Origin: Flagellimonas zhangzhouensis
Lineage (GTDB): Bacteria; Bacteroidota; Bacteroidia; Flavobacteriales; Flavobacteriaceae
NCBI RefSeq assembly: GCF_900102925.1
Contig: NZ_FNKI01000003.1
Coordinates: 124,001-188,000 of the forward strand
DNA length: 64,000 nucleotides
Reading direction: 5' to 3'
Shown here one piece after another: positions 1 through 64,000 of the stretch. The notes under the pieces were generated by a model that saw nothing but the letters and a program-made list of their open reading frames with translations, had not been told where the DNA came from and made no database searches. A program made the translations under genes and the position numbers. Within the stretch, counting starts at the first letter, position 1. Each line of letters opens with the position of its first letter.

Positions 1-919
1 GATAAAATTCTTCCAAATACTGAAAAACTAAACAATTTCCAATGCCGTGTTTTATTCCCAGCTGGTAGGAAAGTCCGTAACTCATGGCATGGGCAATCCC
101 CACTTGGGAATAGGCGATGCTCATTCCCCCGTGCCAAGAGGCCATCATCAATTTATCCCTAGAATCACTTTCAGAAATATCACCAAGAAAAACCTCCTTG
201 CATAGTTCCATGGATTTTTCTCCGTAACTCTGGCTAAAGGCATTTAGGTAAGTTCCTGTCAAAGACTCCACGCAATGAATAAAACAATCCATGCCCGTGT
301 AAAACCATTGATCTTTGGGAACAGTTTTGGTAAAATCAGGATCTAAGAGCACTTGGTCAAAAGTGGTATAATCGGAATTAATGCCCAACTTTTTCTCTGG
401 TCCCAACAACACCGTAGTTCTTGATACCTCGGCACCTGTTCCACTAATAGTAGGCACCCCAACGTGGTAAAGGGCAGGTTTTCCCACCAAATCCCATCCT
501 TGGTACTCTTTTGCCAAGCCTTTATTGTTGAGCAAAATGGAAACGGCCTTGGCCAAATCCAAAAGGGTTCCCCCTCCTATTCCAATAACTCCAGATGGGA
601 GTTCACTATATTTTTCCCGTATCTGTGCCACCAAGGCATCCACTTGCGCAGTTTTGGGTTCTTCATCTGCAGAGATAAAAATAATCTCGTCATTGAACAT
701 GGTAGGCACCTTGGATACAAATTCCTCATTTTCGAAAAAATCGTCCACTAAAAAGATAAATGGCGCCTCCGAGCTTTTTCGTTTGGGCAACAATATATCT
801 CCCAATTGGGAAAAACATCCCGACCCAAAAATAACTCTGGGTACCATTGGGAAATTTCGAAATTGGGTCTTCATATCTTGGGTTATGCTATTATTCTTCA
901 AATTACTATCTAGCTTCAT
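1..919 (-). CDS. kdnB: 3-deoxy-alpha-D-manno-octulosonate 8-oxidase KdnB (partial, C-terminus outside window)
   Basis: Iron-containing alcohol dehydrogenase fold. The reading frame starts at the ATG whose first base is 919 and stays open to base 1, giving about 306 residues; the C-terminal tail lies outside the window. Visible motifs are the nucleotide-binding GIGGGTLLD (about 113-121) and a metal-binding set D211, H215, H277 and H291 with the spacing usual for this superfamily. In Shewanella KdnB oxidises C8 of Kdo so that the aminotransferase KdnA can make 8-amino-Kdo. The start overlaps the stop of the upstream HAD gene (TAATG), and kdsB follows in the same operon, which supports a Kdo role. 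kdnA is not in the window and may lie beyond the left edge. A generic Fe-alcohol dehydrogenase is the alternative. Confidence 0.8.
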   Translation of the reverse strand, partial: MKLDSNLKNNSITQDMKTQFRNFPMVPRVIFGSGCFSQLGDILLPKRKSSEAPFIFLVDDFFENEEFVSKVPTMFNDEIIFISADEEPKTAQVDALVAQIREKYSELPSGVIGIGGGTLLDLAKAVSILLNNKGLAKEYQGWDLVGKPALYHVGVPTISGTGAEVSRTTVLLGPEKKLGINSDYTTFDQVLLDPDFTKTVPKDQWFYTGMDCFIHCVESLTGTYLNAFSQSYGEKSMELCKEVFLGDISESDSRDKLMMASWHGGMSIAYSQVGIAHAMSYGLSYQLGIKHGIGNCLVFQYLEEFY

Positions 920-1623
920 TAGTTGTCCAAATACTTCAAAATGTCTTTAAGGCTGTTGAGTTTTAAATGATTGTTCACCATTTCATCTTCTGCAACCATT
1001 TCATGTGCCCAAGTTGTATGAAAAGGCACATGTACCGCTTGGGCTCCTATATTTAGGATGGGCAACACATCCGATTTTAGTGAATTGCCTATCATTAAAA
1101 ACTCGTTTACGTCAATATCCAAATGCTCCAGCAAATTGCTGTAGTTGCTTTCCTTTTTATCACTCAATACTTCAACATGATGAAAGTATTGGGAAAGTCC
1201 TGATTTTTCCAGTTTTCGTTCTTGATCCAACAAATCTCCTTTGGTGAGCACGATCAAGCGGTATTTTCCCATTAAATTAGAAAGCACCTCTTCAACGCCG
1301 TCCAACAACTCCACGGGATGTGAAATCATCTTTTTACCAAGATTCAAAATTTCGGAAATGGTATTTTGCGAAACTTGGTTATTGGAAAGATCTAGTGCCG
1401 ATTCGATCATGGAAAGCATAAAACCTTTGATGCCATAGCCATAAATATCGAGGTTAGCCATTTCCATTTTAAACAGCTCTTGATCTATCTTATTTTTGGT
1501 CTCGTATGCATCCAAAAGTTCGGCGAATTTTTCCTCTGTATCCCGAAAATAGGTTTCGTTTACCCAAAGGGTATCGTCGGCATCAAAGCCAATTACCTTT
1601 ATGTTCGAAAAATCTACTTCCAT
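919..1623 (-). CDS. HAD family hydrolase of the Kdo gene group
   Basis: A 234-residue haloacid dehalogenase-type phosphatase. The four HAD motifs are visible: D14-A-D16-D-T, the Thr of LTKGD (about 125), the Lys pair of SDKKES, and GNSLKSD near residue 180. A helical cap lies between motifs I and II, so it differs from the small capless KdsC. It overlaps the 3' end of kdsB by 10 bases and shares a base with the kdnB start, so the three are translationally coupled. A sugar-phosphate phosphatase acting on Kdo-8-phosphate or an amino-Kdo precursor is an inference from position only; the substrate cannot be read from the sequence. Confidence 0.8.
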
Positions 1624-2342
1624 ACCTTTCTTGCGCGATCTAAATCTTCTGGTGTGTCAATTTCGATTCCAGTTACATGGGTTTCCACCATTTTAATTTT
1701 CTTTCCGTATTCCAAAAACCGAATCGCTTCAATTTTCTCCTTAGCTTCCAAGGTTAACATAGGCAATCGCTGAAAATCCATCAGCGCTCTTTTTCTAAAA
1801 GCGTAAATTCCTTTGTGTTTGTAATAAGTAGCCTCAACTTCTTTATCTCGGGGATATGGTATCGGGGACCGAGAAAAATACAAGGCAAAATTTTGGTTGT
1901 CGACTATCACCTTTACCGTGTTTGGGTTTGAAATTTCATCCCAATCCGTAATGGGGGTCATCAAAGATGCCAAATCGATTTCCTTTTCTGAATCTTCTTT
2001 GAAAACCTTAATAATCTTTTGAAGGCTTTCGGAATCAATAAAGGGTTCATCGCCCTGCACATTGATCACAATGTCCACCTCCATATCTTCCACGGCTTCG
2101 GCAATACGATCACTTCCGCTTTCATGTTTGTTCTTGCTCATGATCACCTTCCCATTAATCTCAGAAATCACATCTGAAATAATTGGACTATCGGTCACCA
2201 CATATACTTCATCAAACAATCCTGTATTAACGGCTGCTTCGTAGGTTCTAACAATTACCGGTTTACCTCCTAAATCTTGCATGAGTTTTGCAGGAAATCT
2301 AGAGGCTTGGTATCGAGCCGGAATCATGGAAATTATTTTCAC
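1614..2342 (-). CDS. kdsB: 3-deoxy-manno-octulosonate cytidylyltransferase (CMP-Kdo synthetase)
   Basis: Activates Kdo (or 8-amino-Kdo) with CTP to the CMP-sugar used by the lipid A Kdo transferase. The 242-residue length is normal for KdsB. The N-terminal nucleotide-binding signature [13 protein letters not shown] (about 7-19) and the VQGDEP motif (about 97-102), which holds the Mg-binding Asp, are both present. It lies 21 bases after the DUF4126 gene and overlaps the HAD gene. Because KdnB is encoded next door, the natural substrate may be 8-amino-Kdo rather than Kdo, as reported for Shewanella; this is inference. Confidence 0.93.
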
Positions 2343-2363
2343 TTTTCTGATGTTGATTTTATG

Positions 2364-2933
2364 TTATGCTTTGGGTCGCAATTTTCTATATATTCTAAAG
2401 ATAAACACCAAAATTACGATAACCAATATCGCGGCAATTGGTGGTACCAAAATGGATGCTGTGGAAACCGCGACAGCCGCCCCTGTTTCAACAGTGGACA
2501 CCAACGGGTTTGCCAATCCGCCCGTAGTGGCCGAAGAGGTTAATCTACCTGCTGCATTGGCTCCTTTTATCGCGGTTGCGGTTCCTCCGCCAGCAATAAT
2601 GGCCAAAGACCAGGTTACAACGGGGTCTAAATCGGCTACGGTAGAAACCATGACTGCAGTACCGGCAATTCCAGCCAACGGAATCGCCAAACTATCTAGA
2701 GCATTATCCACCCATGGAATAAAATAGGCGAAAATCTCTACTAAAGTGGCAACTCCAAGAGCGACCAAAGCCGCCAAACTGCCAATCCATTGCCAGCTAT
2801 CGTTAAGTTCCCAAATTCCCAAATATGCCGATAAACTCAGGGCAAAAAGAGGCAGAAAAACACGAAAGCCTACAGAGGCTGCCAATCCAATTCCTAAAAA
2901 TATGCTGATTATAGTATCTGGTTCAATGTTCAT
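2364..2933 (-). CDS. DUF4126 membrane protein
   Basis: A 189-residue integral membrane protein. Hydrophobic stretches at about 8-35, 48-70, 80-95, 105-118 and 155-180 suggest four to six helices, and the glycine/alanine-rich middle (IAGGGTATAIKGANAAGR) is typical of DUF4126. The C-terminus is short and basic (FRIYRKLRPKA), probably cytoplasmic. It sits 24 bases after the helicase stop and 21 before kdsB, so it may be cotranscribed with either. The function of the family is unknown to me. Confidence 0.8.
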   Translation of the reverse strand: MNIEPDTIISIFLGIGLAASVGFRVFLPLFALSLSAYLGIWELNDSWQWIGSLAALVALGVATLVEIFAYFIPWVDNALDSLAIPLAGIAGTAVMVSTVADLDPVVTWSLAIIAGGGTATAIKGANAAGRLTSSATTGGLANPLVSTVETGAAVAVSTASILVPPIAAILVIVILVFIFRIYRKLRPKA

Positions 2934-2957
2934 GGTGATGTCTAAAGTAAGTTTTTC

Positions 2958-4391
2958 CTAGTCAAGAAAAAAATCATCTTTAAAACCTATTAAATAGAGC
3001 TGTTTTTTGGCTCTAGTTACAGCTGTGTACAACCACCGTAAATAGTCTTTGCTCACACCATTGGGCAAATAAGGTTGCTCCACAAAAACGGTATCCCATT
3101 GCCCTCCTTGGGATTTGTGGCAGGTAATTGCATAGGAAAACTTCACTTGAAGCGCATTAAAAAATCTGTTGTTCTTTACTCCCAAAAACTTTCGGTATTT
3201 GGTTTTTTCGTGTGCGTAATCTTTCATCACTTCTTGATACAATCGATTTCCATCCTCGTAAGATAATGAAGGTGATTCGGCGTTTATAGTGTCCAAGAGC
3301 AAAACTGTTTCAAATGGTTTTTGATTTGGATAATCTACCATCTTTACTTTTACTTCAGCAAAAGTGAATCCATACAATTCTTTGATAGCGAAAAGTTCCA
3401 GAATTTCGATAATATCTCCATTGGCAATAAACCCAGCTTCGGAAGTGGCCTTCAACCAAAAATAGTTGTTTTTTACCACCATCATATAATCCCCAACGGC
3501 AATATCATTTTCCAAGAAAAGGATGCGCTCCCTAATATTTTGATTGTAAAGATTCGCTCTTTTATTAGATCGGACAATAATGGCAGTTTCTTCTTTACCA
3601 TTTTCTGAATACGATGAATCAATGGCTTCTTGTATCTCATTACCATCTATCAACCGAATTATATCCTTATAATGTGCCAAATCAAATTTGAAGTCGTCGA
3701 AATATTCGGATTGTAGTTGCTCCCTTAATAAGGTTGCATTGTGTAATATTCCCGAATTCTCCCGTTGACGCATTACCTCATCCAATTCCAAATACTCAAT
3801 TTCCTTATCATAATTTAAGGAGAGTCGATTTTCATCCAAAGCAGGGCTTAAATCCAATTTTACGGGAGGTAACTGCGCGGTGTCACCAATCAAAATCAAC
3901 CTGCAATTGTGACCTGAGTGCACATAAAACATTAAATCATCTAGCAAAGAACCATTTTCGAAGAGTTTGGAATCGGCAGGAGTATCTGGAATCATGGAAG
4001 CCTCATCTACTATAAATATGGTATTGCGATGTTTGTTCGGGGCCAATACAAATTGAATACCTCCACCAGATTGTTTTTTGGGAAAATATATCTTTTTATG
4101 AATGGTAAATGCCTTACTACCGGAATAAACGGACATCACTTTGGCTGCTCTACCAGTGGGTGCCATTAAAATGGCACTCATTTTCATTTTCCATAAATTA
4201 TTTACCAAAGTGGCTATCAAGGTAGTTTTCCCTGTTCCTGCAAACCCTTTTAACAGGAATACTTGGTCCTTTTTTCCGTCTAAAACAAAGCTAGCCAACT
4301 TTTTAAGTGCCAAACCTTGCTTTAGAGTAGGTGAATGGGGAAATTTTTCGGTTAAAATTTTTAGAAATTCAGGTGTGTTAAAATCCTTCAT
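2958..4391 (-). CDS. RecD/Dda-like superfamily 1 DNA helicase
   Basis: ATP-dependent 5'-3' helicase of the RecD2/Dda type, 477 residues from the chosen start. Walker A is GFAGTGKTT (about 48-56), motif II is VDEAS (about 130), motif III is LIGDTAQLPP (about 168), and the C-terminal motifs ITCHKSQGGQWD and YTAVTRAK mark the UvrD-like second half. A longer frame opens at an ATG at 4409, but a near-consensus -7 element (TATATTTA, 4398-4405) lies between the two ATGs, and known flavobacterial proteins, as I recall them, begin near MKDF; I therefore prefer 4391. Likely role: DNA repair or replication-linked unwinding in the cytoplasm. Confidence 0.88.
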   Translation of the reverse strand: MKDFNTPEFLKILTEKFPHSPTLKQGLALKKLASFVLDGKKDQVFLLKGFAGTGKTTLIATLVNNLWKMKMSAILMAPTGRAAKVMSVYSGSKAFTIHKKIYFPKKQSGGGIQFVLAPNKHRNTIFIVDEASMIPDTPADSKLFENGSLLDDLMFYVHSGHNCRLILIGDTAQLPPVKLDLSPALDENRLSLNYDKEIEYLELDEVMRQRENSGILHNATLLREQLQSEYFDDFKFDLAHYKDIIRLIDGNEIQEAIDSSYSENGKEETAIIVRSNKRANLYNQNIRERILFLENDIAVGDYMMVVKNNYFWLKATSEAGFIANGDIIEILELFAIKELYGFTFAEVKVKMVDYPNQKPFETVLLLDTINAESPSLSYEDGNRLYQEVMKDYAHEKTKYRKFLGVKNNRFFNALQVKFSYAITCHKSQGGQWDTVFVEQPYLPNGVSKDYLRWLYTAVTRAKKQLYLIGFKDDFFLD

Positions 4392-4450
4392 GAGCCTTAA
4401 ATATACCACGGTTTTTTAAAGCAAAAAGTTTCCTGATTAAAAAAAAATTG

Positions 4451-4458
4451 TAGATTTG
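4451..4458 (+). promoter_or_regulatory. -7 promoter element TAGATTTG
   Basis: Exact match to the Bacteroidota -7 consensus TAnnTTTG, 40 bases ahead of the ATG at 4499. No convincing -33 TTG is seen at the usual spacing. Confidence 0.55.
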
Positions 4459-4498
4459 TCAGTAACCACTAAATTAACTTTGAAAGACTGTATCAGAT

Positions 4499-5233
4499 AT
4501 GTTAAATTTAATTCTTATTGTTGTTTTAATATGCCTTGTAACCGTAGGGCTAGTATTCTTGATTGACAGGTTATTACCTCAAAAAATCAAACCAGTTTTG
4601 GTAATTGTTTTCGGACTTTTCAGCATTTACCTAGGTTACATGATATATGAATCCATCAATGCCCCCATCGAATTCAACAAAGTTAGAAAAGAAAGATTTT
4701 CTCAAGTAATTTCTAAACTTAAAGACATTCGTGATTCGCAAGAAGCGTACAAGACCGTTAATGGTAAGTATGCAAATGATTTTCAGAGCCTTATTCAATT
4801 CATCGATACAGGCAATTACACCATCACTACGCAACGTGATTCATCTTTCATGAGGTATGACAGAGCTTATCAAATTGATATGCAACAGGATACCATCATT
4901 ATTGATACATTGGGTACTGTAAGTGTAAAAGATTCTATTTTTGGAGCCGATACTCGTTACAAATCCATGATGGACGTGCCTTACGCTCAAAATAATGAGA
5001 AGTTTGAAATGAAAGCTGACATTATTGACAAGAGTGGGTACAAAGCTCCTGTATTTGAAGCTAAGGTGAAAAAAGAAGTAGTGCTTTACGATCAACCAGC
5101 AGATTTGTTGGAAAAAGAAAAAGCACACCAAAGTGTTGAAGAAGTAAACGGTACCGAAATTAAAGTAGGTTCGTTGACAGATGTTAGTACCAATGGAAAC
5201 TGGCCTCCTATTTACGATAGGAAAAACAACTAA
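4499..5233 (+). CDS. Conserved membrane-anchored protein of unknown function
   Basis: A 244-residue protein with two N-terminal membrane helices (about 2-24 and 32-50) followed by a polar domain. A helical part (VRKERFSQVISKLKDI, then RDSQEAY) and the phrase KTVNGKYANDF resemble the region after the helix in pseudopilins, but no prepilin cleavage site is present. The rest is beta-rich and polar. I do not recognise a named family. It is followed within 2-5 bases by the DUF3822 frame and then rsmD, so the three probably form one transcript. Confidence 0.7.
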   Translation: MLNLILIVVLICLVTVGLVFLIDRLLPQKIKPVLVIVFGLFSIYLGYMIYESINAPIEFNKVRKERFSQVISKLKDIRDSQEAYKTVNGKYANDFQSLIQFIDTGNYTITTQRDSSFMRYDRAYQIDMQQDTIIIDTLGTVSVKDSIFGADTRYKSMMDVPYAQNNEKFEMKADIIDKSGYKAPVFEAKVKKEVVLYDQPADLLEKEKAHQSVEEVNGTEIKVGSLTDVSTNGNWPPIYDRKNN

Positions 5234-5235
5234 CT

Positions 5236-6048
5236 ATAGAACAGAAAGTAAAAAATACTACCTATAGGAAACTGTCCATTCAAGCTGGCTTGAATGGACT
5301 TTCTTTTTGTGTGTCGGATACGATCACCAATAAAATATTGGCGTTCGAAAAAGTTCGATTCAACACACCCTCTACGCCGTACCTTTTATTAAAGGAGTTA
5401 AAGGCCAAACTCAGCGATCAAGGAGACATAGGTCGAAACTTCTCAGAAGTAATGGTCATCCACAAAAACAATATGTTCAGTTTGGTGCCCAAACCACTTT
5501 TTAATGAGGAAGAACTCCCAAACTATTTAAAGTTCAATGCCAAAATAATGGCGAACGATCTTATCGCGTACGACGAGATTCCCAATCAAGAATTGGTGAA
5601 CGTTTACATTCCCTACACCAATATCAACAATTACATTTTTGAGCTTTTTGGGGAATTTGAATTCAAGCATAGTGGTACGGTTTTGATCTCAACCTTGTTG
5701 AACCAAAATCGAATGGGTACAGAACCTGTTTGTTATGTTCAAGTTTCTGACAAGGAAATGGAAATGATGGTGGTAGCGGATAAAAAATTATTGTTCTACA
5801 ATCAATTTGAGTTCAAGACTAAAGAAGATTTTCTCTACTACCTATTGTTCAGCATGGAACAATTGAATGTGGATTTGGAGAAGGTACAATTAAAATTGTT
5901 CGGAGCAGTTTCCGAGGGAGATCCAATTTACGAGCTGTGCTATACATATGTAAAACACGTTTCTGTTTTTGTGCCCAGCAATCCAAGTTTCCCAATTGAT
6001 GAATTGGAAAACGAAAGCATTGACTTCTCCATTTTAAGTGCATTATAA
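5236..6048 (+). CDS. DUF3822 family protein (start codon unclear)
   Basis: DUF3822 is a flavobacterial family of about 260-280 residues with a ribonuclease H/actin-like (ASKHA) character. The recognisable N-terminal block, KLSIQAGLNGLSFCVSDT, is encoded from 5269, yet the only usual start codon in frame is a TTG at 5290, inside that block. The frame is open back to 5221 with no ATG, GTG or TTG, and the first plausible non-standard start is ATA at 5236, three bases after the upstream stop. Either a rare start codon is used or the true start has been lost. The TTG start would give 252 residues. The stop abuts the rsmD ATG, with no bases between them. Confidence 0.8.
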   Translation: MEQKVKNTTYRKLSIQAGLNGLSFCVSDTITNKILAFEKVRFNTPSTPYLLLKELKAKLSDQGDIGRNFSEVMVIHKNNMFSLVPKPLFNEEELPNYLKFNAKIMANDLIAYDEIPNQELVNVYIPYTNINNYIFELFGEFEFKHSGTVLISTLLNQNRMGTEPVCYVQVSDKEMEMMVVADKKLLFYNQFEFKTKEDFLYYLLFSMEQLNVDLEKVQLKLFGAVSEGDPIYELCYTYVKHVSVFVPSNPSFPIDELENESIDFSILSAL

Positions 6049-6588
6049 ATGCGGATTATTTCTGGAACATATAAAGGAAAGCGACTGACCGCTCCAAAAA
6101 AATTGCCCGTTCGCCCCACGACGGATATGGCAAAGGAGTCACTTTTCAATATATTGAATAACCGTTTTTATTTTGACGAATTAAAAGTGCTCGACCTTTT
6201 TGCTGGTACCGGCAATATCAGTTACGAATTTGCTTCTAGAGGTGTTGAGGACATTACTGCTGTGGATGCCTTTCCAGGATGCATTCAATTTATTACCAAG
6301 ACAGCAAAAGAATTGGAGTTTTCCATTGATGCCATTAAGGCGGATGTTTTCAAATATTTGGAACGAAACTCTGAAAAGTTTGACCTTATTTTTGCAGACC
6401 CTCCCTATGCTTTTGAGACCGAAGAATTTTTGAAGATTGCCAATTTGGTTTTTGAGCAAGATTTATTGCTGGAAGATGGCGTTTTAGTGATTGAACATTC
6501 AGACCAAACTGACTTATCAGAACACCCAAAATTTTCGGAACAAAGAAAATACGGAAGTAGTATTTTTAGTTTCTTTGAAATAGAATAA
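6049..6588 (+). CDS. rsmD: 16S rRNA (guanine(966)-N2)-methyltransferase RsmD
   Basis: Methylates G966 of 16S rRNA in the small ribosomal subunit. The 179-residue length fits. N-terminal IISGTYKGKRL, then RPTTDMAKESLFNIL (about 22-36), the SAM-binding motif LDLFAGTGN (about 48-56) and the catalytic DPPY (about 115) are all present. The ATG follows directly after the DUF3822 stop, so translation is probably coupled. Confidence 0.95.
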   Translation: MRIISGTYKGKRLTAPKKLPVRPTTDMAKESLFNILNNRFYFDELKVLDLFAGTGNISYEFASRGVEDITAVDAFPGCIQFITKTAKELEFSIDAIKADVFKYLERNSEKFDLIFADPPYAFETEEFLKIANLVFEQDLLLEDGVLVIEHSDQTDLSEHPKFSEQRKYGSSIFSFFEIE

Positions 6589-6887
6589 AAGCAGGCCATA
6601 AGCCGGATTCTGTATACCCTTATCATTTATCTAGGCCTTTAGTTACCCAAAGGCTCGAACCGCCTACCCTCCAACTCGAGCGTGCAGCCCTCAAACATTG
6701 GTTTACATGACGTTTCACCGCATAGAGTTTACCTGATTTCACTACAGCCGAACTGTACTTGCTTTCTGTTGCACTTGTCCTCGCCTTTCGACGGACGGGC
6801 GTTACCCGCTATGCCGCACTATGGTGTCCAGACTTTCCTCTTCGAACCTGTACAAACAAGCTCGCAGCGATAAGGTGGCCTGCTGGC
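6588..6887 (-). ncRNA. rnpB: RNase P RNA (bacterial class A)
   Basis: Catalytic RNA that trims the 5' leader of tRNA precursors. Read on the minus strand, the 5' and 3' ends form a perfect nine-base P1 helix (6876-6884 with 6590-6598). The P4 halves are visible as GAGGAAAGTCTGGAC near the 5' end (about 6830-6845) and AGAATCCGGCTTAT near the 3' end. A GGTAAA loop for binding tRNA CCA is present (about 6728-6735). At roughly 300 nucleotides it is on the short side. It is convergent with rsmD, and its 3' end meets the rsmD stop. The 5' end is placed from the -7 element at 6890-6897. Confidence 0.95.
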
Positions 6888-6889
6888 GG

Positions 6890-6897
6890 CAAAGGTA
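6890..6897 (-). promoter_or_regulatory. -7 promoter element TACCTTTG of rnpB
   Basis: Exact TAnnTTTG on the minus strand, ending about five bases before the first paired base of RNase P helix P1. The RNA's predicted 5' end therefore sits where transcription should start. No clear -33 TTG. Confidence 0.75.
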
Positions 6898-6963
6898 ATC
6901 CTAATTGTTAATAAAAAAAGACTTTAGTAGAGGGATAGCCATAGCTTTACCCGCTCCTATTTT

Positions 6964-6971
6964 TATATTTG
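6964..6971 (+). promoter_or_regulatory. -7 promoter element TATATTTG of dnaX
   Basis: Exact TAnnTTTG, 10 bases before the dnaX ATG at 6982, giving a very short leader. It diverges from the rnpB promoter. Confidence 0.65.
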
Positions 6972-6981
6972 TATTTATTCA

Positions 6982-8754
6982 ATGGCAGCAACTTTGGAAC
7001 CTTTTGTAGTATCGGCGAGGAAATACCGCCCCCAAACATTTAAAGATGTTGTGGGACAGGAGGCTATTACCAATACCTTGCTCAACGCCATCGATAACAA
7101 CCACTTAGCACAAGCCTTGCTTTTTTGCGGTCCAAGAGGGGTTGGAAAAACCACCTGTGCCCGTATTTTGGCCAAGCAAATCAACCAAGATGGTTCCGAA
7201 AGGGAAGATGAAGATTTTGCGTTCAACATTTTTGAGCTGGATGCCGCTTCCAACAATTCCGTGGACGATATCCGAAGTTTGATCGATCAAGTTCGAATTC
7301 CACCTCAAGTTGGAAAATATAAGGTTTACATCATCGACGAGGTGCATATGCTCTCCCAATCGGCTTTCAATGCATTTTTGAAGACGTTGGAAGAACCACC
7401 AAAGCATGCCATTTTTATTCTGGCAACCACTGAAAAGCATAAAATCATCCCCACCATACTTTCAAGGTGCCAAATTTTTGATTTTAAGCGAATCACGGTT
7501 AAAGATGCCACCGAATATTTAAAATATATTGCCGATCAACAAGATATTGAAGCCGAAGAAAGTGCCCTCCACATTATTGCCCAAAAAGCAGATGGAGCCA
7601 TGCGAGATGCGCTGTCCATTTTTGACCGGGTAGTAAGCTTTTCAGGCAAACAGTTGACCCGTAAATCTGTAACGGAAAACCTCAATGTTCTAGATTACGA
7701 TATTTACTTTTCGGCCACCGATTTAATTCTGGAGAACAACATTCCTGAACTTTTGGTGCTGTTCAACAAAACGCTTTCATTAGGTTTTGATGGACACCAT
7801 TTTATCACAGGATTGGCTTCGCATTTTAGGGATTTGATGGTGTGTCAACATCCTGATACATTAAGTTTATTGGAAGTGGGTGAAGATGTGGCCAAACACT
7901 ATCAGGAACAGGCCAAAAAAGCATCTACAACCTTTTTATTGCAGGCCTTGGATATGGCCAACGACTGCGATTTAAAGTACAAGACCAGTAAAAATCAACG
8001 GTTGCTCGTTGAACTTACCCTTATGAAATTAGCCTCCATCACTTTCGATGGAGAAAAAAAAAACGCTGATTTTATAATTCCAGCCTCCTATTTTAAGGAT
8101 AAATCGAAAGCAACAAACGGACAGACCACTTCAATTCCTGCACCAGAACCACCTGCCAAACAGGTTGAAGCACCCATTTCATCAGAACCAAAAGTAACCG
8201 TAACACCAACTCCAGAACCACAACCCGAAAAGGAATTGGTGAGCGAGCCAAAATCCAGTTACGAACCCAAAAAAATACAGTTAAAAGGAGCTGAAAAGCG
8301 TGTTTCTGGACTTTCCCTGTCAAGCATCAAGGTGAAAAAAGCTCATGTGAACACCAAAGCTGTTGATATTGACGAAGCGAATTTACCCAAAGATCTTTTT
8401 GACGAAGCTTCGATGCAAAAGCATTGGGACGATAGAGTACATTTATTGGAAAATCAGGGACGTAAAATCTTGGCGAGTAATTTTCAAACGGATGTGCCAA
8501 AACTCAAAAATGAGCACACCATTTGGATTGAGCTACCGAACAATACCATGAAAAAGGAAATTGAACGGGAACAGAGTCTGATGATGGATTATCTCAAAGA
8601 AAAGCTGAACAACTACTCCATCAGCTTGTTTATCACGGTAAATGAAGAAGTAGCCAAAAAGTTTGCCTTTACCCCTGCCGAGAAATATGAAAAGCTTCGG
8701 GAGAAAAACCCGAATATCGATTTACTACGAAAAGAGTTCGACCTAGACTTTTGA
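6982..8754 (+). CDS. dnaX: DNA polymerase III subunit gamma/tau
   Basis: Clamp-loader ATPase of the replisome, 590 residues. AAA+ core: Walker A G50-PRGVGKTT, Walker B/DEVH at 119-122, sensor SRC at 161-163. The zinc-binding cysteines that normally lie between Walker A and DAAS are absent; an acidic stretch (SEREDEDF, about 72-79) takes their place. Domain III ends near residue 355, followed by a proline/glutamate-rich linker (about 385-425) and the tau C-terminal region. A run of ten A residues at codons 358-361 could cause slippage and a short gamma form. The 3' end overlaps the opposing TMEM220-like gene by 12 bases. Confidence 0.95.
   Translation: MAATLEPFVVSARKYRPQTFKDVVGQEAITNTLLNAIDNNHLAQALLFCGPRGVGKTTCARILAKQINQDGSEREDEDFAFNIFELDAASNNSVDDIRSLIDQVRIPPQVGKYKVYIIDEVHMLSQSAFNAFLKTLEEPPKHAIFILATTEKHKIIPTILSRCQIFDFKRITVKDATEYLKYIADQQDIEAEESALHIIAQKADGAMRDALSIFDRVVSFSGKQLTRKSVTENLNVLDYDIYFSATDLILENNIPELLVLFNKTLSLGFDGHHFITGLASHFRDLMVCQHPDTLSLLEVGEDVAKHYQEQAKKASTTFLLQALDMANDCDLKYKTSKNQRLLVELTLMKLASITFDGEKKNADFIIPASYFKDKSKATNGQTTSIPAPEPPAKQVEAPISSEPKVTVTPTPEPQPEKELVSEPKSSYEPKKIQLKGAEKRVSGLSLSSIKVKKAHVNTKAVDIDEANLPKDLFDEASMQKHWDDRVHLLENQGRKILASNFQTDVPKLKNEHTIWIELPNNTMKKEIEREQSLMMDYLKEKLNNYSISLFITVNEEVAKKFAFTPAEKYEKLREKNPNIDLLRKEFDLDF
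8054..8063 (+). other. A10 slippery tract in dnaX, candidate gamma-form signal
   Basis: Codons 358-361 (GAA AAA AAA AAC) form ten consecutive A bases at the end of clamp-loader domain III. One extra A, or a -1 ribosomal shift, gives E-K-K-K-R then TGA. One missing A gives E-K-K-T-L-I-L then TAA. Both produce a protein of about 362-364 residues. Thermus dnaX makes gamma by slippage on an A9 tract and E. coli by a -1 frameshift. Use of the tract here is inference. Confidence 0.5.
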
Positions 8755-9105
8755 TTTGTTTACAAAGCGGGTGCGCATGCCAAGAATCAACATGACAGCG
8801 GCAGCGATTAAAGAGCCCAAAGATTCTCTCCCCTCTTCAATATTTACGGTTTTCATGCCGTGGTCCAATTGTACTCCCTCATAAGTTTCAGGCCAATACA
8901 CCACAAAAAGCACCAAAAAGAAAATGGTCAAGATGAAATAAACGATAGGTTTCAGTTTTCTCATCAAAAACAAAATGGAGGCGGCGGCTGCAGCCAAATA
9001 GATTAAAATCCACTTAAATGCATCTGGATCATTGTATTGTACCGCAATGGCATAACCAAATAAAAGTGTAAAAACAATGGCGAAGATTTTGAAAAATGTT
9101 TCCAT
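8743..9105 (-). CDS. TMEM220-like membrane protein
   Basis: A 120-residue protein with four membrane helices (about 5-22, 30-47, 52-70 and 94-110). The QYNDPD motif after helix 1 and the EEGRESLG phrase before helix 4 are the marks of the transmembrane protein 220 family, known from animals and bacteria and without an assigned function. It starts three bases after the eboF stop, so it is probably the last gene of the ebo operon. Its own 3' end overlaps dnaX on the other strand by 12 bases. Confidence 0.8.
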   Translation of the reverse strand: METFFKIFAIVFTLLFGYAIAVQYNDPDAFKWILIYLAAAAASILFLMRKLKPIVYFILTIFFLVLFVVYWPETYEGVQLDHGMKTVNIEEGRESLGSLIAAAVMLILGMRTRFVNKSKV

Positions 9106-9108
9106 AAT

Positions 9109-10482
9109 TTAGGTTGTTACATGGTTTTTTAGAATTTCATTTACTTCTGTTGCAAGTAATTCTGATTGAGTCAGTTTATCCGAATTGTTAGTGATCAAAA
9201 TTGGCCAATCATCTTTATCTTCAGGGATTCTTCCGTGAGAGCCCTTTATCAATTCAGCCTTTAAAGGGATGATGTCCAAGACGGTTCTGAATCCCAATTT
9301 CTTTTTGAGGAGTTTCCATACCACTTTCAGCATGGTGAATTTATCCGCTGGGTCGGTCAACATTTCAACGGGATCATACCCAGGTTTTTTATGAATGTCC
9401 ACCATTCTTGCATAATCGGGTGCCACGGCATCATCTTCCCAAAAATAGTAGGTGAACCAGCTATCCTTATCAGCTACCAAAACAAAGTCGCCTGCTCGCT
9501 CATGATCCAAATGGACTTTATCCAGTTCGTTTTTTGGAATCACTCGTTCAACCCCAGGAATCGTTTTCAGGTATGCAAACAGCTTGTCACTTTCCGTTGG
9601 ATCTTTTACATACACATGGGCAATTTGATGGTCTGCAACAGCGAAAGCCTTACTTGCCCCAGCATCCAAAAGTTCGAGACCGCGTTCAATTCGTATATCC
9701 AAATAACCTTCTTTGCGTAAATATCGATTGATGTGGATAGGATTTGAAACGTCTGTAATGCCATATTCGGACAATAGAACAACGTTTGCCGATTGAGTAT
9801 CGTAGTATTCCACCAAATCCTTTACAACGACATCTATCTCGTTTAAATCTTTTTGTATAATATTAAAATCAAGGCCATAACGCTGAATGTTGTAATCCAA
9901 ATGCGGCAAATAGACCAAGGTCAAGGTAGGATTGTTTTCCTTATCCATTTCCACGGTGGCATCTGCAATCCATTTGCTCGATTTAATGGAGGTTTTAGGG
10001 CCCCAAAAATTAAATAATGGAAAAGTCCCCAACTTCTCTTGCAGCTTGTCGCGCAAGTCTGAAGGATAGGTATAGATATCTGGAATCTTCCTGCCATCCG
10101 CCAAATAATTCGGTCTAGGTGTGGCACTAAAATCCACAGTGCTGTACATATTGTACCACCAAAACATATTGGCACAGGTAAAGTTTTGGTCCTTTTGCTT
10201 GAGTTCGTCCCAAATTTTATCTGTTTGCACCAAAGGATTGCCCTGTCTCCAGAATTTTACCTCCAATTCATCCTTAAAATACCAACCATTGGCCACGATA
10301 CCATGTTCTGAGGGCCATTTCCCAGTGAGATAGGTACTTTGTACCGAACAGGTCACTGCTGGCAACACAGGTTGAATAACACTACCCTTTCCCTTTTCCA
10401 AAAAAGATTTGATAAATGGAGTGTACTCCCCAATCAATCTTTGGGTCAATCCTACAACATTGATAACAACGGTCTTCTTCAT
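9109..10482 (-). CDS. eboF: EboF, alkaline phosphatase/nucleotide pyrophosphatase-like protein
   Basis: A 457-residue protein of the alkaline phosphatase superfamily, sixth gene of the ebo cluster. The start at 10482 shares a base with the eboE stop (TAATG) and begins MKKTVVINVVGLT; a longer frame to 10566 lies inside eboE and is rejected. The nucleophile position is T44 in PAVTCSVQS. Compared by eye with nucleotide pyrophosphatases, several metal ligands look changed: the first DG is VG (10-11), the D-xxx-H motif reads DYNIQ (196-200), and DHG reads EYG (239-241). H416 (GSHG) is kept. Its activity may therefore be weak, altered or absent. No signal peptide is seen, so it is probably cytoplasmic. 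Confidence 0.85.
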   Translation of the reverse strand: MKKTVVINVVGLTQRLIGEYTPFIKSFLEKGKGSVIQPVLPAVTCSVQSTYLTGKWPSEHGIVANGWYFKDELEVKFWRQGNPLVQTDKIWDELKQKDQNFTCANMFWWYNMYSTVDFSATPRPNYLADGRKIPDIYTYPSDLRDKLQEKLGTFPLFNFWGPKTSIKSSKWIADATVEMDKENNPTLTLVYLPHLDYNIQRYGLDFNIIQKDLNEIDVVVKDLVEYYDTQSANVVLLSEYGITDVSNPIHINRYLRKEGYLDIRIERGLELLDAGASKAFAVADHQIAHVYVKDPTESDKLFAYLKTIPGVERVIPKNELDKVHLDHERAGDFVLVADKDSWFTYYFWEDDAVAPDYARMVDIHKKPGYDPVEMLTDPADKFTMLKVVWKLLKKKLGFRTVLDIIPLKAELIKGSHGRIPEDKDDWPILITNNSDKLTQSELLATEVNEILKNHVTT

Positions 10483-11666
10483 TACAATCTGGATTTCATC
10501 CAATTCAACTCCCGTGCAATGGATTCGGTAATGGGAACTTTTAGTTTTTCGGGCAACACATCCCAAGTATAGGTTTCCACTTCAATATGGCTGCTTACAA
10601 AATGTTCTTTCAAATAGTCCAACACCTTTTCTATTTGATCTTGGGTAGATTGCAGCAAGCCATAATCCTTTAAAAAGATAGGCACATGAAAATGGGAACG
10701 CAATTCATCAAATGGTGCTTTTTTCTCCAAAATCATGGGAAGATCATTATAAGTGACCACCTTTCCATTCACTTTTTCGGTCACTTGGTGCAAGTAAATG
10801 GGCTCATTAAATTGAGCCAATGTACTCCACAACTCATCTACTTTGTCTTCGTTAAAAAGAATTTTGAGTGCTGCACTCACTTGGATTTTCCCCACTTTTA
10901 TTCCAACATGCTTTAACTGATTAAAAGTTAACGTTGGCTCTTCGTAGGCTAATGCGAAATGACAAACGTCATAGCAAACGGTAATATATTTTTTAAGTAA
11001 GGCCTCGGATTCCTCCTTGTTGAATTCCAATTCCCCAAATATTTTAATGGCTTCTGGAATTAAATAGGTGTCATAAAAATCGAGTACCTCTTGGGTGTTC
11101 TCCAAAAAGCCGTCGGGTTCGGGTTCTATGTCCAAATGCATATAACGGCCCGATTTTTTTTCGGTTTGATACAGTTCTAATGCTACCTGAACCATATTAG
11201 CTGCCCCTATTTGGAAAGCTCTGTGCTTTTCCTCATCAGTATTGAACCAATGTTTATAAGAAACTGGAGATGTGGAAATTCCGCACTCCAAATCTTTTGG
11301 TGCTAAAAAGTCCAGTTGCTTGAAAAGTCGTAAAGTATATTTTAATCTTTTATCGGTAGTCCAATCAGGAACATGTACTTGGTCTTTTACGGGTTCACCA
11401 TGGAAGTTCCCATAGGGAAATCCGTTCATGGTAAACACATAACAGTTTATCTCGGTAAGCCAATCCTTGAATTCCTGCAATTGCTCATCAGTGACTTCCT
11501 CACTTGCGGCATTGCTCAAACGCAGTCCCAGCCCAAAAGGTTCGTTCGGGGATACATCGTTTTTAATTGAGGGGAGATTTTGTTTAAGGCTTGTATAGGT
11601 TTCTTCCCAATCACCTCCTGCGTGAATGTTGGTGCAATAGGTTAAGTGGTAATCTTTTATTCTCAT
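10482..11666 (-). CDS. eboE: EboE, TIM-barrel metabolite traffic protein
   Basis: A 394-residue protein of the sugar phosphate isomerase/epimerase-like TIM-barrel group, recognisable as EboE by its start (HLTYCTNIHAGGDWEE) and by the YDVCHFALAYE and YLHQVTEK phrases; the conserved His, Glu and Asp residues suggest a metal site. The ATG overlaps the eboD stop by four bases (ATGA), and its own stop overlaps eboF. In Nostoc the cluster is needed to move a scytonemin precursor to the periplasm; the reaction of EboE is not known. Confidence 0.87.
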   Translation of the reverse strand: MRIKDYHLTYCTNIHAGGDWEETYTSLKQNLPSIKNDVSPNEPFGLGLRLSNAASEEVTDEQLQEFKDWLTEINCYVFTMNGFPYGNFHGEPVKDQVHVPDWTTDKRLKYTLRLFKQLDFLAPKDLECGISTSPVSYKHWFNTDEEKHRAFQIGAANMVQVALELYQTEKKSGRYMHLDIEPEPDGFLENTQEVLDFYDTYLIPEAIKIFGELEFNKEESEALLKKYITVCYDVCHFALAYEEPTLTFNQLKHVGIKVGKIQVSAALKILFNEDKVDELWSTLAQFNEPIYLHQVTEKVNGKVVTYNDLPMILEKKAPFDELRSHFHVPIFLKDYGLLQSTQDQIEKVLDYLKEHFVSSHIEVETYTWDVLPEKLKVPITESIARELNWMKSRL

Positions 11667-12832
11667 AAGGAGTTCTGCGGTTTGTACATAAAGCTACGGG
11701 CTGCTTCCTCCATTACTTTGTAATCTATAGTATGTACGTCTGTTTTTTTGCCAATTTCAGGAATAAGGGTTATGGTAAGTTCGCCTCCCAAATGCTCCCT
11801 GAATTCTTCAATTCCTTTGAGGAGTTCTTGAATTTCCGAGTCAGTTTCCAAGGGCAAGTCCAAGTCAAAACCGACTTTTTTCAAAACGGACAGAATTCTA
11901 TCCAAATCTCCATTAAAAACGCCAATCAATTTGGCATAGACCATATCCATCGCCATTCCTATAGCTACCGCCTCTCCATGACGCACTTGGTATTGGGTCA
12001 TGTATTCCAATTTATGGGCCGACCAATGTCCAAAATCCAACGGTCTGGAAGAGCCTTTTTCAAAAGGATCACCTCCTTTGGAGATATGTTCCATGTGCAA
12101 TTCGGCACAACGATGAATCAAATAGGCCATTGGCTCCAATTCACGATGGGCTAGGGCCTCTGCATTGGCTTCAATATATTCGAAAAAGGTTTTGTCCTTG
12201 ATCAATGCCACTTTAACAGCCTCAGCAATTCCTGCTACCCAATCACGTTGCTCCAGGGTCTTCAAAAATTCCAAATCGTTGATAATCGCATAAGGAATGG
12301 CAAACGTTCCCAGGAAATTCTTCTTTCCGAAAGCATTTACACTGTTCTTCACTCCGACCGCTGCATCATTTTGAGATAATACAGTTGTTGGAATTCGAAT
12401 CAACTGTACTCCTCTATGGGCGATCGTTGCTGCATATCCCACCATATCAACCACAGCCCCTCCACCAATGGCCACCACAAATGAATGTCGGCAAATGGCA
12501 TTGTTATTTATGCCCTCCAAGCATTTATCAACGCTCTTTTGGTCTTTTTTGCTGTCTTCACCACCTGGCACCACAATCAATTCCGTAAACTGTATTTGAT
12601 GTTTAAAATGGTCGCAATAGGCTTGAATTTGTTTTTCTAAACCTGAATGGGAATCAAAAACACCCTGATCCACAACAAATTGACATTTGATAGGCTCGTT
12701 GGGGCGATAAGCTTCCAGCACATTTTTAAACAAAGGGTTTTCCAATGCAAATAAATGCTGGGTGAAAAGAAGTTGATATGTGTACCGTACGTTAAATTCT
12801 TGTTGAATCGTAGGCAATGTACTTATGTCCAT
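11663..12832 (-). CDS. eboD: EboD, 3-dehydroquinate synthase-like sugar phosphate cyclase
   Basis: A 389-residue member of the dehydroquinate synthase superfamily. The NAD-binding GGGAVVDM (123-130) is intact, as are likely metal ligands E204, H269 and H285, with H273 in the active-site helix. The substrate-side signature reads LDFGHWSAHKLE, not the LNFGHT of true AroB, so it is probably a distinct cyclase and not the shikimate enzyme. It begins three bases after eboC and overlaps eboE by four. The product of the cyclisation is unknown. Confidence 0.88.
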   Translation of the reverse strand: MDISTLPTIQQEFNVRYTYQLLFTQHLFALENPLFKNVLEAYRPNEPIKCQFVVDQGVFDSHSGLEKQIQAYCDHFKHQIQFTELIVVPGGEDSKKDQKSVDKCLEGINNNAICRHSFVVAIGGGAVVDMVGYAATIAHRGVQLIRIPTTVLSQNDAAVGVKNSVNAFGKKNFLGTFAIPYAIINDLEFLKTLEQRDWVAGIAEAVKVALIKDKTFFEYIEANAEALAHRELEPMAYLIHRCAELHMEHISKGGDPFEKGSSRPLDFGHWSAHKLEYMTQYQVRHGEAVAIGMAMDMVYAKLIGVFNGDLDRILSVLKKVGFDLDLPLETDSEIQELLKGIEEFREHLGGELTITLIPEIGKKTDVHTIDYKVMEEAARSFMYKPQNSL

Positions 12833-12835
12833 ATG

Positions 12836-13735
12836 TTATGTAACTGCAAATTGTTTTGCCAAAAAAATCGATAATGGCAATAATAAAAGTATTAAAAGTC
12901 CAACCAAAATATTGGAATAGGCCACTGCAATAGCTGCATCCAATAAAATTATGGACAATACTCCAGCTTTCACTGCTTTTTTGATATTGTTGGGTATATT
13001 TTCCTTGTATGCGATAACCAATGGCCTAAATACCATCAAAGCGAAAAGCAGTAAAAACACCAAGTATGTTAGATTGGATGCTGCATAAACCATATGCAAA
13101 GCTCCAATTCCAATCAATACTATCACATATAACAAACCTGCCAGCAAAATATTGCCTTTGTTTTTACCGTGAACCTCTCCTCTACTGATCATGGTCACCG
13201 CAAAAATAAACACGATGGGAATCAGCACATAAGGCCAATTTTCAAAATCATTGAACAACGAAATGCCCATTAAAAGGTTCAAACCACGGCAAATCCCCAT
13301 ATTAAGTGGTCCAAAAAAGGAATGATGTTTTGCATACTTGTCATAAGAAAGAATGGCAAGCGCCAATAGCACAGCAACATATCCACTCAGGGTATTTGCT
13401 AAAAAAGCCAACCCAATTCCGATTACCAATAAAAGAAAACCGAACAAGCTTGCTTTACCTAAAGGTACAACACCACTTGGGATGGGTCTTTCTGGTCGTT
13501 CCACTTTATCAATTTCGATATCAAATACATCATTGAGCACCACACCACCTGCATATAAAAATACAGATGCCATGATCAAAAGGAATGCTGAATAAGGGAC
13601 ATCCAACGGAAATTCAAAGGTTGACAACCCTAAGAATAATCCTGAAATGGACATTCCTGCAATGATATCGGCTGCGGCGGTAGGCAAGTTCGCAGGCCTA
13701 CACAACTGAAGATATGCCTTTAAACGCGGCCCCAT
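12836..13735 (-). CDS. eboC: EboC, UbiA-like prenyltransferase
   Basis: A 299-residue integral membrane protein with about eight or nine helices. The Mg-diphosphate motif ND-VFD-IEID (68-76) is intact and is followed by RPERPIPSG (80-88), as in UbiA enzymes; the second motif is the YDKYAKH loop near 131-137. It is probably an inner-membrane aromatic or polyol prenyltransferase. Its ATG shares one base with the eboB stop. Its presence implies that the cluster product, or a carrier, is lipid-linked; that is inference. Confidence 0.88.
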   Translation of the reverse strand: MGPRLKAYLQLCRPANLPTAAADIIAGMSISGLFLGLSTFEFPLDVPYSAFLLIMASVFLYAGGVVLNDVFDIEIDKVERPERPIPSGVVPLGKASLFGFLLLVIGIGLAFLANTLSGYVAVLLALAILSYDKYAKHHSFFGPLNMGICRGLNLLMGISLFNDFENWPYVLIPIVFIFAVTMISRGEVHGKNKGNILLAGLLYVIVLIGIGALHMVYAASNLTYLVFLLLFALMVFRPLVIAYKENIPNNIKKAVKAGVLSIILLDAAIAVAYSNILVGLLILLLLPLSIFLAKQFAVT

Positions 13736-14643
13736 TAAACGATTTTGTTGTCCTCTACTTTGGGCTCTTGGCCTCTCAGAACACTGTTGTCATCATAGAG
13801 TTTACGTTGGTCAATGGCCTCAGGGGTCAACCAGTGCTCCTCGTTCATTTTTCCTGATCTACCGAAGAAATCCAATGCATTTTGGTAACATGTTTTTACC
13901 ACATCTTCGCGTGGAATACCATTCTGCAACATCAAATTGGCTGTTTTTGGAACGGCCAATGGATCACTTACACCCCAATCGGCAGAACTATCCACAATAA
14001 TATTGTCGCTGCCGAACTTTCGAACGACTTCGACCATGCGTTGATTTCCCATTTTTGTTTTTGGGTAGATGGTAAAGGCAGCGATGAATCCACGATCCAA
14101 AACATCTTTTACTGTTTCTTCATTGTTATGATCGATAACCACCATACCAGGGTCGATTCCATGCTCCAAGCAAACTTCCATACTGGTTATAGTTCCCGCC
14201 TTTTTATCACGGTGTGGTGTGTGTACTTGAACCATCATGTTAAAAGCTTTGGCCAATTCCAACTGCTCTCTAAAGAAACGGTCTTCCGCCTTGGTTTGAT
14301 CATCATAACCAATTTCACCAATGGCCACTACATTTTCCTTATGAAGATATAATGGTAATAGTTCCATCACTTCTTCGGCCAAAGGAACATTGTTGGCCTC
14401 TTTGGAGTTCAAACCAATGGTACAATAATGCTTGATTCCGAACTGGGATGCCCTAAAAGGCTCCCAACCCACAAGACTACTAAAGTAGTCCTGAAACGAA
14501 CCTACCTGGGTTCTAGCTTGTCCCAGCCAAAAAGATGGTTCTATAACGGCAACAACACCCGCTGCCGCCATGGCCTCATAATCATCCGTAGTTCTCGAAG
14601 TCATGTGAACGTGAGGATCTATGATCATTAATTTATCATTCAT
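13735..14643 (-). CDS. eboB: EboB, TatD-family metal-dependent hydrolase
   Basis: A 302-residue amidohydrolase-fold protein of the TatD group. Metal ligands are in place: H11 and H13 (PHVHM), E110 (GEIGYDD), H141 (QVHTPHR), H172 (IDHNNE) and an Asp in VDSSADWG (218-222). The C-terminus (about 245-302) is a polar extension beyond the barrel. It starts four bases after eboA and overlaps eboC by one base. The substrate is not known. Confidence 0.87.
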   Translation of the reverse strand: MNDKLMIIDPHVHMTSRTTDDYEAMAAAGVVAVIEPSFWLGQARTQVGSFQDYFSSLVGWEPFRASQFGIKHYCTIGLNSKEANNVPLAEEVMELLPLYLHKENVVAIGEIGYDDQTKAEDRFFREQLELAKAFNMMVQVHTPHRDKKAGTITSMEVCLEHGIDPGMVVIDHNNEETVKDVLDRGFIAAFTIYPKTKMGNQRMVEVVRKFGSDNIIVDSSADWGVSDPLAVPKTANLMLQNGIPREDVVKTCYQNALDFFGRSGKMNEEHWLTPEAIDQRKLYDDNSVLRGQEPKVEDNKIV

Positions 14644-14647
14644 GATA

Positions 14648-15493
14648 CTATAAATTTTTCCAGGTTAAATCACCCTGTTCTACTTTGGGTAGGTGGGTGT
14701 CATGTTTTTTGAGTAATTCTTTAGCTTCATCCAAGTTGGAGTGAAAACAAACCAATGTTCCCGCTTTTTGCTCCCTTTCATTTTCACTTTGCAAAATCCG
14801 TTCTATATCATTTACCAAATTCCCTTTTATAAAATTGGAAACGGGTCTCCAGAACATCGGATCAATTTCTCTTGAGGCTGCCCATCTTTCATGCGCGTAA
14901 TCGGAAATGATACGGGTTAAATCTGCATTGGCCATTTTTTCAATTTCAGGAATTTGTTTCAAGTCTTGCATCATAAATGCTGACTTGAGGTACATCTGAT
15001 TCCATTCATGGTTGGAAAAATAGCGAGATGGATAGGGATTATGTTGCGAAATGGCATTAAACACCGTAGCGATATTAGTCCGCAAGGCTTCAACGGCCGC
15101 AAACTTGAAATGTTCTGGTTCTGGTAATAGAATCAAAAACTTCAAAAAGGTTTCCAACTCGGTTTTATCGGCTACTTGAATCAATTGCTGCACAGATTGC
15201 AAGAAATCTTCACTTGCTTCCAAAGCAGCGGTCAAAATAAAAATTCTGGCCATCTCCAAGGTCGATGCTTTTTGCACCTCCAAATACGATTTCCATTCAA
15301 AATCTGCAGTACCAAAATTGGTGATGGATTTATCTTGAATTTTGGAAGCACAAAGGCTATAGGTCATGTATAAATCCCTTTTACTTTTTGTTTCAAGGAT
15401 TTTATCCATTGCACCTATCAACCATTGATATTCGGACTCTGACAGGTTTAATTGTAATATATCGGAGAGATACTCTTTAGAGGTTTGGACCAT
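14648..15493 (-). CDS. eboA: EboA domain protein
   Basis: First gene of the ebo cluster, 281 residues, almost entirely helical. Signature phrases of EboA are visible: PYPSRYFSNHEWNQM (about 153-167) and YAHERWAASREIDP (about 204-217). There is no signal peptide, membrane segment or recognisable catalytic motif. It resembles HEAT-like helical repeat scaffolds, so a binding or assembly role is possible but unproven. The ATG lies about 28 bases after a clear -7 promoter element and heads a chain of six genes with gaps of four bases or less. Confidence 0.85.
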   Translation of the reverse strand: MVQTSKEYLSDILQLNLSESEYQWLIGAMDKILETKSKRDLYMTYSLCASKIQDKSITNFGTADFEWKSYLEVQKASTLEMARIFILTAALEASEDFLQSVQQLIQVADKTELETFLKFLILLPEPEHFKFAAVEALRTNIATVFNAISQHNPYPSRYFSNHEWNQMYLKSAFMMQDLKQIPEIEKMANADLTRIISDYAHERWAASREIDPMFWRPVSNFIKGNLVNDIERILQSENEREQKAGTLVCFHSNLDEAKELLKKHDTHLPKVEQGDLTWKNL

Positions 15494-15521
15494 AAGAATA
15501 GACTAGAATCTGTTGGTTCTA

Positions 15522-15529
15522 CAAATATA
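15522..15529 (-). promoter_or_regulatory. -7 promoter element TATATTTG of the ebo operon
   Basis: Exact TAnnTTTG on the minus strand, 28 bases ahead of the eboA ATG. It diverges from the miaE promoter 37 bases away. No clear -33 TTG. Confidence 0.65.
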
Positions 15530-15565
15530 ACGAGGGTTGGGGGAATTTATTTAATCCTATCAGAT

Positions 15566-15573
15566 TATCTTTG
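15566..15573 (+). promoter_or_regulatory. -7 promoter element TATCTTTG of miaE
   Basis: Exact TAnnTTTG, 15 bases ahead of the first miaE ATG. Confidence 0.65.
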
Positions 15574-15588
15574 CGATAAAGATTTAGA

Positions 15589-16173
15589 ATGATGCTAGGC
15601 CTGAAATTACCGACCGACCCGAGATGGGTGAACATTGTAGAAAAGAATATCGAAGAAATCTTGACCGATCACGCGTATTGCGAGCAAAAAGCGGCAAGCA
15701 CGGCCATTTCGTTGATTATCGGCTTCCCAGAAAAATCGGAATTGGTAAAGGAAATGACTGCTCTAGCCCGTGAAGAAATGGGGCATTTTCATATGGTACA
15801 CGACAGAATCTTGAAAAGAGGTTGGGTATTGGGCCGTGAACGCAAAGATGAATACGTTATCGAATTGATGAAGTTCTTTCCCAAAGGTGGAAGTCGTGAT
15901 ACACATTTGGTACACAAACTTTTGTATGCCGCCTTGATTGAAGCACGCAGTTGCGAACGATTCCGTTTGCTTTCTGAAGAAATCAACGATGAAGAACTAT
16001 CCGAGTTTTACCGCAATTTGATGGTGAGCGAAGCCAACCACTACACCATGTTCCTAAAATTTGCCCGAAAGTATGGCAACAAGGAGGAAGTGGATAAAAA
16101 ATGGCAAGACCTCTTGGATTACGAAGCTGAATTGATGAAAAATTTGGGTAAAAAGGAAACCATGCACGGTTAA
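15589..16173 (+). CDS. miaE: tRNA-(ms2io6A)-hydroxylase MiaE
   Basis: Non-haem diiron monooxygenase that hydroxylates the isopentenyl group of modified A37 in tRNA. It is a 194-residue helical bundle with a ferritin-like iron site: E32 (CEQK), E63-MG-H66, E123 (SCERF) and E148-AN-H151. Two adjacent ATG codons (15589 and 15592) could start it; homologues usually begin MLGLKLPTDPRW, favouring the second. It is divergent from eboA and ends 16 bases before the opposing ppk1 stop. Confidence 0.92.
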   Translation: MMLGLKLPTDPRWVNIVEKNIEEILTDHAYCEQKAASTAISLIIGFPEKSELVKEMTALAREEMGHFHMVHDRILKRGWVLGRERKDEYVIELMKFFPKGGSRDTHLVHKLLYAALIEARSCERFRLLSEEINDEELSEFYRNLMVSEANHYTMFLKFARKYGNKEEVDKKWQDLLDYEAELMKNLGKKETMHG

Positions 16174-16189
16174 CGGCTTGGTAATTCCC

Positions 16190-18265
16190 TTATGATTTCA
16201 ACTTATCTTGATAGTAAAAGTACATTTCGAACTGAGAGCGTAATTCAGGGACATTTTTAGGTCGCTTTTTATATGCATTGTCCTGTTTTGCAGAAAAGAC
16301 TCTCGCCTTAAGGTTGTCCCTCCATGAAATATCGAATGTATCCAACAGTTCTTGTCTGATGTCTGGATCATAAATTGGACATCCTACTTCTACCCTAAAA
16401 TCAAGGTTACGGGTCATCCAATCCGCCGAAGAGATATAGATTTTCGGGTCACCTCCATTTCCAAAAATGAACAATCTTGGGTGTTCCAAAAACTTGTCAA
16501 CCACACTAATGGCCTCAATATTTTCACTCATGCCCTCAACTCCTGGAATCAAACAGTTTATGCCACGAACAATCATCTGAATCTTGACTCCTGCTCTACT
16601 GGCCTCATACAATTTATCCACCATCTCGTAGGAAGTAAGGCTGTTCATCTTAATTTTGATGTAAGCCTCTTTACCTTGCTCGGCGTTTTCGATTTCCCTA
16701 TCAATCAACTTTTTAAAGGTTGATTTGGTATAATGTGGAGAGACAATTAGGTGCTTATATTTATTGATTTTGTAGTTGGTCTCAAAGAATCCGAATACTT
16801 TGTTCATATCCTTTAGGATACCCTCGTGGGCCGTAAACAAGGTGTAATCGGTATAGATTTTGGCGGTGGATTCATTAAAGTTTCCTGTACTGATAAATCC
16901 ATAGCGCTTTAATCCCTCTTCTTCTTCACGTTCAATCATACAAATTTTACTGTGCACCTTTAGACCTGGCACACCGAAAATCAGATTTACGCCCTCATCT
17001 TGTAAATAATTGGCGTATTCGATATTGTTTTGCTCATCGAATCTAGCCTGTAACTCAATTTGCGCCGTAACTTGCTTCCCATTTTTTGCAGCATTCACCA
17101 AAGCATGGGCAATTTGGCTATCACTAGCCAAACGGTAAATCGTAATTTTAATAGAACGTACCAATGGATCTAAAGCGGCCTCCCGTAAAAATTTGGTCAC
17201 ATAACTAAAAGTATGATAAGGCGCATAGATCATGTAGTCCTTGTGGGCTATCATGTTCAGCAAACTCCCTTGCATGCTGAATCCTTTTACGGGTAAGGGG
17301 TCAATTTTATCGTACATCAAATCGAATCTTCCCAAACTTGGGAATCCCATATAATCCCTACGATTATGATATCTACCTCCAGGTATCACACTATCAGTAT
17401 CGGTGATATCCATTTTATCTTTCAAGAACTGGAGCGTGTCTTTATGGATTCCCTTATCGTACACAAAACGAACGGGATCACTAATTTTTCTGTGCTCTAC
17501 ACTGGAAGATATTTTCTCGATAAAACTTTTACTCAGATCGTTGTCAATATCCAATTCGGCATCACGGGTAATCTTGATCATGTGCGCCGAAATGGATTCA
17601 AAATCGAACATCGTAAACACACTGTCCAAGCAAAAACGAATCAAATCATCCAACATGATGATGTAATCCTTGCCATCCTCTTTGGGCAACACCACAAAGC
17701 GGTCAATTCCTTTAGGAATTTCTATCAAGGCATATCGATTGTGCTTTCCGCCCGCTGCCCCATATTTCATTACAATTTTAACAGCGAGATAGGCTGCTGT
17801 ATCTTTCAATAACGGAAATTCAGCAAGGTCATTCAAGATGATGGTCATCAACTCTTGATTCACCTTTTTGAAGAAGTACTCACGGATAAATTCCGCTTGG
17901 CTTTCGCTTACTTCAGTTTCCTTAATGATGAAAATATTTTCTTCGCGAAGCTCACGATCAATTTCCTTAAAAATCTCAAGACTACGGGTTTGTTGTGCGA
18001 TTACAATTTTGGTGATTTCTTCCAAAAGATCTTGGGCCTTTTCTCCACCCAAAACACTTTTTCCAGATTTACCAGCTTCCACAATTCGCTTTACAGTGGC
18101 ATACCGTACTTTGAAAAACTCATCCAAATTGTTACTGAAAATTCCTAAAAAGCGTAGACGGTCAATCAGTGGAACACGCTTATCTTTGCTTTCTTGAAGC
18201 ACCCTAGCATTAAAATGTAACCAGCTGATTTCCCGATTTATATATTCGTTTTTTGTTTTTACCAT
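16190..18265 (-). CDS. ppk1: Polyphosphate kinase 1
   Basis: Makes inorganic polyphosphate from ATP, at the inner membrane or in the cytoplasm. The 691-residue length is normal. The N domain begins NREISWLHFNARVL (about 9-22). The catalytic core has GLKVHSKI (phosphorylated His, about 437) and TGNFNE; the C2 domain has SSADWMTRNLD near 615. It starts three bases after sixA, so the two form one unit, a common pairing in flavobacteria. Confidence 0.96.
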   Translation of the reverse strand: MVKTKNEYINREISWLHFNARVLQESKDKRVPLIDRLRFLGIFSNNLDEFFKVRYATVKRIVEAGKSGKSVLGGEKAQDLLEEITKIVIAQQTRSLEIFKEIDRELREENIFIIKETEVSESQAEFIREYFFKKVNQELMTIILNDLAEFPLLKDTAAYLAVKIVMKYGAAGGKHNRYALIEIPKGIDRFVVLPKEDGKDYIIMLDDLIRFCLDSVFTMFDFESISAHMIKITRDAELDIDNDLSKSFIEKISSSVEHRKISDPVRFVYDKGIHKDTLQFLKDKMDITDTDSVIPGGRYHNRRDYMGFPSLGRFDLMYDKIDPLPVKGFSMQGSLLNMIAHKDYMIYAPYHTFSYVTKFLREAALDPLVRSIKITIYRLASDSQIAHALVNAAKNGKQVTAQIELQARFDEQNNIEYANYLQDEGVNLIFGVPGLKVHSKICMIEREEEEGLKRYGFISTGNFNESTAKIYTDYTLFTAHEGILKDMNKVFGFFETNYKINKYKHLIVSPHYTKSTFKKLIDREIENAEQGKEAYIKIKMNSLTSYEMVDKLYEASRAGVKIQMIVRGINCLIPGVEGMSENIEAISVVDKFLEHPRLFIFGNGGDPKIYISSADWMTRNLDFRVEVGCPIYDPDIRQELLDTFDISWRDNLKARVFSAKQDNAYKKRPKNVPELRSQFEMYFYYQDKLKS

Positions 18266-18268
18266 CTA

Positions 18269-18754
18269 TTATTTCAAGTGTTTTGGAAAGACCATTTGTT
18301 TAGTGGTGCCCTTGGCTATTTTTGACCAATCATCCACACCAAATGTAATGTGAACCAGTCCAGCCGTGGGAACGTTTTCAATATACTGATCTCCCCAAGT
18401 ATTTGCAAGTGAAGTGAACGCATAATTATGCCCAAATATGGCAACGGTGTTAAAACGATTGTCCAATTGCTCCACAAAATGCTGTACGCTACCTCCCGAA
18501 AAATCATACAGCTGCTCGTTAACCCTGAAATTATTAAAATCAAAGTTTAGAGTTCGTGTGAAAATCATGCTAGTATGTAAGGCTCGATTTGCTGGACTTG
18601 AAAAAGCAAAGTCTATTTCGGGAGCATGCAATTTGAAGGTTTTGGCCACTAAATGCGCATCGTTGATGCCTCTTTCCTGCAAGGGTCTATCCTTATCGGA
18701 AACATCATAATCCCAAGAGGATTTACCGTGTCGCATTAAAATGAGTTGCTTCAT
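18269..18754 (-). CDS. sixA: SixA-type histidine phosphatase
   Basis: A small 161-residue histidine phosphatase with the RHG motif (LMRHGKSSWD, about 6-15), the second catalytic Arg in SSPANRALHT and a late His in FGHNYAF. The start chosen is the ATG at 18754; a TTG two codons earlier is less likely. SixA-like enzymes remove phosphate from histidine phosphoproteins. Here it sits between pdxH and ppk1, nine bases after pdxH, so a link with polyphosphate metabolism is possible but unproven. Confidence 0.85.
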   Translation of the reverse strand: MKQLILMRHGKSSWDYDVSDKDRPLQERGINDAHLVAKTFKLHAPEIDFAFSSPANRALHTSMIFTRTLNFDFNNFRVNEQLYDFSGGSVQHFVEQLDNRFNTVAIFGHNYAFTSLANTWGDQYIENVPTAGLVHITFGVDDWSKIAKGTTKQMVFPKHLK

Positions 18755-18763
18755 AACCAAAAA

Positions 18764-19411
18764 TTAAGGGGCCAAACGTTCTATTTTCCAATCATAATCC
18801 TCCTGCAAGGTGTAGCGGATTCGGTCATGCAAACGGTTGGGACGCCCTTGCCAAAATTCCATTGAAACAGGACGCACCAAATAACCTCCCCAATGCGGCG
18901 GACGTTCCACTTCTTTGTTTTCGTATTTTTCCTCCAGTTTTTTCAATTCCGCCTCCAGGTATTCCCGAGATGGAACCACTTCGCTTTGGCTGGAAACCAC
19001 TGCACCCAACTGACTGCCGTGTGGTCTGGATTCGAAATACCCGTCGGATAGATTCTCTGCAATTTTTTCCGCTTTGCCCTTTATGATAATTTGTCGTTCC
19101 ATGTTGGGCCAAAAAAAGGATAAACAAAGGGATGGATTGGCTTCAATGGCTCTGCCTTTTTCACTGTGGTAATTGGTATAAAAAATGAAACCCTCAAAAG
19201 TAAATTTCTTCATCAAAACCACCCTACTCTTGGGAAATCCGTCCAAACCAATAGTAGAAACCGTTACGGCATTTGGTTCATCCACACCATCGGATGCTTC
19301 CACTTCATAGAACCATTTTTGGAATTGTTCCATCGGATTCTCCTTTATGGAGGCCTCTGTCAATTCACTTTTCTCGTACGATTTTCTGTAGTTGCCAAGG
19401 TCTTTTTGCAT
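18764..19411 (-). CDS. pdxH: Pyridoxamine 5'-phosphate oxidase
   Basis: FMN enzyme that oxidises pyridoxine or pyridoxamine phosphate to pyridoxal phosphate, the last step of vitamin B6 synthesis and salvage. Length 215 residues. Diagnostic blocks are RVVLMKKF (FMN binding), FYTNYHSEKGR (about 76-86), SRPHGSQLGA and the C-terminal WQGRPNRLHDR (about 190-200). It is probably cotranscribed with sixA and ppk1. Confidence 0.96.
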   Translation of the reverse strand: MQKDLGNYRKSYEKSELTEASIKENPMEQFQKWFYEVEASDGVDEPNAVTVSTIGLDGFPKSRVVLMKKFTFEGFIFYTNYHSEKGRAIEANPSLCLSFFWPNMERQIIIKGKAEKIAENLSDGYFESRPHGSQLGAVVSSQSEVVPSREYLEAELKKLEEKYENKEVERPPHWGGYLVRPVSMEFWQGRPNRLHDRIRYTLQEDYDWKIERLAP

Positions 19412-19475
19412 ACTGTGAAGTTCGTTAAAAAACGAATCAGGACAAAGGAACCTCTTTGGAATTTTTCAACCCTTT

Positions 19476-20381
19476 TTACAGTTGAAAGGTCTTGCCATCA
19501 TCCCCCAATTCCACATTGGCAAAAACTTCTTGCGCCTCTTCTTTAAATAGGTCGATGGATTTGTAACGGGTGGAATAATGTCCTAAAATCAATTGTTTGG
19601 CATTGGCCTGTTTGGCAATTTGTGCTGCTTGTTTGGCTGTAGAATGTTTCGTTTTGGCACACAACTGGGATTCAGAATCCAGAAATGTGGATTCGTGATA
19701 AATGGTATCGACCGATTTTAATTGCGGTACAATGCTTTCCTTGTAAACGGTATCACTGCAAAATGCATAGCTTTTGGGGTCTGGTGGATCCACGGTCAGC
19801 AATTTGTTAGGGACGGTATTCCCATTTTTGGCATTACCGTCCATCCCATCCTTAATGTTATGAAATTGACTTCGGTCCACCCCATATTTTTTGGCAGCCT
19901 CAACATTCAAGGTTCTAGGTGCTTCCTTTTCTTTAAAAAGAAAACCATTGGTGTACACACGGTGCTCTAAAGGAATGGTTTCTACAGTGACCTTATCGTC
20001 CTCAAAAATCAATTCTGGGGACTTGGATTCCAGTTCATGAAATAGCAAAGGATAATTGGTCCATGAATCACCCAATTTTAGAAACAGGGTGATGGCTTCT
20101 TTGATGCCCTTTGGGCCATATATATGTAGTTCCTTATCTCTACCCAACAATCTAAAAGTGGAAATAAGACCTGGCAAACCAAAAAAATGATCTCCGTGTA
20201 AATGCGAAATAAAAATATGGTTGATTCTCGAAAACTTGATCTTATACTTCCGCAACTGCACCTGTGTTCCCTCTCCACAATCGATCAAAAACAAATGGTT
20301 TTTAACTTCAAGTACCTGTGAGGTCGGGTTGGTAAATGTTCTAGGTGTAGCGGCGTAGCAACCGAGAATCGTCAATTTCAT
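19476..20381 (-). CDS. rnz: Ribonuclease Z
   Basis: Metallo-beta-lactamase nuclease that cuts the 3' trailer of tRNA precursors. Length 301 residues. Zinc motif SHLHGDH (about 59-65), DCGEGTQ near 34-40, CSDT and the HST motif near 250, and LGHYSTRY near 271 are present. The start overlaps the stop of the small upstream gene by four bases (ATGA). Confidence 0.95.
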   Translation of the reverse strand: MKLTILGCYAATPRTFTNPTSQVLEVKNHLFLIDCGEGTQVQLRKYKIKFSRINHIFISHLHGDHFFGLPGLISTFRLLGRDKELHIYGPKGIKEAITLFLKLGDSWTNYPLLFHELESKSPELIFEDDKVTVETIPLEHRVYTNGFLFKEKEAPRTLNVEAAKKYGVDRSQFHNIKDGMDGNAKNGNTVPNKLLTVDPPDPKSYAFCSDTVYKESIVPQLKSVDTIYHESTFLDSESQLCAKTKHSTAKQAAQIAKQANAKQLILGHYSTRYKSIDLFKEEAQEVFANVELGDDGKTFQL

Positions 20382-20710
20382 ATGCCGAGGTCGCGTTCTA
20401 TTTCTTCCATTTCAATAAGGTCACTCGCCTCTTGTAAAGTAGGCACTAAACTTATTTCATCTGGAATTTCATCGTAACTTATTTTATCTGTAACCAAAAC
20501 AAACGATTTTCCCGAACCTTTGTGGTTGTTGGACATGTCCAAAAATTCCAAAAGATCGTTTGCCTTTAGGTTACTGAATGAAAATAGGTTGACAACTATG
20601 TTGTCGTGTTTAATTTTGGGGTAAGCTTTGTTCAAATTTTCCAAAAATGTGGAAAGTGAAGTTTTCTCTTGGAAAACTATCGTGGTAGTTCCGTCTTTGT
20701 CGAGAATCAT
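20378..20710 (-). CDS. Small conserved protein, possibly STAS-like
   Basis: A 110-residue cytoplasmic protein placed between pyrB and rnz. The start chosen is the ATG at 20710, one base after the pyrB stop; the longer frame to 20767 lies inside pyrB. A strand-helix-strand pattern (NIVVNLFSF, then a helix, then KSFVLVT) resembles STAS/anti-anti-sigma domains, but no phosphorylatable Ser motif stands out. Its C-terminus is acidic (EMEEIERDLGI). The gene order pyrB, small protein, rnz is familiar from flavobacteria. Function unknown. Confidence 0.75.
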   Translation of the reverse strand: MILDKDGTTTIVFQEKTSLSTFLENLNKAYPKIKHDNIVVNLFSFSNLKANDLLEFLDMSNNHKGSGKSFVLVTDKISYDEIPDEISLVPTLQEASDLIEMEEIERDLGI

Positions 20711-20711
20711 C

Positions 20712-21638
20712 TTACTTAATTTTAGAAGCCAATAAATATAGTACTGCCATACGAACCGCCACCCCATTTTCTACTTGGTGAAGTATAATGGATTGATCGG
20801 AATCGGCAACGTCACTTGTGATTTCCACGCCTCTGTTGATAGGTCCTGGGTGCATGATCACAATTTCTTTGTCCAAACTGTTCAACAGCTGTTTGTTCAC
20901 CCCAAATTGTTGGGTGTACTCCCTTGTAGACGGGAAGTAACTAATGTCCATGCGTTCGTTTTGCACACGAAGCATATTGGCCACGTCGCACCATTGCAGT
21001 GCTTTTCGCAAGTCGGTTTCCACAGTCACTCCCAAAGATTCAATGTGCTTTGGAATCAATGTTTTGGGGCCACATACTTTTACGTTGGCGCCTTGTAATT
21101 TTAGGGCAAAAATATTGGATAAAGCCACTCTTGAGTGTAAAATATCACCCACAATCACCACGTTTTTTCCTCCTACATCGCCTAGTTTTTCTCGAATTGA
21201 AAAGGAATCCAAAAGCGCTTGTGTAGGGTGCTCATGAGCACCATCCCCAGCATTTACTATGGCAGCCTTTACATGTTTGGAAAGAAAAATTCCAGCTCCA
21301 GGATTGGGGTGACGCATCACCACCATATCCACTTTCATGGATAGGATGTTGTTTACGGTATCGATGAGGGTTTCTCCTTTTTTAACAGAAGATTGTCCTG
21401 CTGAAAAGTTGACCACATCTGCCGAAAGTCTTTTTTCGGCCAGCTCGAAAGAAAGTTTGGTTCTTGTACTGTTCTCAAAGAAAATGTTCGCAATGGTAAT
21501 GTCCCTTAAGGTTGGAACTTTTTTAATGGAACGGTTGATAACTTCCTTAAAATGGTCGGCGGTTTCAAAAATAAGCGATATATCCTTTTTGTTCAGATAT
21601 TTGATCCCTAACAAGTGATTTACACTTAACTCGCTCAT
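20712..21638 (-). CDS. pyrB: Aspartate carbamoyltransferase, catalytic subunit
   Basis: Second step of pyrimidine synthesis: carbamoyl phosphate plus aspartate to carbamoyl aspartate. Length 308 residues. The carbamoyl-phosphate motif FFENSTRTKLSFE (about 53-65), the SVKKGETL loop (about 83-90), GDGAHEHPTQ (about 131-140) and the late HPGPINRG are intact. It begins six bases after pyrR. No regulatory subunit pyrI is seen nearby. Confidence 0.96.
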   Translation of the reverse strand: MSELSVNHLLGIKYLNKKDISLIFETADHFKEVINRSIKKVPTLRDITIANIFFENSTRTKLSFELAEKRLSADVVNFSAGQSSVKKGETLIDTVNNILSMKVDMVVMRHPNPGAGIFLSKHVKAAIVNAGDGAHEHPTQALLDSFSIREKLGDVGGKNVVIVGDILHSRVALSNIFALKLQGANVKVCGPKTLIPKHIESLGVTVETDLRKALQWCDVANMLRVQNERMDISYFPSTREYTQQFGVNKQLLNSLDKEIVIMHPGPINRGVEITSDVADSDQSIILHQVENGVAVRMAVLYLLASKIK

Positions 21639-21644
21639 TCTATT

Positions 21645-22181
21645 CTATTTGCTTATTAAATATACTTTATCTTCCCCATCATTTTCTTCCCACATCACCT
21701 TAACTTTTTCGTTGTTGATGGCATCTACCTGCCTACCCCTATAATTGGGTTGAATGGGCAAATGGCGACTGAATCTTCTATCAATCAAGGTCAACAATTC
21801 TATATTGCTCGGTCTTCCAAAGGACTGAATTGCAGTTAACGCTGCTCTTATACTTCTCCCTGTGTAAAGCACATCATCAATAAACACCACTTTTTTATCC
21901 TCCACCAAAAAATTCATTTGGGTTGAATTGGCTTTTAAAATCTCTCCGCGACCAAAATCATCCCTAAAAAAGGTGATATCAAGGAAGCCTAGATTGATGT
22001 CTTTTACCTTGTATTCTGTTTTGAGAATTTTTGCCAGCCTTTCCGCCAAAAAAACACCTCTGGGCTGAATTCCGATGAGTGCGGTGTCTTTAAAATCAAG
22101 ATGGTTTTCCATCAATTGACAGGCCAAACGATGCAGTATGATGTTGATTTCTTTGGAAGTAAGCAGTACTTTTTGACTCAT
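21645..22181 (-). CDS. pyrR: PyrR, pyrimidine operon regulator / uracil phosphoribosyltransferase
   Basis: Phosphoribosyltransferase-fold protein, 178 residues, with the PRPP-binding loop VVFIDDVLYTGRS (about 98-110) and IQPRGVFLA (about 38-46). In Gram-positive bacteria PyrR binds pyr mRNA leaders. Here the leader between promoter and ATG is only about 25 bases and holds no obvious attenuator, so its main role may be uracil salvage. It heads the pyrR-pyrB unit. Confidence 0.93.
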   Translation of the reverse strand: MSQKVLLTSKEINIILHRLACQLMENHLDFKDTALIGIQPRGVFLAERLAKILKTEYKVKDINLGFLDITFFRDDFGRGEILKANSTQMNFLVEDKKVVFIDDVLYTGRSIRAALTAIQSFGRPSNIELLTLIDRRFSRHLPIQPNYRGRQVDAINNEKVKVMWEENDGEDKVYLISK

Positions 22182-22208
22182 ATGCGATGTGACCGACTCT
22201 GTTGATTA

Positions 22209-22216
22209 CAAAAGTA
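22209..22216 (-). promoter_or_regulatory. -7 promoter element TACTTTTG of pyrR
   Basis: Exact TAnnTTTG on the minus strand, 27 bases ahead of the pyrR ATG and just downstream of the rpsA terminator. Confidence 0.65.
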
Positions 22217-22242
22217 AGCAATTCTTTAAAATGAGGATATAT

Positions 22243-22274
22243 AAAAAAAGCCCCGTCTGTTTCCAGCGGGGCTT
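22243..22274 (-). terminator. Intrinsic terminator of rpsA
   Basis: Minus-strand hairpin AAGCCCCG / CGGGGCTT with an 11-base loop followed by a run of T. It separates rpsA from the pyrR promoter. Confidence 0.88.
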
Positions 22275-22294
22275 CGTATCATTGAAAAGTCCGA

Positions 22295-24127
22295 TTACTT
22301 TTTCTTGGAATCGGCTTCCATTTTATCCTTCAAGGCTTGCAACTGTGAGTTAGCATCTCCAAGGGTTGGTGCAGCTTCATCAGAAGATGCTGCTCTTTTC
22401 TTGGCTGCTTTCACATTTCTATCTTCTTGCTCTCTAAAGATTGCAGTGTGGCTGGCCACAACTCTTTTGAAATCTTTATTGAACTCGATGATCTTGAATT
22501 CTGCTTCTTCACCTTTTACAAGTTTCTTACCATCTTCTTTTTCCAAGTGACGTGATGGAACAAATCCAACGATGTCCTCATTAAAATCGATAGTAGCTCC
22601 TTTGTCAACAATCTCGGCGATAGATGCTTTGTGAACGGTACCTTCTGCGAACTCTTCAGAATATTTATCCCAAGGGTTCTCAGTAGTTTGCTTGTGACCA
22701 AGGCTCAACTTACGCCCATCAACATCCAATTCCAATACTTCAACCTCCAAAGTGTCACCTACAGCAACAAACTCAGATGGGTGCTTGATTTTCTTGGTCC
22801 AAGAAAGATCGGAGATATAGATCAAACCGTCGATTCCTTCTTCCAACTCTACGAATACACCAAAGTTGGTAAAGTTTCTAACGATTCCTTTGTGTCTAGA
22901 TCCAACAGGATATTTAGTAGTAATATCGGTCCATGGGTCTGGAGTCAATTGCTTGATACCAAGAGACATTTTACGATCTTCTCTATCCAAAGTCAAAACA
23001 ACTGCTTCAACTTCGTCACCTACTTTCACGAAATCTTGAGCTGATCTTAAGTGCGTAGACCAAGACATTTCAGAAACGTGGATCAAACCTTCAACACCTT
23101 CAGCAACTTCGATAAATGCACCGTAATCAGCGATTACAACTACTTTACCTTTTACTTTATCACCTACTTTGATCTCATCACCTAGGGCATCCCATGGGTG
23201 TTTCTCCAATTGCTTAAGACCTAATTGGATTCTTGATTTGTTATCATCAAAATCAAGGATAACAACGTTCAATTTCTGATCAAGCTCTACAACTTCGTTC
23301 GGGTGGTTGATACGGCTCCAAGAAAGGTCGGTAATGTGGATCAAACCATCTACACCTCCAAGGTCGATAAATACCCCGTAAGAAGTGATGTTTTTCACTA
23401 CACCTTCCAATACTTGTCCTTTTTCCAACTGACCGATGATCTCTTTTTTCTGCTCTTCGATGTCAGCTTCGATCAACGCTTTGTGTGAAACAACTACGTT
23501 CTTGAATTCGTGGTTGATTTTCACCACTTTGAACTCCATGTTCTTCCCTACGTACTGATCGTAGTCACGGATTGGTTTCACATCGATTTGAGAACCTGGC
23601 AAGAACGCTTCGATACCGAATACATCTACAATCATACCTCCTTTGGTACGACATTTTACGAAACCTTGAACGATTTCTTCTTTGTCGTGGGCATCGTTTA
23701 CGCGATCCCATGCTTTGATGGTTCTTGCTTTACGGTGAGACAATACCAATTGACCTGTTTTGTCTTCACGGATATCTATAAGTACCTCAACTTTGTCACC
23801 TACTTTAAGGTCTGGGTTGTAACGGAACTCATTCAACGAGATCACACCTTCAGATTTGGCGTTGATGTCGATGATGGCCTCACGGTCTGTCATGTGTACA
23901 ACAGTACCTTCCACAACTTCCTCATCGGCAGTGTCCACAAAGTTTTCCTCTACTAGAGTTTCGAATTCTTGAAGCTTGTTGTCGTCAACACGCTCAATTC
24001 CTTCTTCGTACTTTTCCCAATCAAAATTTTCAAGAAACTCTTGAGGATCTTGTTTAGGTTGTTCTGTTTTTACTTCTGTTGCTGCGGCAGTTTCTTCTAC
24101 CTCAACGTTTTGTTTTTCTTCAGCCAT
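22295..24127 (-). CDS. rpsA: 30S ribosomal protein S1
   Basis: RNA-binding ribosomal protein, 610 residues, with an acidic N-terminal tail (about 1-55) and six S1 repeats. The later repeats show the typical GVFI/V-L-GVDGLIH pattern (about 255, 340 and 425). The C-terminal 40 residues are charged (ending KMEADSKKK). In bacteria without Shine-Dalgarno use, S1 still helps unwind mRNA at the ribosome. It is transcribed alone, from a strong promoter with a leader of about 110 bases, and ends at an intrinsic terminator. Confidence 0.96.
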   Translation of the reverse strand: MAEEKQNVEVEETAAATEVKTEQPKQDPQEFLENFDWEKYEEGIERVDDNKLQEFETLVEENFVDTADEEVVEGTVVHMTDREAIIDINAKSEGVISLNEFRYNPDLKVGDKVEVLIDIREDKTGQLVLSHRKARTIKAWDRVNDAHDKEEIVQGFVKCRTKGGMIVDVFGIEAFLPGSQIDVKPIRDYDQYVGKNMEFKVVKINHEFKNVVVSHKALIEADIEEQKKEIIGQLEKGQVLEGVVKNITSYGVFIDLGGVDGLIHITDLSWSRINHPNEVVELDQKLNVVILDFDDNKSRIQLGLKQLEKHPWDALGDEIKVGDKVKGKVVVIADYGAFIEVAEGVEGLIHVSEMSWSTHLRSAQDFVKVGDEVEAVVLTLDREDRKMSLGIKQLTPDPWTDITTKYPVGSRHKGIVRNFTNFGVFVELEEGIDGLIYISDLSWTKKIKHPSEFVAVGDTLEVEVLELDVDGRKLSLGHKQTTENPWDKYSEEFAEGTVHKASIAEIVDKGATIDFNEDIVGFVPSRHLEKEDGKKLVKGEEAEFKIIEFNKDFKRVVASHTAIFREQEDRNVKAAKKRAASSDEAAPTLGDANSQLQALKDKMEADSKKK

Positions 24128-24243
24128 TTTGCTGATTTTAATTTGTATTTCACGTTTTACAAGAGTTAAACAATTACCGTGAAAGGGTTTTTAGTTTTGT
24201 TTCAATTTCCTTTTCGCTCTTGCTGCCTTGCCAAAAAGGAGTG

Positions 24244-24274
24244 CAAAAATACAATTAATTTATTGATTCACAAA
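24244..24274 (-). promoter_or_regulatory. Full Bacteroidota promoter of rpsA
   Basis: Minus-strand TTTG (24271-24274), a 19-base spacer and TATTTTTG (24244-24251) match the Bacteroidota consensus TTTG-N19-21-TAnnTTTG exactly. The start point would be near 24238, giving a leader of about 110 bases. Confidence 0.85.
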
Positions 24275-24385
24275 GCATCCCACCCTAGGTTTCGCACAAA
24301 AAAAGTATAACTATTATTTAATAGTATAATTTGAGGGTAATGGTTACCTTGAAGCTACATTTCATTAACTATAAATTTTATTATT

Positions 24386-24766
24386 ATGAGCGTAAAATCA
24401 AAGTACCAACCTGTGTTGGATCTGGGCGAAAAATTGGAAGTAAAAAACGGTGATGTGGTTGTCGAAGGCGACATCTTGAAAATAAAAGGGATGACTAAAA
24501 CCCAATATGAAAAGAACTTGTTGTGGGATAAGATCAAAGAAATTGGTGGTGAAAAACCTTCGGATATCAAGGCCAATATCACGGTGGAAGATGATTCCGT
24601 TTATGCCTACCACACGGTTAAAAGCGGGGAGTCGTTAAGTTTAATCGCCAAACATTATTATGGCGACCCCATGAAGTACACCAAAATTTTTGAGGTTAAT
24701 ACGGACCAGTTGAAGAATCCCGATTTGATCCACCCTGATCAAGTGTTGAAGATTCCGAATTTGTAG
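24386..24766 (+). CDS. LysM domain protein (YgaU/Kbp-like)
   Basis: A 126-residue protein with an N-terminal BON-like part (about 15-65) and a C-terminal LysM domain (YHTVKSGESLSLIAKHYYGD at about 75-94, ending DQVLKIPNL). No signal peptide is seen, so it is probably cytoplasmic like E. coli YgaU/Kbp, which binds potassium. The stop is followed within six bases by an imperfect palindrome and then by an intrinsic terminator. Confidence 0.88.
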   Translation: MSVKSKYQPVLDLGEKLEVKNGDVVVEGDILKIKGMTKTQYEKNLLWDKIKEIGGEKPSDIKANITVEDDSVYAYHTVKSGESLSLIAKHYYGDPMKYTKIFEVNTDQLKNPDLIHPDQVLKIPNL

Positions 24767-24771
24767 AAATA

Positions 24772-24853
24772 TGTCAGTTCGAGCCCTTCGACTTCGCTCA
24801 GGATAAACTCTGATCGAGAACTCGATATCATCTCGACTGCGCTCGATGTGACA
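24772..24853. repeat. 82-base imperfect palindromic intergenic element
   Basis: Ends are inverted (TGTCAGTTCGAGC and, at the other end, GCTCGATGTGACA; 11 of 13 bases pair). Inside are further TCGA-centred hairpins, including the CTTCGACTTCGCTCAGGAT phrase that I recall as widespread between genes in flavobacterial genomes. It may fold as RNA downstream of the LysM gene. Confidence 0.65.
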
Positions 24854-24860
24854 AAAATAC

Positions 24861-24887
24861 AAGGCGCCCTTTGGGCGTCTTTTTTGT
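24861..24887 (+). terminator. Intrinsic terminator after the LysM gene
   Basis: GGCGCCC TTT GGGCGTC stem followed by six T. A near copy stands at 25921-25943. Confidence 0.85.
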
Positions 24888-24934
24888 TTAAAAAATTAAA
24901 ACCTAAACTTAAGTTAGCCATGTAGATTTAAGAC

Positions 24935-24967
24935 TTGTTTTCGGTTAGCTTTTGTTGACTATCTTTA
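24935..24967 (+). promoter_or_regulatory. Possible promoter TTG-N22-TATCTTTA ahead of DUF6090
   Basis: TTG at 24935-24937, a 22-base spacer and a -7 box that differs from consensus only in its last base. The ATG lies 53 bases downstream. Confidence 0.4.
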
Positions 24968-25020
24968 GTGTATCACTAATTATCAATGGATTAGTCAACA
25001 AAACCACCAACCAACCTCTT

Positions 25021-25812
25021 ATGATCAAATTCTTCAGGAAAATTCGGCAACGCTTACTTTCCGAAAGCAAATTCAGTAAATATTTTGCCTATGCCGTGGG
25101 TGAAATCATACTTGTGGTCATCGGAATATTGATTGCCTTACAGATCAATAATTGGAATGAAAAGCGTAAAGCTAAAATTGTGGAGGCCAATTTTTTTGAG
25201 GATGTTCTTCTGGATTTAAAAAAGGATCAGGACAGGCTTGAATATTATGAATTGTTTTATACCAAAAGGGCCGAGTACCTGGATACGCTACTGACTTATC
25301 TGAGGAATCCACAAAAAACCATGGGCATCGACAAATTTCAGCAATATGTGGAACCCTTATATTACACGGCAACACCTACAAGCTATTCCACCTCTTTTGA
25401 ATCGGCCAAGGCATCTGGCATATTCAACGATATTGAAGCCAAAGACCTTCTCAAGGAACTATCTCAATACTACAGTGATTTTGCCTTGATGGCGAATAAT
25501 TTCGCTTCCATTACCCGATATGTGGAAAATAAATTTGAGCCCATTATGTATAACTTTCCCGAAGGGAACATGAACCAAAACACTGGGAATTTGGTCATAA
25601 ACGAAGAGAACACACAGACATTTTACAATAAAATAGCCTCCATTAAAGACAATCGAAACATTCCAATTGACTATGAAATAATATTAAAGACCCCAAGAAT
25701 GGAAAACTACATTATTGGGGATATGGGGAGGACATCCAATGCCATTGGAAAAATAAAATCGAGGCAGGAAAAGCTGCAAGTGCTCATTCACAAAATTGAA
25801 GAACGTGATTAA
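25021..25812 (+). CDS. DUF6090 family membrane protein
   Basis: A 263-residue protein. The typical DUF6090 N-terminus, MIKFFRKIRQ, is followed by a membrane helix (about 24-41, GEIILVVIGILIALQ) and INNWNEKRK, then a long polar helical domain with coiled-coil character. The start at 25021 matches the family; the frame extends to 24952 but that part is non-coding. Flavobacteria often carry these genes in tandem, and a stub of a second copy follows directly. Function unknown. Confidence 0.85.
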   Translation: MIKFFRKIRQRLLSESKFSKYFAYAVGEIILVVIGILIALQINNWNEKRKAKIVEANFFEDVLLDLKKDQDRLEYYELFYTKRAEYLDTLLTYLRNPQKTMGIDKFQQYVEPLYYTATPTSYSTSFESAKASGIFNDIEAKDLLKELSQYYSDFALMANNFASITRYVENKFEPIMYNFPEGNMNQNTGNLVINEENTQTFYNKIASIKDNRNIPIDYEIILKTPRMENYIIGDMGRTSNAIGKIKSRQEKLQVLIHKIEERD

Positions 25813-25888
25813 ATTCTTTAGAAACATCCGTAAAACATTACTCAACAAAGGAAAAACAAATAAATATCTGAAATTACCTGTTACGTAA
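25805..25888 (+). pseudogene. Truncated remnant of a second DUF6090 gene
   Basis: From a GTG overlapping the stop of the first DUF6090 gene, 28 codons read VIKFFRNIRKTLLNKGKTNKYLK then LPVT and a stop. The first 23 residues match the N-terminus of the neighbouring gene (MIKFFRKIRQRLLSESKFSKYF) and of the family; the membrane helix and the rest are missing. This looks like a tandem paralogue lost by deletion. Confidence 0.75.
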
Positions 25889-25920
25889 AATCGAAAATGC
25901 GTTCAAACTGAAAATTGAAC

Positions 25921-25943
25921 AAAGCGCCCTTTGGGCGTTTTTT
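25921..25943 (+). terminator. Intrinsic terminator after the DUF6090 stub
   Basis: GCGCCC TTT GGGCGT stem extended by A-T pairs, then a T-rich tail. Nearly identical to the terminator at 24861-24887. Confidence 0.75.
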
Positions 25944-26056
25944 GTTTTTTTAAAGGTTATTACAAAAGAATGTAAGGTGTCCTAATTACAATCGACCTTG
26001 TGGATAACTATATTGCACCAATAATAACAAAAAAGTTCAGGGTTAAATCAAAAAAT

Positions 26057-27160
26057 ATGAAAAATTCGATCTTACCATTCTTTCCAGTTCTTTTATTTTT
26101 TTTGAGTTGCGGGAATTCACAGATTAACAAAACGGTTAATAATCAAATCATTGACAACGAAATTATTACTCTAGACCAATCAAAACTGATTTTTGAACAT
26201 ACCAAGGTGTTTCCAAACAATACTCAACTTGCTTTGGCATTTATAGAAAATGGTTCCACCAAGTTTTATGGTGTAGAAAAACGTAACGACTCCATTTTTA
26301 CCGTTCAAAATCGGAATAATGCATTCGAAATTGGTTCCATCACCAAAGTATTTACTTCAACCCTACTCGCTGATTTCGTTATTGAAGACAAATTAAAATT
26401 AGAAGACCCTATTAACCCTTACTTTGATTTTGGGTTTAATGAAGAACAAGAAATTACCTTTAAAACTTTGGCAAACCACACCTCTGGTCTTCCAAGAATG
26501 CCCTCAAATTTTAACTTCGATATCAGTAACCAAGACCCATTTTCCAATTACGACGAAGAAAAGTTAAATTACTATTTGGCCAATGAAATGGATTTATCTT
26601 TTGATGAGGATGGCAAATATGAGTATTCAAATTTAGGAGCTGGATTATTGGGATACACCCTGTCAAAAATTGGCAATAAACCCTTGAACCAATTATTCCA
26701 TGAAAGGATATTTTCAAAATATAAAATGTCAAACAGCACTATTGGGAGTGAAAATGTCTCTGTTTATTTGGTCCAAGGTCAAAGCCCCGAAGGACTACCT
26801 GTACAAAATTGGAATTTAGCCTCATTATCTGGTGCAGGAGATATAATTTCGACCACAGAAGATCTTTCCAGATTTGTATTGGCGCAATTTCAGGAAGATG
26901 ATAAAGTTTTGACATTGACAAGAAGCGAGACACATGTTATGAATACTAAATCCAGCATTGGATTAGGGTGGCATATTCGAAAAGATCCATCAGGAGAAAA
27001 TTGGATTTGGCACAATGGAGGAACTGGTGGCTATACTTCCTGTATGGTTTTGAACACGGAAAGCAAGAATGGAGTTATTGTGCTATCTAATGTTTCTGCC
27101 CTTGGCGACCCCATGGTACACATCGACGAACTTTGTTTTGAACTTATGAGGAACCTCTAA
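26057..27160 (+). CDS. Serine hydrolase lipoprotein, beta-lactamase class C family
   Basis: A 367-residue lipoprotein: signal peptide with lipobox LFFLSC (Cys about 18), then a penicillin-binding/class C beta-lactamase fold. The catalytic motifs are S-I-T-K (about 95-98), Y-S-N (about 189-191) and HNGGTGGY (about 315-322). The ATG at 26057 gives the correct signal peptide; the frame extends to 26000. Such proteins are usually peptidases or esterases, not resistance enzymes. It is convergent with cmk. Confidence 0.88.
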   Translation: MKNSILPFFPVLLFFLSCGNSQINKTVNNQIIDNEIITLDQSKLIFEHTKVFPNNTQLALAFIENGSTKFYGVEKRNDSIFTVQNRNNAFEIGSITKVFTSTLLADFVIEDKLKLEDPINPYFDFGFNEEQEITFKTLANHTSGLPRMPSNFNFDISNQDPFSNYDEEKLNYYLANEMDLSFDEDGKYEYSNLGAGLLGYTLSKIGNKPLNQLFHERIFSKYKMSNSTIGSENVSVYLVQGQSPEGLPVQNWNLASLSGAGDIISTTEDLSRFVLAQFQEDDKVLTLTRSETHVMNTKSSIGLGWHIRKDPSGENWIWHNGGTGGYTSCMVLNTESKNGVIVLSNVSALGDPMVHIDELCFELMRNL

Positions 27161-27161
27161 A

Positions 27162-27179
27162 ATAAGAGAACACTCTTAT
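27162..27179. terminator. Weak hairpin between convergent genes
   Basis: Perfect seven-base stem ATAAGAG / CTCTTAT with loop AACA, between the serine hydrolase and cmk stops. No strong T-run, so termination is uncertain. Confidence 0.35.
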
Positions 27180-27194
27180 ATAAAATTGTTATCG

Positions 27195-27893
27195 CTACGC
27201 ATCCTTCGCAATCACCCGTTTCGCAAATTCGTAAATGCGCTCAAACTGCTCCTCAATGCCCATATCACTATTGTCAAACTCAATGGCATCTTTGGCTCGG
27301 GTCAAGGGTGAAATAGTTCGAGTAGAATCAATACGGTCACGTTCCTGTACATTAAAAAGTACTTCATCATAAGAGACCTCCTCGCCTTTTTCCAACAATT
27401 CTTTGTATCGGCGTGCTGCACGGGTCTCGGGCGAAGCGGTCATAAACAATTTTAGTTCCGCATCTGGGAAAACGACGGTGCCAATGTCACGACCATCCAT
27501 AACAATGCCCTTGTCCTTGCCCATTTGCTGTTGCATCTGAACCAACTTTTCACGCACTTCCTTTAATGAAGCTACGGTACTCACTTGTCCCGATACTTTC
27601 ATGGAACGAATTTCGCGCTCCACATTTTCCCCGTTCAAGTACATTTCGGAACGCCCCAATTCCCCCGTGGGTACAAATTTGAGTTCGAGCGACGGCAATT
27701 TTTCAATCAATGCTTCAGCATCCAGTTCTCCTTTTTCGTTGATTAACGCCTCATTCAAGGCAAAAAGGGTAACGGCGCGGTACATCGCGCCGGTATCCAC
27801 ATAAATATAATTGAGTGCTGTTGCCAATCGCTTGGCAATGGTACTTTTCCCCGTAGAGGAGAACCCATCAATAGCTATTGTAATTTTTTCCAT
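27195..27893 (-). CDS. cmk: (d)CMP kinase
   Basis: Phosphorylates CMP and dCMP. Length 232 residues. Walker A loop GFSSTGKST (about 10-18), YVDTGAMYRA (about 34-43) and VMDGRDIGTVVFPDA (about 137-151) are diagnostic. It follows lon by 54 bases on the same strand. The space between holds a near-consensus -7 box (TATTTTTA), so it may have its own promoter. Confidence 0.95.
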   Translation of the reverse strand: MEKITIAIDGFSSTGKSTIAKRLATALNYIYVDTGAMYRAVTLFALNEALINEKGELDAEALIEKLPSLELKFVPTGELGRSEMYLNGENVEREIRSMKVSGQVSTVASLKEVREKLVQMQQQMGKDKGIVMDGRDIGTVVFPDAELKLFMTASPETRAARRYKELLEKGEEVSYDEVLFNVQERDRIDSTRTISPLTRAKDAIEFDNSDMGIEEQFERIYEFAKRVIAKDA

Positions 27894-27947
27894 GTACTAA
27901 AAATAGGTAGAATTAAAGGTATTTTGGTATGACAACCGTCATGAAAT

Positions 27948-30398
27948 TTAAAGGGTCTTGGCATTTTTCACCTTTTGCTTGGTGATGGCCAAGTCGATTA
28001 CCTCACTCATATCCGTCACATAATGGAACGTCAATCCTTTTAGGTAATCTTCCTTAATTTCCTCAATATCCTTTCTATTCTCTTCACACAGAATAATTTC
28101 TTTGATGCGTGCTCTTTTGGCCGCCAAGATTTTTTCCTTAATTCCGCCTACAGGTAACACTTTACCACGAAGGGTAATCTCACCCGTCATGGCCAAGCTT
28201 TTCTTCACCTTTTTCTGGGTGAACAAACTCACCAAAGAAGTCAACATGGTGATCCCTGCACTAGGACCGTCTTTTGGAGTTGCACCTTCGGGCACGTGAA
28301 TGTGCACATTATACTTGTCAAAAATATCGGGGTTGATGCCAAAAGTATCTGCGTTGGATTTAATGTACTCCATCGCAATGGTAGCCGATTCTTTCATCAC
28401 CTTACCTAAGTTTCCGGTAATATTCATCATCCCCTTTCCTTTGGAAAGAATGGATTCGATAAACAAAATATCGCCACCCACGCTGGTCCAAGCCAATCCG
28501 GTAACCACACCGGCCACTTCGTTGTGCTCGTATTTGTCGCGCTCCAATCGGGCAGGTCCAAGTATCTTTTCAATATCCTCGTTGGTCAATTTGAGGTTGT
28601 ACTCCTCCTCCATCGCAATGGATTTGGCCGCAAATCGAACCACTTTGGCAATTTGTTTTTCCAGACCACGCACCCCGGATTCACGGGTATAGCCCTCCAC
28701 GATTTTTTCCAATTGACGCTTGCCAATTTTCAAATCCTTCGTGGATAGTCCATGTTCCTCCAACTGTTTTGGTAACAAGTGACGCTTGGCGATTTCCACC
28801 TTTTCTTCGATAGTGTATCCCGTAACGTTGATGATCTCCATTCGATCTCGCAATGCAGGCTGAATGGTAGACAGATTATTCGCCGTAGCAATGAACATTA
28901 CTTTGGACAAATCGTAGCCCATTTCCAAGAAATTATCGTGGAATTCTGCATTTTGTTCAGGATCCAATACCTCCAACATGGCCGAAGATGGATCTCCTTG
29001 ATGACTGTTGGAAAGTTTATCGATTTCATCCAAAATGAAAACCGGATTGGATGTTCCTGCTTTCTTTAAACTTTGAATGATTCGACCGGGCATGGCCCCA
29101 ATATAGGTTTTACGATGTCCACGGATTTCCGCTTCGTCTCGAAGTCCACCCAAGGACATACGCACGTACTCCCTGCCCAAAGCTTCCGCCACGGATTTAC
29201 CCAAGGATGTTTTACCAACCCCAGGAGGTCCATATAAACAAAGGATGGGCGATTTCATATCGTTACGCAACTTCAATACCGCCAAATATTCAATAATGCG
29301 ACGTTTTACATCTTCCAGACCATAATGATCACGATCTAGAATCTGTTGTGCTCTTTTTAAATCGAATTTATCTTTGGAAAACTCTTCCCAAGGCAAATCT
29401 AACATCAGGTCCAAATAGTTGCGTTGAATGGAATATTCAGCTACTTGTGGGTTCATCCGCTGCATTTTGGCCAATTCCTTCTCAAAATGCTCCTTGACCT
29501 TTTTGTTCCATTTTTTCTTTTTGGCCTTTTCGCTCATTTCATCCACCTCTTCCTCATACGATAAACCGCCCAACTCTTCTTGGATGGTCTTCATCTGCTG
29601 GTGAAGGAAATACTCGCGTTGCTGTTGGTCCATATCGCTACGCACCTTGCTCTGGATATCGTTGCGCAGTTCCAGTTTTTGAAGTTCCATGTTCATGTAC
29701 TTCAAAGTGGCCAAAGCTCTTTCCTGCAGGTTCGGAATCTCCAACAATTCTTGTTTTTCCGCTACGGAAAGGTTCATATTGGAGGACACAAAATTAATCA
29801 GGAACGAATTGCTCTGAATATTTTTGATGGCAAAAGTTGCCTCACTTGGAATATTCGGGTTGTCCTTGATAATCTTAAAAGCTAATTCCTTGATGGAATC
29901 AATAATGGCCTCAAACTCCTCATCGTTAGGTGCTGGACGCTCTTCTTTGGCTTCCCTCACCTTAGCGGTCATGTAAGGCTTCTCGGTGATAATACTCTCA
30001 ATCTGAAAGCGTTTTTTCCCTTGAATGATCACTGTGGTGTTACCATCAGGCATTTGAAGCACACGTAGAATGCGCGCCACGGTTCCCACAACATTGATAT
30101 CCTCAACCCCAGGATTTTCGGTCTGCTCATCTTTTTGAGACACCACTCCAATGGTCTTGTTGCCGTTATTGGCGTCCTTGATCAGGTTGATGGATTTATC
30201 CCTACCTGCCGTAATCGGAATAACAACCCCAGGAAACAAAACCGTATTGCGCAATGGAAGCACCGGTAACACTTCCGGAAGCGCCTCATTGTTCATCTGC
30301 TCTTCGTCTTCAGGCGTCAACAACGGAATCAATTCCGCATCCTCGTCCAATCCCTGTAGTTCTATATTGTCAAATTTGGTAATTTTCATCTCTCCCAT
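27948..30398 (-). CDS. lon: ATP-dependent endopeptidase La (Lon)
   Basis: Cytoplasmic quality-control protease, 816 residues. N-terminal substrate domain begins [12 protein letters not shown] (about 46-57). Walker A is GPPGVGKTS (390-398), Walker B ILDEIDK (455-461), and the Ser-Lys dyad is S713 (DGPSAG) and K756. Another in-frame ATG lies three codons in. A perfect 9-base inverted repeat lies in the leader just ahead of the start, and a -33/-7 promoter lies about 100 bases upstream, so stress control is likely. Confidence 0.97.
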
Positions 30399-30413
30399 AA
30401 CATCTTTTCGGTC

Positions 30414-30435
30414 ATTTTGTCAGAATTGACAAAAT
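30414..30435. promoter_or_regulatory. Palindrome in the lon leader
   Basis: ATTTTGTCA GAAT TGACAAAAT: perfect nine-base arms with a four-base centre, 16 bases ahead of the lon ATG and downstream of its promoter. It could be a repressor operator or an mRNA hairpin. It does not match the CIRCE element. Confidence 0.55.
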
Positions 30436-30498
30436 ACCTTCAGTTTTAATACTTCTTCATGCGACCTCAACACCTTATAAATCAGCATTTACAAGCTG

Positions 30499-30530
30499 CA
30501 AAAGTATTTTGGTCATCTAGTATTGGGCAA
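30499..30530 (-). promoter_or_regulatory. Promoter of lon (TTG-N21-TACTTTTG)
   Basis: Minus-strand TTG at 30528-30530, a 21-base spacer and TACTTTTG at 30499-30506. The predicted leader is about 95 bases and contains the palindrome. Confidence 0.7.
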
Positions 30531-30615
30531 TTCCTGTGCCATTAAAAATCAAATTTTAACAAAAAACTGTAACAATTGGTAAATTGGTTCATCTATAAGA
30601 CAAACCATTCATTTT

Positions 30616-31173
30616 TTGAGCCACCAAAATGAACATATTGACACGCTGCTGAAATCGTGCATGCAGGGAAAACAAAGTGCACAATTGGAGATTTACAATC
30701 GCTATTACAAAGCCATGTACAACACAGCTTTTAGGATTGTAAAACATTCAGCTGAAGCAGAGGATGTGATGCAAGAATCGTTCTTGAGCGCATTCACCAA
30801 ACTGCACACATTCAAAGGAGACGTCGCCTTTGGAGCTTGGTTAAAGCGGATTGTGATCAATAACAGTATTTATCATTACAAAAAACAGCAGAAAACAAAT
30901 GCTGTTGATCTGGATGATGTAATGTACAAGGTCGAAGATAATGATGCGGTTGCTTCGGACCACAATGGTTATACAGAACTGAAGGCTCAAAAAGTAATGG
31001 AGACCATGAAAAGTTTGAAAGACAATTACAGAGTTTCTTTGACCTTACATTTGATCGAAGGATACGATTACGAAGAGATCAGTGAGATCATGAACATTAG
31101 CTATGCTAATTGCAGAACCACAATTTCGAGGGCGAAAGAAAGCCTGAGAAAAAAGTTGACCTTAAATGTTTAG
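30616..31173 (+). CDS. ECF-type RNA polymerase sigma factor
   Basis: A 185-residue sigma-70 family factor. Region 2 (about 25-95) includes YNTAFRIVKHSAEAEDVMQESFLSAF in two parts; region 4 (about 125-180) includes the helix-turn-helix DYEEISEIMNISYANCRTTISRAK. No ATG is available: the frame is closed at 30580 and the best start is a TTG at 30616. It heads a four-gene operon with a probable anti-sigma partner (two bases later) and two secreted repeat proteins, an arrangement typical of envelope-responsive sigma factors. Confidence 0.88.
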   Translation: MSHQNEHIDTLLKSCMQGKQSAQLEIYNRYYKAMYNTAFRIVKHSAEAEDVMQESFLSAFTKLHTFKGDVAFGAWLKRIVINNSIYHYKKQQKTNAVDLDDVMYKVEDNDAVASDHNGYTELKAQKVMETMKSLKDNYRVSLTLHLIEGYDYEEISEIMNISYANCRTTISRAKESLRKKLTLNV

Positions 31174-31175
31174 TT

Positions 31176-31736
31176 ATGAAGAAGGATAGTTTAGAAAATT
31201 TGTTTGATAGGTTACAAGGCGAGTTTGATGTTGAAGAACCACAAATGGGACACCAACAACGGTTCTTGGATAAATTGAACCAGTCGCAAGGCACCATTGC
31301 CCTGCCCAACAAAGGAAGAAATTGGTGGAAATCACTTTCCATTGCCGCTTCGGTGGCCTTGGTAGCCGTCTTAGGATATCAGGTTTTAGCACCGCGACCT
31401 AGTATTGAGCAACAGGTAGTGGAAATGGCCCCAGAAATATCCGAAAGCCAATTCTACTTTGCCAACCTTATTGAACAACAGGTAAAATTGTTAGAGGATG
31501 AAAAGTCACCCGAAACCGCAAAGTTGGTGGATGACACCTTGGCACAATTGCACCGCTTGGAAAATGACTATAAAGGCATGGAGGAAGACTTGGTAAACGG
31601 CGGTGACAGCAAAATGATCATGAGTGCGATGATCACCAATTTCCAAACCCGAATCGAATTATTAAAAGAAGTTTTGAGCCAAATAGAAAATATTAAAAAT
31701 TTAAAATCCCAAAATGATGAAAGCTTTACAATTTAA
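31176..31736 (+). CDS. Probable anti-sigma factor, single-pass membrane protein
   Basis: A 186-residue protein with a polar N-terminal part of about 50 residues, one membrane helix (WWKSLSIAASVALVAVLGY, about 50-68) and a helical outer domain. Size, layout and position two bases after the sigma gene suggest an anti-sigma factor, but no ZAS zinc motif is seen, so this is inference. The ATG at 31176 is preferred over an earlier frame start inside the sigma gene. Its 3' end overlaps the next gene by 23 bases. Confidence 0.7.
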   Translation: MKKDSLENLFDRLQGEFDVEEPQMGHQQRFLDKLNQSQGTIALPNKGRNWWKSLSIAASVALVAVLGYQVLAPRPSIEQQVVEMAPEISESQFYFANLIEQQVKLLEDEKSPETAKLVDDTLAQLHRLENDYKGMEEDLVNGGDSKMIMSAMITNFQTRIELLKEVLSQIENIKNLKSQNDESFTI

Positions 31737-32814
31737 GTACATCCTTTTCGCCTTGGCTTTGATTCCGATAGCCATTAACGCAAATCCAATCAAGGACAAG
31801 CTCAACGGCAAGTACACCAAAGAAAAAACCATTAAAAAAGAGTTCAATGTGAATTCTGATGCGCTCCTTAAAGTGAGCAATAGCTATGGTAACCTTAACC
31901 TTACCTCTTGGAACGAAGACCGCGTGGTAATAGAGGTTCAAATTAAAACGAATGGCAACGACGAAGACAGAGTTCAAGAACGTTTGAACGAAATCAACAT
32001 AGATTTTGAAAACAGTTCCAGCATGGTTTCCGCCAGAACCGATTTTGGCAACAAAAACAGCGGATGGAACTGGAGCTGGGGCAAGCGTAAAAGCGTAAGT
32101 GTGCAGGTGAACTACACCATCAAATTACCTGTAAAAAACAGTGTAAACCTCAACAACGATTACGGAAACATTTATTTGGATCGTATCGATGGTCATGCCA
32201 AAATCAAATGTGATTATGGTAAAATGGACATTGGCGAATTGCACGGACGCAACAACGAATTGCGATTTGATTATACCTCCCGTTCCACTTTTGAATACAT
32301 CAACAGTGCTGAAATTGTATCTGACTACTCTGGTTTTACCATAGAAAAAGCAGGCAGCCTGACCATTAGAGCGGATTACACCAACGGGGTTATCAATCAA
32401 ATGGAGAATTTGGATTATTCCAGCGACTATGGATCCATTGAAGCCAAAGAAGTAAAAAATGTAACTGGAAACGGGGATTATATCGGTGTAAAACTGGGTA
32501 CGGTTCACGGAAATGTGGCCATCAACTCCGATTATGGTTCCATTAAAATAGACCGATTGGCCCCCGATGCAGGCAATGTGGAAATCAGAACCGATTACAC
32601 GGGCATTAAAATCGGATACGACCCAGGTTATAACTTTGATTTTGAAATAAACACCGAATATGCAGGTGTAAGCGGAAAAGACGATTTTGAAATCAACATT
32701 AGTAGAGAAAAATCCAGTGAAAAATATTATAAAGGCTATTACGGAAAGCCAAACTCTGGCAACATGGTGAGCATCACCAGTGATTACGGAGGCATATCAT
32801 TCTATCAAAATTAA
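31714..32814 (+). CDS. Secreted repeat protein, DUF4097-like beta-solenoid
   Basis: A 366-residue protein with a signal peptide (cleavage probably after AINA, about 23) and a right-handed repeat domain. The motif D-Y-(G/T/S) recurs about ten times (for example NDYGNIYLD, CDYGKMDIG, SDYGSIEA, SDYGSIKI, SDYGGISF), each about 20-25 residues apart, which points to a solenoid of the DUF4097 adhesin-like type. Two ATG codons (31714, 31717) are possible. It overlaps the anti-sigma gene and precedes the DUF2807 gene by 33 bases. Probably periplasmic or surface located. Confidence 0.75.
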   Translation: MMKALQFKYILFALALIPIAINANPIKDKLNGKYTKEKTIKKEFNVNSDALLKVSNSYGNLNLTSWNEDRVVIEVQIKTNGNDEDRVQERLNEINIDFENSSSMVSARTDFGNKNSGWNWSWGKRKSVSVQVNYTIKLPVKNSVNLNNDYGNIYLDRIDGHAKIKCDYGKMDIGELHGRNNELRFDYTSRSTFEYINSAEIVSDYSGFTIEKAGSLTIRADYTNGVINQMENLDYSSDYGSIEAKEVKNVTGNGDYIGVKLGTVHGNVAINSDYGSIKIDRLAPDAGNVEIRTDYTGIKIGYDPGYNFDFEINTEYAGVSGKDDFEINISREKSSEKYYKGYYGKPNSGNMVSITSDYGGISFYQN

Positions 32815-32847
32815 CATCAATTCAAAAAACAATTTAAAGACAAAAAC

Positions 32848-33576
32848 ATGAAAAAATTCATCACACTAGGATTGGCATTATGCACGGTTGCAATTTCCAG
32901 CGCTCAATGGGGCGGAAAAAAAGTAAAAGGAAATGGCGATGTGGTTACCATTGAACGCTCTGTGGGCGATTATGATGCCGTGTCCTTGGCTGGTTGGTTC
33001 GATGTAGAAATCGTATCGGGCAATGAAGGAGAATTGACCCTAAAAGGTGAATCCAATTTATTGGAATACATCGAAACCGAAGTGAAAAATGGCAAATTGG
33101 TCATTAAAACCGAAAAAGGGATCAACTTAAAACCATCCAATTGGAACAGCAGTATTGTAATCACTGTTCCTGTAGAATCCATTGATGCCGTTAGTTTGGC
33201 AGGTTCTGGTGATATCGTGGGTCATACAACCATTAAAACAAATAACTTCAGTACAAATCTTGCTGGATCTGGAGATATTACCTTAGAAGTGGACGCAAAA
33301 AGTATCGATGCTTCCTTGGCCGGTTCAGGTGACATCAACCTTTCAGGAAAAACTACCGATTTTGAGGTATCCATCGCTGGTTCTGGTGACATAAAAGCTT
33401 ATGATTTAGAAGCTGAAAATGTAAAAGCATCCATTAGCGGTTCTGCTGATATTAGAGTAACAGCCAACCAATCGATTGAAGCCAGAGTTTCCGGTTCTGG
33501 AGACATTCATTATCGTGGCAATCCAACTAAAATCAATACCAAATCCTCCGGTTCCGGAGATATTACCAAAGGGTAA
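32848..33576 (+). CDS. DUF2807 head GIN-domain secreted protein
   Basis: A 242-residue protein with a signal peptide (cleavage near ISSAQ, residue 20). The DUF2807 domain fills the rest. The turn motif GS(G/A)DI recurs seven times, starting at residues 119, 140, 159, 178, 198, 216 and 235, one beta-solenoid coil every 18-21 residues. No anchor is seen at the C-terminus. Last gene of the sigma operon, followed by a strong terminator. Function of the family is unknown; its location suggests an envelope role. Confidence 0.88.
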   Translation: MKKFITLGLALCTVAISSAQWGGKKVKGNGDVVTIERSVGDYDAVSLAGWFDVEIVSGNEGELTLKGESNLLEYIETEVKNGKLVIKTEKGINLKPSNWNSSIVITVPVESIDAVSLAGSGDIVGHTTIKTNNFSTNLAGSGDITLEVDAKSIDASLAGSGDINLSGKTTDFEVSIAGSGDIKAYDLEAENVKASISGSADIRVTANQSIEARVSGSGDIHYRGNPTKINTKSSGSGDITKG

Positions 33577-33607
33577 CCTAAGGGAGTTTACCAACAATCA
33601 AAAAACG

Positions 33608-33641
33608 AAAAAATGCCCTGAGATAATCAGGGCATTTTTTT
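33608..33641. terminator. Bidirectional intrinsic terminator
   Basis: AAAAAATGCCCTGA / TCAGGGCATTTTTT stem of 14 pairs with loop GATAA. It serves the DUF2807 operon and the opposing transporter gene. Confidence 0.93.
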
Positions 33642-34989
33642 ATTTCTTATCTGGGTTTACCTTGTTGACTCGAACCAACAAAAAGATGCCCACTAAAAAG
33701 AAAATGGCCAAGAAAACAGTGCTGTTACGCATACTTCCTGTAAACTGAGCGACAACACCATATAAAAAAGTTCCAATGATGATTCCGATTTTTTCGGCCA
33801 CATCATAAAAGCTAAAAAAGGAGGTGGTATCGGTAGTTTCAGGTAAAAATTTGGAATAGGTAGATCTAGACAATGCTTGAATTCCCCCCATCACCACACC
33901 TACCAAGGCAGCTGCAATAAAAAAGTCAGTCGGGGTTTGAAGAAAATAAGCGTACACACAAAGCACCGCCCAAAACAGATTCACCCAAATCAAAGTGGTG
34001 ATGTTCCCAATGATTTTGGACAGATAGGCTGTAAGGTAGGATCCACCGATGGCAATCAATTGAATGATCAAAATACTAGCAATTAAACCAATCTGACGGA
34101 ATTCATCGGAACCCCAGTCAATTTCCTCTTCACCAAAGAATGTGGCAATTAGCATAATTGTTTGCACGGCCATACTATACACAAAAAAGGCTCCTAAATA
34201 ACGTTTTAAACGAGAGTTTTCTCCTAGTTGATGCCATACGAGTTTCAGCTCTTTAAATCCATTTAAAATGATGTGGTGCCTTGCTCCTTCCCTTTTATAG
34301 CCTTTTGGAAGATGTTTAAATGTATATTGACTGAACAAAGCCCACCAAAGGCCCACCATAATGAAACTGTATTTCATCATCATCACCTCAACGGGTTGAC
34401 CATTGATCTCTTCAATCCCCATGGATTCTTTCACCACTGGCGATAAAAACATGATCATACAAAGATTGATCCCCAATAACAATACACTGCCAATGTAACC
34501 TAAAGAAAAACCCTTGGCACTGATATTATCTTGTTGTTCAGGATAGGCAATGTCCGGCAAATAGGAGTTATTAATGGCAAAACTGACCCAAAACCCCACT
34601 AATCCAAAGAAATAACAAAGCAGTCCAAAATAAATGTTCTCCAACGAGAACCAATACAATCCGATACAGGAAATGGCTCCCAAATAGCAGAAAAACTTGA
34701 GGAACATTCGCTTGTTACCCAAATAATCGGCTACGCCAGATACCAATGGTGTGATGATGGCAATAAAAACAAAGGCCAAAGAAGTTACATAACTGATCAA
34801 AGGAGCACGGGCGATTTCCCCGCCAAACATGGCTACCTTCTCAACTCCAGCGGCCCGAAAAAGGGCCCCATAAAAAATGGGGAAGATGGCCGAAGAAATT
34901 ACCAAACTGTACACTGAATTGGCCCAATCGTAAAAAGCCCATGCATTCAATAATTTTTTACTGCCTTTGGCTGCCAATACTTGTACCAT
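33640..34989 (-). CDS. MFS transporter, UMF1/Atg22-like
   Basis: A 449-residue inner-membrane protein with about 12 helices. The N-terminal NAWAFYDWANSVYSLVI (about 15-31) and SGVADYLGNKRMFL (about 84-97) are typical of the Atg22-like branch of the major facilitator superfamily. The substrate is unknown; yeast Atg22 exports amino acids from the vacuole. Transcribed alone, ending at the shared terminator. Confidence 0.88.
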   Translation of the reverse strand: MVQVLAAKGSKKLLNAWAFYDWANSVYSLVISSAIFPIFYGALFRAAGVEKVAMFGGEIARAPLISYVTSLAFVFIAIITPLVSGVADYLGNKRMFLKFFCYLGAISCIGLYWFSLENIYFGLLCYFFGLVGFWVSFAINNSYLPDIAYPEQQDNISAKGFSLGYIGSVLLLGINLCMIMFLSPVVKESMGIEEINGQPVEVMMMKYSFIMVGLWWALFSQYTFKHLPKGYKREGARHHIILNGFKELKLVWHQLGENSRLKRYLGAFFVYSMAVQTIMLIATFFGEEEIDWGSDEFRQIGLIASILIIQLIAIGGSYLTAYLSKIIGNITTLIWVNLFWAVLCVYAYFLQTPTDFFIAAALVGVVMGGIQALSRSTYSKFLPETTDTTSFFSFYDVAEKIGIIIGTFLYGVVAQFTGSMRNSTVFLAIFFLVGIFLLVRVNKVNPDKK

Positions 34990-35008
34990 ATTTTCTGCTA
35001 TAAAAAAA

Positions 35009-35072
35009 TGTCATTCCAAAAGTCTAGAAAACCTCTTGAATATTTGAGGTTATCTTAAAACTTGAAATGACA
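35009..35072. repeat. 64-base imperfect inverted repeat
   Basis: Starts TGTCATT and ends AATGACA, with arms of about 27 bases (about 20 paired) around a ten-base loop. It lies 18 bases after the M48 stop. Its TGTCA/TGACA ends match those of the element at 24772-24853. It may serve as a terminator or be a decayed repeat element. Confidence 0.55.
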
Positions 35073-35090
35073 TTTCAACTATGTTATTTT

Positions 35091-35897
35091 TTAATTGAAT
35101 GAGGTAACCCCAAACTTTTTGGCCTCTGCCTTTGCATCTGGAGCCCAAGCAGTCAAATTTGCGATTCTTGTGTCGTTTGATGGGTGTGTGCTCAAAAATT
35201 CAGGTGGAGCCTGTCCGCCAGCAGCTTTCATTCGCTTCCATAATTCAGCAGCTTCATCTGGGTTATACCCTGCAATGGCCATAATCTGTAACCCAATTTT
35301 ATCCGCTTCGGTTTCATGACTTCTACTAAATGGCAACATTACCCCAACACTGGATCCTACACCATAGGCTTGATTGAACAAACCTCTTGTTTGCTCATCT
35401 TGTATGGCCACATTGCCAGCTACAGCGCCAATTTGCTGAATTGTACCTGCACTCATACGCTGAGCACCGTGATCGGCCAAGGCGTGGGCTACTTCGTGTC
35501 CCATAACTACAGCAATGCCTGTTTCATTTTGCGCAATGGGAAGTATTCCTGTATAAAAAACGATTTTCCCACCTGGCATACACCATGCATTCACAGTTTC
35601 ATCTTGTACCAAATTATATTCCCATTGGTAATCCTTTAAATAACCTGGATATCCATTGGCAGTCAACCAACGTTCTGCTGCTGATGCTATTCGCTGACCA
35701 ACTTTTGTGATCATTTGTGCATCCGACGTGCCTTTAACGACCTTATTCTCTTCCAAAAATTGATCGTACTGAGCAAAAGCCGTAGGAAACATTTGGCTGT
35801 TCGAATAAAAATTTAGGGTGCTTTTTCCCGTAAAAGGATTGGTCTTACAGGATACTACCGCAAGAAAAATTGCTGCGGAAAGAAATAATCTTTTCAT
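35091..35897 (-). CDS. M48 family metallopeptidase lipoprotein
   Basis: A 268-residue lipoprotein with lipobox AVVSC (Cys 17). Zinc protease motif H134-E-V-A-H138 and third ligand E195 in SRSHETEAD mark the M48 family (LoiP/BepA-like). It probably acts in the periplasm on misfolded outer-membrane proteins. A ten-base perfect hairpin separates it from GH31 upstream. Confidence 0.93.
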   Translation of the reverse strand: MKRLFLSAAIFLAVVSCKTNPFTGKSTLNFYSNSQMFPTAFAQYDQFLEENKVVKGTSDAQMITKVGQRIASAAERWLTANGYPGYLKDYQWEYNLVQDETVNAWCMPGGKIVFYTGILPIAQNETGIAVVMGHEVAHALADHGAQRMSAGTIQQIGAVAGNVAIQDEQTRGLFNQAYGVGSSVGVMLPFSRSHETEADKIGLQIMAIAGYNPDEAAELWKRMKAAGGQAPPEFLSTHPSNDTRIANLTAWAPDAKAEAKKFGVTSFN

Positions 35898-35910
35898 AGT
35901 TATGTCAATG

Positions 35911-35935
35911 TTTTTGTAATCGAAAATTACAAAAA
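35911..35935 (-). terminator. Hairpin between GH31 and M48 genes
   Basis: TTTTTGTAAT CGAAA ATTACAAAAA: perfect ten-base arms right after the GH31 stop. AT-rich, so termination is probably weak; it could also be an operator for the M48 gene 14 bases downstream. Confidence 0.45.
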
Positions 35936-38335
35936 TTATTTTCCGAATATGTGCAACTCAGTGAAATCCTTACTGATTTCAATAGAGTTACTGCCATTCA
36001 ATTTAATATCCTTTGGATTTACTTCTTCGTTATCCACCTCGACCATTCCGATTTTGAAAGGTAGTCCGTGAAATGACATTTTTATTTTCTCGTAAGGTGT
36101 GATGAAATTACCATCCTTAAATTGTTGAATGATCAATTCGTTCTCCTTACCGGTCAATCTAAACTTGCGTAAACTGAATCTTCCCTTTTTATAATCGTAA
36201 CCGTCTTGTTGGTCTTCGTACACTTCGGAGTTTTCGGTACCCTCTTTGAAGTAAACATCTATGTTCAATTCGGTTATTTCCTTTTCTCCTACATATTGTT
36301 GTACGGGATATTTTGGAATCATGGCTCCTTCTTTCACAAATAAAGGCACACGGTGAATTTCGGCAGGCACCCATCTTTCAATGTTTCCAGTCAACAATTC
36401 GTCAGTCCAATAGCTGTACCAATTCCCTTTAGGGAAATACATGCGACGCCCTTGTGCATTTGGCTCCTGAACCGGACATACCAACATTTTCTCCCCGAAT
36501 ATAAATTCATCGGTTCTGAAATGGGTCTGGGTATCTTCTTGATCGTAGAATACCAAAGATTGAAGCATTGGCAATCCGTCTTTGATGTATTTATAGAACA
36601 TGGTGTAGAGATACGGCAACAATTGGTACCTCAACTCAATAAATTCTTTTACAATGCTGGTTATTTCTTCCCCAAAAGACCATGGTTCTTGTTCGCCATG
36701 ATCACCACTGGAGTGTACCCTGCAGAATGGGTGGAATACCGCTAATTGAATCCAACGGGCGAAAAGTTCGCCATTGGGCTGCTCGGCAAAACCTCCAATA
36801 TCGGAACCAACAAAGGAATAACCACTCATACACATACGCTGCATCTGCACGTTGGCAATCCATAAATGCTCCCAAGTGGCTACGTTATCCCCTGTCCAAG
36901 TAGCGCAATAGCGTTGCGTACCCGAATATGCTGCACGGGTTAACACAAAAGGTCTTTTTGGGAAGGTGAACTTTTTTAAACCTTCGTATGTGGCACGCAC
37001 CATTTGCATACCATACACATTGTGTGCTTTTCTATGGCTACATGGGTGTCCGTCGTAATCGTGGCGTACATCCAAATTGGCCGTTTTGGTCGGCACTTCC
37101 ATAACAGCGGGTTCATTCATATCGTTCCAAACCCCAGCTACTCCCAATTCGGCAATCATTTCTTTGTAGAGTTCGGCCCACCATTCCCTAACTTCTGGAT
37201 TGGTAAAATCGGGGAACTTACATTCTCCCGGCCACACTTTTCCCTTAAAATGAGGTCCATCTGCCCTTCGGCAAAAGAAACCGTTGTCCATGGCCTGCTG
37301 GTACACCCAATAATCTGGATCTATTTTAATACCTGGATCGATCATGGTAATCACCTTGAAACCATCCTCGCCCATTTCCTCGATCATCTTTTTAGGATTT
37401 GGAAAATATCTATTGTTCCAAGTAAAGCATCTAAATCCCTCCATGTAATCGATATCCAAATAAATGGCATCACAAGGAATTTTATGCTCCCTAAAGCCAT
37501 CGGCAATCTCTCTTACCTTTTTTTCGGGATAATAACTCCATTTGGATTGATGAAAACCTAAGGCCCATAAGGGTGGCAATTCAGGAACACCAGTTAAATC
37601 GGTATAACTTTCCACCACCTTGCTCATTTGAGGTCCGTAGAAAAAGTAATAGTTCATTTCTCCACCATCGGCCCAAAAACTGGTCACATTTCGCTTTTCG
37701 TTGGCAAAATCGAAATAGGTGCTGAACGAGTTATCGAAAAATATACCGTATGCTTGGCTTTCCTTCAGTCCAACAAAAAATGGAATGGCCTTGTATAGTG
37801 GTTCTTGGTCTTTTCCATAAGCATAGGAATCGGTTACCCAGTTGTTCACCCTTTTTCCTTTTAGGTTCGTGTGGGATGCCTTATCGCCCATTCCGTAGTA
37901 ACTTTCACCAGAATGGCTCACCTTGCTCATCTTTACCACGTTCCCACCGTAATCAAAGTTTTCTTCCCAATGGAAACCCAATTCATCCTCGCTCAAAACC
38001 ACATCGTCCAAATTGGCAATCTGCACTTTTAGATTGGACTTGTTTACATATATTTTCAGTTTGGAAGTGGTAACTACGTACTCTGGAATCTCATCATACA
38101 CTTTAAGTTTGTTGTAACCTAAGTTTACATCTTCATTTAAAGCATAAGAGAAATCGGGTTCAAAGACCAATTCGGTGGCATATCTAAATCGTACCACGCT
38201 ATCACGCAAGATGGTCAGTTGTAAAATCACCCCGTTCTCGGTAGTGAAATACATCTTTTCGTTCTCTTGCTTAAAATCTACTATATGGTTGGGGAACAGA
38301 TTCCCTCTTTTTTCAATTTCAGTATTCGTAATCAT
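35936..38335 (-). CDS. Glycoside hydrolase family 31, alpha-glucosidase type
   Basis: A 799-residue GH31 enzyme without a signal peptide, so probably cytoplasmic. Order: N-terminal beta domain (about 20-250), TIM barrel (about 255-580), C-terminal beta domains. The nucleophile is D405 in GVWNDMNEP and the acid/base is D483 in TWTGDN; YLDIDYM (292-298) is also typical. It follows glgB on the same strand after 94 bases, which points to glycogen or maltodextrin breakdown. Confidence 0.93.
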   Translation of the reverse strand: MITNTEIEKRGNLFPNHIVDFKQENEKMYFTTENGVILQLTILRDSVVRFRYATELVFEPDFSYALNEDVNLGYNKLKVYDEIPEYVVTTSKLKIYVNKSNLKVQIANLDDVVLSEDELGFHWEENFDYGGNVVKMSKVSHSGESYYGMGDKASHTNLKGKRVNNWVTDSYAYGKDQEPLYKAIPFFVGLKESQAYGIFFDNSFSTYFDFANEKRNVTSFWADGGEMNYYFFYGPQMSKVVESYTDLTGVPELPPLWALGFHQSKWSYYPEKKVREIADGFREHKIPCDAIYLDIDYMEGFRCFTWNNRYFPNPKKMIEEMGEDGFKVITMIDPGIKIDPDYWVYQQAMDNGFFCRRADGPHFKGKVWPGECKFPDFTNPEVREWWAELYKEMIAELGVAGVWNDMNEPAVMEVPTKTANLDVRHDYDGHPCSHRKAHNVYGMQMVRATYEGLKKFTFPKRPFVLTRAAYSGTQRYCATWTGDNVATWEHLWIANVQMQRMCMSGYSFVGSDIGGFAEQPNGELFARWIQLAVFHPFCRVHSSGDHGEQEPWSFGEEITSIVKEFIELRYQLLPYLYTMFYKYIKDGLPMLQSLVFYDQEDTQTHFRTDEFIFGEKMLVCPVQEPNAQGRRMYFPKGNWYSYWTDELLTGNIERWVPAEIHRVPLFVKEGAMIPKYPVQQYVGEKEITELNIDVYFKEGTENSEVYEDQQDGYDYKKGRFSLRKFRLTGKENELIIQQFKDGNFITPYEKIKMSFHGLPFKIGMVEVDNEEVNPKDIKLNGSNSIEISKDFTELHIFGK

Positions 38336-38429
38336 ACTTAATCAGTTGAGAATCACAAAAGAAATACAAATGCCCGAATAATGAAACATATGTTATGAAA
38401 AGCAATCAACTATAACGTTATCGTATGTG

Positions 38430-40325
38430 TTATTTGTACACAACAACGCCCAATGGAGGTAGGGTCATTACTACGGATTGATCATACCCGTTCCAAGCAG
38501 TTTTTGAAGGTTTCATGGTTTTCTTGCCAATTCCGCTTCCAGAATAGCTTTTGTCATCGCTATTGAACATTAATTTTAAGGTGGAAGTTTTTGGCACCCC
38601 AACCCTATAATTTTCTCTGGGTACGGGTGTGAAGTTACAGGCAATGATCAAATCATCTTTAGGGTCGTTCCCTTTTCTGATGTAGCTTATCACCGTATTT
38701 TCAGTATCGTTGTATTCAATCCATTCAAAACCTTCTTGGCTAAATTGTTTTTCGTAAAGTGCTGGACTGGATTTATACAGCTTGTTCAAATCCTTGATGG
38801 TTTGTTGTATTCCTGAATGAAAATCATACTGAGTGAGGTGCCAATCCAAACTTTCTAGGAAATTCCATTCGGAAGATTGACCAAATTCACCTCCCATAAA
38901 CAACAAATTGCCGCCTGGATGCGTAAACATATATCCAAATAGCAACCTTAAATTGGCAAAACGCTGCCATTCGTCCCCTGGCATTCGATACAACAATGAA
39001 TTTTTGCCATATACCACCTCATCATGTGAAAAGGGCAACATAAAGTTTTCGGTAAAGGCATAAGTCATGCTAAAGGTGATATCGCTTAGATCATAAGATC
39101 TGTAAATAGGTTCTTTTTTAAAGAATTCCAAGGTATCGTGCATCCAGCCCATCATCCATTTCATTCCAAATCCCAATCCACCAAAATGAACAGGTTTGGT
39201 AACTCCTGCAAAAGCAGTTGATTCTTCAGCAATGGTCTGTACTCCTCTGAAACTGGCATAAACTTCTTGGTTCATCTCCCGCAGGAATGACATAGCCTCC
39301 AAGTTTTCATTATTGCCATACATATTGGGTTCCCATTCGCCGTCTTCCCTTGAATAATCCAAATAGAGCATTGAGGCTACCGCATCGACACGTAGTCCAT
39401 CCACATGGAACTGATCCAACCAATAAATGGCATTACTGATCAAAAAGGCACGAACCTCATTGCGGCCGTAGTTAAAAATGAGACTTTTCCAATCGGGGTG
39501 ATACCCTCTTCTTCTATCAGGATGCTCGTATAAATTTGACCCATCAAAAAAGCCAAGTCCGTGTGCATCTTCTGGAAAGTGTGAAGGCACCCAATCCAAG
39601 ATTACGCCGATTCCCTTTTGGTGCAATCTATCCACCAAAACCTTAAAGTCTTCAGGTTTTCCAAAACGGGATGTTGGCGCAAAATACCCTGTTATTTGAT
39701 ATCCCCAAGAAGGGTCGAAGGGAAATTCCATCACGGGCATAAACTCTACATGGGTAAAGCCCATTTCTTCCACATAATCTGCCAACTCGTCGGCCAATTC
39801 CAAATAGGTCAAAAATTCCCAACCATTTTTCTTTTTCCAAGACCCCAAATGCACCTCGTAAACGGAATAAGGTTTATCCAACCCGTTAATGGTTTCACGG
39901 GTTTCCATCCAAGCCTCATCTTTCCAATGGTGATTGTCTTCCCATACCAAAGAAGCAGTTTTGGGCGGTTGTTCGCAATAACGTGCAAACGGATCGGCCT
40001 TTTCCGTCCAAATATTATTGTTGTGGGAGTGTATTTTGTATTTGTACTTGGTTCCCTTGTCCACGCCAGGAATAAAACCTTCCCAAATTCCACTACTGTC
40101 CCAACGAACATTCAATTTGTGTTCCGAATCGTTCCAATGGTTAAAATCGCCAATAACACTCACCGATTTTGCCGAAGGAGCCCAGACCGCAAAATAAGTC
40201 CCCTTTACTCCATCCACCTCGGTAAGGTGCGACCCCAATTTATTGTAGAGCCGAAAATGTTTCCCCCCTTTAAAAAGGTCAATGTCAAAATCAGTGAATA
40301 AACTATGTGGAACTACCTTGGACAT
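38430..40325 (-). CDS. glgB: 1,4-alpha-glucan branching enzyme
   Basis: Introduces alpha-1,6 branches into glycogen. 631 residues: N-terminal CBM48 (about 35-125), GH13 barrel (about 155-510) and C-terminal beta domain. The nucleophile is D314 in LRVDAVASM, the acid is E367 in IAEEST, and the late His-Asp is in FSHDEVVYG. Lacks the extra N1 module of the longer E. coli enzyme. No glgA or glgC is present in the window. Confidence 0.95.
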   Translation of the reverse strand: MSKVVPHSLFTDFDIDLFKGGKHFRLYNKLGSHLTEVDGVKGTYFAVWAPSAKSVSVIGDFNHWNDSEHKLNVRWDSSGIWEGFIPGVDKGTKYKYKIHSHNNNIWTEKADPFARYCEQPPKTASLVWEDNHHWKDEAWMETRETINGLDKPYSVYEVHLGSWKKKNGWEFLTYLELADELADYVEEMGFTHVEFMPVMEFPFDPSWGYQITGYFAPTSRFGKPEDFKVLVDRLHQKGIGVILDWVPSHFPEDAHGLGFFDGSNLYEHPDRRRGYHPDWKSLIFNYGRNEVRAFLISNAIYWLDQFHVDGLRVDAVASMLYLDYSREDGEWEPNMYGNNENLEAMSFLREMNQEVYASFRGVQTIAEESTAFAGVTKPVHFGGLGFGMKWMMGWMHDTLEFFKKEPIYRSYDLSDITFSMTYAFTENFMLPFSHDEVVYGKNSLLYRMPGDEWQRFANLRLLFGYMFTHPGGNLLFMGGEFGQSSEWNFLESLDWHLTQYDFHSGIQQTIKDLNKLYKSSPALYEKQFSQEGFEWIEYNDTENTVISYIRKGNDPKDDLIIACNFTPVPRENYRVGVPKTSTLKLMFNSDDKSYSGSGIGKKTMKPSKTAWNGYDQSVVMTLPPLGVVVYK

Positions 40326-40485
40326 AACTGAGGAATTTGTTTCTTACAATAATACACATCTTTAATTAAGAATCCGATTTTGAATTGGGTTATTCCCTAC
40401 GAAAACCATTAATTTTAAAAAATGGAACGCTTTTTGATTTTCATCCAAAACAGTGAAAACAAAAACAAATCAAAAATCCAAAATC

Positions 40486-41055
40486 ATGAATAAATTTAGT
40501 ACAATTTTAGGTGCAGCCTTAGTTTTATTTTTAACCGCCTGTGAAGGTCCACAAGGTCCTCCAGGATACGATGGACTTGATGGATTGGATGGTCTAGATG
40601 GCATCCAAGGTCAGGTTGTAGAAGTAGAAGGAGTAAACTTCGGATACGATGCTGGCGCCAACCTTTTTAGCACATTGATCAATTTCTCCGATATCACCGA
40701 TTTTGAGGTTTTTGAATCAGATGCGGTTTTAGTGTACCGTTGGGCTGGCTCGATTACTTTGAATGATGGTAGTGAAGCCGATTTATGGAGTCAAATCCCA
40801 CAAAATTATTTTTTGGAGGAAGGTACCATCCAATATGTGTTTGAGCACACCTTTGTAGATTTAGAATTGTTCATTGATGGGAATTTCGATCTTTCTTTCT
40901 TGAGTACCGATTTTACCGATGACCAAATTTTCAGGATTGTCTTTGTGCCGAGTGAATATGCTGAAGCCAATGATTTGGACACAGCAAACTTTGACAGTGT
41001 AATGTCATCCTTGAATATTAGCGAAGGACAGATCATGAAATTGGACGTGAACTAA
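40486..41055 (+). CDS. Collagen-like lipoprotein
   Basis: A 189-residue lipoprotein: signal peptide with lipobox FLTAC (Cys 19), then seven Gly-X-Y triplets (GPQ GPP GYD GLD GLD GLD GIQ) directly after the anchor, then a globular acidic domain of about 145 residues. The ATG at 40486 gives a proper signal peptide; a GTG at 40453 is upstream. The short collagen-like stalk may form a trimer on the cell surface. The globular part is not recognised. A terminator follows. Confidence 0.8.
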   Translation: MNKFSTILGAALVLFLTACEGPQGPPGYDGLDGLDGLDGIQGQVVEVEGVNFGYDAGANLFSTLINFSDITDFEVFESDAVLVYRWAGSITLNDGSEADLWSQIPQNYFLEEGTIQYVFEHTFVDLELFIDGNFDLSFLSTDFTDDQIFRIVFVPSEYAEANDLDTANFDSVMSSLNISEGQIMKLDVN

Positions 41056-41074
41056 TTTCAGATAAAATAAAAGG

Positions 41075-41106
41075 AAAAGTCCCGTTGTTTTCAATGGGAC
41101 TTTTTT
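41075..41106 (+). terminator. Intrinsic terminator of the collagen-like gene
   Basis: AAAAGTCCCGTTG / CAATGGGACTTTT stem (one G-T pair), loop TTTT, then T6. Confidence 0.9.
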
Positions 41107-41111
41107 GTGCT

Positions 41112-41119
41112 TATTTTTG
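41112..41119 (+). promoter_or_regulatory. -7 promoter element TATTTTTG of the msrB pair
   Basis: Exact TAnnTTTG just after the terminator, about 44 bases ahead of the msrB ATG at 41164. Confidence 0.55.
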
Positions 41120-41163
41120 AAAGGAACCATTCAATTTATCGTCTACTTATAAAAAGTCGAAAC

Positions 41164-41661
41164 ATGGGAAAAAGATTGCTATTGATTGCACTTGTAGTTT
41201 TTGTAGGCTGTAAGGGCAATTCTCAAAAAAAAGAAAATAAGAATACTACCCAAAAAGAAACCACTTACAAAGTAAACAAGACCGATGCCGAGTGGAAGGC
41301 AGAACTTTCTGAAATGGAATATCTTGTGCTACGTAAAGCAGCAACCGAACGTGCTTTTACCAGCGAGTTGCTTAAAATCAAAGAAAAAGGTACCTACGTA
41401 TGTGCAGCATGTGGTACTCCTGTTTTTAGAAGTGAATACAAATACGAATCTGGAAGTGGCTGGCCAAGTTTTGATCGCGAAATTGAAGGTAATGTAGCTT
41501 TTGATGTGGATTATGATATTGGTGTAGCCCGCACCGAAGAACATTGTGCTACATGTGGTGGACACTTGGGCCACGTTTTTAACGATGGACCGCGAAACAC
41601 TACGGGAGAAAGACACTGTATTAATGGTGTAGCTCTGGACTTTATAGCCGACAAGAATTAA
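41164..41661 (+). CDS. msrB: Peptide-methionine (R)-S-oxide reductase, lipoprotein form
   Basis: Repairs oxidised methionine (R form) in proteins. 165 residues: signal peptide with lipobox FVGC (Cys 16), then an MsrB domain. Zinc cysteines occur as CAACG and CATCGGH, and the catalytic Cys is in ERHCING. The ATG at 41164 yields the lipoprotein signal; the open frame extends further upstream. It should act in the periplasm, anchored to a membrane. A cytoplasmic copy follows after 20 bases. Confidence 0.92.
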   Translation: MGKRLLLIALVVFVGCKGNSQKKENKNTTQKETTYKVNKTDAEWKAELSEMEYLVLRKAATERAFTSELLKIKEKGTYVCAACGTPVFRSEYKYESGSGWPSFDREIEGNVAFDVDYDIGVARTEEHCATCGGHLGHVFNDGPRNTTGERHCINGVALDFIADKN

Positions 41662-41681
41662 AAAACCAATCCCAATTTTCG

Positions 41682-42086
41682 ATGGACAAAAAATACGGTG
41701 TAGCAAAAACAGAAGCGGAGTGGAAAGAACAACTTTCTGCTGAAGAATATTATGTATTGCGTCAAAAAGGAACTGAAAGACCCCATACTGGTGAATTCGA
41801 CCTTCATTTTGAAAACGGCGACTACTTCTGTAAAGCCTGTAACGCCAAATTGTTCGAAAGTGAACATAAATTCCATAGTGGATGCGGTTGGCCTTCCTTT
41901 GATGAAGCCGTAGAGGGTGCCATTGAGTACATCAGGGATACTTCGCACGGAATGATCAGAACCGAAACCGTCTGTGCCAATTGTGGTAGTCATTTGGGCC
42001 ATGTTTTTAACGATGGTCCGCGAGAAACCACGGGTATGCGCTATTGCATAAATTCGGTGAGCATCGATTTTGATCCTGAAACCTAA
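41682..42086 (+). CDS. msrB: Peptide-methionine (R)-S-oxide reductase, cytoplasmic form
   Basis: A 134-residue MsrB without a signal peptide. Zinc cysteines CKAC and CANCGSH, catalytic Cys in MRYCINS. It shares the phrases GWPSFD and GHLGHVFNDGPR-type block (here SHLGHVFNDGPR) with the lipoprotein MsrB upstream. A likely tandem duplication whose copies now serve two compartments. Its stop overlaps the DUF1572 start by one base. Confidence 0.93.
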   Translation: MDKKYGVAKTEAEWKEQLSAEEYYVLRQKGTERPHTGEFDLHFENGDYFCKACNAKLFESEHKFHSGCGWPSFDEAVEGAIEYIRDTSHGMIRTETVCANCGSHLGHVFNDGPRETTGMRYCINSVSIDFDPET

Positions 42087-42616
42087 TGGACTTTCCTGAA
42101 AACTATCTTTCCAACGTCAAATTTGAATTCCATCGGTACAAAACCATGGGGGATGCAACTTTTGATCAATTATCAGAGGAGGATATGCATTGGAAATATG
42201 CTGAAACCGATAATTCCATAGCCGTTATTGTTAAACATTTAGCTGGCAATATGCTGAGTCGGTGGACCCAGTTTTTAACCGAGGATGGCGAAAAATCATG
42301 GCGAAACAGAGAATCGGAATTTGTTGATTCCCTAACCTCCAAAGAAGAAATTTTGGCCTATTGGGAAAAGGGCTGGAACTGTCTATTTACTGCTTTGGAC
42401 GGCATCAATACCTCCAATTTTGATTCAAAAATCAAAATTCGCGGGGAAGCGCATACCATAGTGGAAGCCATCAATCGACAATTGGCGCACTACCCCAATC
42501 ATGTGGGTCAAATAGCCTATATCGGAAAGATGATAAAAGGCAATGATTGGATTTCTTTATCCATACCCAAAGGAGGCTCCGACGCCTTTAATAAAAGCAT
42601 GTTCAAATCGAAATAA
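42086..42616 (+). CDS. DUF1572 protein, DinB-like
   Basis: A 176-residue four-helix protein of the DinB/DUF1572 group. Possible metal-site His residues are H52 (IVKHLAGN) and H132/H136 (QLAHYPNHVGQ), in the expected places. Such proteins are often thiol-dependent transferases, but no substrate can be named. Overlaps the msrB stop (TAATG), so it is cotranscribed with the msrB pair. Confidence 0.85.
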   Translation: MDFPENYLSNVKFEFHRYKTMGDATFDQLSEEDMHWKYAETDNSIAVIVKHLAGNMLSRWTQFLTEDGEKSWRNRESEFVDSLTSKEEILAYWEKGWNCLFTALDGINTSNFDSKIKIRGEAHTIVEAINRQLAHYPNHVGQIAYIGKMIKGNDWISLSIPKGGSDAFNKSMFKSK

Positions 42617-42656
42617 TACAGATTTCACAAACTCCTTTATTTTTGAATTTTTCACC

Positions 42657-42688
42657 TTGGGATTTGGAGTATGATTTCCGTACTTTTG
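42657..42688 (+). promoter_or_regulatory. Promoter of lpdA (TTG-N21-TACTTTTG)
   Basis: TTG at 42657-42659, a 21-base spacer and TACTTTTG at 42681-42688, 54 bases ahead of the ATG. Confidence 0.7.
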
Positions 42689-42742
42689 CACCTGCCTAGC
42701 ATAAAGCTATGCTTCGAATCTAACTATTAAAATAAAAATCTA

Positions 42743-44134
42743 ATGAGCAAGTTCGATATAATTGTTTTGGGAAGTGGACCAGGTGGATATGTAACCGCTA
42801 TCAGAGCCTCCCAATTGGGTTTTAAAACCGCTATTATTGAAAAAGAAAGTTTAGGTGGTGTGTGTTTGAACTGGGGATGTATCCCAACAAAAGCACTACT
42901 AAAATCTGCTCAGGTTTTTGAATATTTGAAGCATGCGGGAGATTATGGTCTAAGCGCTGAAAATGTTGATCACGATTTTGATGCCGTAGTAAAAAGAAGC
43001 CGCGGTGTTGCCGAGGGAATGAGCAAAGGTGTTCAGTTCTTGATGAAGAAAAATAAGATTGAAGTGATCAATGGTTTTGGTAAGGTAAAATCAGGAAAAA
43101 AAGTGGCTGTGACTTCAGACGGTGGCGAAACCACTGAATATACTGCTGACCACATTATTATAGCAACTGGTGCTCGTAGCCGCGAATTGCCAAGCCTACC
43201 ACAAGATGGTAAAAAGGTGATCGGTTACCGTGAGGCCATGTCCTTAAAAGAGCAGCCAAAGAAAATGATTGTTGTAGGTAGTGGCGCCATTGGAATGGAG
43301 TTTGCCTATTTCTACCATTCAATGGGTACTGTAGTTACCGTTGTGGAATACATGCCCAACATTGTTCCTGTAGAGGATGAAGATGTTTCCAAGCAATTGG
43401 AGCGTAGCTTCAAAAAAACAGGAGTAAAAATCAAAACCTCCGCTGAAGTCACTAAAGTGGACACTTCTGGTGAAGGCGTAAAAGCTACCGTAAAAACATC
43501 CAAAGGTGAAGAAATTTTGGAAGCTGATATTGTATTATCTGCTGTAGGTATCAAAACCAATATTGAAAACATCGGGTTGGAAGATGTTGGAATTGCCACG
43601 GATAGAGATAAAATCATGGTAAATGATTACTACCAAACCAACATACCAGGATACTATGCCATTGGTGATGTTACCCCTGGACAAGCTTTGGCGCACGTTG
43701 CCTCTGCTGAAGGAATTCTTTGTGTTGAAAAAATAGCTGGAATGCACGTAGAAGCCTTGGATTATGGAAATATTCCTGGTTGTACCTACTGCATCCCAGA
43801 AGTAGCATCTGTTGGTTTGACCGAAAAACAGGCCAAAGAAAAAGGATACGAACTTAAGATTGGTAAATTCCCATTCTCTGCAAGTGGTAAAGCCAAAGCA
43901 GCAGGAAATCCAGATGGTTTTGTAAAAGTAATTTTCGATGCCAAATACGGTGAGTGGTTAGGTTGCCACATGATCGGTGTTGGCGTTACCGATATGATTG
44001 CAGAAGCGGTTGTTGCAAGAAAATTGGAAACCACTGGACACGAAATCCTAAAAGCAGTTCACCCACACCCTACCATGAGTGAGGCTGTGATGGAAGCTGT
44101 TGCGGATGCCTACGATGAAGTTATCCACCTTTAA
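42743..44134 (+). CDS. lpdA: Dihydrolipoyl dehydrogenase
   Basis: E3 component of 2-oxoacid dehydrogenase and glycine cleavage complexes; reoxidises dihydrolipoamide using FAD and NAD. 463 residues. FAD motif GSGPGGY (10-16), redox pair C41-LNWG-C46, NAD motif VVGSGAIGMEF (about 177-187), and catalytic HPHPTMSE near the C-terminus. The first partner genes of the complex are not adjacent. A small DUF3817 gene follows after eight bases. Confidence 0.97.
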   Translation: MSKFDIIVLGSGPGGYVTAIRASQLGFKTAIIEKESLGGVCLNWGCIPTKALLKSAQVFEYLKHAGDYGLSAENVDHDFDAVVKRSRGVAEGMSKGVQFLMKKNKIEVINGFGKVKSGKKVAVTSDGGETTEYTADHIIIATGARSRELPSLPQDGKKVIGYREAMSLKEQPKKMIVVGSGAIGMEFAYFYHSMGTVVTVVEYMPNIVPVEDEDVSKQLERSFKKTGVKIKTSAEVTKVDTSGEGVKATVKTSKGEEILEADIVLSAVGIKTNIENIGLEDVGIATDRDKIMVNDYYQTNIPGYYAIGDVTPGQALAHVASAEGILCVEKIAGMHVEALDYGNIPGCTYCIPEVASVGLTEKQAKEKGYELKIGKFPFSASGKAKAAGNPDGFVKVIFDAKYGEWLGCHMIGVGVTDMIAEAVVARKLETTGHEILKAVHPHPTMSEAVMEAVADAYDEVIHL

Positions 44135-44142
44135 TCGCAAAC

Positions 44143-44424
44143 ATGCTTAAAATTTTTAGGGCCACCGCCATTTTAGAGGGCATTTCCTATTTGCTGTTGT
44201 TTGGCATGAGCATGCCATTAAAACATTGGGCAGATATTGCCGAACCCAACCAAGTTGTGGGTATGGCACATGGAATTTTGTTTATCCTTTATGTGGTTGT
44301 GGCCGTAGTTTTTTGCTGGGAGCGCAAATGGAGCCTTAAAAGGTTTTTTGTACTCTTTGTTGCGTCCCTTCTACCTTTTGGGACATTTTATGCCGATAAA
44401 AAATATTTGAAAGAGTTAGCCTAG
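44143..44424 (+). CDS. DUF3817 membrane protein
   Basis: A 93-residue protein with three membrane helices (about 10-28, 40-58, 66-82). The conserved EGISYLLLFG and MAHGILFILY phrases mark DUF3817, a family without known function. It lies eight bases after lpdA and overlaps the end of aroQ on the other strand by nine bases. Confidence 0.87.
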   Translation: MLKIFRATAILEGISYLLLFGMSMPLKHWADIAEPNQVVGMAHGILFILYVVVAVVFCWERKWSLKRFFVLFVASLLPFGTFYADKKYLKELA

Positions 44425-44832
44425 AAAACTCTGAATGGCCAAATCATAACTTTGGAGTCCAAACCCAAGGATGACACCTTTGGCGCCTGGTGAAATATAG
44501 GAAACATGGCGATACTCCTCTCTTTTGTGGGTATTGGAAATATGCACCTCAACTACTGGAGTTGTAATTGCTTTAACTGCATCACCTATGCCAACAGAAG
44601 TATGTGTGTAAGCTGCGGCGTTTAAAATAATGCCATCAAAACTGAAACCGACTTCTTGAATTTTACCTATGAGTTCCCCTTCAATATTGGACTGGAAATA
44701 TTCCAGTTCAGCTTGAGGGAATTTTTGCTGTAGAGTTTCAAAATAGGTCTCAAAAGTGGTACTTCCGTATACTTCGGGTTCTCTCTTACCCAACAAATTC
44801 AAATTTGGGCCATTAATGATCATTAGTTTCAT
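44416..44832 (-). CDS. aroQ: 3-dehydroquinate dehydratase, type II
   Basis: Third step of the shikimate pathway. 138 residues. IINGPNLNLLGKREPEVYG (about 5-23) contains the catalytic Arg/Tyr loop; LNAAAYTHTS (about 71-80) and VHISNTHKREEYR (about 96-108) complete the active site. The -7 element ends only six bases before the ATG, so the mRNA is nearly leaderless; an ATG at codon 4 is an alternative. Confidence 0.96.
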   Translation of the reverse strand: MKLMIINGPNLNLLGKREPEVYGSTTFETYFETLQQKFPQAELEYFQSNIEGELIGKIQEVGFSFDGIILNAAAYTHTSVGIGDAVKAITTPVVEVHISNTHKREEYRHVSYISPGAKGVILGFGLQSYDLAIQSFLG

Positions 44833-44837
44833 GCAAT

Positions 44838-44845
44838 CAAAAATA
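44838..44845 (-). promoter_or_regulatory. -7 promoter element TATTTTTG of aroQ
   Basis: Exact TAnnTTTG on the minus strand, five bases ahead of the aroQ ATG, downstream of the terminator at 44857-44882. Confidence 0.6.
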
Positions 44846-44856
44846 CAATAAAAAGG

Positions 44857-44882
44857 AAAGGACGGAGAAATTCCGTCCTTTT
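44857..44882 (-). terminator. Intrinsic terminator after the 44904 gene
   Basis: AAAGGACGGA / TCCGTCCTTT, ten pairs with a five-base loop and a T-rich tail on the minus strand. It insulates aroQ from the gene upstream. Confidence 0.85.
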
Positions 44883-44903
44883 AGCCTTAAAATCTTATGT
44901 ATT

Positions 44904-45362
44904 TTAATTAAAAGCAAACTGCATCCCAAAGCCAAAGGCTCCGATGGCATTATCACCTTCACTTAACACGATAGCAGGTCGCCAATCAAAGTTGACCACA
45001 AATGGAACCCCATTTACTTTAAAGTCCAATCCAAGGTGAGGACGCAAGGCAAATCCATTATCAACATCCTTATAAAACACAATGCTCGGTCCCACACCCG
45101 CGTACCAGCGAAGTCCTCTAGCACCTACTATTCCTTTGTGATAGGAATATAAGAAGGTAACCATGGTAGCATTGTCCTCAAAAAGAAAATCAGCTTGGCC
45201 CACATGATGGTCAGAGAAAAAATATTTTCCCGATGCTCCAAAAAAAGTGGCTTCATCATAAATATCGATGCCCAACCCCAAGGCAGCTTTATAATTGGTT
45301 TGTGCCTGTACGGCCATAGATCCCAGCATAGCAAATGCCAAAACAAAAAGTAATTTTTTCAT
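44904..45362 (-). CDS. Small secreted beta-barrel candidate
   Basis: A 152-residue protein with a signal peptide (cleavage after AVQAQ, about 21) and alternating hydrophobic strands ending in an aromatic residue before the C-terminus (FGMQFAFN), like small outer-membrane barrels. The strands VGQADFLFED, TFLYSYH and LRWYAGVGP fit. No named family. It is followed by a terminator and preceded by another barrel candidate on the same strand. Confidence 0.7.
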   Translation of the reverse strand: MKKLLFVLAFAMLGSMAVQAQTNYKAALGLGIDIYDEATFFGASGKYFFSDHHVGQADFLFEDNATMVTFLYSYHKGIVGARGLRWYAGVGPSIVFYKDVDNGFALRPHLGLDFKVNGVPFVVNFDWRPAIVLSEGDNAIGAFGFGMQFAFN

Positions 45363-45436
45363 TTTATAAGTATTAATTGGTTAAGTATTCATGGTTCAAC
45401 TGTCCGATTTGGGGTTATGAACAGTCTTTATTTTTT

Positions 45437-45955
45437 TTAAAAAAGGAACAAAAGTCCCAAGGCAACCATTGAAAAGCTCGCTCCATTGTTGCTAATAGTA
45501 ATGTAAGAAGCGTTCAATTCCGTGTTACCCGTTATGTTATATCCAATGCTTGGTCTCAAATAAAACCCACCGTCATTTTCTTCATTTACACCTACGGCAT
45601 ATCCGATATCAGCACCCAATTTAAATTGATAGGTCGGGTACATTCTAATAGCTCCAGCAACAGGAATAAATTGAATATCCTCAAAAGAATAGCCAATTGT
45701 ACCACCCGCAACGGTATCCGATTCTCCAAAAGCGTGAATATAACCACTGGCCAAGCCTAAATCGAAAAGCTCAGAAACACTCCAATGGTGTGCTAAATCC
45801 AATCCCAAGCCAAAACTTGAGAAATCGGAATAATCCCCTACTGGAATACCAGCAAATACACCTGCTTTAAAGCTACTTCTGTCCACTTGTTGTGCCGTGG
45901 CCACAAAGCCAAGGGCCATAATTGCCACTACTGCTAATAAAATCTGTTTTTTCAT
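45437..45955 (-). CDS. Outer-membrane beta-barrel candidate
   Basis: A 172-residue protein with a signal peptide (cleavage near ATAQQ, about 22), repeated amphipathic strands and a C-terminal Phe (LGLLFLF), as in small eight-strand barrels. A 12-base inverted repeat lies 12 bases ahead of its ATG. It is separated by 74 bases from the similar gene downstream. Family not recognised. Confidence 0.72.
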   Translation of the reverse strand: MKKQILLAVVAIMALGFVATAQQVDRSSFKAGVFAGIPVGDYSDFSSFGLGLDLAHHWSVSELFDLGLASGYIHAFGESDTVAGGTIGYSFEDIQFIPVAGAIRMYPTYQFKLGADIGYAVGVNEENDGGFYLRPSIGYNITGNTELNASYITISNNGASFSMVALGLLFLF

Positions 45956-45967
45956 TGTTAAAGTTTT

Positions 45968-46000
45968 ACTAATGCCTAACGCAATCGCTTAGGTATTAGT
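45968..46000. repeat. Inverted repeat ahead of the barrel gene
   Basis: ACTAATGCCTAA and TTAGGTATTAGT, 11 of 12 bases paired, with a nine-base loop. It may be an operator or an mRNA leader hairpin for the gene starting at 45955. Confidence 0.5.
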
Positions 46001-46169
46001 GTATAGAATGCGCTATAAATCCTACAAAAAACCATTAAATTGAGCGTTTGTTTTAACTCGACGGTGAAAATATTTCTTTACATCCATTTTTGATTCTTCC
46101 GTTTGACGAATACTGGTTTTGAATTGACCAATGCCCTTTTACAATTAAATTTTACGTCAATATTGTATT

Positions 46170-46177
46170 TATCTTTA
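46170..46177 (+). promoter_or_regulatory. Possible -7 element TATCTTTA of xerD
   Basis: One base from the TAnnTTTG consensus, five bases ahead of the xerD ATG. The same octamer precedes two other genes here (24960 and 49045). Confidence 0.35.
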
Positions 46178-46181
46178 CCCT

Positions 46182-47087
46182 ATGAACTGGGAACAGGCAA
46201 TTAATGATTACCGTAACTACCTAAAAATTGAACGTGGCCTGTCCAAGAACTCCATCGTTAATTATACGTTGGACCTCCAAAAATTGGTGCAATACCTCAA
46301 CGACCATGAAATAGAGGAAAAGCCCATTAAAATTGACCGTGAAATAGTTCAACAGTTTATTTATGATATTGCCAAAACAGTTAACCCCCGAACACAGGCA
46401 CGTATTATTTCAGGATTAAAGGGATTTTTCAATTATTTGGTGTTTGAAGATTATCGGGAGGACAATCCGATGGATTTGATCGAAACGCCAAAAATTGGAC
46501 GAAAACTTCCTGATACACTTTCTGTAGACGAAATCAACGATTTGATAAAGGCCATTGATCTTTCCAAACCTGAAGGGGAACGCAACAGAGCCATTTTAGA
46601 AACCCTATACGGATGTGGGCTACGTGTTTCGGAATTGGTTGGTTTAAAACTATCCGACTTATTTTTTGAAGAAGATTTCATAAAAGTGACAGGAAAAGGA
46701 AGCAAGCAACGGTTTGTACCCATAAGTGATGTCAATAAAAAATACATCAATATTTACCATAAAGAGATTAGAGTTCATCTTCCCATTCAAAAGGAACATG
46801 AAGATTTTGTTTTTCTCAACAGACGTGGAAAGCAATTAACACGCGCAATGATATTCACTATTATCAAACGCTTGGCCGAACAAATTGGGCTCAAAAAGAA
46901 CATCAGTCCGCATACCTTTCGGCATTCATTCGCCACCCATCTTTTGGAAAACGGTGCCGACCTTAGGGCCATTCAACAAATGTTGGGACATGAAAGCATT
47001 ACAACTACCGAAGTGTACATGCACGTAAATCGAAAACACCTCACAGATGTTCTCGAAAAATATCATCCTAGAAAGATTGAGGATTAA
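46182..47087 (+). CDS. xerD: Site-specific tyrosine recombinase XerD
   Basis: Resolves chromosome dimers at dif. 301 residues. N-terminal SAM-like core-binding domain (about 1-90), catalytic domain with R148, K172, H244-xx-R247, H270 and nucleophile Y279, all intact. It has no nearby phage or integron genes and the usual length, so it is the housekeeping enzyme and not an element integrase. It ends four bases into the opposing gene. Confidence 0.93.
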   Translation: MNWEQAINDYRNYLKIERGLSKNSIVNYTLDLQKLVQYLNDHEIEEKPIKIDREIVQQFIYDIAKTVNPRTQARIISGLKGFFNYLVFEDYREDNPMDLIETPKIGRKLPDTLSVDEINDLIKAIDLSKPEGERNRAILETLYGCGLRVSELVGLKLSDLFFEEDFIKVTGKGSKQRFVPISDVNKKYINIYHKEIRVHLPIQKEHEDFVFLNRRGKQLTRAMIFTIIKRLAEQIGLKKNISPHTFRHSFATHLLENGADLRAIQQMLGHESITTTEVYMHVNRKHLTDVLEKYHPRKIED

Positions 47088-47596
47088 AATTTTACTCGAG
47101 TTCCCAATTCAATTCGGGTATTTACATCCTCTAATCCTAAACTATGAAAGTCATAGGTTCCCAGAGGTTGCACCAACTTTATTCCCATCATCATATTGGG
47201 GCGAATATCTTTTTCAACTCCGAAAAACAATTCTTGTCTAGGCACTGGATTTGGAAATCCTTTACCTTCATTGTATAAATCCCACTCTTGCTGATAACCG
47301 CCAATAACACTTGTGGTTTCGCTGATTCGTTGCTTTAAACGAGCTGCCAATTTAAGCCGATCCGCACCCCATCTTCGGTAATGTTCACCACCTAATCCGA
47401 TTTCAGTATTTTCCCAAATACGACCATTGATTCGGAACCATCCGTAATGATCTATTTCGTTAAAACTTGGATAAGTAAAACCTTCTATGTAAAAAAAGGA
47501 ATCCTTCTCGGGTTCTTCAAGTTGTATCGCTTGGCTATAGCCAATTTGACCCAATAGCACTAGTAGCGCTATATGATAATTGTGTAGTTTGAACAT
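47084..47596 (-). CDS. Secreted protein of unknown function, possible barrel
   Basis: A 170-residue protein with a signal peptide (cleavage near GYSQA, about 22) and a beta-rich body whose strands (YGWFRINGRIW, TEIGLGGEHYRRW, MMGIKLVQPL, TRIELGTRVKF) suggest an outer-membrane barrel. Its ATG lies inside the 3' arm of a perfect ten-base inverted repeat. No family recognised. Confidence 0.7.
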   Translation of the reverse strand: MFKLHNYHIALLVLLGQIGYSQAIQLEEPEKDSFFYIEGFTYPSFNEIDHYGWFRINGRIWENTEIGLGGEHYRRWGADRLKLAARLKQRISETTSVIGGYQQEWDLYNEGKGFPNPVPRQELFFGVEKDIRPNMMMGIKLVQPLGTYDFHSLGLEDVNTRIELGTRVKF

Positions 47597-47627
47597 GGTA
47601 AGTGTTTGACAATGAAGTTACCATGTT
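47592..47627 (-). promoter_or_regulatory. Hairpin covering the start codon of the 47084-47596 gene
   Basis: On the minus strand AACATGGTAA and TTACCATGTT pair over ten bases with a 16-base loop; the start ATG is in the second arm. It could hide the start from ribosomes or be a DNA-level operator. Confidence 0.5.
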
Positions 47628-47670
47628 TAATGTATCCTCCACCTATATTAGTGAAACTTTAACCTTTAGG

Positions 47671-48978
47671 TTATTCTTGTTTGAGCGTATCCCGCTCTGC
47701 TCTATTTTGCTTTTTGAACGGACGGATAATCAATCGGGCTTCACGGTCGAAGCGAATATAATTGTACACCCAATTGATAAAAACCACTACCCTATTCCTA
47801 AATCCAATCAAAAAATAAAGGTGAACGAACATCCAAACAAACCAAGCAAAAACACCTTGAAATCGAATATTCGGCATATCGACAACGGCTTTGTTTCTTC
47901 CTACGGTTGCCATACTACCCTTATCCCGATATTTAAACGGTTTCATGGGAATATCATCAATCAACCGAACAAGGTTTTCCCCTAAATTTCTTCCTTGTTG
48001 AATTGCGGGTTGCGCCATCATCGGATGTCCATGTGGAAATGCTTCCGTCTCCATTTGTGCTACATCACCAATGGCAAACACCCCCTCAACACCCTGAACT
48101 TGGTTAAACTGATCCACCTTTAATCGATTGCCTCTGGCCAACAAGTTTTCAGCATCCAATCCTTTAACGCCAACAGCACGTACTCCCGCAGCCCAAACCA
48201 AAGTTGCTGCCTCAAAAACGGTATCGCAATCAGTGCTGACAACTTTTCCATCGTAATCGGTTACCCGAATATTTTTCCACACATTCACCCCGAGTTTTTC
48301 CAGAAACCTTTCCGCCTTTTCGGATGCCTGTTCACTCATCGCAGGTAAAATTCTATCTCCACTCTGGATCAAATTTATTTGTGCCCGTCGGGTATCCAAA
48401 TCAGGGTAATCTTTAGGTAAAATCCCCTTTTTAATTTCTGCCAAGGCTCCTGCCAACTCCACTCCAGTTGGGCCACCTCCGACAATCACAAAATTCATGA
48501 GAGCCTCTCTTTCGTGTAAATTATCTGTGAGGAGGGCTTGCTCAAAATTCTCCAATATCAAGCTTCGCAAATTCAAGGCCTGTGGAATGGTCTTCATGGC
48601 CATGCCGTTGTTTTCAATGCCTTTATTGCCGAAATAATTGGTTTCAGAACCCGTAGCGATCACCAGATAATCAAAAGTCATCTCCCCGATATTGGTTTTG
48701 ATACTTTTCTTATCGGTGTCTACCTCCATCACATTGGCCAACCTAAAATAAAAATTAGGGTAGCCCTGCAATACTTTTCGAATTGGATAGGCAATGGAAT
48801 CTGGCTCAAGTCCACCTGTGGAAACCTGATAAAGCAGAGGCTGAAAATTATGATAGTTATGCTTGTCCAGAAGGACAACTTGGGCATCTTTGTTACTTAA
48901 TTTTTTAGCTAGGGCAATGCCCCCAAAGCCACCTCCGATGATTACAATTCGGGGATAACTTGACTGTGGAATATTCAT
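47671..48978 (-). CDS. ndh: Type II NADH dehydrogenase / NAD(P)/FAD oxidoreductase
   Basis: Non-proton-pumping NADH:quinone oxidoreductase, membrane associated. 435 residues from the chosen ATG. FAD motif IIGGGFGGI (about 12-20), NAD motif VGGGPTGVELAG near 165-176, and AIGDVA near 300. The C-terminal region has a hydrophobic segment (FAWFVWMFVHLYFLIGF) for membrane binding. The open frame reaches 49020, but the -7 element at 48993-49000 lies inside that extension, so the start at 48978 is favoured. Confidence 0.9.
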   Translation of the reverse strand: MNIPQSSYPRIVIIGGGFGGIALAKKLSNKDAQVVLLDKHNYHNFQPLLYQVSTGGLEPDSIAYPIRKVLQGYPNFYFRLANVMEVDTDKKSIKTNIGEMTFDYLVIATGSETNYFGNKGIENNGMAMKTIPQALNLRSLILENFEQALLTDNLHEREALMNFVIVGGGPTGVELAGALAEIKKGILPKDYPDLDTRRAQINLIQSGDRILPAMSEQASEKAERFLEKLGVNVWKNIRVTDYDGKVVSTDCDTVFEAATLVWAAGVRAVGVKGLDAENLLARGNRLKVDQFNQVQGVEGVFAIGDVAQMETEAFPHGHPMMAQPAIQQGRNLGENLVRLIDDIPMKPFKYRDKGSMATVGRNKAVVDMPNIRFQGVFAWFVWMFVHLYFLIGFRNRVVVFINWVYNYIRFDREARLIIRPFKKQNRAERDTLKQE

Positions 48979-48992
48979 GCTTGACATGCCAA

Positions 48993-49000
48993 CAAATTTA
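48993..49000 (-). promoter_or_regulatory. -7 promoter element TAAATTTG of ndh
   Basis: Exact TAnnTTTG on the minus strand, 14 bases ahead of the ATG at 48978; it rules out the longer frame. Confidence 0.65.
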
Positions 49001-49044
49001 CGTATTCCCGTGCAGGGCATAACACGTAAGGTAGGGTTTTTTAG

Positions 49045-49052
49045 TATCTTTA
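49045..49052 (+). promoter_or_regulatory. Possible -7 element TATCTTTA of the M20 gene
   Basis: One base from TAnnTTTG, 27 bases ahead of the ATG at 49080. Confidence 0.4.
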
Positions 49053-49079
49053 GCGCCTAACTCAATAAAACTCCTAACA

Positions 49080-50507
49080 ATGAAAAAAATTCTCCCATTG
49101 GGTGCCCTTTTGTTATTTGGTGCATCTACTTTGGTAGCTCAAAAAAAAGAAGCCGATGTAATCAAGGCTTTGGATGCCAAAACCGAAAAATATGGCGAAA
49201 TCGCCCATGAAATTTGGAACTTGGCAGAAATGGGATACCTAGAAGAAAAAAGTTCTGCTTTATTACAAGAAACTTTGGCTGACGCTGGTTTTACCATTAA
49301 AACGGGTATTGCAGGAATTCCAACCGCTTTTATGGCCGAATACGGTTCTGGATATCCAGTAATTGGTATTTTGGGGGAATATGATGCCCTTCCAGGTCTT
49401 TCGCAGCAAGCCGTTCCAGAAAAGCAATCTGCTGGAGGTGCCGCAGGTCATGCTTGTGGTCACCATTTGTTTGGTACTGCCTCAACTGCTGCTGCTATTT
49501 CCGTAAAAGAGTGGTTGGCCAATAACAAAATTGAAGGTACTATCCGTTTTTATGGTTGTCCAGCCGAAGAAGGTGGTTCTGGAAAAGTATATATGGTTCG
49601 CGAAGGTGTTTTTGACGATGTAGATGTTGCCCTTCACTGGCATGCTGGTTCTGCCAATGCTGCAAGTGCTGGAGCCGCTTTGGCCAATAAATCTGCAAAA
49701 TTTAGATTTCACGGGGTTTCTGCCCATGCTGCCGCTGCTCCTCAAATGGGACGTTCTGCCCTTGATGGTGTAGAAGCCATGAACGCCATGGTAAATATGA
49801 TGAGAGAACACGTACCAGAAGATGCAAGAATCCACTACGTAATTACCAATGGTGGTAAAGCACCGAACGTGGTTCCTGATTTTGCTGAAGTGTACTATTA
49901 CGCAAGACACAATTCAAGAGATGTGGTTACGGACATGTTTGACAGGATGGTAAAAGCTGCAGAAGGTGCTGCCATGGGTACAGGCACCACTATGGACTAT
50001 GAAATGATCGGTGGAACCCACGAACTTCTGCCGAACCTGACCATTCAGCGCATAATGCATGAAAACTTGACCAAAGTAGGTGGGATAAAATACACTGCTG
50101 AAGAAAAAGCATTCGCAGAAAAAATTTCCAAGACCCTGGGTAGGGAAACATTGGACATTGCAACGGCTGAAAACGTGCAACCTTTTAAAGAAGAAGCCCA
50201 AGCGTTTGGTTCAACCGACGTAGGTGATGTAAGCTTTACTGTGCCAACCGCTGGTTTAGGAACTGCAACTTGGGTTCCAGGAACGCCTGCCCATAGCTGG
50301 CAAGCTGTTGCTGCTGGAGGGATGAGCATCGGTACAAAAGGGATGATGGTCGCTGCAAAAACATTGACTTTGACCGCTATGGATATTTTCAAAAATCCAA
50401 AAGTGGTTGAAGCCGCCAAGGCTGAGCTGATTGAAAGACGCGGCAAGGACTTTAAATATGTTCCTATGCTTGGAAACAGACCACCAGCATTGGATTACAG
50501 AAAATAA
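49080..50507 (+). CDS. M20 family amidohydrolase, secreted
   Basis: A 475-residue zinc amidohydrolase/peptidase with a signal peptide (cleavage after TLVAQ, about 21). Metal-binding CGHH (in HACGHHLF, about 125-132), PAEEGGSGK (about 160-168) and a lid domain with SAHAAAAPQ (about 213-221) are typical of the AbgB/amidohydrolase branch, which cleaves N-acyl or aminobenzoyl-glutamate-type amides. Acts in the periplasm. Divergent from ndh. Confidence 0.88.
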   Translation: MKKILPLGALLLFGASTLVAQKKEADVIKALDAKTEKYGEIAHEIWNLAEMGYLEEKSSALLQETLADAGFTIKTGIAGIPTAFMAEYGSGYPVIGILGEYDALPGLSQQAVPEKQSAGGAAGHACGHHLFGTASTAAAISVKEWLANNKIEGTIRFYGCPAEEGGSGKVYMVREGVFDDVDVALHWHAGSANAASAGAALANKSAKFRFHGVSAHAAAAPQMGRSALDGVEAMNAMVNMMREHVPEDARIHYVITNGGKAPNVVPDFAEVYYYARHNSRDVVTDMFDRMVKAAEGAAMGTGTTMDYEMIGGTHELLPNLTIQRIMHENLTKVGGIKYTAEEKAFAEKISKTLGRETLDIATAENVQPFKEEAQAFGSTDVGDVSFTVPTAGLGTATWVPGTPAHSWQAVAAGGMSIGTKGMMVAAKTLTLTAMDIFKNPKVVEAAKAELIERRGKDFKYVPMLGNRPPALDYRK

Positions 50508-50580
50508 AAGACTTGGTTTTGTAACAAACAAGGCTTTATTCATACTTATCAATAAATAAAGCAACCCTTACCAACCTTTA

Positions 50581-51075
50581 GTGAACAAAGAACTGGAACA
50601 TCGTTTTGTGACGGAACTTGAGGACAATCAGAACATTGTCCACAAGGTGTGCAGCCTGTACACCAACGACAAGGATTCCCATAACGACCTGTTCCAAGAA
50701 ATCACGATACAACTTTGGAAAGCATACCCAAAGTTTCGGGGCGATGCCAAATTTAGCACTTGGATGTACCGCGTAGCGCTGAACACGGCGATTACATTGT
50801 ACAGAAAATCCAAGAAAAGAGTCAAGACCCAAGATTTTGACTCCGTAGTACACAGAATCAAGGCCAATGATTACGATGATACGGAAGAACGGCAATTGAA
50901 ATTGATGTACGACGCGATAAAACAGTTGGGCGATATTGACAAAGCATTGGTATTCCTTTATCTGGAAGACAAAGATTATTCTGAGATAGCCGAAACTTTG
51001 GGGATTTCCGAAGTAAACGCAAGGGTTAAGTTGAGCAGGGTAAAAACAAAATTAAAAACCATCTTAAACCCTTAA
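50581..51075 (+). CDS. Sigma-70 family RNA polymerase sigma factor
   Basis: A 164-residue ECF-type factor beginning at a GTG. Region 2 includes DLFQEITIQLWKAYPKF (about 37-53) and FSTWMYRVALNT; region 4 includes the helix-turn-helix DYSEIAETLGISEVNARVKLSR. It is followed after four bases by a four-helix membrane protein, probably its partner. No ATG is available near the N-terminus. Confidence 0.87.
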   Translation: MNKELEHRFVTELEDNQNIVHKVCSLYTNDKDSHNDLFQEITIQLWKAYPKFRGDAKFSTWMYRVALNTAITLYRKSKKRVKTQDFDSVVHRIKANDYDDTEERQLKLMYDAIKQLGDIDKALVFLYLEDKDYSEIAETLGISEVNARVKLSRVKTKLKTILNP

Positions 51076-51079
51076 TGGT

Positions 51080-51721
51080 ATGGATGAATTGGAGCTCTTA
51101 AAAAAGGACTGGCAAAAACGGGAAGCACATCTTCCTAAATTGTCCTACGACCAAATATATAAGATGATTTGGAAGAAATCCTCCTCGATCATCAAATGGA
51201 TATTCTACATCAGTATCCTTGAATTTGTGTTTTGGGCAGGTATAAATATTGGATTCAACAGTCCAGAAACCATGGCGGAGCTCAAGGCCATGCATATCCA
51301 TAAAGTGATCATGGTGTTGAACATTATCAACTACATCATCATCCTATATTTTATCTATAAGTTTTACAAAAATTACAAGAAAATTTCCTTTACTGACTCG
51401 TCCAAAAAACTGATGAAGACCATTTTGGATGTAAAAAGAACCGTTACCCAATACGTTTGGTTCAATCTTATCATCTTCACCACCTTTTTGATCATTAACA
51501 TGTATGGCGTTTTGATCTACGGCGAAGAAGGCAAAAAAATTATTGAAGCTGCATCTCAAGATGGTGATGCCTTTGTGTTTTGGGCCATGGTCATCGGAAT
51601 ATCCATAGTATTTACAGCCGCCATCCTCTTCTTGATCTGGCTGTTCTACAAACTACTTTACGGAATTCTACTAAAAAGACTTCGGGAAAACTATAATGAA
51701 CTTAAAAAATTGGAAGTTTAA
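51080..51721 (+). CDS. Multi-pass membrane protein paired with a sigma factor
   Basis: A 213-residue protein with a polar N-terminus (about 1-33) and four helices (about 34-56, 76-94, 125-148, 165-193). In some flavobacterial annotations such proteins are labelled carotenoid monooxygenases, which I see no motif to support. Its place four bases after the sigma gene suggests a membrane-bound anti-sigma factor; this is inference. Confidence 0.65.
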   Translation: MDELELLKKDWQKREAHLPKLSYDQIYKMIWKKSSSIIKWIFYISILEFVFWAGINIGFNSPETMAELKAMHIHKVIMVLNIINYIIILYFIYKFYKNYKKISFTDSSKKLMKTILDVKRTVTQYVWFNLIIFTTFLIINMYGVLIYGEEGKKIIEAASQDGDAFVFWAMVIGISIVFTAAILFLIWLFYKLLYGILLKRLRENYNELKKLEV

Positions 51722-52530
51722 TCGCCTTTGTAGCTATATCTTCTTTTTTGGTTCTCTTCTTCGTAAGCCATCAAATCTGCTTTGGATATCACTTTTAGGA
51801 AAGATGGATGTTGCTCAATGGCATATTCCAATTTTTCCAAAATCGCATCGATGGATTCGTTATCGTAATCAATTTCCAAAGGGGTTTTAATCTGCATGGA
51901 TTGAAGAATACCCTTCTTTTTTACTCGTAATCCCTTTTTGTCGAATGAACGACGAAAGCCATCTATTACAACAGGAACCACAACAGGTTTATATTTTTTA
52001 ATAATGTGTGCCGTTCCTTTTCGCAAAGGTTTCCATGGTGTAGTGGTACCTTGTGGAAAGGTAATTACCCAACCATCGTTAAGGGCTCTCCCAATATTGG
52101 AAATATCACTGAATTTTACTTGTCGATTTACATCTTGACCACCTGCTCTCCATGTCCTTTCAATACTGATGGAACCTGCATAGGCCAAAATTTTGGTCAA
52201 CAAACTCTTTTTCATGGTTTCCTTGGCCGCCACATAATAAATATTCAATTTCGGATTCCAGAGATAGCCCAAATTTTTAATGTTGTCATCCCTGCCTTTT
52301 AAGCTGGCATTGAATACGTGGAACATGGCCACAACATCAGCAAAATAGGTTTGGTGATTGCTCACAAAGAGTACATTGGTATCGGGCAAATCACGAATAA
52401 TTTGCGATCCTTCAATCTCCAGAGTATTAAAACCCTTATACCGCTGGTGCGTCATCATACCTGCGATACGAATCAACCATCGTTTTAAAAATAAAATATG
52501 TCCAAAAGGATTTTTCTTGAACAGACCCAT
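51718..52530 (-). CDS. Lysophospholipid acyltransferase (PlsC-like)
   Basis: A 270-residue acyltransferase of phospholipid synthesis, at the inner membrane. Motif I is NHQTYFAD (NH-x4-D type), motif III FPQGTTT. The start at 52530 is chosen because the longer TTG frame (52554) would begin inside the -7 promoter box at 52552-52559. It overlaps the opposing membrane-protein gene by four bases. Confidence 0.88.
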   Translation of the reverse strand: MGLFKKNPFGHILFLKRWLIRIAGMMTHQRYKGFNTLEIEGSQIIRDLPDTNVLFVSNHQTYFADVVAMFHVFNASLKGRDDNIKNLGYLWNPKLNIYYVAAKETMKKSLLTKILAYAGSISIERTWRAGGQDVNRQVKFSDISNIGRALNDGWVITFPQGTTTPWKPLRKGTAHIIKKYKPVVVPVVIDGFRRSFDKKGLRVKKKGILQSMQIKTPLEIDYDNESIDAILEKLEYAIEQHPSFLKVISKADLMAYEEENQKRRYSYKGD

Positions 52531-52551
52531 GAATTGGCTTGTTTGATACTG

Positions 52552-52559
52552 CAAATTTA
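52552..52559 (-). promoter_or_regulatory. -7 promoter element TAAATTTG of the acyltransferase gene
   Basis: Exact TAnnTTTG on the minus strand, 21 bases ahead of the ATG at 52530, in the gap after the NUDIX gene. Confidence 0.65.
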
Positions 52560-52570
52560 CAAAAACACCG

Positions 52571-53212
52571 TTAAAGCACTTGCCGCAAAAGCTCTTTGAT
52601 TTCGCTCAACATCATTGCCGTGGCGCCCCAAACGGTATAACCATTTAATCTATAAGCAGGTACATCTATATTTTTCGCGTAGGAAGTGGTCAAATTTTCC
52701 TCGATATGGTTCGAATCGTCCAAAAAATCGCTCAAAAATACCTCTACCAACTGTTCCACTTCACTTTCCTGAAGTACAAATGGTTGTGGTGAGGGATAAA
52801 TTCCGATATAAGGCTGCACTAAAAAATTACTGGGCGGAATATACACTTCGCTCAATTCTTTAATTACCTCAACTCCTGAAGGGGGCACCCCAACTTCCTC
52901 ATGGGTTTCCCGTAAAGCAGTTTCCAATAGGGTTTTGTCAATCCGCTCTTCCTTACCGCCAGGAAATCCAATTTGGTTCGAATGCACCCCTGGATAGGTC
53001 TTGCGTAAAATCAACAATAACTTGGTTTGCAATTCTTCATCAGGAAAAAACAAGGCCATTACTCCTGCACGTCTGGGGTTGGCATCTCGAACTTTATTTC
53101 GCTTCAACCACTCAATTCGCAGTTGAGGAGACATTTTATAATGCGAATCCTCTCCGGGAAGAGGGAGATTTTTTAATTTTAGAGCAAGTTGACAAAATTC
53201 ATTAAAATCCAT
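52571..53212 (-). CDS. NUDIX hydrolase, CoA pyrophosphatase type
   Basis: A 213-residue NUDIX protein. The box reads GGKEERIDKTLLETALRE plus THEEVG, and the preceding LRKTYPGVHSNQIGFPGG matches the UPF0035 signature of CoA pyrophosphatases, which split CoA into phosphopantetheine and 3',5'-ADP. The start MDFNEF at 53212 fits homologues; a longer frame runs into the divergent gene. The ATG overlaps the cyclophilin ATG on the opposite strand by two bases. Confidence 0.9.
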   Translation of the reverse strand: MDFNEFCQLALKLKNLPLPGEDSHYKMSPQLRIEWLKRNKVRDANPRRAGVMALFFPDEELQTKLLLILRKTYPGVHSNQIGFPGGKEERIDKTLLETALRETHEEVGVPPSGVEVIKELSEVYIPPSNFLVQPYIGIYPSPQPFVLQESEVEQLVEVFLSDFLDDSNHIEENLTTSYAKNIDVPAYRLNGYTVWGATAMMLSEIKELLRQVL

Positions 53213-53939
53213 GCTGTTGAAACAATCGGCTTTTATCTCAAGTTTATTTCTATTTCTAATTATCTCCTGCGGAGAATCTCCTAAAAAAAGTACAGACAAA
53301 GTTCAGGAAAATATTGCAAAAACAGATACTGTTGCCGAGAGTGTAGTTGATACCACCTCAATTGAAAAGGAAGTTGAAGAAGAGGAACCCTTTGAGTTGA
53401 CGGAAGAAAATGCCATTGATTTCTTTTTTGATTATGCCAAAACGCTTAAAGCAAACAAAGTAAAACTCACGACCACCCTCGGAAGTTTTACCATTGAACT
53501 TTATGACAATGTACCTTATCATAAAGCTAATTTTATCTATTTGGCACGTCAGAAATATTTTGACAGCACTCAATTTCATAGGGTTGTGAAAGATTTCATT
53601 ATTCAAGGTGGTAACTCCGATGATAAGCGAACCGCACAAAAACGTTCTAAAATAGGGCGTTATTTATTGCCGCCAGATACTCGAAAAGGCCATAAACACC
53701 ATCGAGGCACCATTTCTATGCCCAGTAGTGAAAGGGATAATCCGCATAAACTCGCCTCTCCTTATGAATTCTTTATTGTGGTGACCAAACCTGGCAGCTA
53801 TCACTTGGATGGTTCGTATACCCCTTTTGGTCGTGTGATCGAAGGAATGGACATTGTGGATAAAATCAACAACGTACCAGTGGGGGATGGAGATTGGCCG
53901 TGGCAAAGTGTTTATATTCTTACCGCTGAAGTGCTATAG
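53211..53939 (+). CDS. Peptidylprolyl isomerase lipoprotein, cyclophilin type
   Basis: A 242-residue lipoprotein with lipobox LIISC (Cys 20), an acidic linker (about 25-70) and a cyclophilin domain (about 82-240) with FHRVVKDFIIQGG and YTPFGRVIEGMD. It helps proline isomerisation in the periplasm. Its start codon overlaps that of the divergent NUDIX gene, so its promoter must lie within the NUDIX coding region. A nine-base palindrome begins right after its stop. Confidence 0.92.
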   Translation: MLLKQSAFISSLFLFLIISCGESPKKSTDKVQENIAKTDTVAESVVDTTSIEKEVEEEEPFELTEENAIDFFFDYAKTLKANKVKLTTTLGSFTIELYDNVPYHKANFIYLARQKYFDSTQFHRVVKDFIIQGGNSDDKRTAQKRSKIGRYLLPPDTRKGHKHHRGTISMPSSERDNPHKLASPYEFFIVVTKPGSYHLDGSYTPFGRVIEGMDIVDKINNVPVGDGDWPWQSVYILTAEVL

Positions 53940-53968
53940 GTAAACTAAAAAAATATAAATTAGTTTAC
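53940..53968. repeat. Palindrome ahead of the dienelactone hydrolase gene
   Basis: GTAAACTAA and TTAGTTTAC, perfect nine-base arms (the outer eight at 53940-53947 and 53961-53968) with an AT-rich centre. It lies 22 bases ahead of the ATG at 53991. An operator is more likely than a terminator since no T-run follows. Confidence 0.45.
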
Positions 53969-53990
53969 ACGATTTAACAACTCACTCGAC

Positions 53991-54716
53991 ATGATTAAAA
54001 CTCAAGATTTCATCTATGAAGGCGATGGAAAAACCTACCAAGGGGTACTCGCTTTTGATGACAGCCACACAGAGAAACGGCCAGCCGTTATGGTGTCCCA
54101 CACTTGGTCGGGACAATCACAATTTGAAACCGACAAAGCCATAGCATTGGCAGAACAAGGCTACTTGGCCCTAGCCATTGATGTATATGGAAAAGGGAAA
54201 AGAGCCAAAGATGCCACGGAAGCCGAAGAACTTATGATGGAATTGCAAAATGACCGTCAAGAATTGCTCAACCGTCTCCTCCTATCCTTGAACGCCATTA
54301 AAAAACATGAGCTTGCCGATGCTGCCAAAATCGGAATTATTGGCTTTTGTTTTGGTGGAAAATGCGCATTGGATCTAGCACGCTCGGGAGTAGCCATTAA
54401 AGCTTCCGTATGTTTCCACGGTATTTTTGACCCACCTGGATTGGAGCAAGAGGAAGAAGTGGATATAAAAGCCAAAATTTTGGTACTCCATGGTTGGGAA
54501 GACCCTTTTGCTTTTCCAAAAGACATAGCAGCATTAGGTTATGAGTTAACCGAACGAAATGCCATTTGGGAAATTGATGTTTTTGGACACACGGGCCACG
54601 CCTTTACCAATCCGAATGCCAATGCACCAGACGATGGTATGATGTACAATCCATTGGCCACCGACCGTTCATGGCTTAGAATGTCAAACTTTTTTGAAGA
54701 GGTTTTTGCCGATTAA
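53991..54716 (+). CDS. Dienelactone hydrolase family protein
   Basis: A 241-residue alpha/beta hydrolase. The triad is C in GFCFGG (about 123), D in HGWEDPF (about 174) and H in GHAFTNP (about 206). No signal peptide. The family includes carboxymethylenebutenolidase, but no catechol pathway genes are nearby, so the substrate is open. Its 3' end overlaps the opposing DoxX gene by 33 bases. Confidence 0.88.
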   Translation: MIKTQDFIYEGDGKTYQGVLAFDDSHTEKRPAVMVSHTWSGQSQFETDKAIALAEQGYLALAIDVYGKGKRAKDATEAEELMMELQNDRQELLNRLLLSLNAIKKHELADAAKIGIIGFCFGGKCALDLARSGVAIKASVCFHGIFDPPGLEQEEEVDIKAKILVLHGWEDPFAFPKDIAALGYELTERNAIWEIDVFGHTGHAFTNPNANAPDDGMMYNPLATDRSWLRMSNFFEEVFAD

Positions 54717-55175
54717 CACTCGCAACGGCAGACTTTCCTTTTCGTCACTTGACGTTTCAAAAGCATCTTCTGTCACCCTTTTTCTTTCATAAATAGAAAC
54801 AAGGGCAGCTATGATTATGAGATTTTTGAAGATGTACTGACCTACCAAGCTCAGGCCAAATGCCACTTGTGTAAATACTTGATCTGGAAAGAAAAATAAG
54901 GGTGTGAAGGTCAACACCATATGAACCAGAGCAGCCATGATTGCATATCTTCGAAACAGGCCCAAAACCAAGAGAATCCCAAGACCGACTTCCCAAACCG
55001 CCAATAAAAATAAGGCCACATCATCGGCCATAAAGCCAAATGTAAGTTGATGTATGGTGTTTTTGGCCAAATCTTCGGCTGGACTTAAGTGTGGAATAAA
55101 TTTTAAGGCCCCAAACCATAGGTAAACAAGACCTATAGCTATGGAAATCAGTTGGTTTTTGAGGTTTTGTTTCAT
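54684..55175 (-). CDS. DoxX family membrane protein
   Basis: A 163-residue protein with four helices (about 8-25, 50-72, 76-95, 105-125) and the DoxX-like FGALKFIPHL phrase after helix 1. Polar C-terminal tail of about 35 residues, most of whose coding sequence overlaps the dienelactone hydrolase gene. Precise function unknown. It starts 12 bases after the outer-membrane protein gene, probably in one transcript. Confidence 0.83.
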   Translation of the reverse strand: MKQNLKNQLISIAIGLVYLWFGALKFIPHLSPAEDLAKNTIHQLTFGFMADDVALFLLAVWEVGLGILLVLGLFRRYAIMAALVHMVLTFTPLFFFPDQVFTQVAFGLSLVGQYIFKNLIIIAALVSIYERKRVTEDAFETSSDEKESLPLRVLIGKNLFKKV

Positions 55176-55187
55176 TGTATACGCGTT

Positions 55188-56333
55188 TTAACTTTTGAAC
55201 TCGTTCATTAATTCTGGATCTACCTTTACTTTTTTATTCGAAAAGCGATAGGAAACCCCCACATTGATCAAATAATCTGCAAAGGCTGCATCACCATTTC
55301 TAGGATTACCAGTCAATTCTTCAGTTTGTTTGTCGGTAACACTTTGCGGACGTTCTCTTCGAACGGCAAAAGGCACATTCACATTCAAACTGAAATTATC
55401 TTTCATAAATGCTATCCCTGGATCAATGGACACCACATTTCCTGGTCTTCGGAACCCTTCATTACCCCCAATCAAATCTTTCACAGGCACACCTTCATAG
55501 CGAGCTCCCAAGGATGTAGAAATGGTATTGGACAACATTAAACTTGCACCTGCTCTTACCGAAAATTGGTCTGGCACGGCCATTATGGCTTCATTTTGTA
55601 GAATCGGACTCAAGGTTTCACGGAATGTGCGGGTTCCGTTAGTTTCTCTTGGGTTGATCAAGTAAAAACCGCCTCCGTAAGCGAAAAGTTTTTCAGCAAT
55701 CTTTTGATAAAACTGAAAATCGACAGTGACACCAAAACCACCATCCCCAGGTTGAATACTTTGATCTACGGGACGTACTTGTGGACTTCCTTCTGGTCCT
55801 ACGTTGTAAAAAATATCAGAAGCATTATAGTTTCCAGTGGGTAATTTAAAACCCAATCCTACCGCAATATTTCCGTTTTGATTTTTTTCAAGATCCAATA
55901 ACCAGTAGCCCACTCCTACTCGGATATCGGCCAAACCTCTGGAAAAGGTTATATTACGTTCATCTCTTCCGTGTTCGTATAAAGATGAACGGGTATTGAT
56001 CACTGTCGGAATGGTAATGCTGGTATAAAACCTATCCGTGATTCCATAGGTTAAAAAGAAATCCCATGAATGTGAATGATTGATTACTTCTGAACCATTG
56101 GCTACGCGATCTGGTTCTTCCTCTGTTCCCCTAAAATGACGGAACGATTTAAAATAGCGGTAATTGGTTCCTATTTGAATGTCGCCTGGACCCAACAAAT
56201 TGTTTTCCAACGTATTCCCCACACATGAAGAGAAATGACGGATAGCCACACAGCCCTGTGCCTTAGCTGAGTGGAGGCCTAAAAATGAGGCAATAATGCA
56301 TAGTGTAATAATTAGTGTTTTTGTTTTTTTCAT
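55188..56333 (-). CDS. Outer-membrane transporter-like beta-barrel protein
   Basis: A 381-residue protein with a signal peptide (cleavage after SAKAQ, about 26) and repeated amphipathic strands such as TYGITDRFYTSITIP, ADIRVGVGYWLLD and NIAVGLGFKLPTG, as in Phenol_MetA_deg-like barrels. Start taken as the ATG at 56333, which gives the signal peptide MKKTKTLIITLC; a frame start at 56360 is upstream. It may be coexpressed with the DoxX gene. Confidence 0.75.
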   Translation of the reverse strand: MKKTKTLIITLCIIASFLGLHSAKAQGCVAIRHFSSCVGNTLENNLLGPGDIQIGTNYRYFKSFRHFRGTEEEPDRVANGSEVINHSHSWDFFLTYGITDRFYTSITIPTVINTRSSLYEHGRDERNITFSRGLADIRVGVGYWLLDLEKNQNGNIAVGLGFKLPTGNYNASDIFYNVGPEGSPQVRPVDQSIQPGDGGFGVTVDFQFYQKIAEKLFAYGGGFYLINPRETNGTRTFRETLSPILQNEAIMAVPDQFSVRAGASLMLSNTISTSLGARYEGVPVKDLIGGNEGFRRPGNVVSIDPGIAFMKDNFSLNVNVPFAVRRERPQSVTDKQTEELTGNPRNGDAAFADYLINVGVSYRFSNKKVKVDPELMNEFKS

Positions 56334-56527
56334 TCGGCTTAGTTGATTGATTTGTGCCAAAACCCTGATTAAAAGGGCATTTGCAAAATTGTTTTGTTTT
56401 GTTCAAAGCCAAAATAGACCTATCCAAGCCTGAGAAAAGCTAATGGAAGTGTAAAAAACATTAAGAAAGGGTTAAGGGCCTTAATCAAGCATTAACCATA
56501 GGTGATAAAAGCATAATGATAGGGATG

Positions 56528-57139
56528 TTAATCCTTGGAACTATAAATATTGGGCAAGCGTACATCAAACTTTACCGCAACCAACCTTAGGGCAATCACC
56601 ACCAAAATTGCGGCGATATAGGCATAGGTTTCCTTTATGGGTAATTGAATTAGCAAAAAGTAACTGGCACCACCTAAAATGCAGGCGGTAGCATAAATTT
56701 CCTTTCTAAAAATAACAGGGATTTCATTGCAGAGAATATCACGAATCACTCCACCAAAACAGGCCGTCATGGTACCCAAAAATATACACATAATGGGCAA
56801 AAGTTCTGCTGCCAAACCTTTTTCCACTCCTACCATGGTGTATAATCCAATCCCGATGGTGTCAAACAAAAACAACGATTTTCGAAGGTATTTGAGCTTG
56901 TTCACAAAGATGATGGCAAAAACCACCGAAATAAAAATAGTAATTACATAGGTTAGGTCTTGCATCCAACCCACTGGAGTATTTCCGATGAGCAAATCCC
57001 GTAAGGTTCCTCCACCAATGGCTGTCACAAATGCAATGATGAGAACGCCAAAAAGGTCCAACCGTTTTTCCATGGCGACCAAAACCCCAGAAATGGCAAA
57101 GGCCACAGTTCCCAATATATCTATAGTTTGATATAGCAT
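56528..57139 (-). CDS. Trimeric intracellular cation channel family protein (TRIC)
   Basis: A 203-residue membrane protein with seven helices in two related halves, each with a conserved turn: GGGTLRDLLIGNTP (about 42-55) and FGGVIRDILCNEIP (about 128-141). Bacterial TRIC proteins form trimeric cation channels. It begins two bases after the RDD gene stop. Confidence 0.92.
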   Translation of the reverse strand: MLYQTIDILGTVAFAISGVLVAMEKRLDLFGVLIIAFVTAIGGGTLRDLLIGNTPVGWMQDLTYVITIFISVVFAIIFVNKLKYLRKSLFLFDTIGIGLYTMVGVEKGLAAELLPIMCIFLGTMTACFGGVIRDILCNEIPVIFRKEIYATACILGGASYFLLIQLPIKETYAYIAAILVVIALRLVAVKFDVRLPNIYSSKD

Positions 57140-57141
57140 CC

Positions 57142-57858
57142 TTACATCTTTTGGGTATAGTAGTTATAATCCTTGATTACCACATCCACAAATTCGATGG
57201 GTTTCATTTCGGTTTGGATTCCTGTTACTTCTTTGATCCGATTGTCCAAAGAAACAATTATGTTGTGGTTGCCATTCAACTTGGCGCCATCATATAATTC
57301 TTTAATGGTCTGAATTTCTCGATCTTTAAAAACAGTAACCTGAGAAAATGTAGGTTGATAGTCTTCAGGCAAATCTCGAAGTAAAGTATCATGTAGAGAA
57401 ATTCGTTTCTTTTCACTGATCACTGTGGTGCCTGCAGCAATATCACCAAGACGTTGACCTTTACCTCTCAATAAAATTGTTAAAACAGCTCCACCACCAG
57501 AAGTCACTGTCACATCAATGATTCGAAGTGCCCATCGTACGAAATAATTCGCAAAGTTGGGTTTGGAACCATCGAGTTTCACCACACGAAGTGACATTGC
57601 CCCCTTGCCTATCGTTTTTCCGTTCATCAAGGTTTCAAACAATAAATAATAGAGAAAAGCTGGGATGGAAAGAATCAAATAAAATGCCCATTGATCTTCA
57701 AATTCAATATCCAAAGAAGCCAAAAAAACAAAAACCAAAATGGTATAGACCACGATTACAAAACTATCGATGATATAGGCCAACATACGCTCACCCAAAT
57801 TGGAGGTGTTTTGTTGTATGGTTATATTTTGGGCCGTTTCTATTTGAAATTGTTCCAT
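57142..57858 (-). CDS. RDD family membrane protein
   Basis: A 238-residue protein with an RDD domain (about 20-135): ERMLAYIIDSFVI at helix 1, GKTIGKGAMSLRVVK between helices, and RWALRIID before helix 3. The last 90 residues are polar and cytoplasmic. Divergent from the SpoIIM gene only 34 bases away, an arrangement often seen with the envelope cluster to its right. Confidence 0.88.
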   Translation of the reverse strand: MEQFQIETAQNITIQQNTSNLGERMLAYIIDSFVIVVYTILVFVFLASLDIEFEDQWAFYLILSIPAFLYYLLFETLMNGKTIGKGAMSLRVVKLDGSKPNFANYFVRWALRIIDVTVTSGGGAVLTILLRGKGQRLGDIAAGTTVISEKKRISLHDTLLRDLPEDYQPTFSQVTVFKDREIQTIKELYDGAKLNGNHNIIVSLDNRIKEVTGIQTEMKPIEFVDVVIKDYNYYTQKM

Positions 57859-57892
57859 ATTTTAGTTTCTTTACTTACAAACTAACCAGTTA

Positions 57893-58873
57893 ATGCGAGA
57901 GGCCGCTTTTGTAAAGCAAAATAAGGATAAATGGGCCGCTTTTGAAAATGCCCTGAACAATAAAGGACGACTTCATCCTGACAAGCTTTCGGATTTATAC
58001 ATTGAGATTACCGATCACCTCAGTTACGCCAAAACCTTTTATCCCAATAGCAACACACAGTTATACCTGAATTCGCTAGCCTCACAAGCGCATCAAAAAA
58101 TATATAAGACCAAACGAGAATCCAAGAACCGTATTGTTCATTTTTGGAAAACTGAATTCCCTTTAATGTTCTCCCAACATCACCGCGAATTATTGATTGC
58201 ATTCTTGGTCTTTGCCTTTTTTACAACCGTGGGCGCATTTTCAGCTGCCAATGAAGGGGATTTTGTCCGTTCCATTTTAGGCAATGGGTATGTGAACATG
58301 ACTTTGGAGAATATTGAAAATGGAGACCCAATGGCCGTTTATAAAAAACAAGGGGCATTTAATATGTTTTTGGGCATCACCATCAACAATATCAAAGTTG
58401 CGGTCTATGCCTTTTCATTTGGAATATTTTTAGGGATTGGGACTTTAATGGTGTTGCTCCAAAATGGGATTATGTTGGGCAGTTTTCAATACTTTTTCTA
58501 CGATAAAGGACTACTTTGGGAATCGGCCCGCACCATTTGGATCCATGGTACCATTGAAGTTTCCGTAATCATTATTGCGGGTTGTGCTGGACTTGTATTG
58601 GCCAATGGTATTCTTTTCCCAGGCACCTATACCCGATTGGAATCTTTTAAAAGAGGAGTTAAAAACGGATTGAAAATTATGGTAAGTACCATCCCCTTTT
58701 TCATAATTGCGGGATTTTTGGAAGGTTTTGTGACCCGACATACCGAAATGCCCGATTGGCTGGCAATTTTAATTATAACCGCCTCGTTAAGCCTTATAGT
58801 ATTCTATTACATTTTGTACCCATACCAAATCAAAAGAAAAACAGCTTATGCAAACACCACAGACCTATATTGA
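57893..58873 (+). CDS. Stage II sporulation protein M family membrane protein
   Basis: A 326-residue SpoIIM-family protein with a polar N-terminus (about 1-95) and about six helices. The order RDD, SpoIIM, DUF, DUF4129, DUF4350, MoxR, DUF58 is typical of Bacteroidota; the organism itself is not a spore former, so the name reflects the family only. Its 3' end overlaps the next gene by 26 bases. Confidence 0.87.
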   Translation: MREAAFVKQNKDKWAAFENALNNKGRLHPDKLSDLYIEITDHLSYAKTFYPNSNTQLYLNSLASQAHQKIYKTKRESKNRIVHFWKTEFPLMFSQHHRELLIAFLVFAFFTTVGAFSAANEGDFVRSILGNGYVNMTLENIENGDPMAVYKKQGAFNMFLGITINNIKVAVYAFSFGIFLGIGTLMVLLQNGIMLGSFQYFFYDKGLLWESARTIWIHGTIEVSVIIIAGCAGLVLANGILFPGTYTRLESFKRGVKNGLKIMVSTIPFFIIAGFLEGFVTRHTEMPDWLAILIITASLSLIVFYYILYPYQIKRKTAYANTTDLY

Positions 58874-59735
58874 GTTTAAAAAACAACGTGAATTAGGGGA
58901 AATTCTCTCCGACACTTTTGGGTTTATTCGCAACCAATTCAAACCTTTTTTCGGCACTATCCTCAAAATAGTTGGGCCGTACATTGTGGTAATGTTGATT
59001 GCCATGGGTTTTTATATGTACACAGTAGGCGACATTTTTAATGTTGCTACCGTTTATAACACCGTACCTGATCTTTCACCAATTATAATGATTTTGGCCA
59101 TAGTAGTGCTCATGTTCAGTTCAATTGCCGCTTACGTTTTGGCGCAGGGAACGGTGCTTCATTACATAAAATCCTATATCGCCAATAATGGTGTTGCCAA
59201 TTATGATGACGTGCACAAAGAAGTGTATCGTTCCTTTTGGTCCTTGATCGGGTTGGGCATTTTGGTTGGATTATCTGTGTTTGTGGGGATGCTATTTTGT
59301 TTCATTCCTGGAATATATTTAGCTGTGCCGCTTTCAATTTCGTTTGCTATTCTGGTCTTTCTAAAGAAAGATGTAATGGAATCTTACAATTATAGTTTCA
59401 CGCTCATCAAGGAAAACTGGTGGATAACCTTTGCTACACTACTTATAATTTACATTATTGTCGCTGTTGCCTCCTATGCCTTTAGTCTACCTTCGGTTGT
59501 TTATATGTGGATTAAAATGGGCATATTTTCTGGGGAAATGGATGCTGAAACTTTCAATTTGTTCAATGACCCAGTGTATTTGATTTTGAATGTGATCAGC
59601 ACATTGATTCAATTTTTAATGAATATCATCCTGTTGGTTTCAACCGCATTTATATTTTTTAACCTTAACGAAAAGAAAAACTTTACAGGTACCTTTGAAA
59701 GAATCGACAACTTGGGGAAATCTTCAGAGGATTAA
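58848..59735 (+). CDS. Membrane protein of the SpoIIM-MoxR cluster
   Basis: A 295-residue inner-membrane protein with about six helices and an amphipathic start (ELGEILSDTFGFIRNQFKPFF, in two parts at about 16-36), a form seen in DUF975-like or glycerophosphodiester phosphodiesterase membrane-domain proteins. The family is not certain. It shares one base with the DUF4129 start. Confidence 0.75.
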   Translation: MQTPQTYIEFKKQRELGEILSDTFGFIRNQFKPFFGTILKIVGPYIVVMLIAMGFYMYTVGDIFNVATVYNTVPDLSPIIMILAIVVLMFSSIAAYVLAQGTVLHYIKSYIANNGVANYDDVHKEVYRSFWSLIGLGILVGLSVFVGMLFCFIPGIYLAVPLSISFAILVFLKKDVMESYNYSFTLIKENWWITFATLLIIYIIVAVASYAFSLPSVVYMWIKMGIFSGEMDAETFNLFNDPVYLILNVISTLIQFLMNIILLVSTAFIFFNLNEKKNFTGTFERIDNLGKSSED

Positions 59736-60469
59736 TGCTACGAACACTGCTTTTTGGAATTTTACTTTTTTGTGCAACATCCATGTTTGCGCAACAAGAT
59801 TCCATTGTGCAATACGATACTTCGGAGATTGAACCCCTTGAGGTTCGTGAAGAAGATTTAAGCGCCTACCGAAACAACGATGATTTCAATTACGAAATCG
59901 TGGAACAAGAATCCACTTGGTTGGATGATGTAAAAAATTGGTTCTACAATATCTTCCAACAACTATTTGAATGGATTTTTGGGGTGGAAAAAGCAACTAG
60001 CTTTTTGGCTACCTTCCTTCAGATTCTGCCATATTTGCTATTGGCATTGTTCCTTTATCTGGTGATTCGGTTTTTTGTGAATACCCATGCCCGATCTGTG
60101 CTTTTGAACAAGAAAAATCCCAATACAGTATCGCTATCCGAAGAAGAACGCATCATCAAAACCGAGGATATTGAACAACTCATTAAGGACGCTTTGGCGC
60201 AAAACGATTACCGTTTGGCCATCCGATATTATTATTTGTTCATTCTTAAGCAATTATCGGAGCGCAATTTAATTGATTGGCAACGACAAAAAACTAACGA
60301 CGATTATATTGAAGAGCTTTCCAACCCTGAATTAAAAATTACCTTCGGCAAGGCCACTTTCTTATACGATTACATTTGGTATGGGGAATTTACCATTGAT
60401 CAAGAACGGTACACCCAAGTAGAACAAGTATTTGTAACCCTTAAAAAATCAATCAACGCAGATGTCTAA
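59735..60469 (+). CDS. DUF4129 domain protein
   Basis: A 244-residue protein with a signal peptide (SMFAQ, about 20), an acidic outer region, one membrane helix (about 90-110, LPYLLLALFLYLVIRFFV) and a cytoplasmic DUF4129 domain (about 145-240) with YRLAIRYYYLFILKQL. DUF4129 often accompanies MoxR and transglutaminase genes. It overlaps the DUF4350 gene by eight bases. Confidence 0.86.
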   Translation: MLRTLLFGILLFCATSMFAQQDSIVQYDTSEIEPLEVREEDLSAYRNNDDFNYEIVEQESTWLDDVKNWFYNIFQQLFEWIFGVEKATSFLATFLQILPYLLLALFLYLVIRFFVNTHARSVLLNKKNPNTVSLSEEERIIKTEDIEQLIKDALAQNDYRLAIRYYYLFILKQLSERNLIDWQRQKTNDDYIEELSNPELKITFGKATFLYDYIWYGEFTIDQERYTQVEQVFVTLKKSINADV

Positions 60470-61676
60470 AAAGGGTTGGATTTACATAGCGATTGCATTT
60501 TTTACCCTATTGGGGATATTTGTTTTGGAATACGGTAAACCCAAAAACATCAATTGGTTCCCATCCTATGTTTCACATCATAAAATTCCATACGGCACTA
60601 TTGTTTTTAATGATTTGATGGAGAAACATTTCCCAAATTCAATTCAGCAAGTGCAGCAACCTCCCTTCGAGTTTTTAATGCGAAATGATGAGATTGAAGG
60701 CACCTACCTATTTATGAACGAATCCGTTGCTTTTGAAGAAGCAGAACTCCATACACTTTTAGATTGGGTAGATTTAGGAAACACCCTTTTTGTAGCTTCC
60801 GAATCATTTGATAAAACGTTACTAGACACATTGAATCTGGATTTGAAGAGTCTGTACAATACCAGCAAACTAGACCCAACCTTTTACCATCAATTGGTGA
60901 ACCCCAAGTTGAGCAACACTCCTATTGCTTTCAAACAAGATTATTACGCAGAAACCTTTGGCGAAATAGACACATTGCAAACTGTAGTACTTGGTGAAGT
61001 TTATGGAGAATCGGATAGTACAGAAACCATTTCAAAGTCTGTAAACCTTATCAAACATCCTTTTGGTAATGGAGAAATCATTTTATCAAGTTTTCCCAAG
61101 GCCTTTACCAATTACTTTATACTAAAGGATAACAATCGGGAGTATACGGCAGGGATTATGTCCTACCTAAACAGAGCTGAAACTATTTATATTGACAATT
61201 TTCATAAGTCAGGAAAATCGTTCTACACCTCACCTATGTATCTATTTCTAAATACCAAAGAATTAAAATGGGCCTATTATCTAATTCTAATAGGAGCATT
61301 GGTCTATGTGATTTTTGAGGGCAAGCGAAAACAACGTGCCATTCCGATTGTGGAGCCCGTAAAAAACCAAACATTGGCTTTTACTCGCACCATTGCCGAT
61401 ATGTATTTTGAAAATGGGGAGCAAAAACTGATTGCAGAGCACAAGATTGCGTATTTTTTGGACTACATCCGAACCAAGTTGCATTTGCCCACACAAGAAT
61501 GGGACGAAACCTTTTTTAATAATCTTGCTTCGCGAAGCAATGCAGAAGTGGAGGACGTAAAAGCACTTTTCAGTTTGATTGTAAGATTGCAGTCCAAAGA
61601 AAAAATAACCAATGAAGAATTGGAAAAATTGAACAAAAATATAGAAGCATTTAAAGCAAAAGCTGATGGAAAATAA
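60462..61676 (+). CDS. DUF4350 domain protein
   Basis: A 404-residue protein with membrane helices near residues 5-23 and 265-285 (YLILIGALVYVIF) and a periplasmic GATase-like DUF4350 domain between them. The C-terminus (about 300-404) is cytoplasmic and helical. It overlaps the MoxR gene by 11 bases. Function unknown; always found with MoxR-type clusters. Confidence 0.84.
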   Translation: MSKKGWIYIAIAFFTLLGIFVLEYGKPKNINWFPSYVSHHKIPYGTIVFNDLMEKHFPNSIQQVQQPPFEFLMRNDEIEGTYLFMNESVAFEEAELHTLLDWVDLGNTLFVASESFDKTLLDTLNLDLKSLYNTSKLDPTFYHQLVNPKLSNTPIAFKQDYYAETFGEIDTLQTVVLGEVYGESDSTETISKSVNLIKHPFGNGEIILSSFPKAFTNYFILKDNNREYTAGIMSYLNRAETIYIDNFHKSGKSFYTSPMYLFLNTKELKWAYYLILIGALVYVIFEGKRKQRAIPIVEPVKNQTLAFTRTIADMYFENGEQKLIAEHKIAYFLDYIRTKLHLPTQEWDETFFNNLASRSNAEVEDVKALFSLIVRLQSKEKITNEELEKLNKNIEAFKAKADGK

Positions 61677-62649
61677 CGACTTGAACTTTGACAACAGGGT
61701 ACCCTTGGAAGAATTGCGAACCACAGTAGACCAAATAAAAAAGGAACTGGCCACTGTGATTGTTGGGCAACATCAATTTATTGAATTGTTGATTGTCTCG
61801 ATTTTGGCCGACGGTCATGCTTTGATTGAAGGTGTTCCTGGCATTGCAAAAACGGTTACAGCCAAATTATTTGCCAAAACCCTTAAAACAGGTTTTAGTC
61901 GAATCCAATTCACACCTGATCTAATGCCCAGTGATATTTTGGGAACCTCAGTTTTCAACTCAAAAACCACGGAATTTGAGTTTAAGCAAGGTCCTATATT
62001 TTCCAACATTGTTCTGATTGATGAAATAAACCGTGCCCCTGCCAAAACACAGGCAGCCTTGTTCGAGACCATGGAAGAACGTCAGGCAACCATCGATGGT
62101 ACCACTTACCCCATGGGACAACCTTTTATGGTATTGGCCACCCAAAACCCTATTGAACAAGAAGGAACCTACGCCCTACCCGAAGCACAATTGGACCGCT
62201 TTTTATTTAAAATAAAAGTGGATTACCCTTCTGTGGAAGAAGAAGTACAGATCCTACAAACCCATCATGAACGCAAGGGAGAAAAGCCTCAAGACCATAT
62301 TAAAGCAGTTTTGACGCCTAAAAAGTTAATGGAGTTCAAGAAGAACATCCATGAGGTGATTGTGGAAGGAAAAATCATGGATTACATCGCCAAAATCATT
62401 TCTCAAACTAGAAATCATCCACATTTATATTTGGGTGCCTCACCAAGGGCTTCCATTTCTACCTTGACTGCCGCTAAAGCATTTGCTGCCATTGCTGGAC
62501 GTGATTTTGTGATTCCTGAAGATGTAAAAAAAGCCTTGGTTCCCGTACTCAACCACAGGGTAATTTTAACCCCCGAACGTGAAATGGAGGGTATGACGAC
62601 AGAAAATGTCGTTTCCATGATCATAGAATCTGTTGAAATTCCCAGATAG
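61666..62649 (+). CDS. MoxR family AAA+ ATPase
   Basis: A 327-residue ATPase. Walker A is GVPGIAKT (about 48-55), Walker B LIDEINRAP (about 112-120), sensor ATQNPIEQEG (about 157-166), and the arginine finger PEAQLDRF (about 171-178). MoxR proteins act as chaperones that mature VWA or DUF58 partners. It is followed after two bases by a DUF58 gene. Confidence 0.94.
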   Translation: MENNDLNFDNRVPLEELRTTVDQIKKELATVIVGQHQFIELLIVSILADGHALIEGVPGIAKTVTAKLFAKTLKTGFSRIQFTPDLMPSDILGTSVFNSKTTEFEFKQGPIFSNIVLIDEINRAPAKTQAALFETMEERQATIDGTTYPMGQPFMVLATQNPIEQEGTYALPEAQLDRFLFKIKVDYPSVEEEVQILQTHHERKGEKPQDHIKAVLTPKKLMEFKKNIHEVIVEGKIMDYIAKIISQTRNHPHLYLGASPRASISTLTAAKAFAAIAGRDFVIPEDVKKALVPVLNHRVILTPEREMEGMTTENVVSMIIESVEIPR

Positions 62650-62651
62650 TC

Positions 62652-63983
62652 ATGCAGTTTTTAAGGTCATTTTACATACACACTAAATTTTTCTGGTACA
62701 TCGCCATACTGGCAGCCAGTTTTGTTTTCTCCTATTGGGTTGCTGTAATTTACCCGATAGCATGGATTTTGGTGTATGTGCTATTGGCCTTTTTCTTTGT
62801 GGATATTTATCTTTTATATGCCACCCAAAATGCCATTTCGGCTAAAAGGGAATTGCCTCAAAAATTATCGAATAGTGATGATAATGTGCTATCGGTGCAA
62901 TTGAGGTCAAAATATGCTTTTCCTACCAAAGTGGTTATTATAGATGAGCTACCCGTTCAGTTTCAAAAACGTGATTTTGAGTACAAAACTGAGTTATTGA
63001 AAAACGAAGATCATATCTACCAATATTCTGTTCGACCTGTGGAACGTGGCGAATATGTTTTTGGCAATTTGAATGTTTTTGCTTCCTCGCCCATTGGCAT
63101 CGTAAAAAGAAGGTTTGTATTCCAAAAAGACCAAATGGTGCCAGTGTACCCTTCTATCATCCAAATGCAACAATATGATTTTTTGGCATCGAGCAACCGA
63201 TTGACAGAATTTGGACTTAAAAAGATACGACGCATCGGTCACACCCAAGAGTTTGAGCAGATCAAAGAATACATTAAAGGGGATGATGTGCGGACCATCA
63301 ACTGGAAGGCTACCGCAAAGAAGAGTCAGCTCATGGTGAACCAATACCAAGATGAACGTTCCCAGCCCATTTATTCCATCATCGATACCGGAAGGGTAAT
63401 GAAGATGCCATTTAATGAGCTTAGTCTTTTGGATTATGCCATCAACGCAACCTTGGCTTTTTCCAATGTAGCACTTAAACGAAATGACAAAACAGGAATG
63501 TTGGCTTTTTCAAAAAACATTGAATCTTTTGTACCTGCGGTTCAAAAAATTACGCACCTCAACACTATTTTAGAGAGTTTGTACAACATCAATACCCGAT
63601 TCTTGGATTCGGATTTTGGGTTGTTGTACGCGCACATTAAGCGGAAAGTAAATCAGAGAAGCTTATTGATGCTCTACACCAATTTTGAGCACATTTCTGC
63701 CCTAAAAAGACAATTGCCTTACATTTCTGCGATTGCCAAAAAACACGTACTGGTAGTTATTTTCTTTGAAAATTCTGAATTGGAATCTTTGATTTCAACC
63801 GATGCTGAGAATATTCAGGCCATTTACCATAAAACCATCGCAGAAAAGTTTTCTTTGGAAAAGCGATTAATGCAAAAGGAACTGCAAAAACATGGCATCC
63901 ACACCATTTTGACCAAGCCCGAAAACTTGACCATCAATACCATCAATAAATATTTGGAAATAAAGGCTCGCGGACTTATTTAA
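62652..63983 (+). CDS. DUF58 domain protein
   Basis: A 443-residue protein with two N-terminal helices (about 14-32, 37-55), a periplasmic-like beta region and the DUF58 domain (about 195-290) containing GDDVRTINWKATAK and QDERSQPIY, a degenerate VWA fold. The usual MoxR partner. The last complete gene of the window, ending 17 bases from the edge. Confidence 0.92.
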   Translation: MQFLRSFYIHTKFFWYIAILAASFVFSYWVAVIYPIAWILVYVLLAFFFVDIYLLYATQNAISAKRELPQKLSNSDDNVLSVQLRSKYAFPTKVVIIDELPVQFQKRDFEYKTELLKNEDHIYQYSVRPVERGEYVFGNLNVFASSPIGIVKRRFVFQKDQMVPVYPSIIQMQQYDFLASSNRLTEFGLKKIRRIGHTQEFEQIKEYIKGDDVRTINWKATAKKSQLMVNQYQDERSQPIYSIIDTGRVMKMPFNELSLLDYAINATLAFSNVALKRNDKTGMLAFSKNIESFVPAVQKITHLNTILESLYNINTRFLDSDFGLLYAHIKRKVNQRSLLMLYTNFEHISALKRQLPYISAIAKKHVLVVIFFENSELESLISTDAENIQAIYHKTIAEKFSLEKRLMQKELQKHGIHTILTKPENLTINTINKYLEIKARGLI

Positions 63984-64000
63984 GATCCACCTTACGAGAA

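Follow-up and report, generated by a model that had tools for sequence, protein, structure and literature searches.

A likely AUA start codon and a covarying terminator-like hairpin in the first codons of a DUF3822 gene of Flagellimonas zhangzhouensis

We analysed a DUF3822 gene and its surroundings in a window of 64,000 nucleotides (the whole stretch of DNA under study, to which coordinates refer unless a locus is named) from the 3.74-Mb genome of Flagellimonas zhangzhouensis. The DUF3822 frame is open from 5221 to 6048, is overlapped by the C-terminus of the preceding gene (...NGNWPPIYDRKNN) and is followed immediately by an rsmD-like gene, with the following features along the locus.

4499 to 5233, plus strand: upstream gene, encoding a membrane-anchored protein of 244 aa, family unknown (model pLDDT 82).
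5214 to 5216, plus strand: place of the overlap ATG (T-ATG-AC) used by 46 of 70 loci in the genus; here ACG and out of frame.
5218 to 5220, plus strand: in-frame TAG that closes the DUF3822 frame on the upstream side.
5231 to 5233, plus strand: TAA that ends the upstream gene, leaving 2 nt before the ATA.
5236 to 6048, plus strand: DUF3822 gene, with a predicted actin-like ATPase fold, relative of BT_3980/3HRG.
5236 to 5238, plus strand: ATA, the most likely DUF3822 start, the same in all 25 clade species and with a precedent in the ATA of infC in the genus.
5239 to 5271, plus strand: variable N-terminal tail, free of stops and indels in 25 of 25 clade species.
5272 to 5274, plus strand: CTG (TTG in 10 of 25 clade species), a weak alternative start at the base of the hairpin.
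5274 to 5299, plus strand: terminator-like hairpin GTCCATTCAAG-CTGG-CTTGAATGGAC, with an 11-bp stem and a 4-nt loop, nested in DUF3822 codons.
5300 to 5308, plus strand: T-tract TTTCTTTTT, directly 3' of the hairpin.
6049 to 6588, plus strand: rsmD-like 16S rRNA methyltransferase gene (PF03602), immediately 3' of DUF3822.

The DUF3822 frame matches PF12864 with an E value of 3.7e-72 (242.9 bits against a gathering score of 24.9), and its closest relative is the DUF3822 protein of Muricauda sp. NBRC 101325, at 99%. The predicted structure of the protein (pLDDT 85.5) is an actin-like ATPase fold that most resembles BT_3980 (3HRG), followed by FtsA, PilM and GspL; β-strand 1 of this fold is formed by residues 11 to 18, numbered from the ATA. 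The upstream protein is predicted to have two N-terminal helices, one short and one long, together with a sheet, and a fold search with the predicted model returned no PDB match at E ≤ 0.001. An NCBIfam search gave no match above the cut-off, and a literature search for the word DUF3822 gave no match. The rsmD gene adjoins DUF3822 in 150 of 156 loci, irrespective of whether the upstream gene is present. At the far end of this neighbourhood, an RNase P RNA gene lies on the minus strand (6584 to 6886), its 3' end meeting or slightly overlapping that of rsmD; on the near side, a separate hairpin of 12 pairs with a T-rich tail (4155 to 4182, plus strand) lies antisense to a gene at 2958 to 4409 that we take, from reading its protein and not from a search, to be helicase-like.

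The initial annotation had claimed that no canonical start precedes the TTG at 5290 in the DUF3822 frame, and both the sequence and the lists of open reading frames confirm that no ATG, GTG or TTG lies in frame between the TAG at 5218 to 5220 and that codon. The codons after the TAG read GAA AAA CAA CTA ACT ATA (5236) GAA and onward to AAA (5269) CTG (5272) TCC ATT CAA GCT GGC TTG (5290). DUF3822 is present in 70 of 71 genomes of the genus; 46 of these 70 loci carry an in-frame ATG within the overlap with the upstream gene, usually 7 codons upstream of the ATA site and within the Tyr-Asp codons of that gene. The other 24 have no in-frame ATG in the overlap and share the arrangement seen here, including the ATA, and one further locus (L078) brings the number to 25. 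An assembly error that had removed an ATG, which the initial annotation had named as a possible refutation, is excluded by this recurrence of the arrangement in 25 species from independent assemblies.

A tree of 94 sequences of the core gene requires two changes to account for loss of the ATG, and its starred branches also force at least two (L150 was excluded from the tree and from the 94-species codon count used below). The first group lacking the ATG is an Allomuricauda clade of 25 members (SH-aLRT 80) and the second is a Croceivirga lineage (SH-aLRT 97; L132, L133, L136 and L155), in which an ATC stands 2 to 3 nt past the upstream stop, the frames being arranged in two different ways. On this tree, Croceivirga lost the overlapping ATG independently of the Allomuricauda clade. 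The ATA had been suggested to be an ATG changed by mutation, a proposal that the sister species contradict: the ancestral ATG sat elsewhere, in the overlap, and 33 of 36 sisters with an ATG at codon -27 carry ATA at the homologous codon as well, amid a hypervariable tail. The comparison indicates that the overlap ATG was lost by indel or decay within the overlap. In two loci (L159 and L161) the overlap has changed, and a canonical start codon (GTG or ATG) now lies nearer to the hairpin. Another (L160) was flagged as start-less in our listing of gaps and does have an ATG; the flag probably reflects a palindromic stem read on the wrong strand, as with L043.

Two readings had been left open for the locus without a canonical start, namely a rare start used through translational coupling and a shortened protein, and the comparison favours the first, with AUA 5236 as the likely start of DUF3822. 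None of the 25 clade species has an ATG, GTG or TTG ahead of the YTG at 5272, and in every one of them ATA occupies the same codon, with a constant gap of 2 nt to the upstream stop; the ATC of Croceivirga and the ATA of infC, described below, point the same way. The constancy of the ATA need not mean that it is used as a start, since it is also kept in the 33 of 36 sisters that have an ATG. Nor is the context of the AUA Kozak-like, with G at -3 in 23 of 25 species; A is favoured at -3 at starts (PMC6847099), and Bacteroidota are described in the same source as naturally without Shine-Dalgarno sequences. The tail between the ATA and the conserved block has no synonymous bias (10 synonymous against 41 other changes in the clade and 33 against 85 in species with the ATG), and its translation is therefore unproven.

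The same lack of bias would suit a different start, in which ribosomes initiate at the CTG or TTG at 5272, at the base of the hairpin; the tail would then be a 5' leader and (M)SIQ the N-terminus of the protein. All 94 species have CTG or TTG at 5272; the TTG, a canonical start, occurs in 10 of the 25 clade species and also in the Croceivirga loci. However, the two codons swap freely there, as expected of an internal leucine codon (15 CTG to 10 TTG in the clade and 14 to 22 in the species with the ATG), and initiation would have to melt the hairpin, whose first stem base belongs to this codon. A start at 5272 would also leave the ATA with no role in initiation and would not account for a tail that has no stop codon and does not vary in length in any of the 25 species, for which the probability of remaining free of stops by chance is about 0.01-0.08. 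We consider this start unlikely, though a serious competitor to AUA 5236.

A shortened protein beginning at TTG 5290, or a gene in decay, seems to us highly improbable. TTG 5290 is the first canonical start in the frame, but a protein beginning there would lose β-strand 1 of the predicted actin-like fold and its start would lie inside the stem of the hairpin; decay is contradicted by strong purifying selection on the DUF3822 core in the clade (945 synonymous against 287 other codon changes). A -1 frameshift from the upstream gene, yielding a fusion protein, could draw on the A-rich GAAAAAC/GAAAAAG in the overlap and on the in-frame open stretch after the TAG that ends at 5220. Against it, in two species (L024 and L025) the A-run is followed by an in-frame TAA three codons before the ATA, so that ribosomes could not arrive in frame from further upstream, and in L132 and L133 a stop codon stands in the same frame between the two genes; we therefore rate a frameshift as extremely unlikely.

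The infC gene provides a parallel to the AUA start within the same genome. Outside the window, infC (L265:1441-1998) has no ATG, GTG or TTG before an ATG at L265:1555 that lies inside the domain, and ATA is found at its N-terminus (IAIRRRF); the lack of a canonical start together with the ATA recurs in 30 of 30 genus loci read. AUA is reported to start infC in Staphylococcus aureus and, for ccpN in that organism, to give about 10-30% of the AUG level (PMC13009471). Given that infC also lacks a canonical start, AUA is a credible start codon for DUF3822. Gene callers limited to ATG, GTG and TTG would shorten DUF3822, and probably IF3 too, in this genus.

The block KLSIQ...LNGLSF had been put down to conservation of the protein family. 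The protein is indeed conserved here, but conservation of protein alone does not describe the block, which in our comparison is also an RNA-level hairpin with a T-tract. The hairpin lies 38 nt past the first base of the ATA, within the DUF3822 frame, and resembles an intrinsic terminator in being a stable stem-loop followed by a U-rich tract (TTTCTTTTT). It folds with a z of -4.4 in a 121-nt setting and is single-copy in the genome with up to 3 mismatches allowed. Most codons of the stem and T-tract show no synonymous change in 94 species (by substitution count, TCC, ATT, GGA, CTT, TCT and TTT are the same in all 94), and codons slightly further on use up to six synonyms.

Pairing has been kept in evolution, with compensatory changes at 7 of the 11 pairs. 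In an alignment of 66 distinct sequences, 98.2% of 726 cells were paired, a proportion biased upward by the choice of rows for having the stem (including L173, with one mismatch), which may also have somewhat favoured double changes. Changes on both sides occurred in 65 cells against 18.5 in shuffles, and none of 500 shuffles was as high on any measure; L043 was left out of this alignment, its palindromic stem having been read on the wrong strand. The stem is retained even where the protein differs (for example in L172, L185 and L230), and a perfect stem of at least 9 bp is present in 23 of 40 further Flavobacteriales loci. Rfam gave no match at gathering score across 5274 to 5308, the best overlapping model being BTnc060 (20.3 bits against 228.9), and our search of the literature on covarying terminator hairpins and translation-coupled intrinsic terminators found no description of this hairpin.

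The distribution of the hairpin follows the upstream gene. We placed DUF3822 in 170 of 196 loci (the 26 in which tblastn did not place it, L164, L166, L176, L177 and L181-L202, were dropped from this count). The upstream gene adjoins DUF3822 in 132 of them and the stem is perfect in 129 of these 132; among the 38 loci without the upstream gene, many of which belong to one genus and are not independent, as the loss in Flavobacterium may be a single event, one has a perfect stem (9 bp) and four have a stem with one mismatch. The two groups are phylogenetically clumped, so that few independent losses stand behind the tie between gene and hairpin. Where the upstream gene is present, the T-tract is exact in 129 of 129 loci, and where it is absent, in 11 of 22. 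Within Flavobacterium, all 7 species that have the upstream gene keep the hairpin, and only one (L263) of the other 23 loci read has a perfect 9-bp stem. A search for the upstream gene at E ≤ 0.1 in 8 hairpin-less Flavobacterium genomes gave no match in 7 and a weak match in 1. Exceptions are L166, the clearest in the family, which has the upstream gene and in which no hairpin was found, and L173, with its mismatched stem. This pattern points to the upstream gene, rather than DUF3822, as the putative owner of the hairpin.

The spacing agrees with such ownership. In most loci 27-42 nt separate the upstream stop from the stem (the upstream stop was not found for L009 and L160, and the L160 entry was disregarded). 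The tR2 terminator of E. coli is reported to reach full efficiency beyond about 27-30 nt from a stop codon and to be repressed when closer (PMC4824070). The gap seen here matches that optimum, and the hairpin therefore has the position expected of a terminator for the upstream gene.

The hairpin could instead be a protein-binding or mRNA-stabilising element, either protecting the 3' end of the upstream message or serving DUF3822 for autoregulation. In the 66 distinct sequences three of the stem pairs are invariant, which may mean that sequence is recognised besides pairing. The exact T-tract in 129 of 129 loci with the upstream gene is, however, a mark of intrinsic termination, and the stem has been lost along with the upstream gene and not with DUF3822. 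A role other than termination is possible, but we regard it as doubtful.

We hypothesize that a coupled AUA start is combined with a nested intrinsic terminator of the upstream gene that throttles DUF3822 and rsmD, an account that we think probable on comparative evidence. Ribosomes finishing the upstream gene at the UAA at 5231 to 5233 would re-initiate at AUA 5236. The first DUF3822 codons would encode an intrinsic terminator (stem 5274 to 5299, U-tract 5300 to 5308) at which most upstream-gene transcripts finish, 27-42 nt past the stop codon of that gene, and the message for DUF3822 and rsmD would be made only by read-through. Translation of DUF3822 should open the hairpin and favour read-through, and the weak AUA start and nested terminator together would hold DUF3822 and rsmD far below the upstream gene. 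We infer the use of AUA, termination in the cell and the modulation of read-through by translation from the conserved arrangement; the last may be slight, since E. coli terminators placed within 100 bp of the start of a coding region are described as efficient even when translated (PMC4824070), so that translational gating may be weak.

A more elaborate extension of the coupled start would make AUA or AUC after the upstream stop a re-initiation codon that was in use before the ATG was lost, with fidelity of start selection setting read-through into rsmD. RsmD methylates 16S rRNA near the P site, with an effect on initiation. A start at AUA, like the AUA-started infC, would be sensitive to initiation fidelity, and translation from it would open the nested terminator, so that fidelity would set read-through into rsmD and a feedback loop of DUF3822 and rsmD would tune start-codon fidelity. 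Earlier function of the AUA would explain why ATA is kept in most of the sisters that have an ATG. We regard this loop as improbable and offer it as speculation.

Under the coupled start and nested terminator, 35 nt seem to serve three layers at once: the beginning of a protein, the first strand critical to its fold and the terminator of the preceding gene. The locus would be a natural test of translation against intrinsic termination in Bacteroidota, with built-in controls in relatives that have ATG, ATA or ATC and in those without the upstream gene, whose hairpin has decayed.

Comparison with characterised systems sets out what the locus shares with them. The relationship to BT_3980 (PDB 3HRG) and to PilM, FtsA and GspL, which share their predicted fold with DUF3822, bears on the protein alone and not on the start codon or hairpin. 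For the start codon, the nearest likeness is to infC and ccpN of S. aureus, where a conserved AUA start is reported to lower initiation, and ATA is also found at the N-terminus of infC here; the S. aureus sites differ in their extended Shine-Dalgarno pairing (PMC13009471), whereas the AUA here stands 2 nt past an upstream stop. For the hairpin, the pyrBI attenuator (pyrL) of E. coli has an intrinsic terminator in a translated stretch, as may be the case here, and a pyrL ribosome close behind RNA polymerase is described as preventing the hairpin (PMC5021804, PMC4824070). There, the stretch encodes a short leader peptide, and pausing is strictly controlled (PMC4824070), whereas here it is the first codons of a conserved gene for a 270-residue protein; unlike in pyrBI, the hairpin accompanies the preceding gene, and a ligand or pausing signal is not known here. 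An intrinsic terminator in the coding region of pilC2 of Clostridium perfringens is reported to cut downstream transcripts 4-5 fold (PMC6958937), but it lies mid-gene and was described in one organism (PMC6958937), whereas the hairpin here lies near the start codon and is conserved in many genera. A non-AUG start and a terminator within a coding region are thus both of known kinds, and what interests us more is the covarying hairpin, terminator-like and nested in the frame, that goes with the preceding gene.
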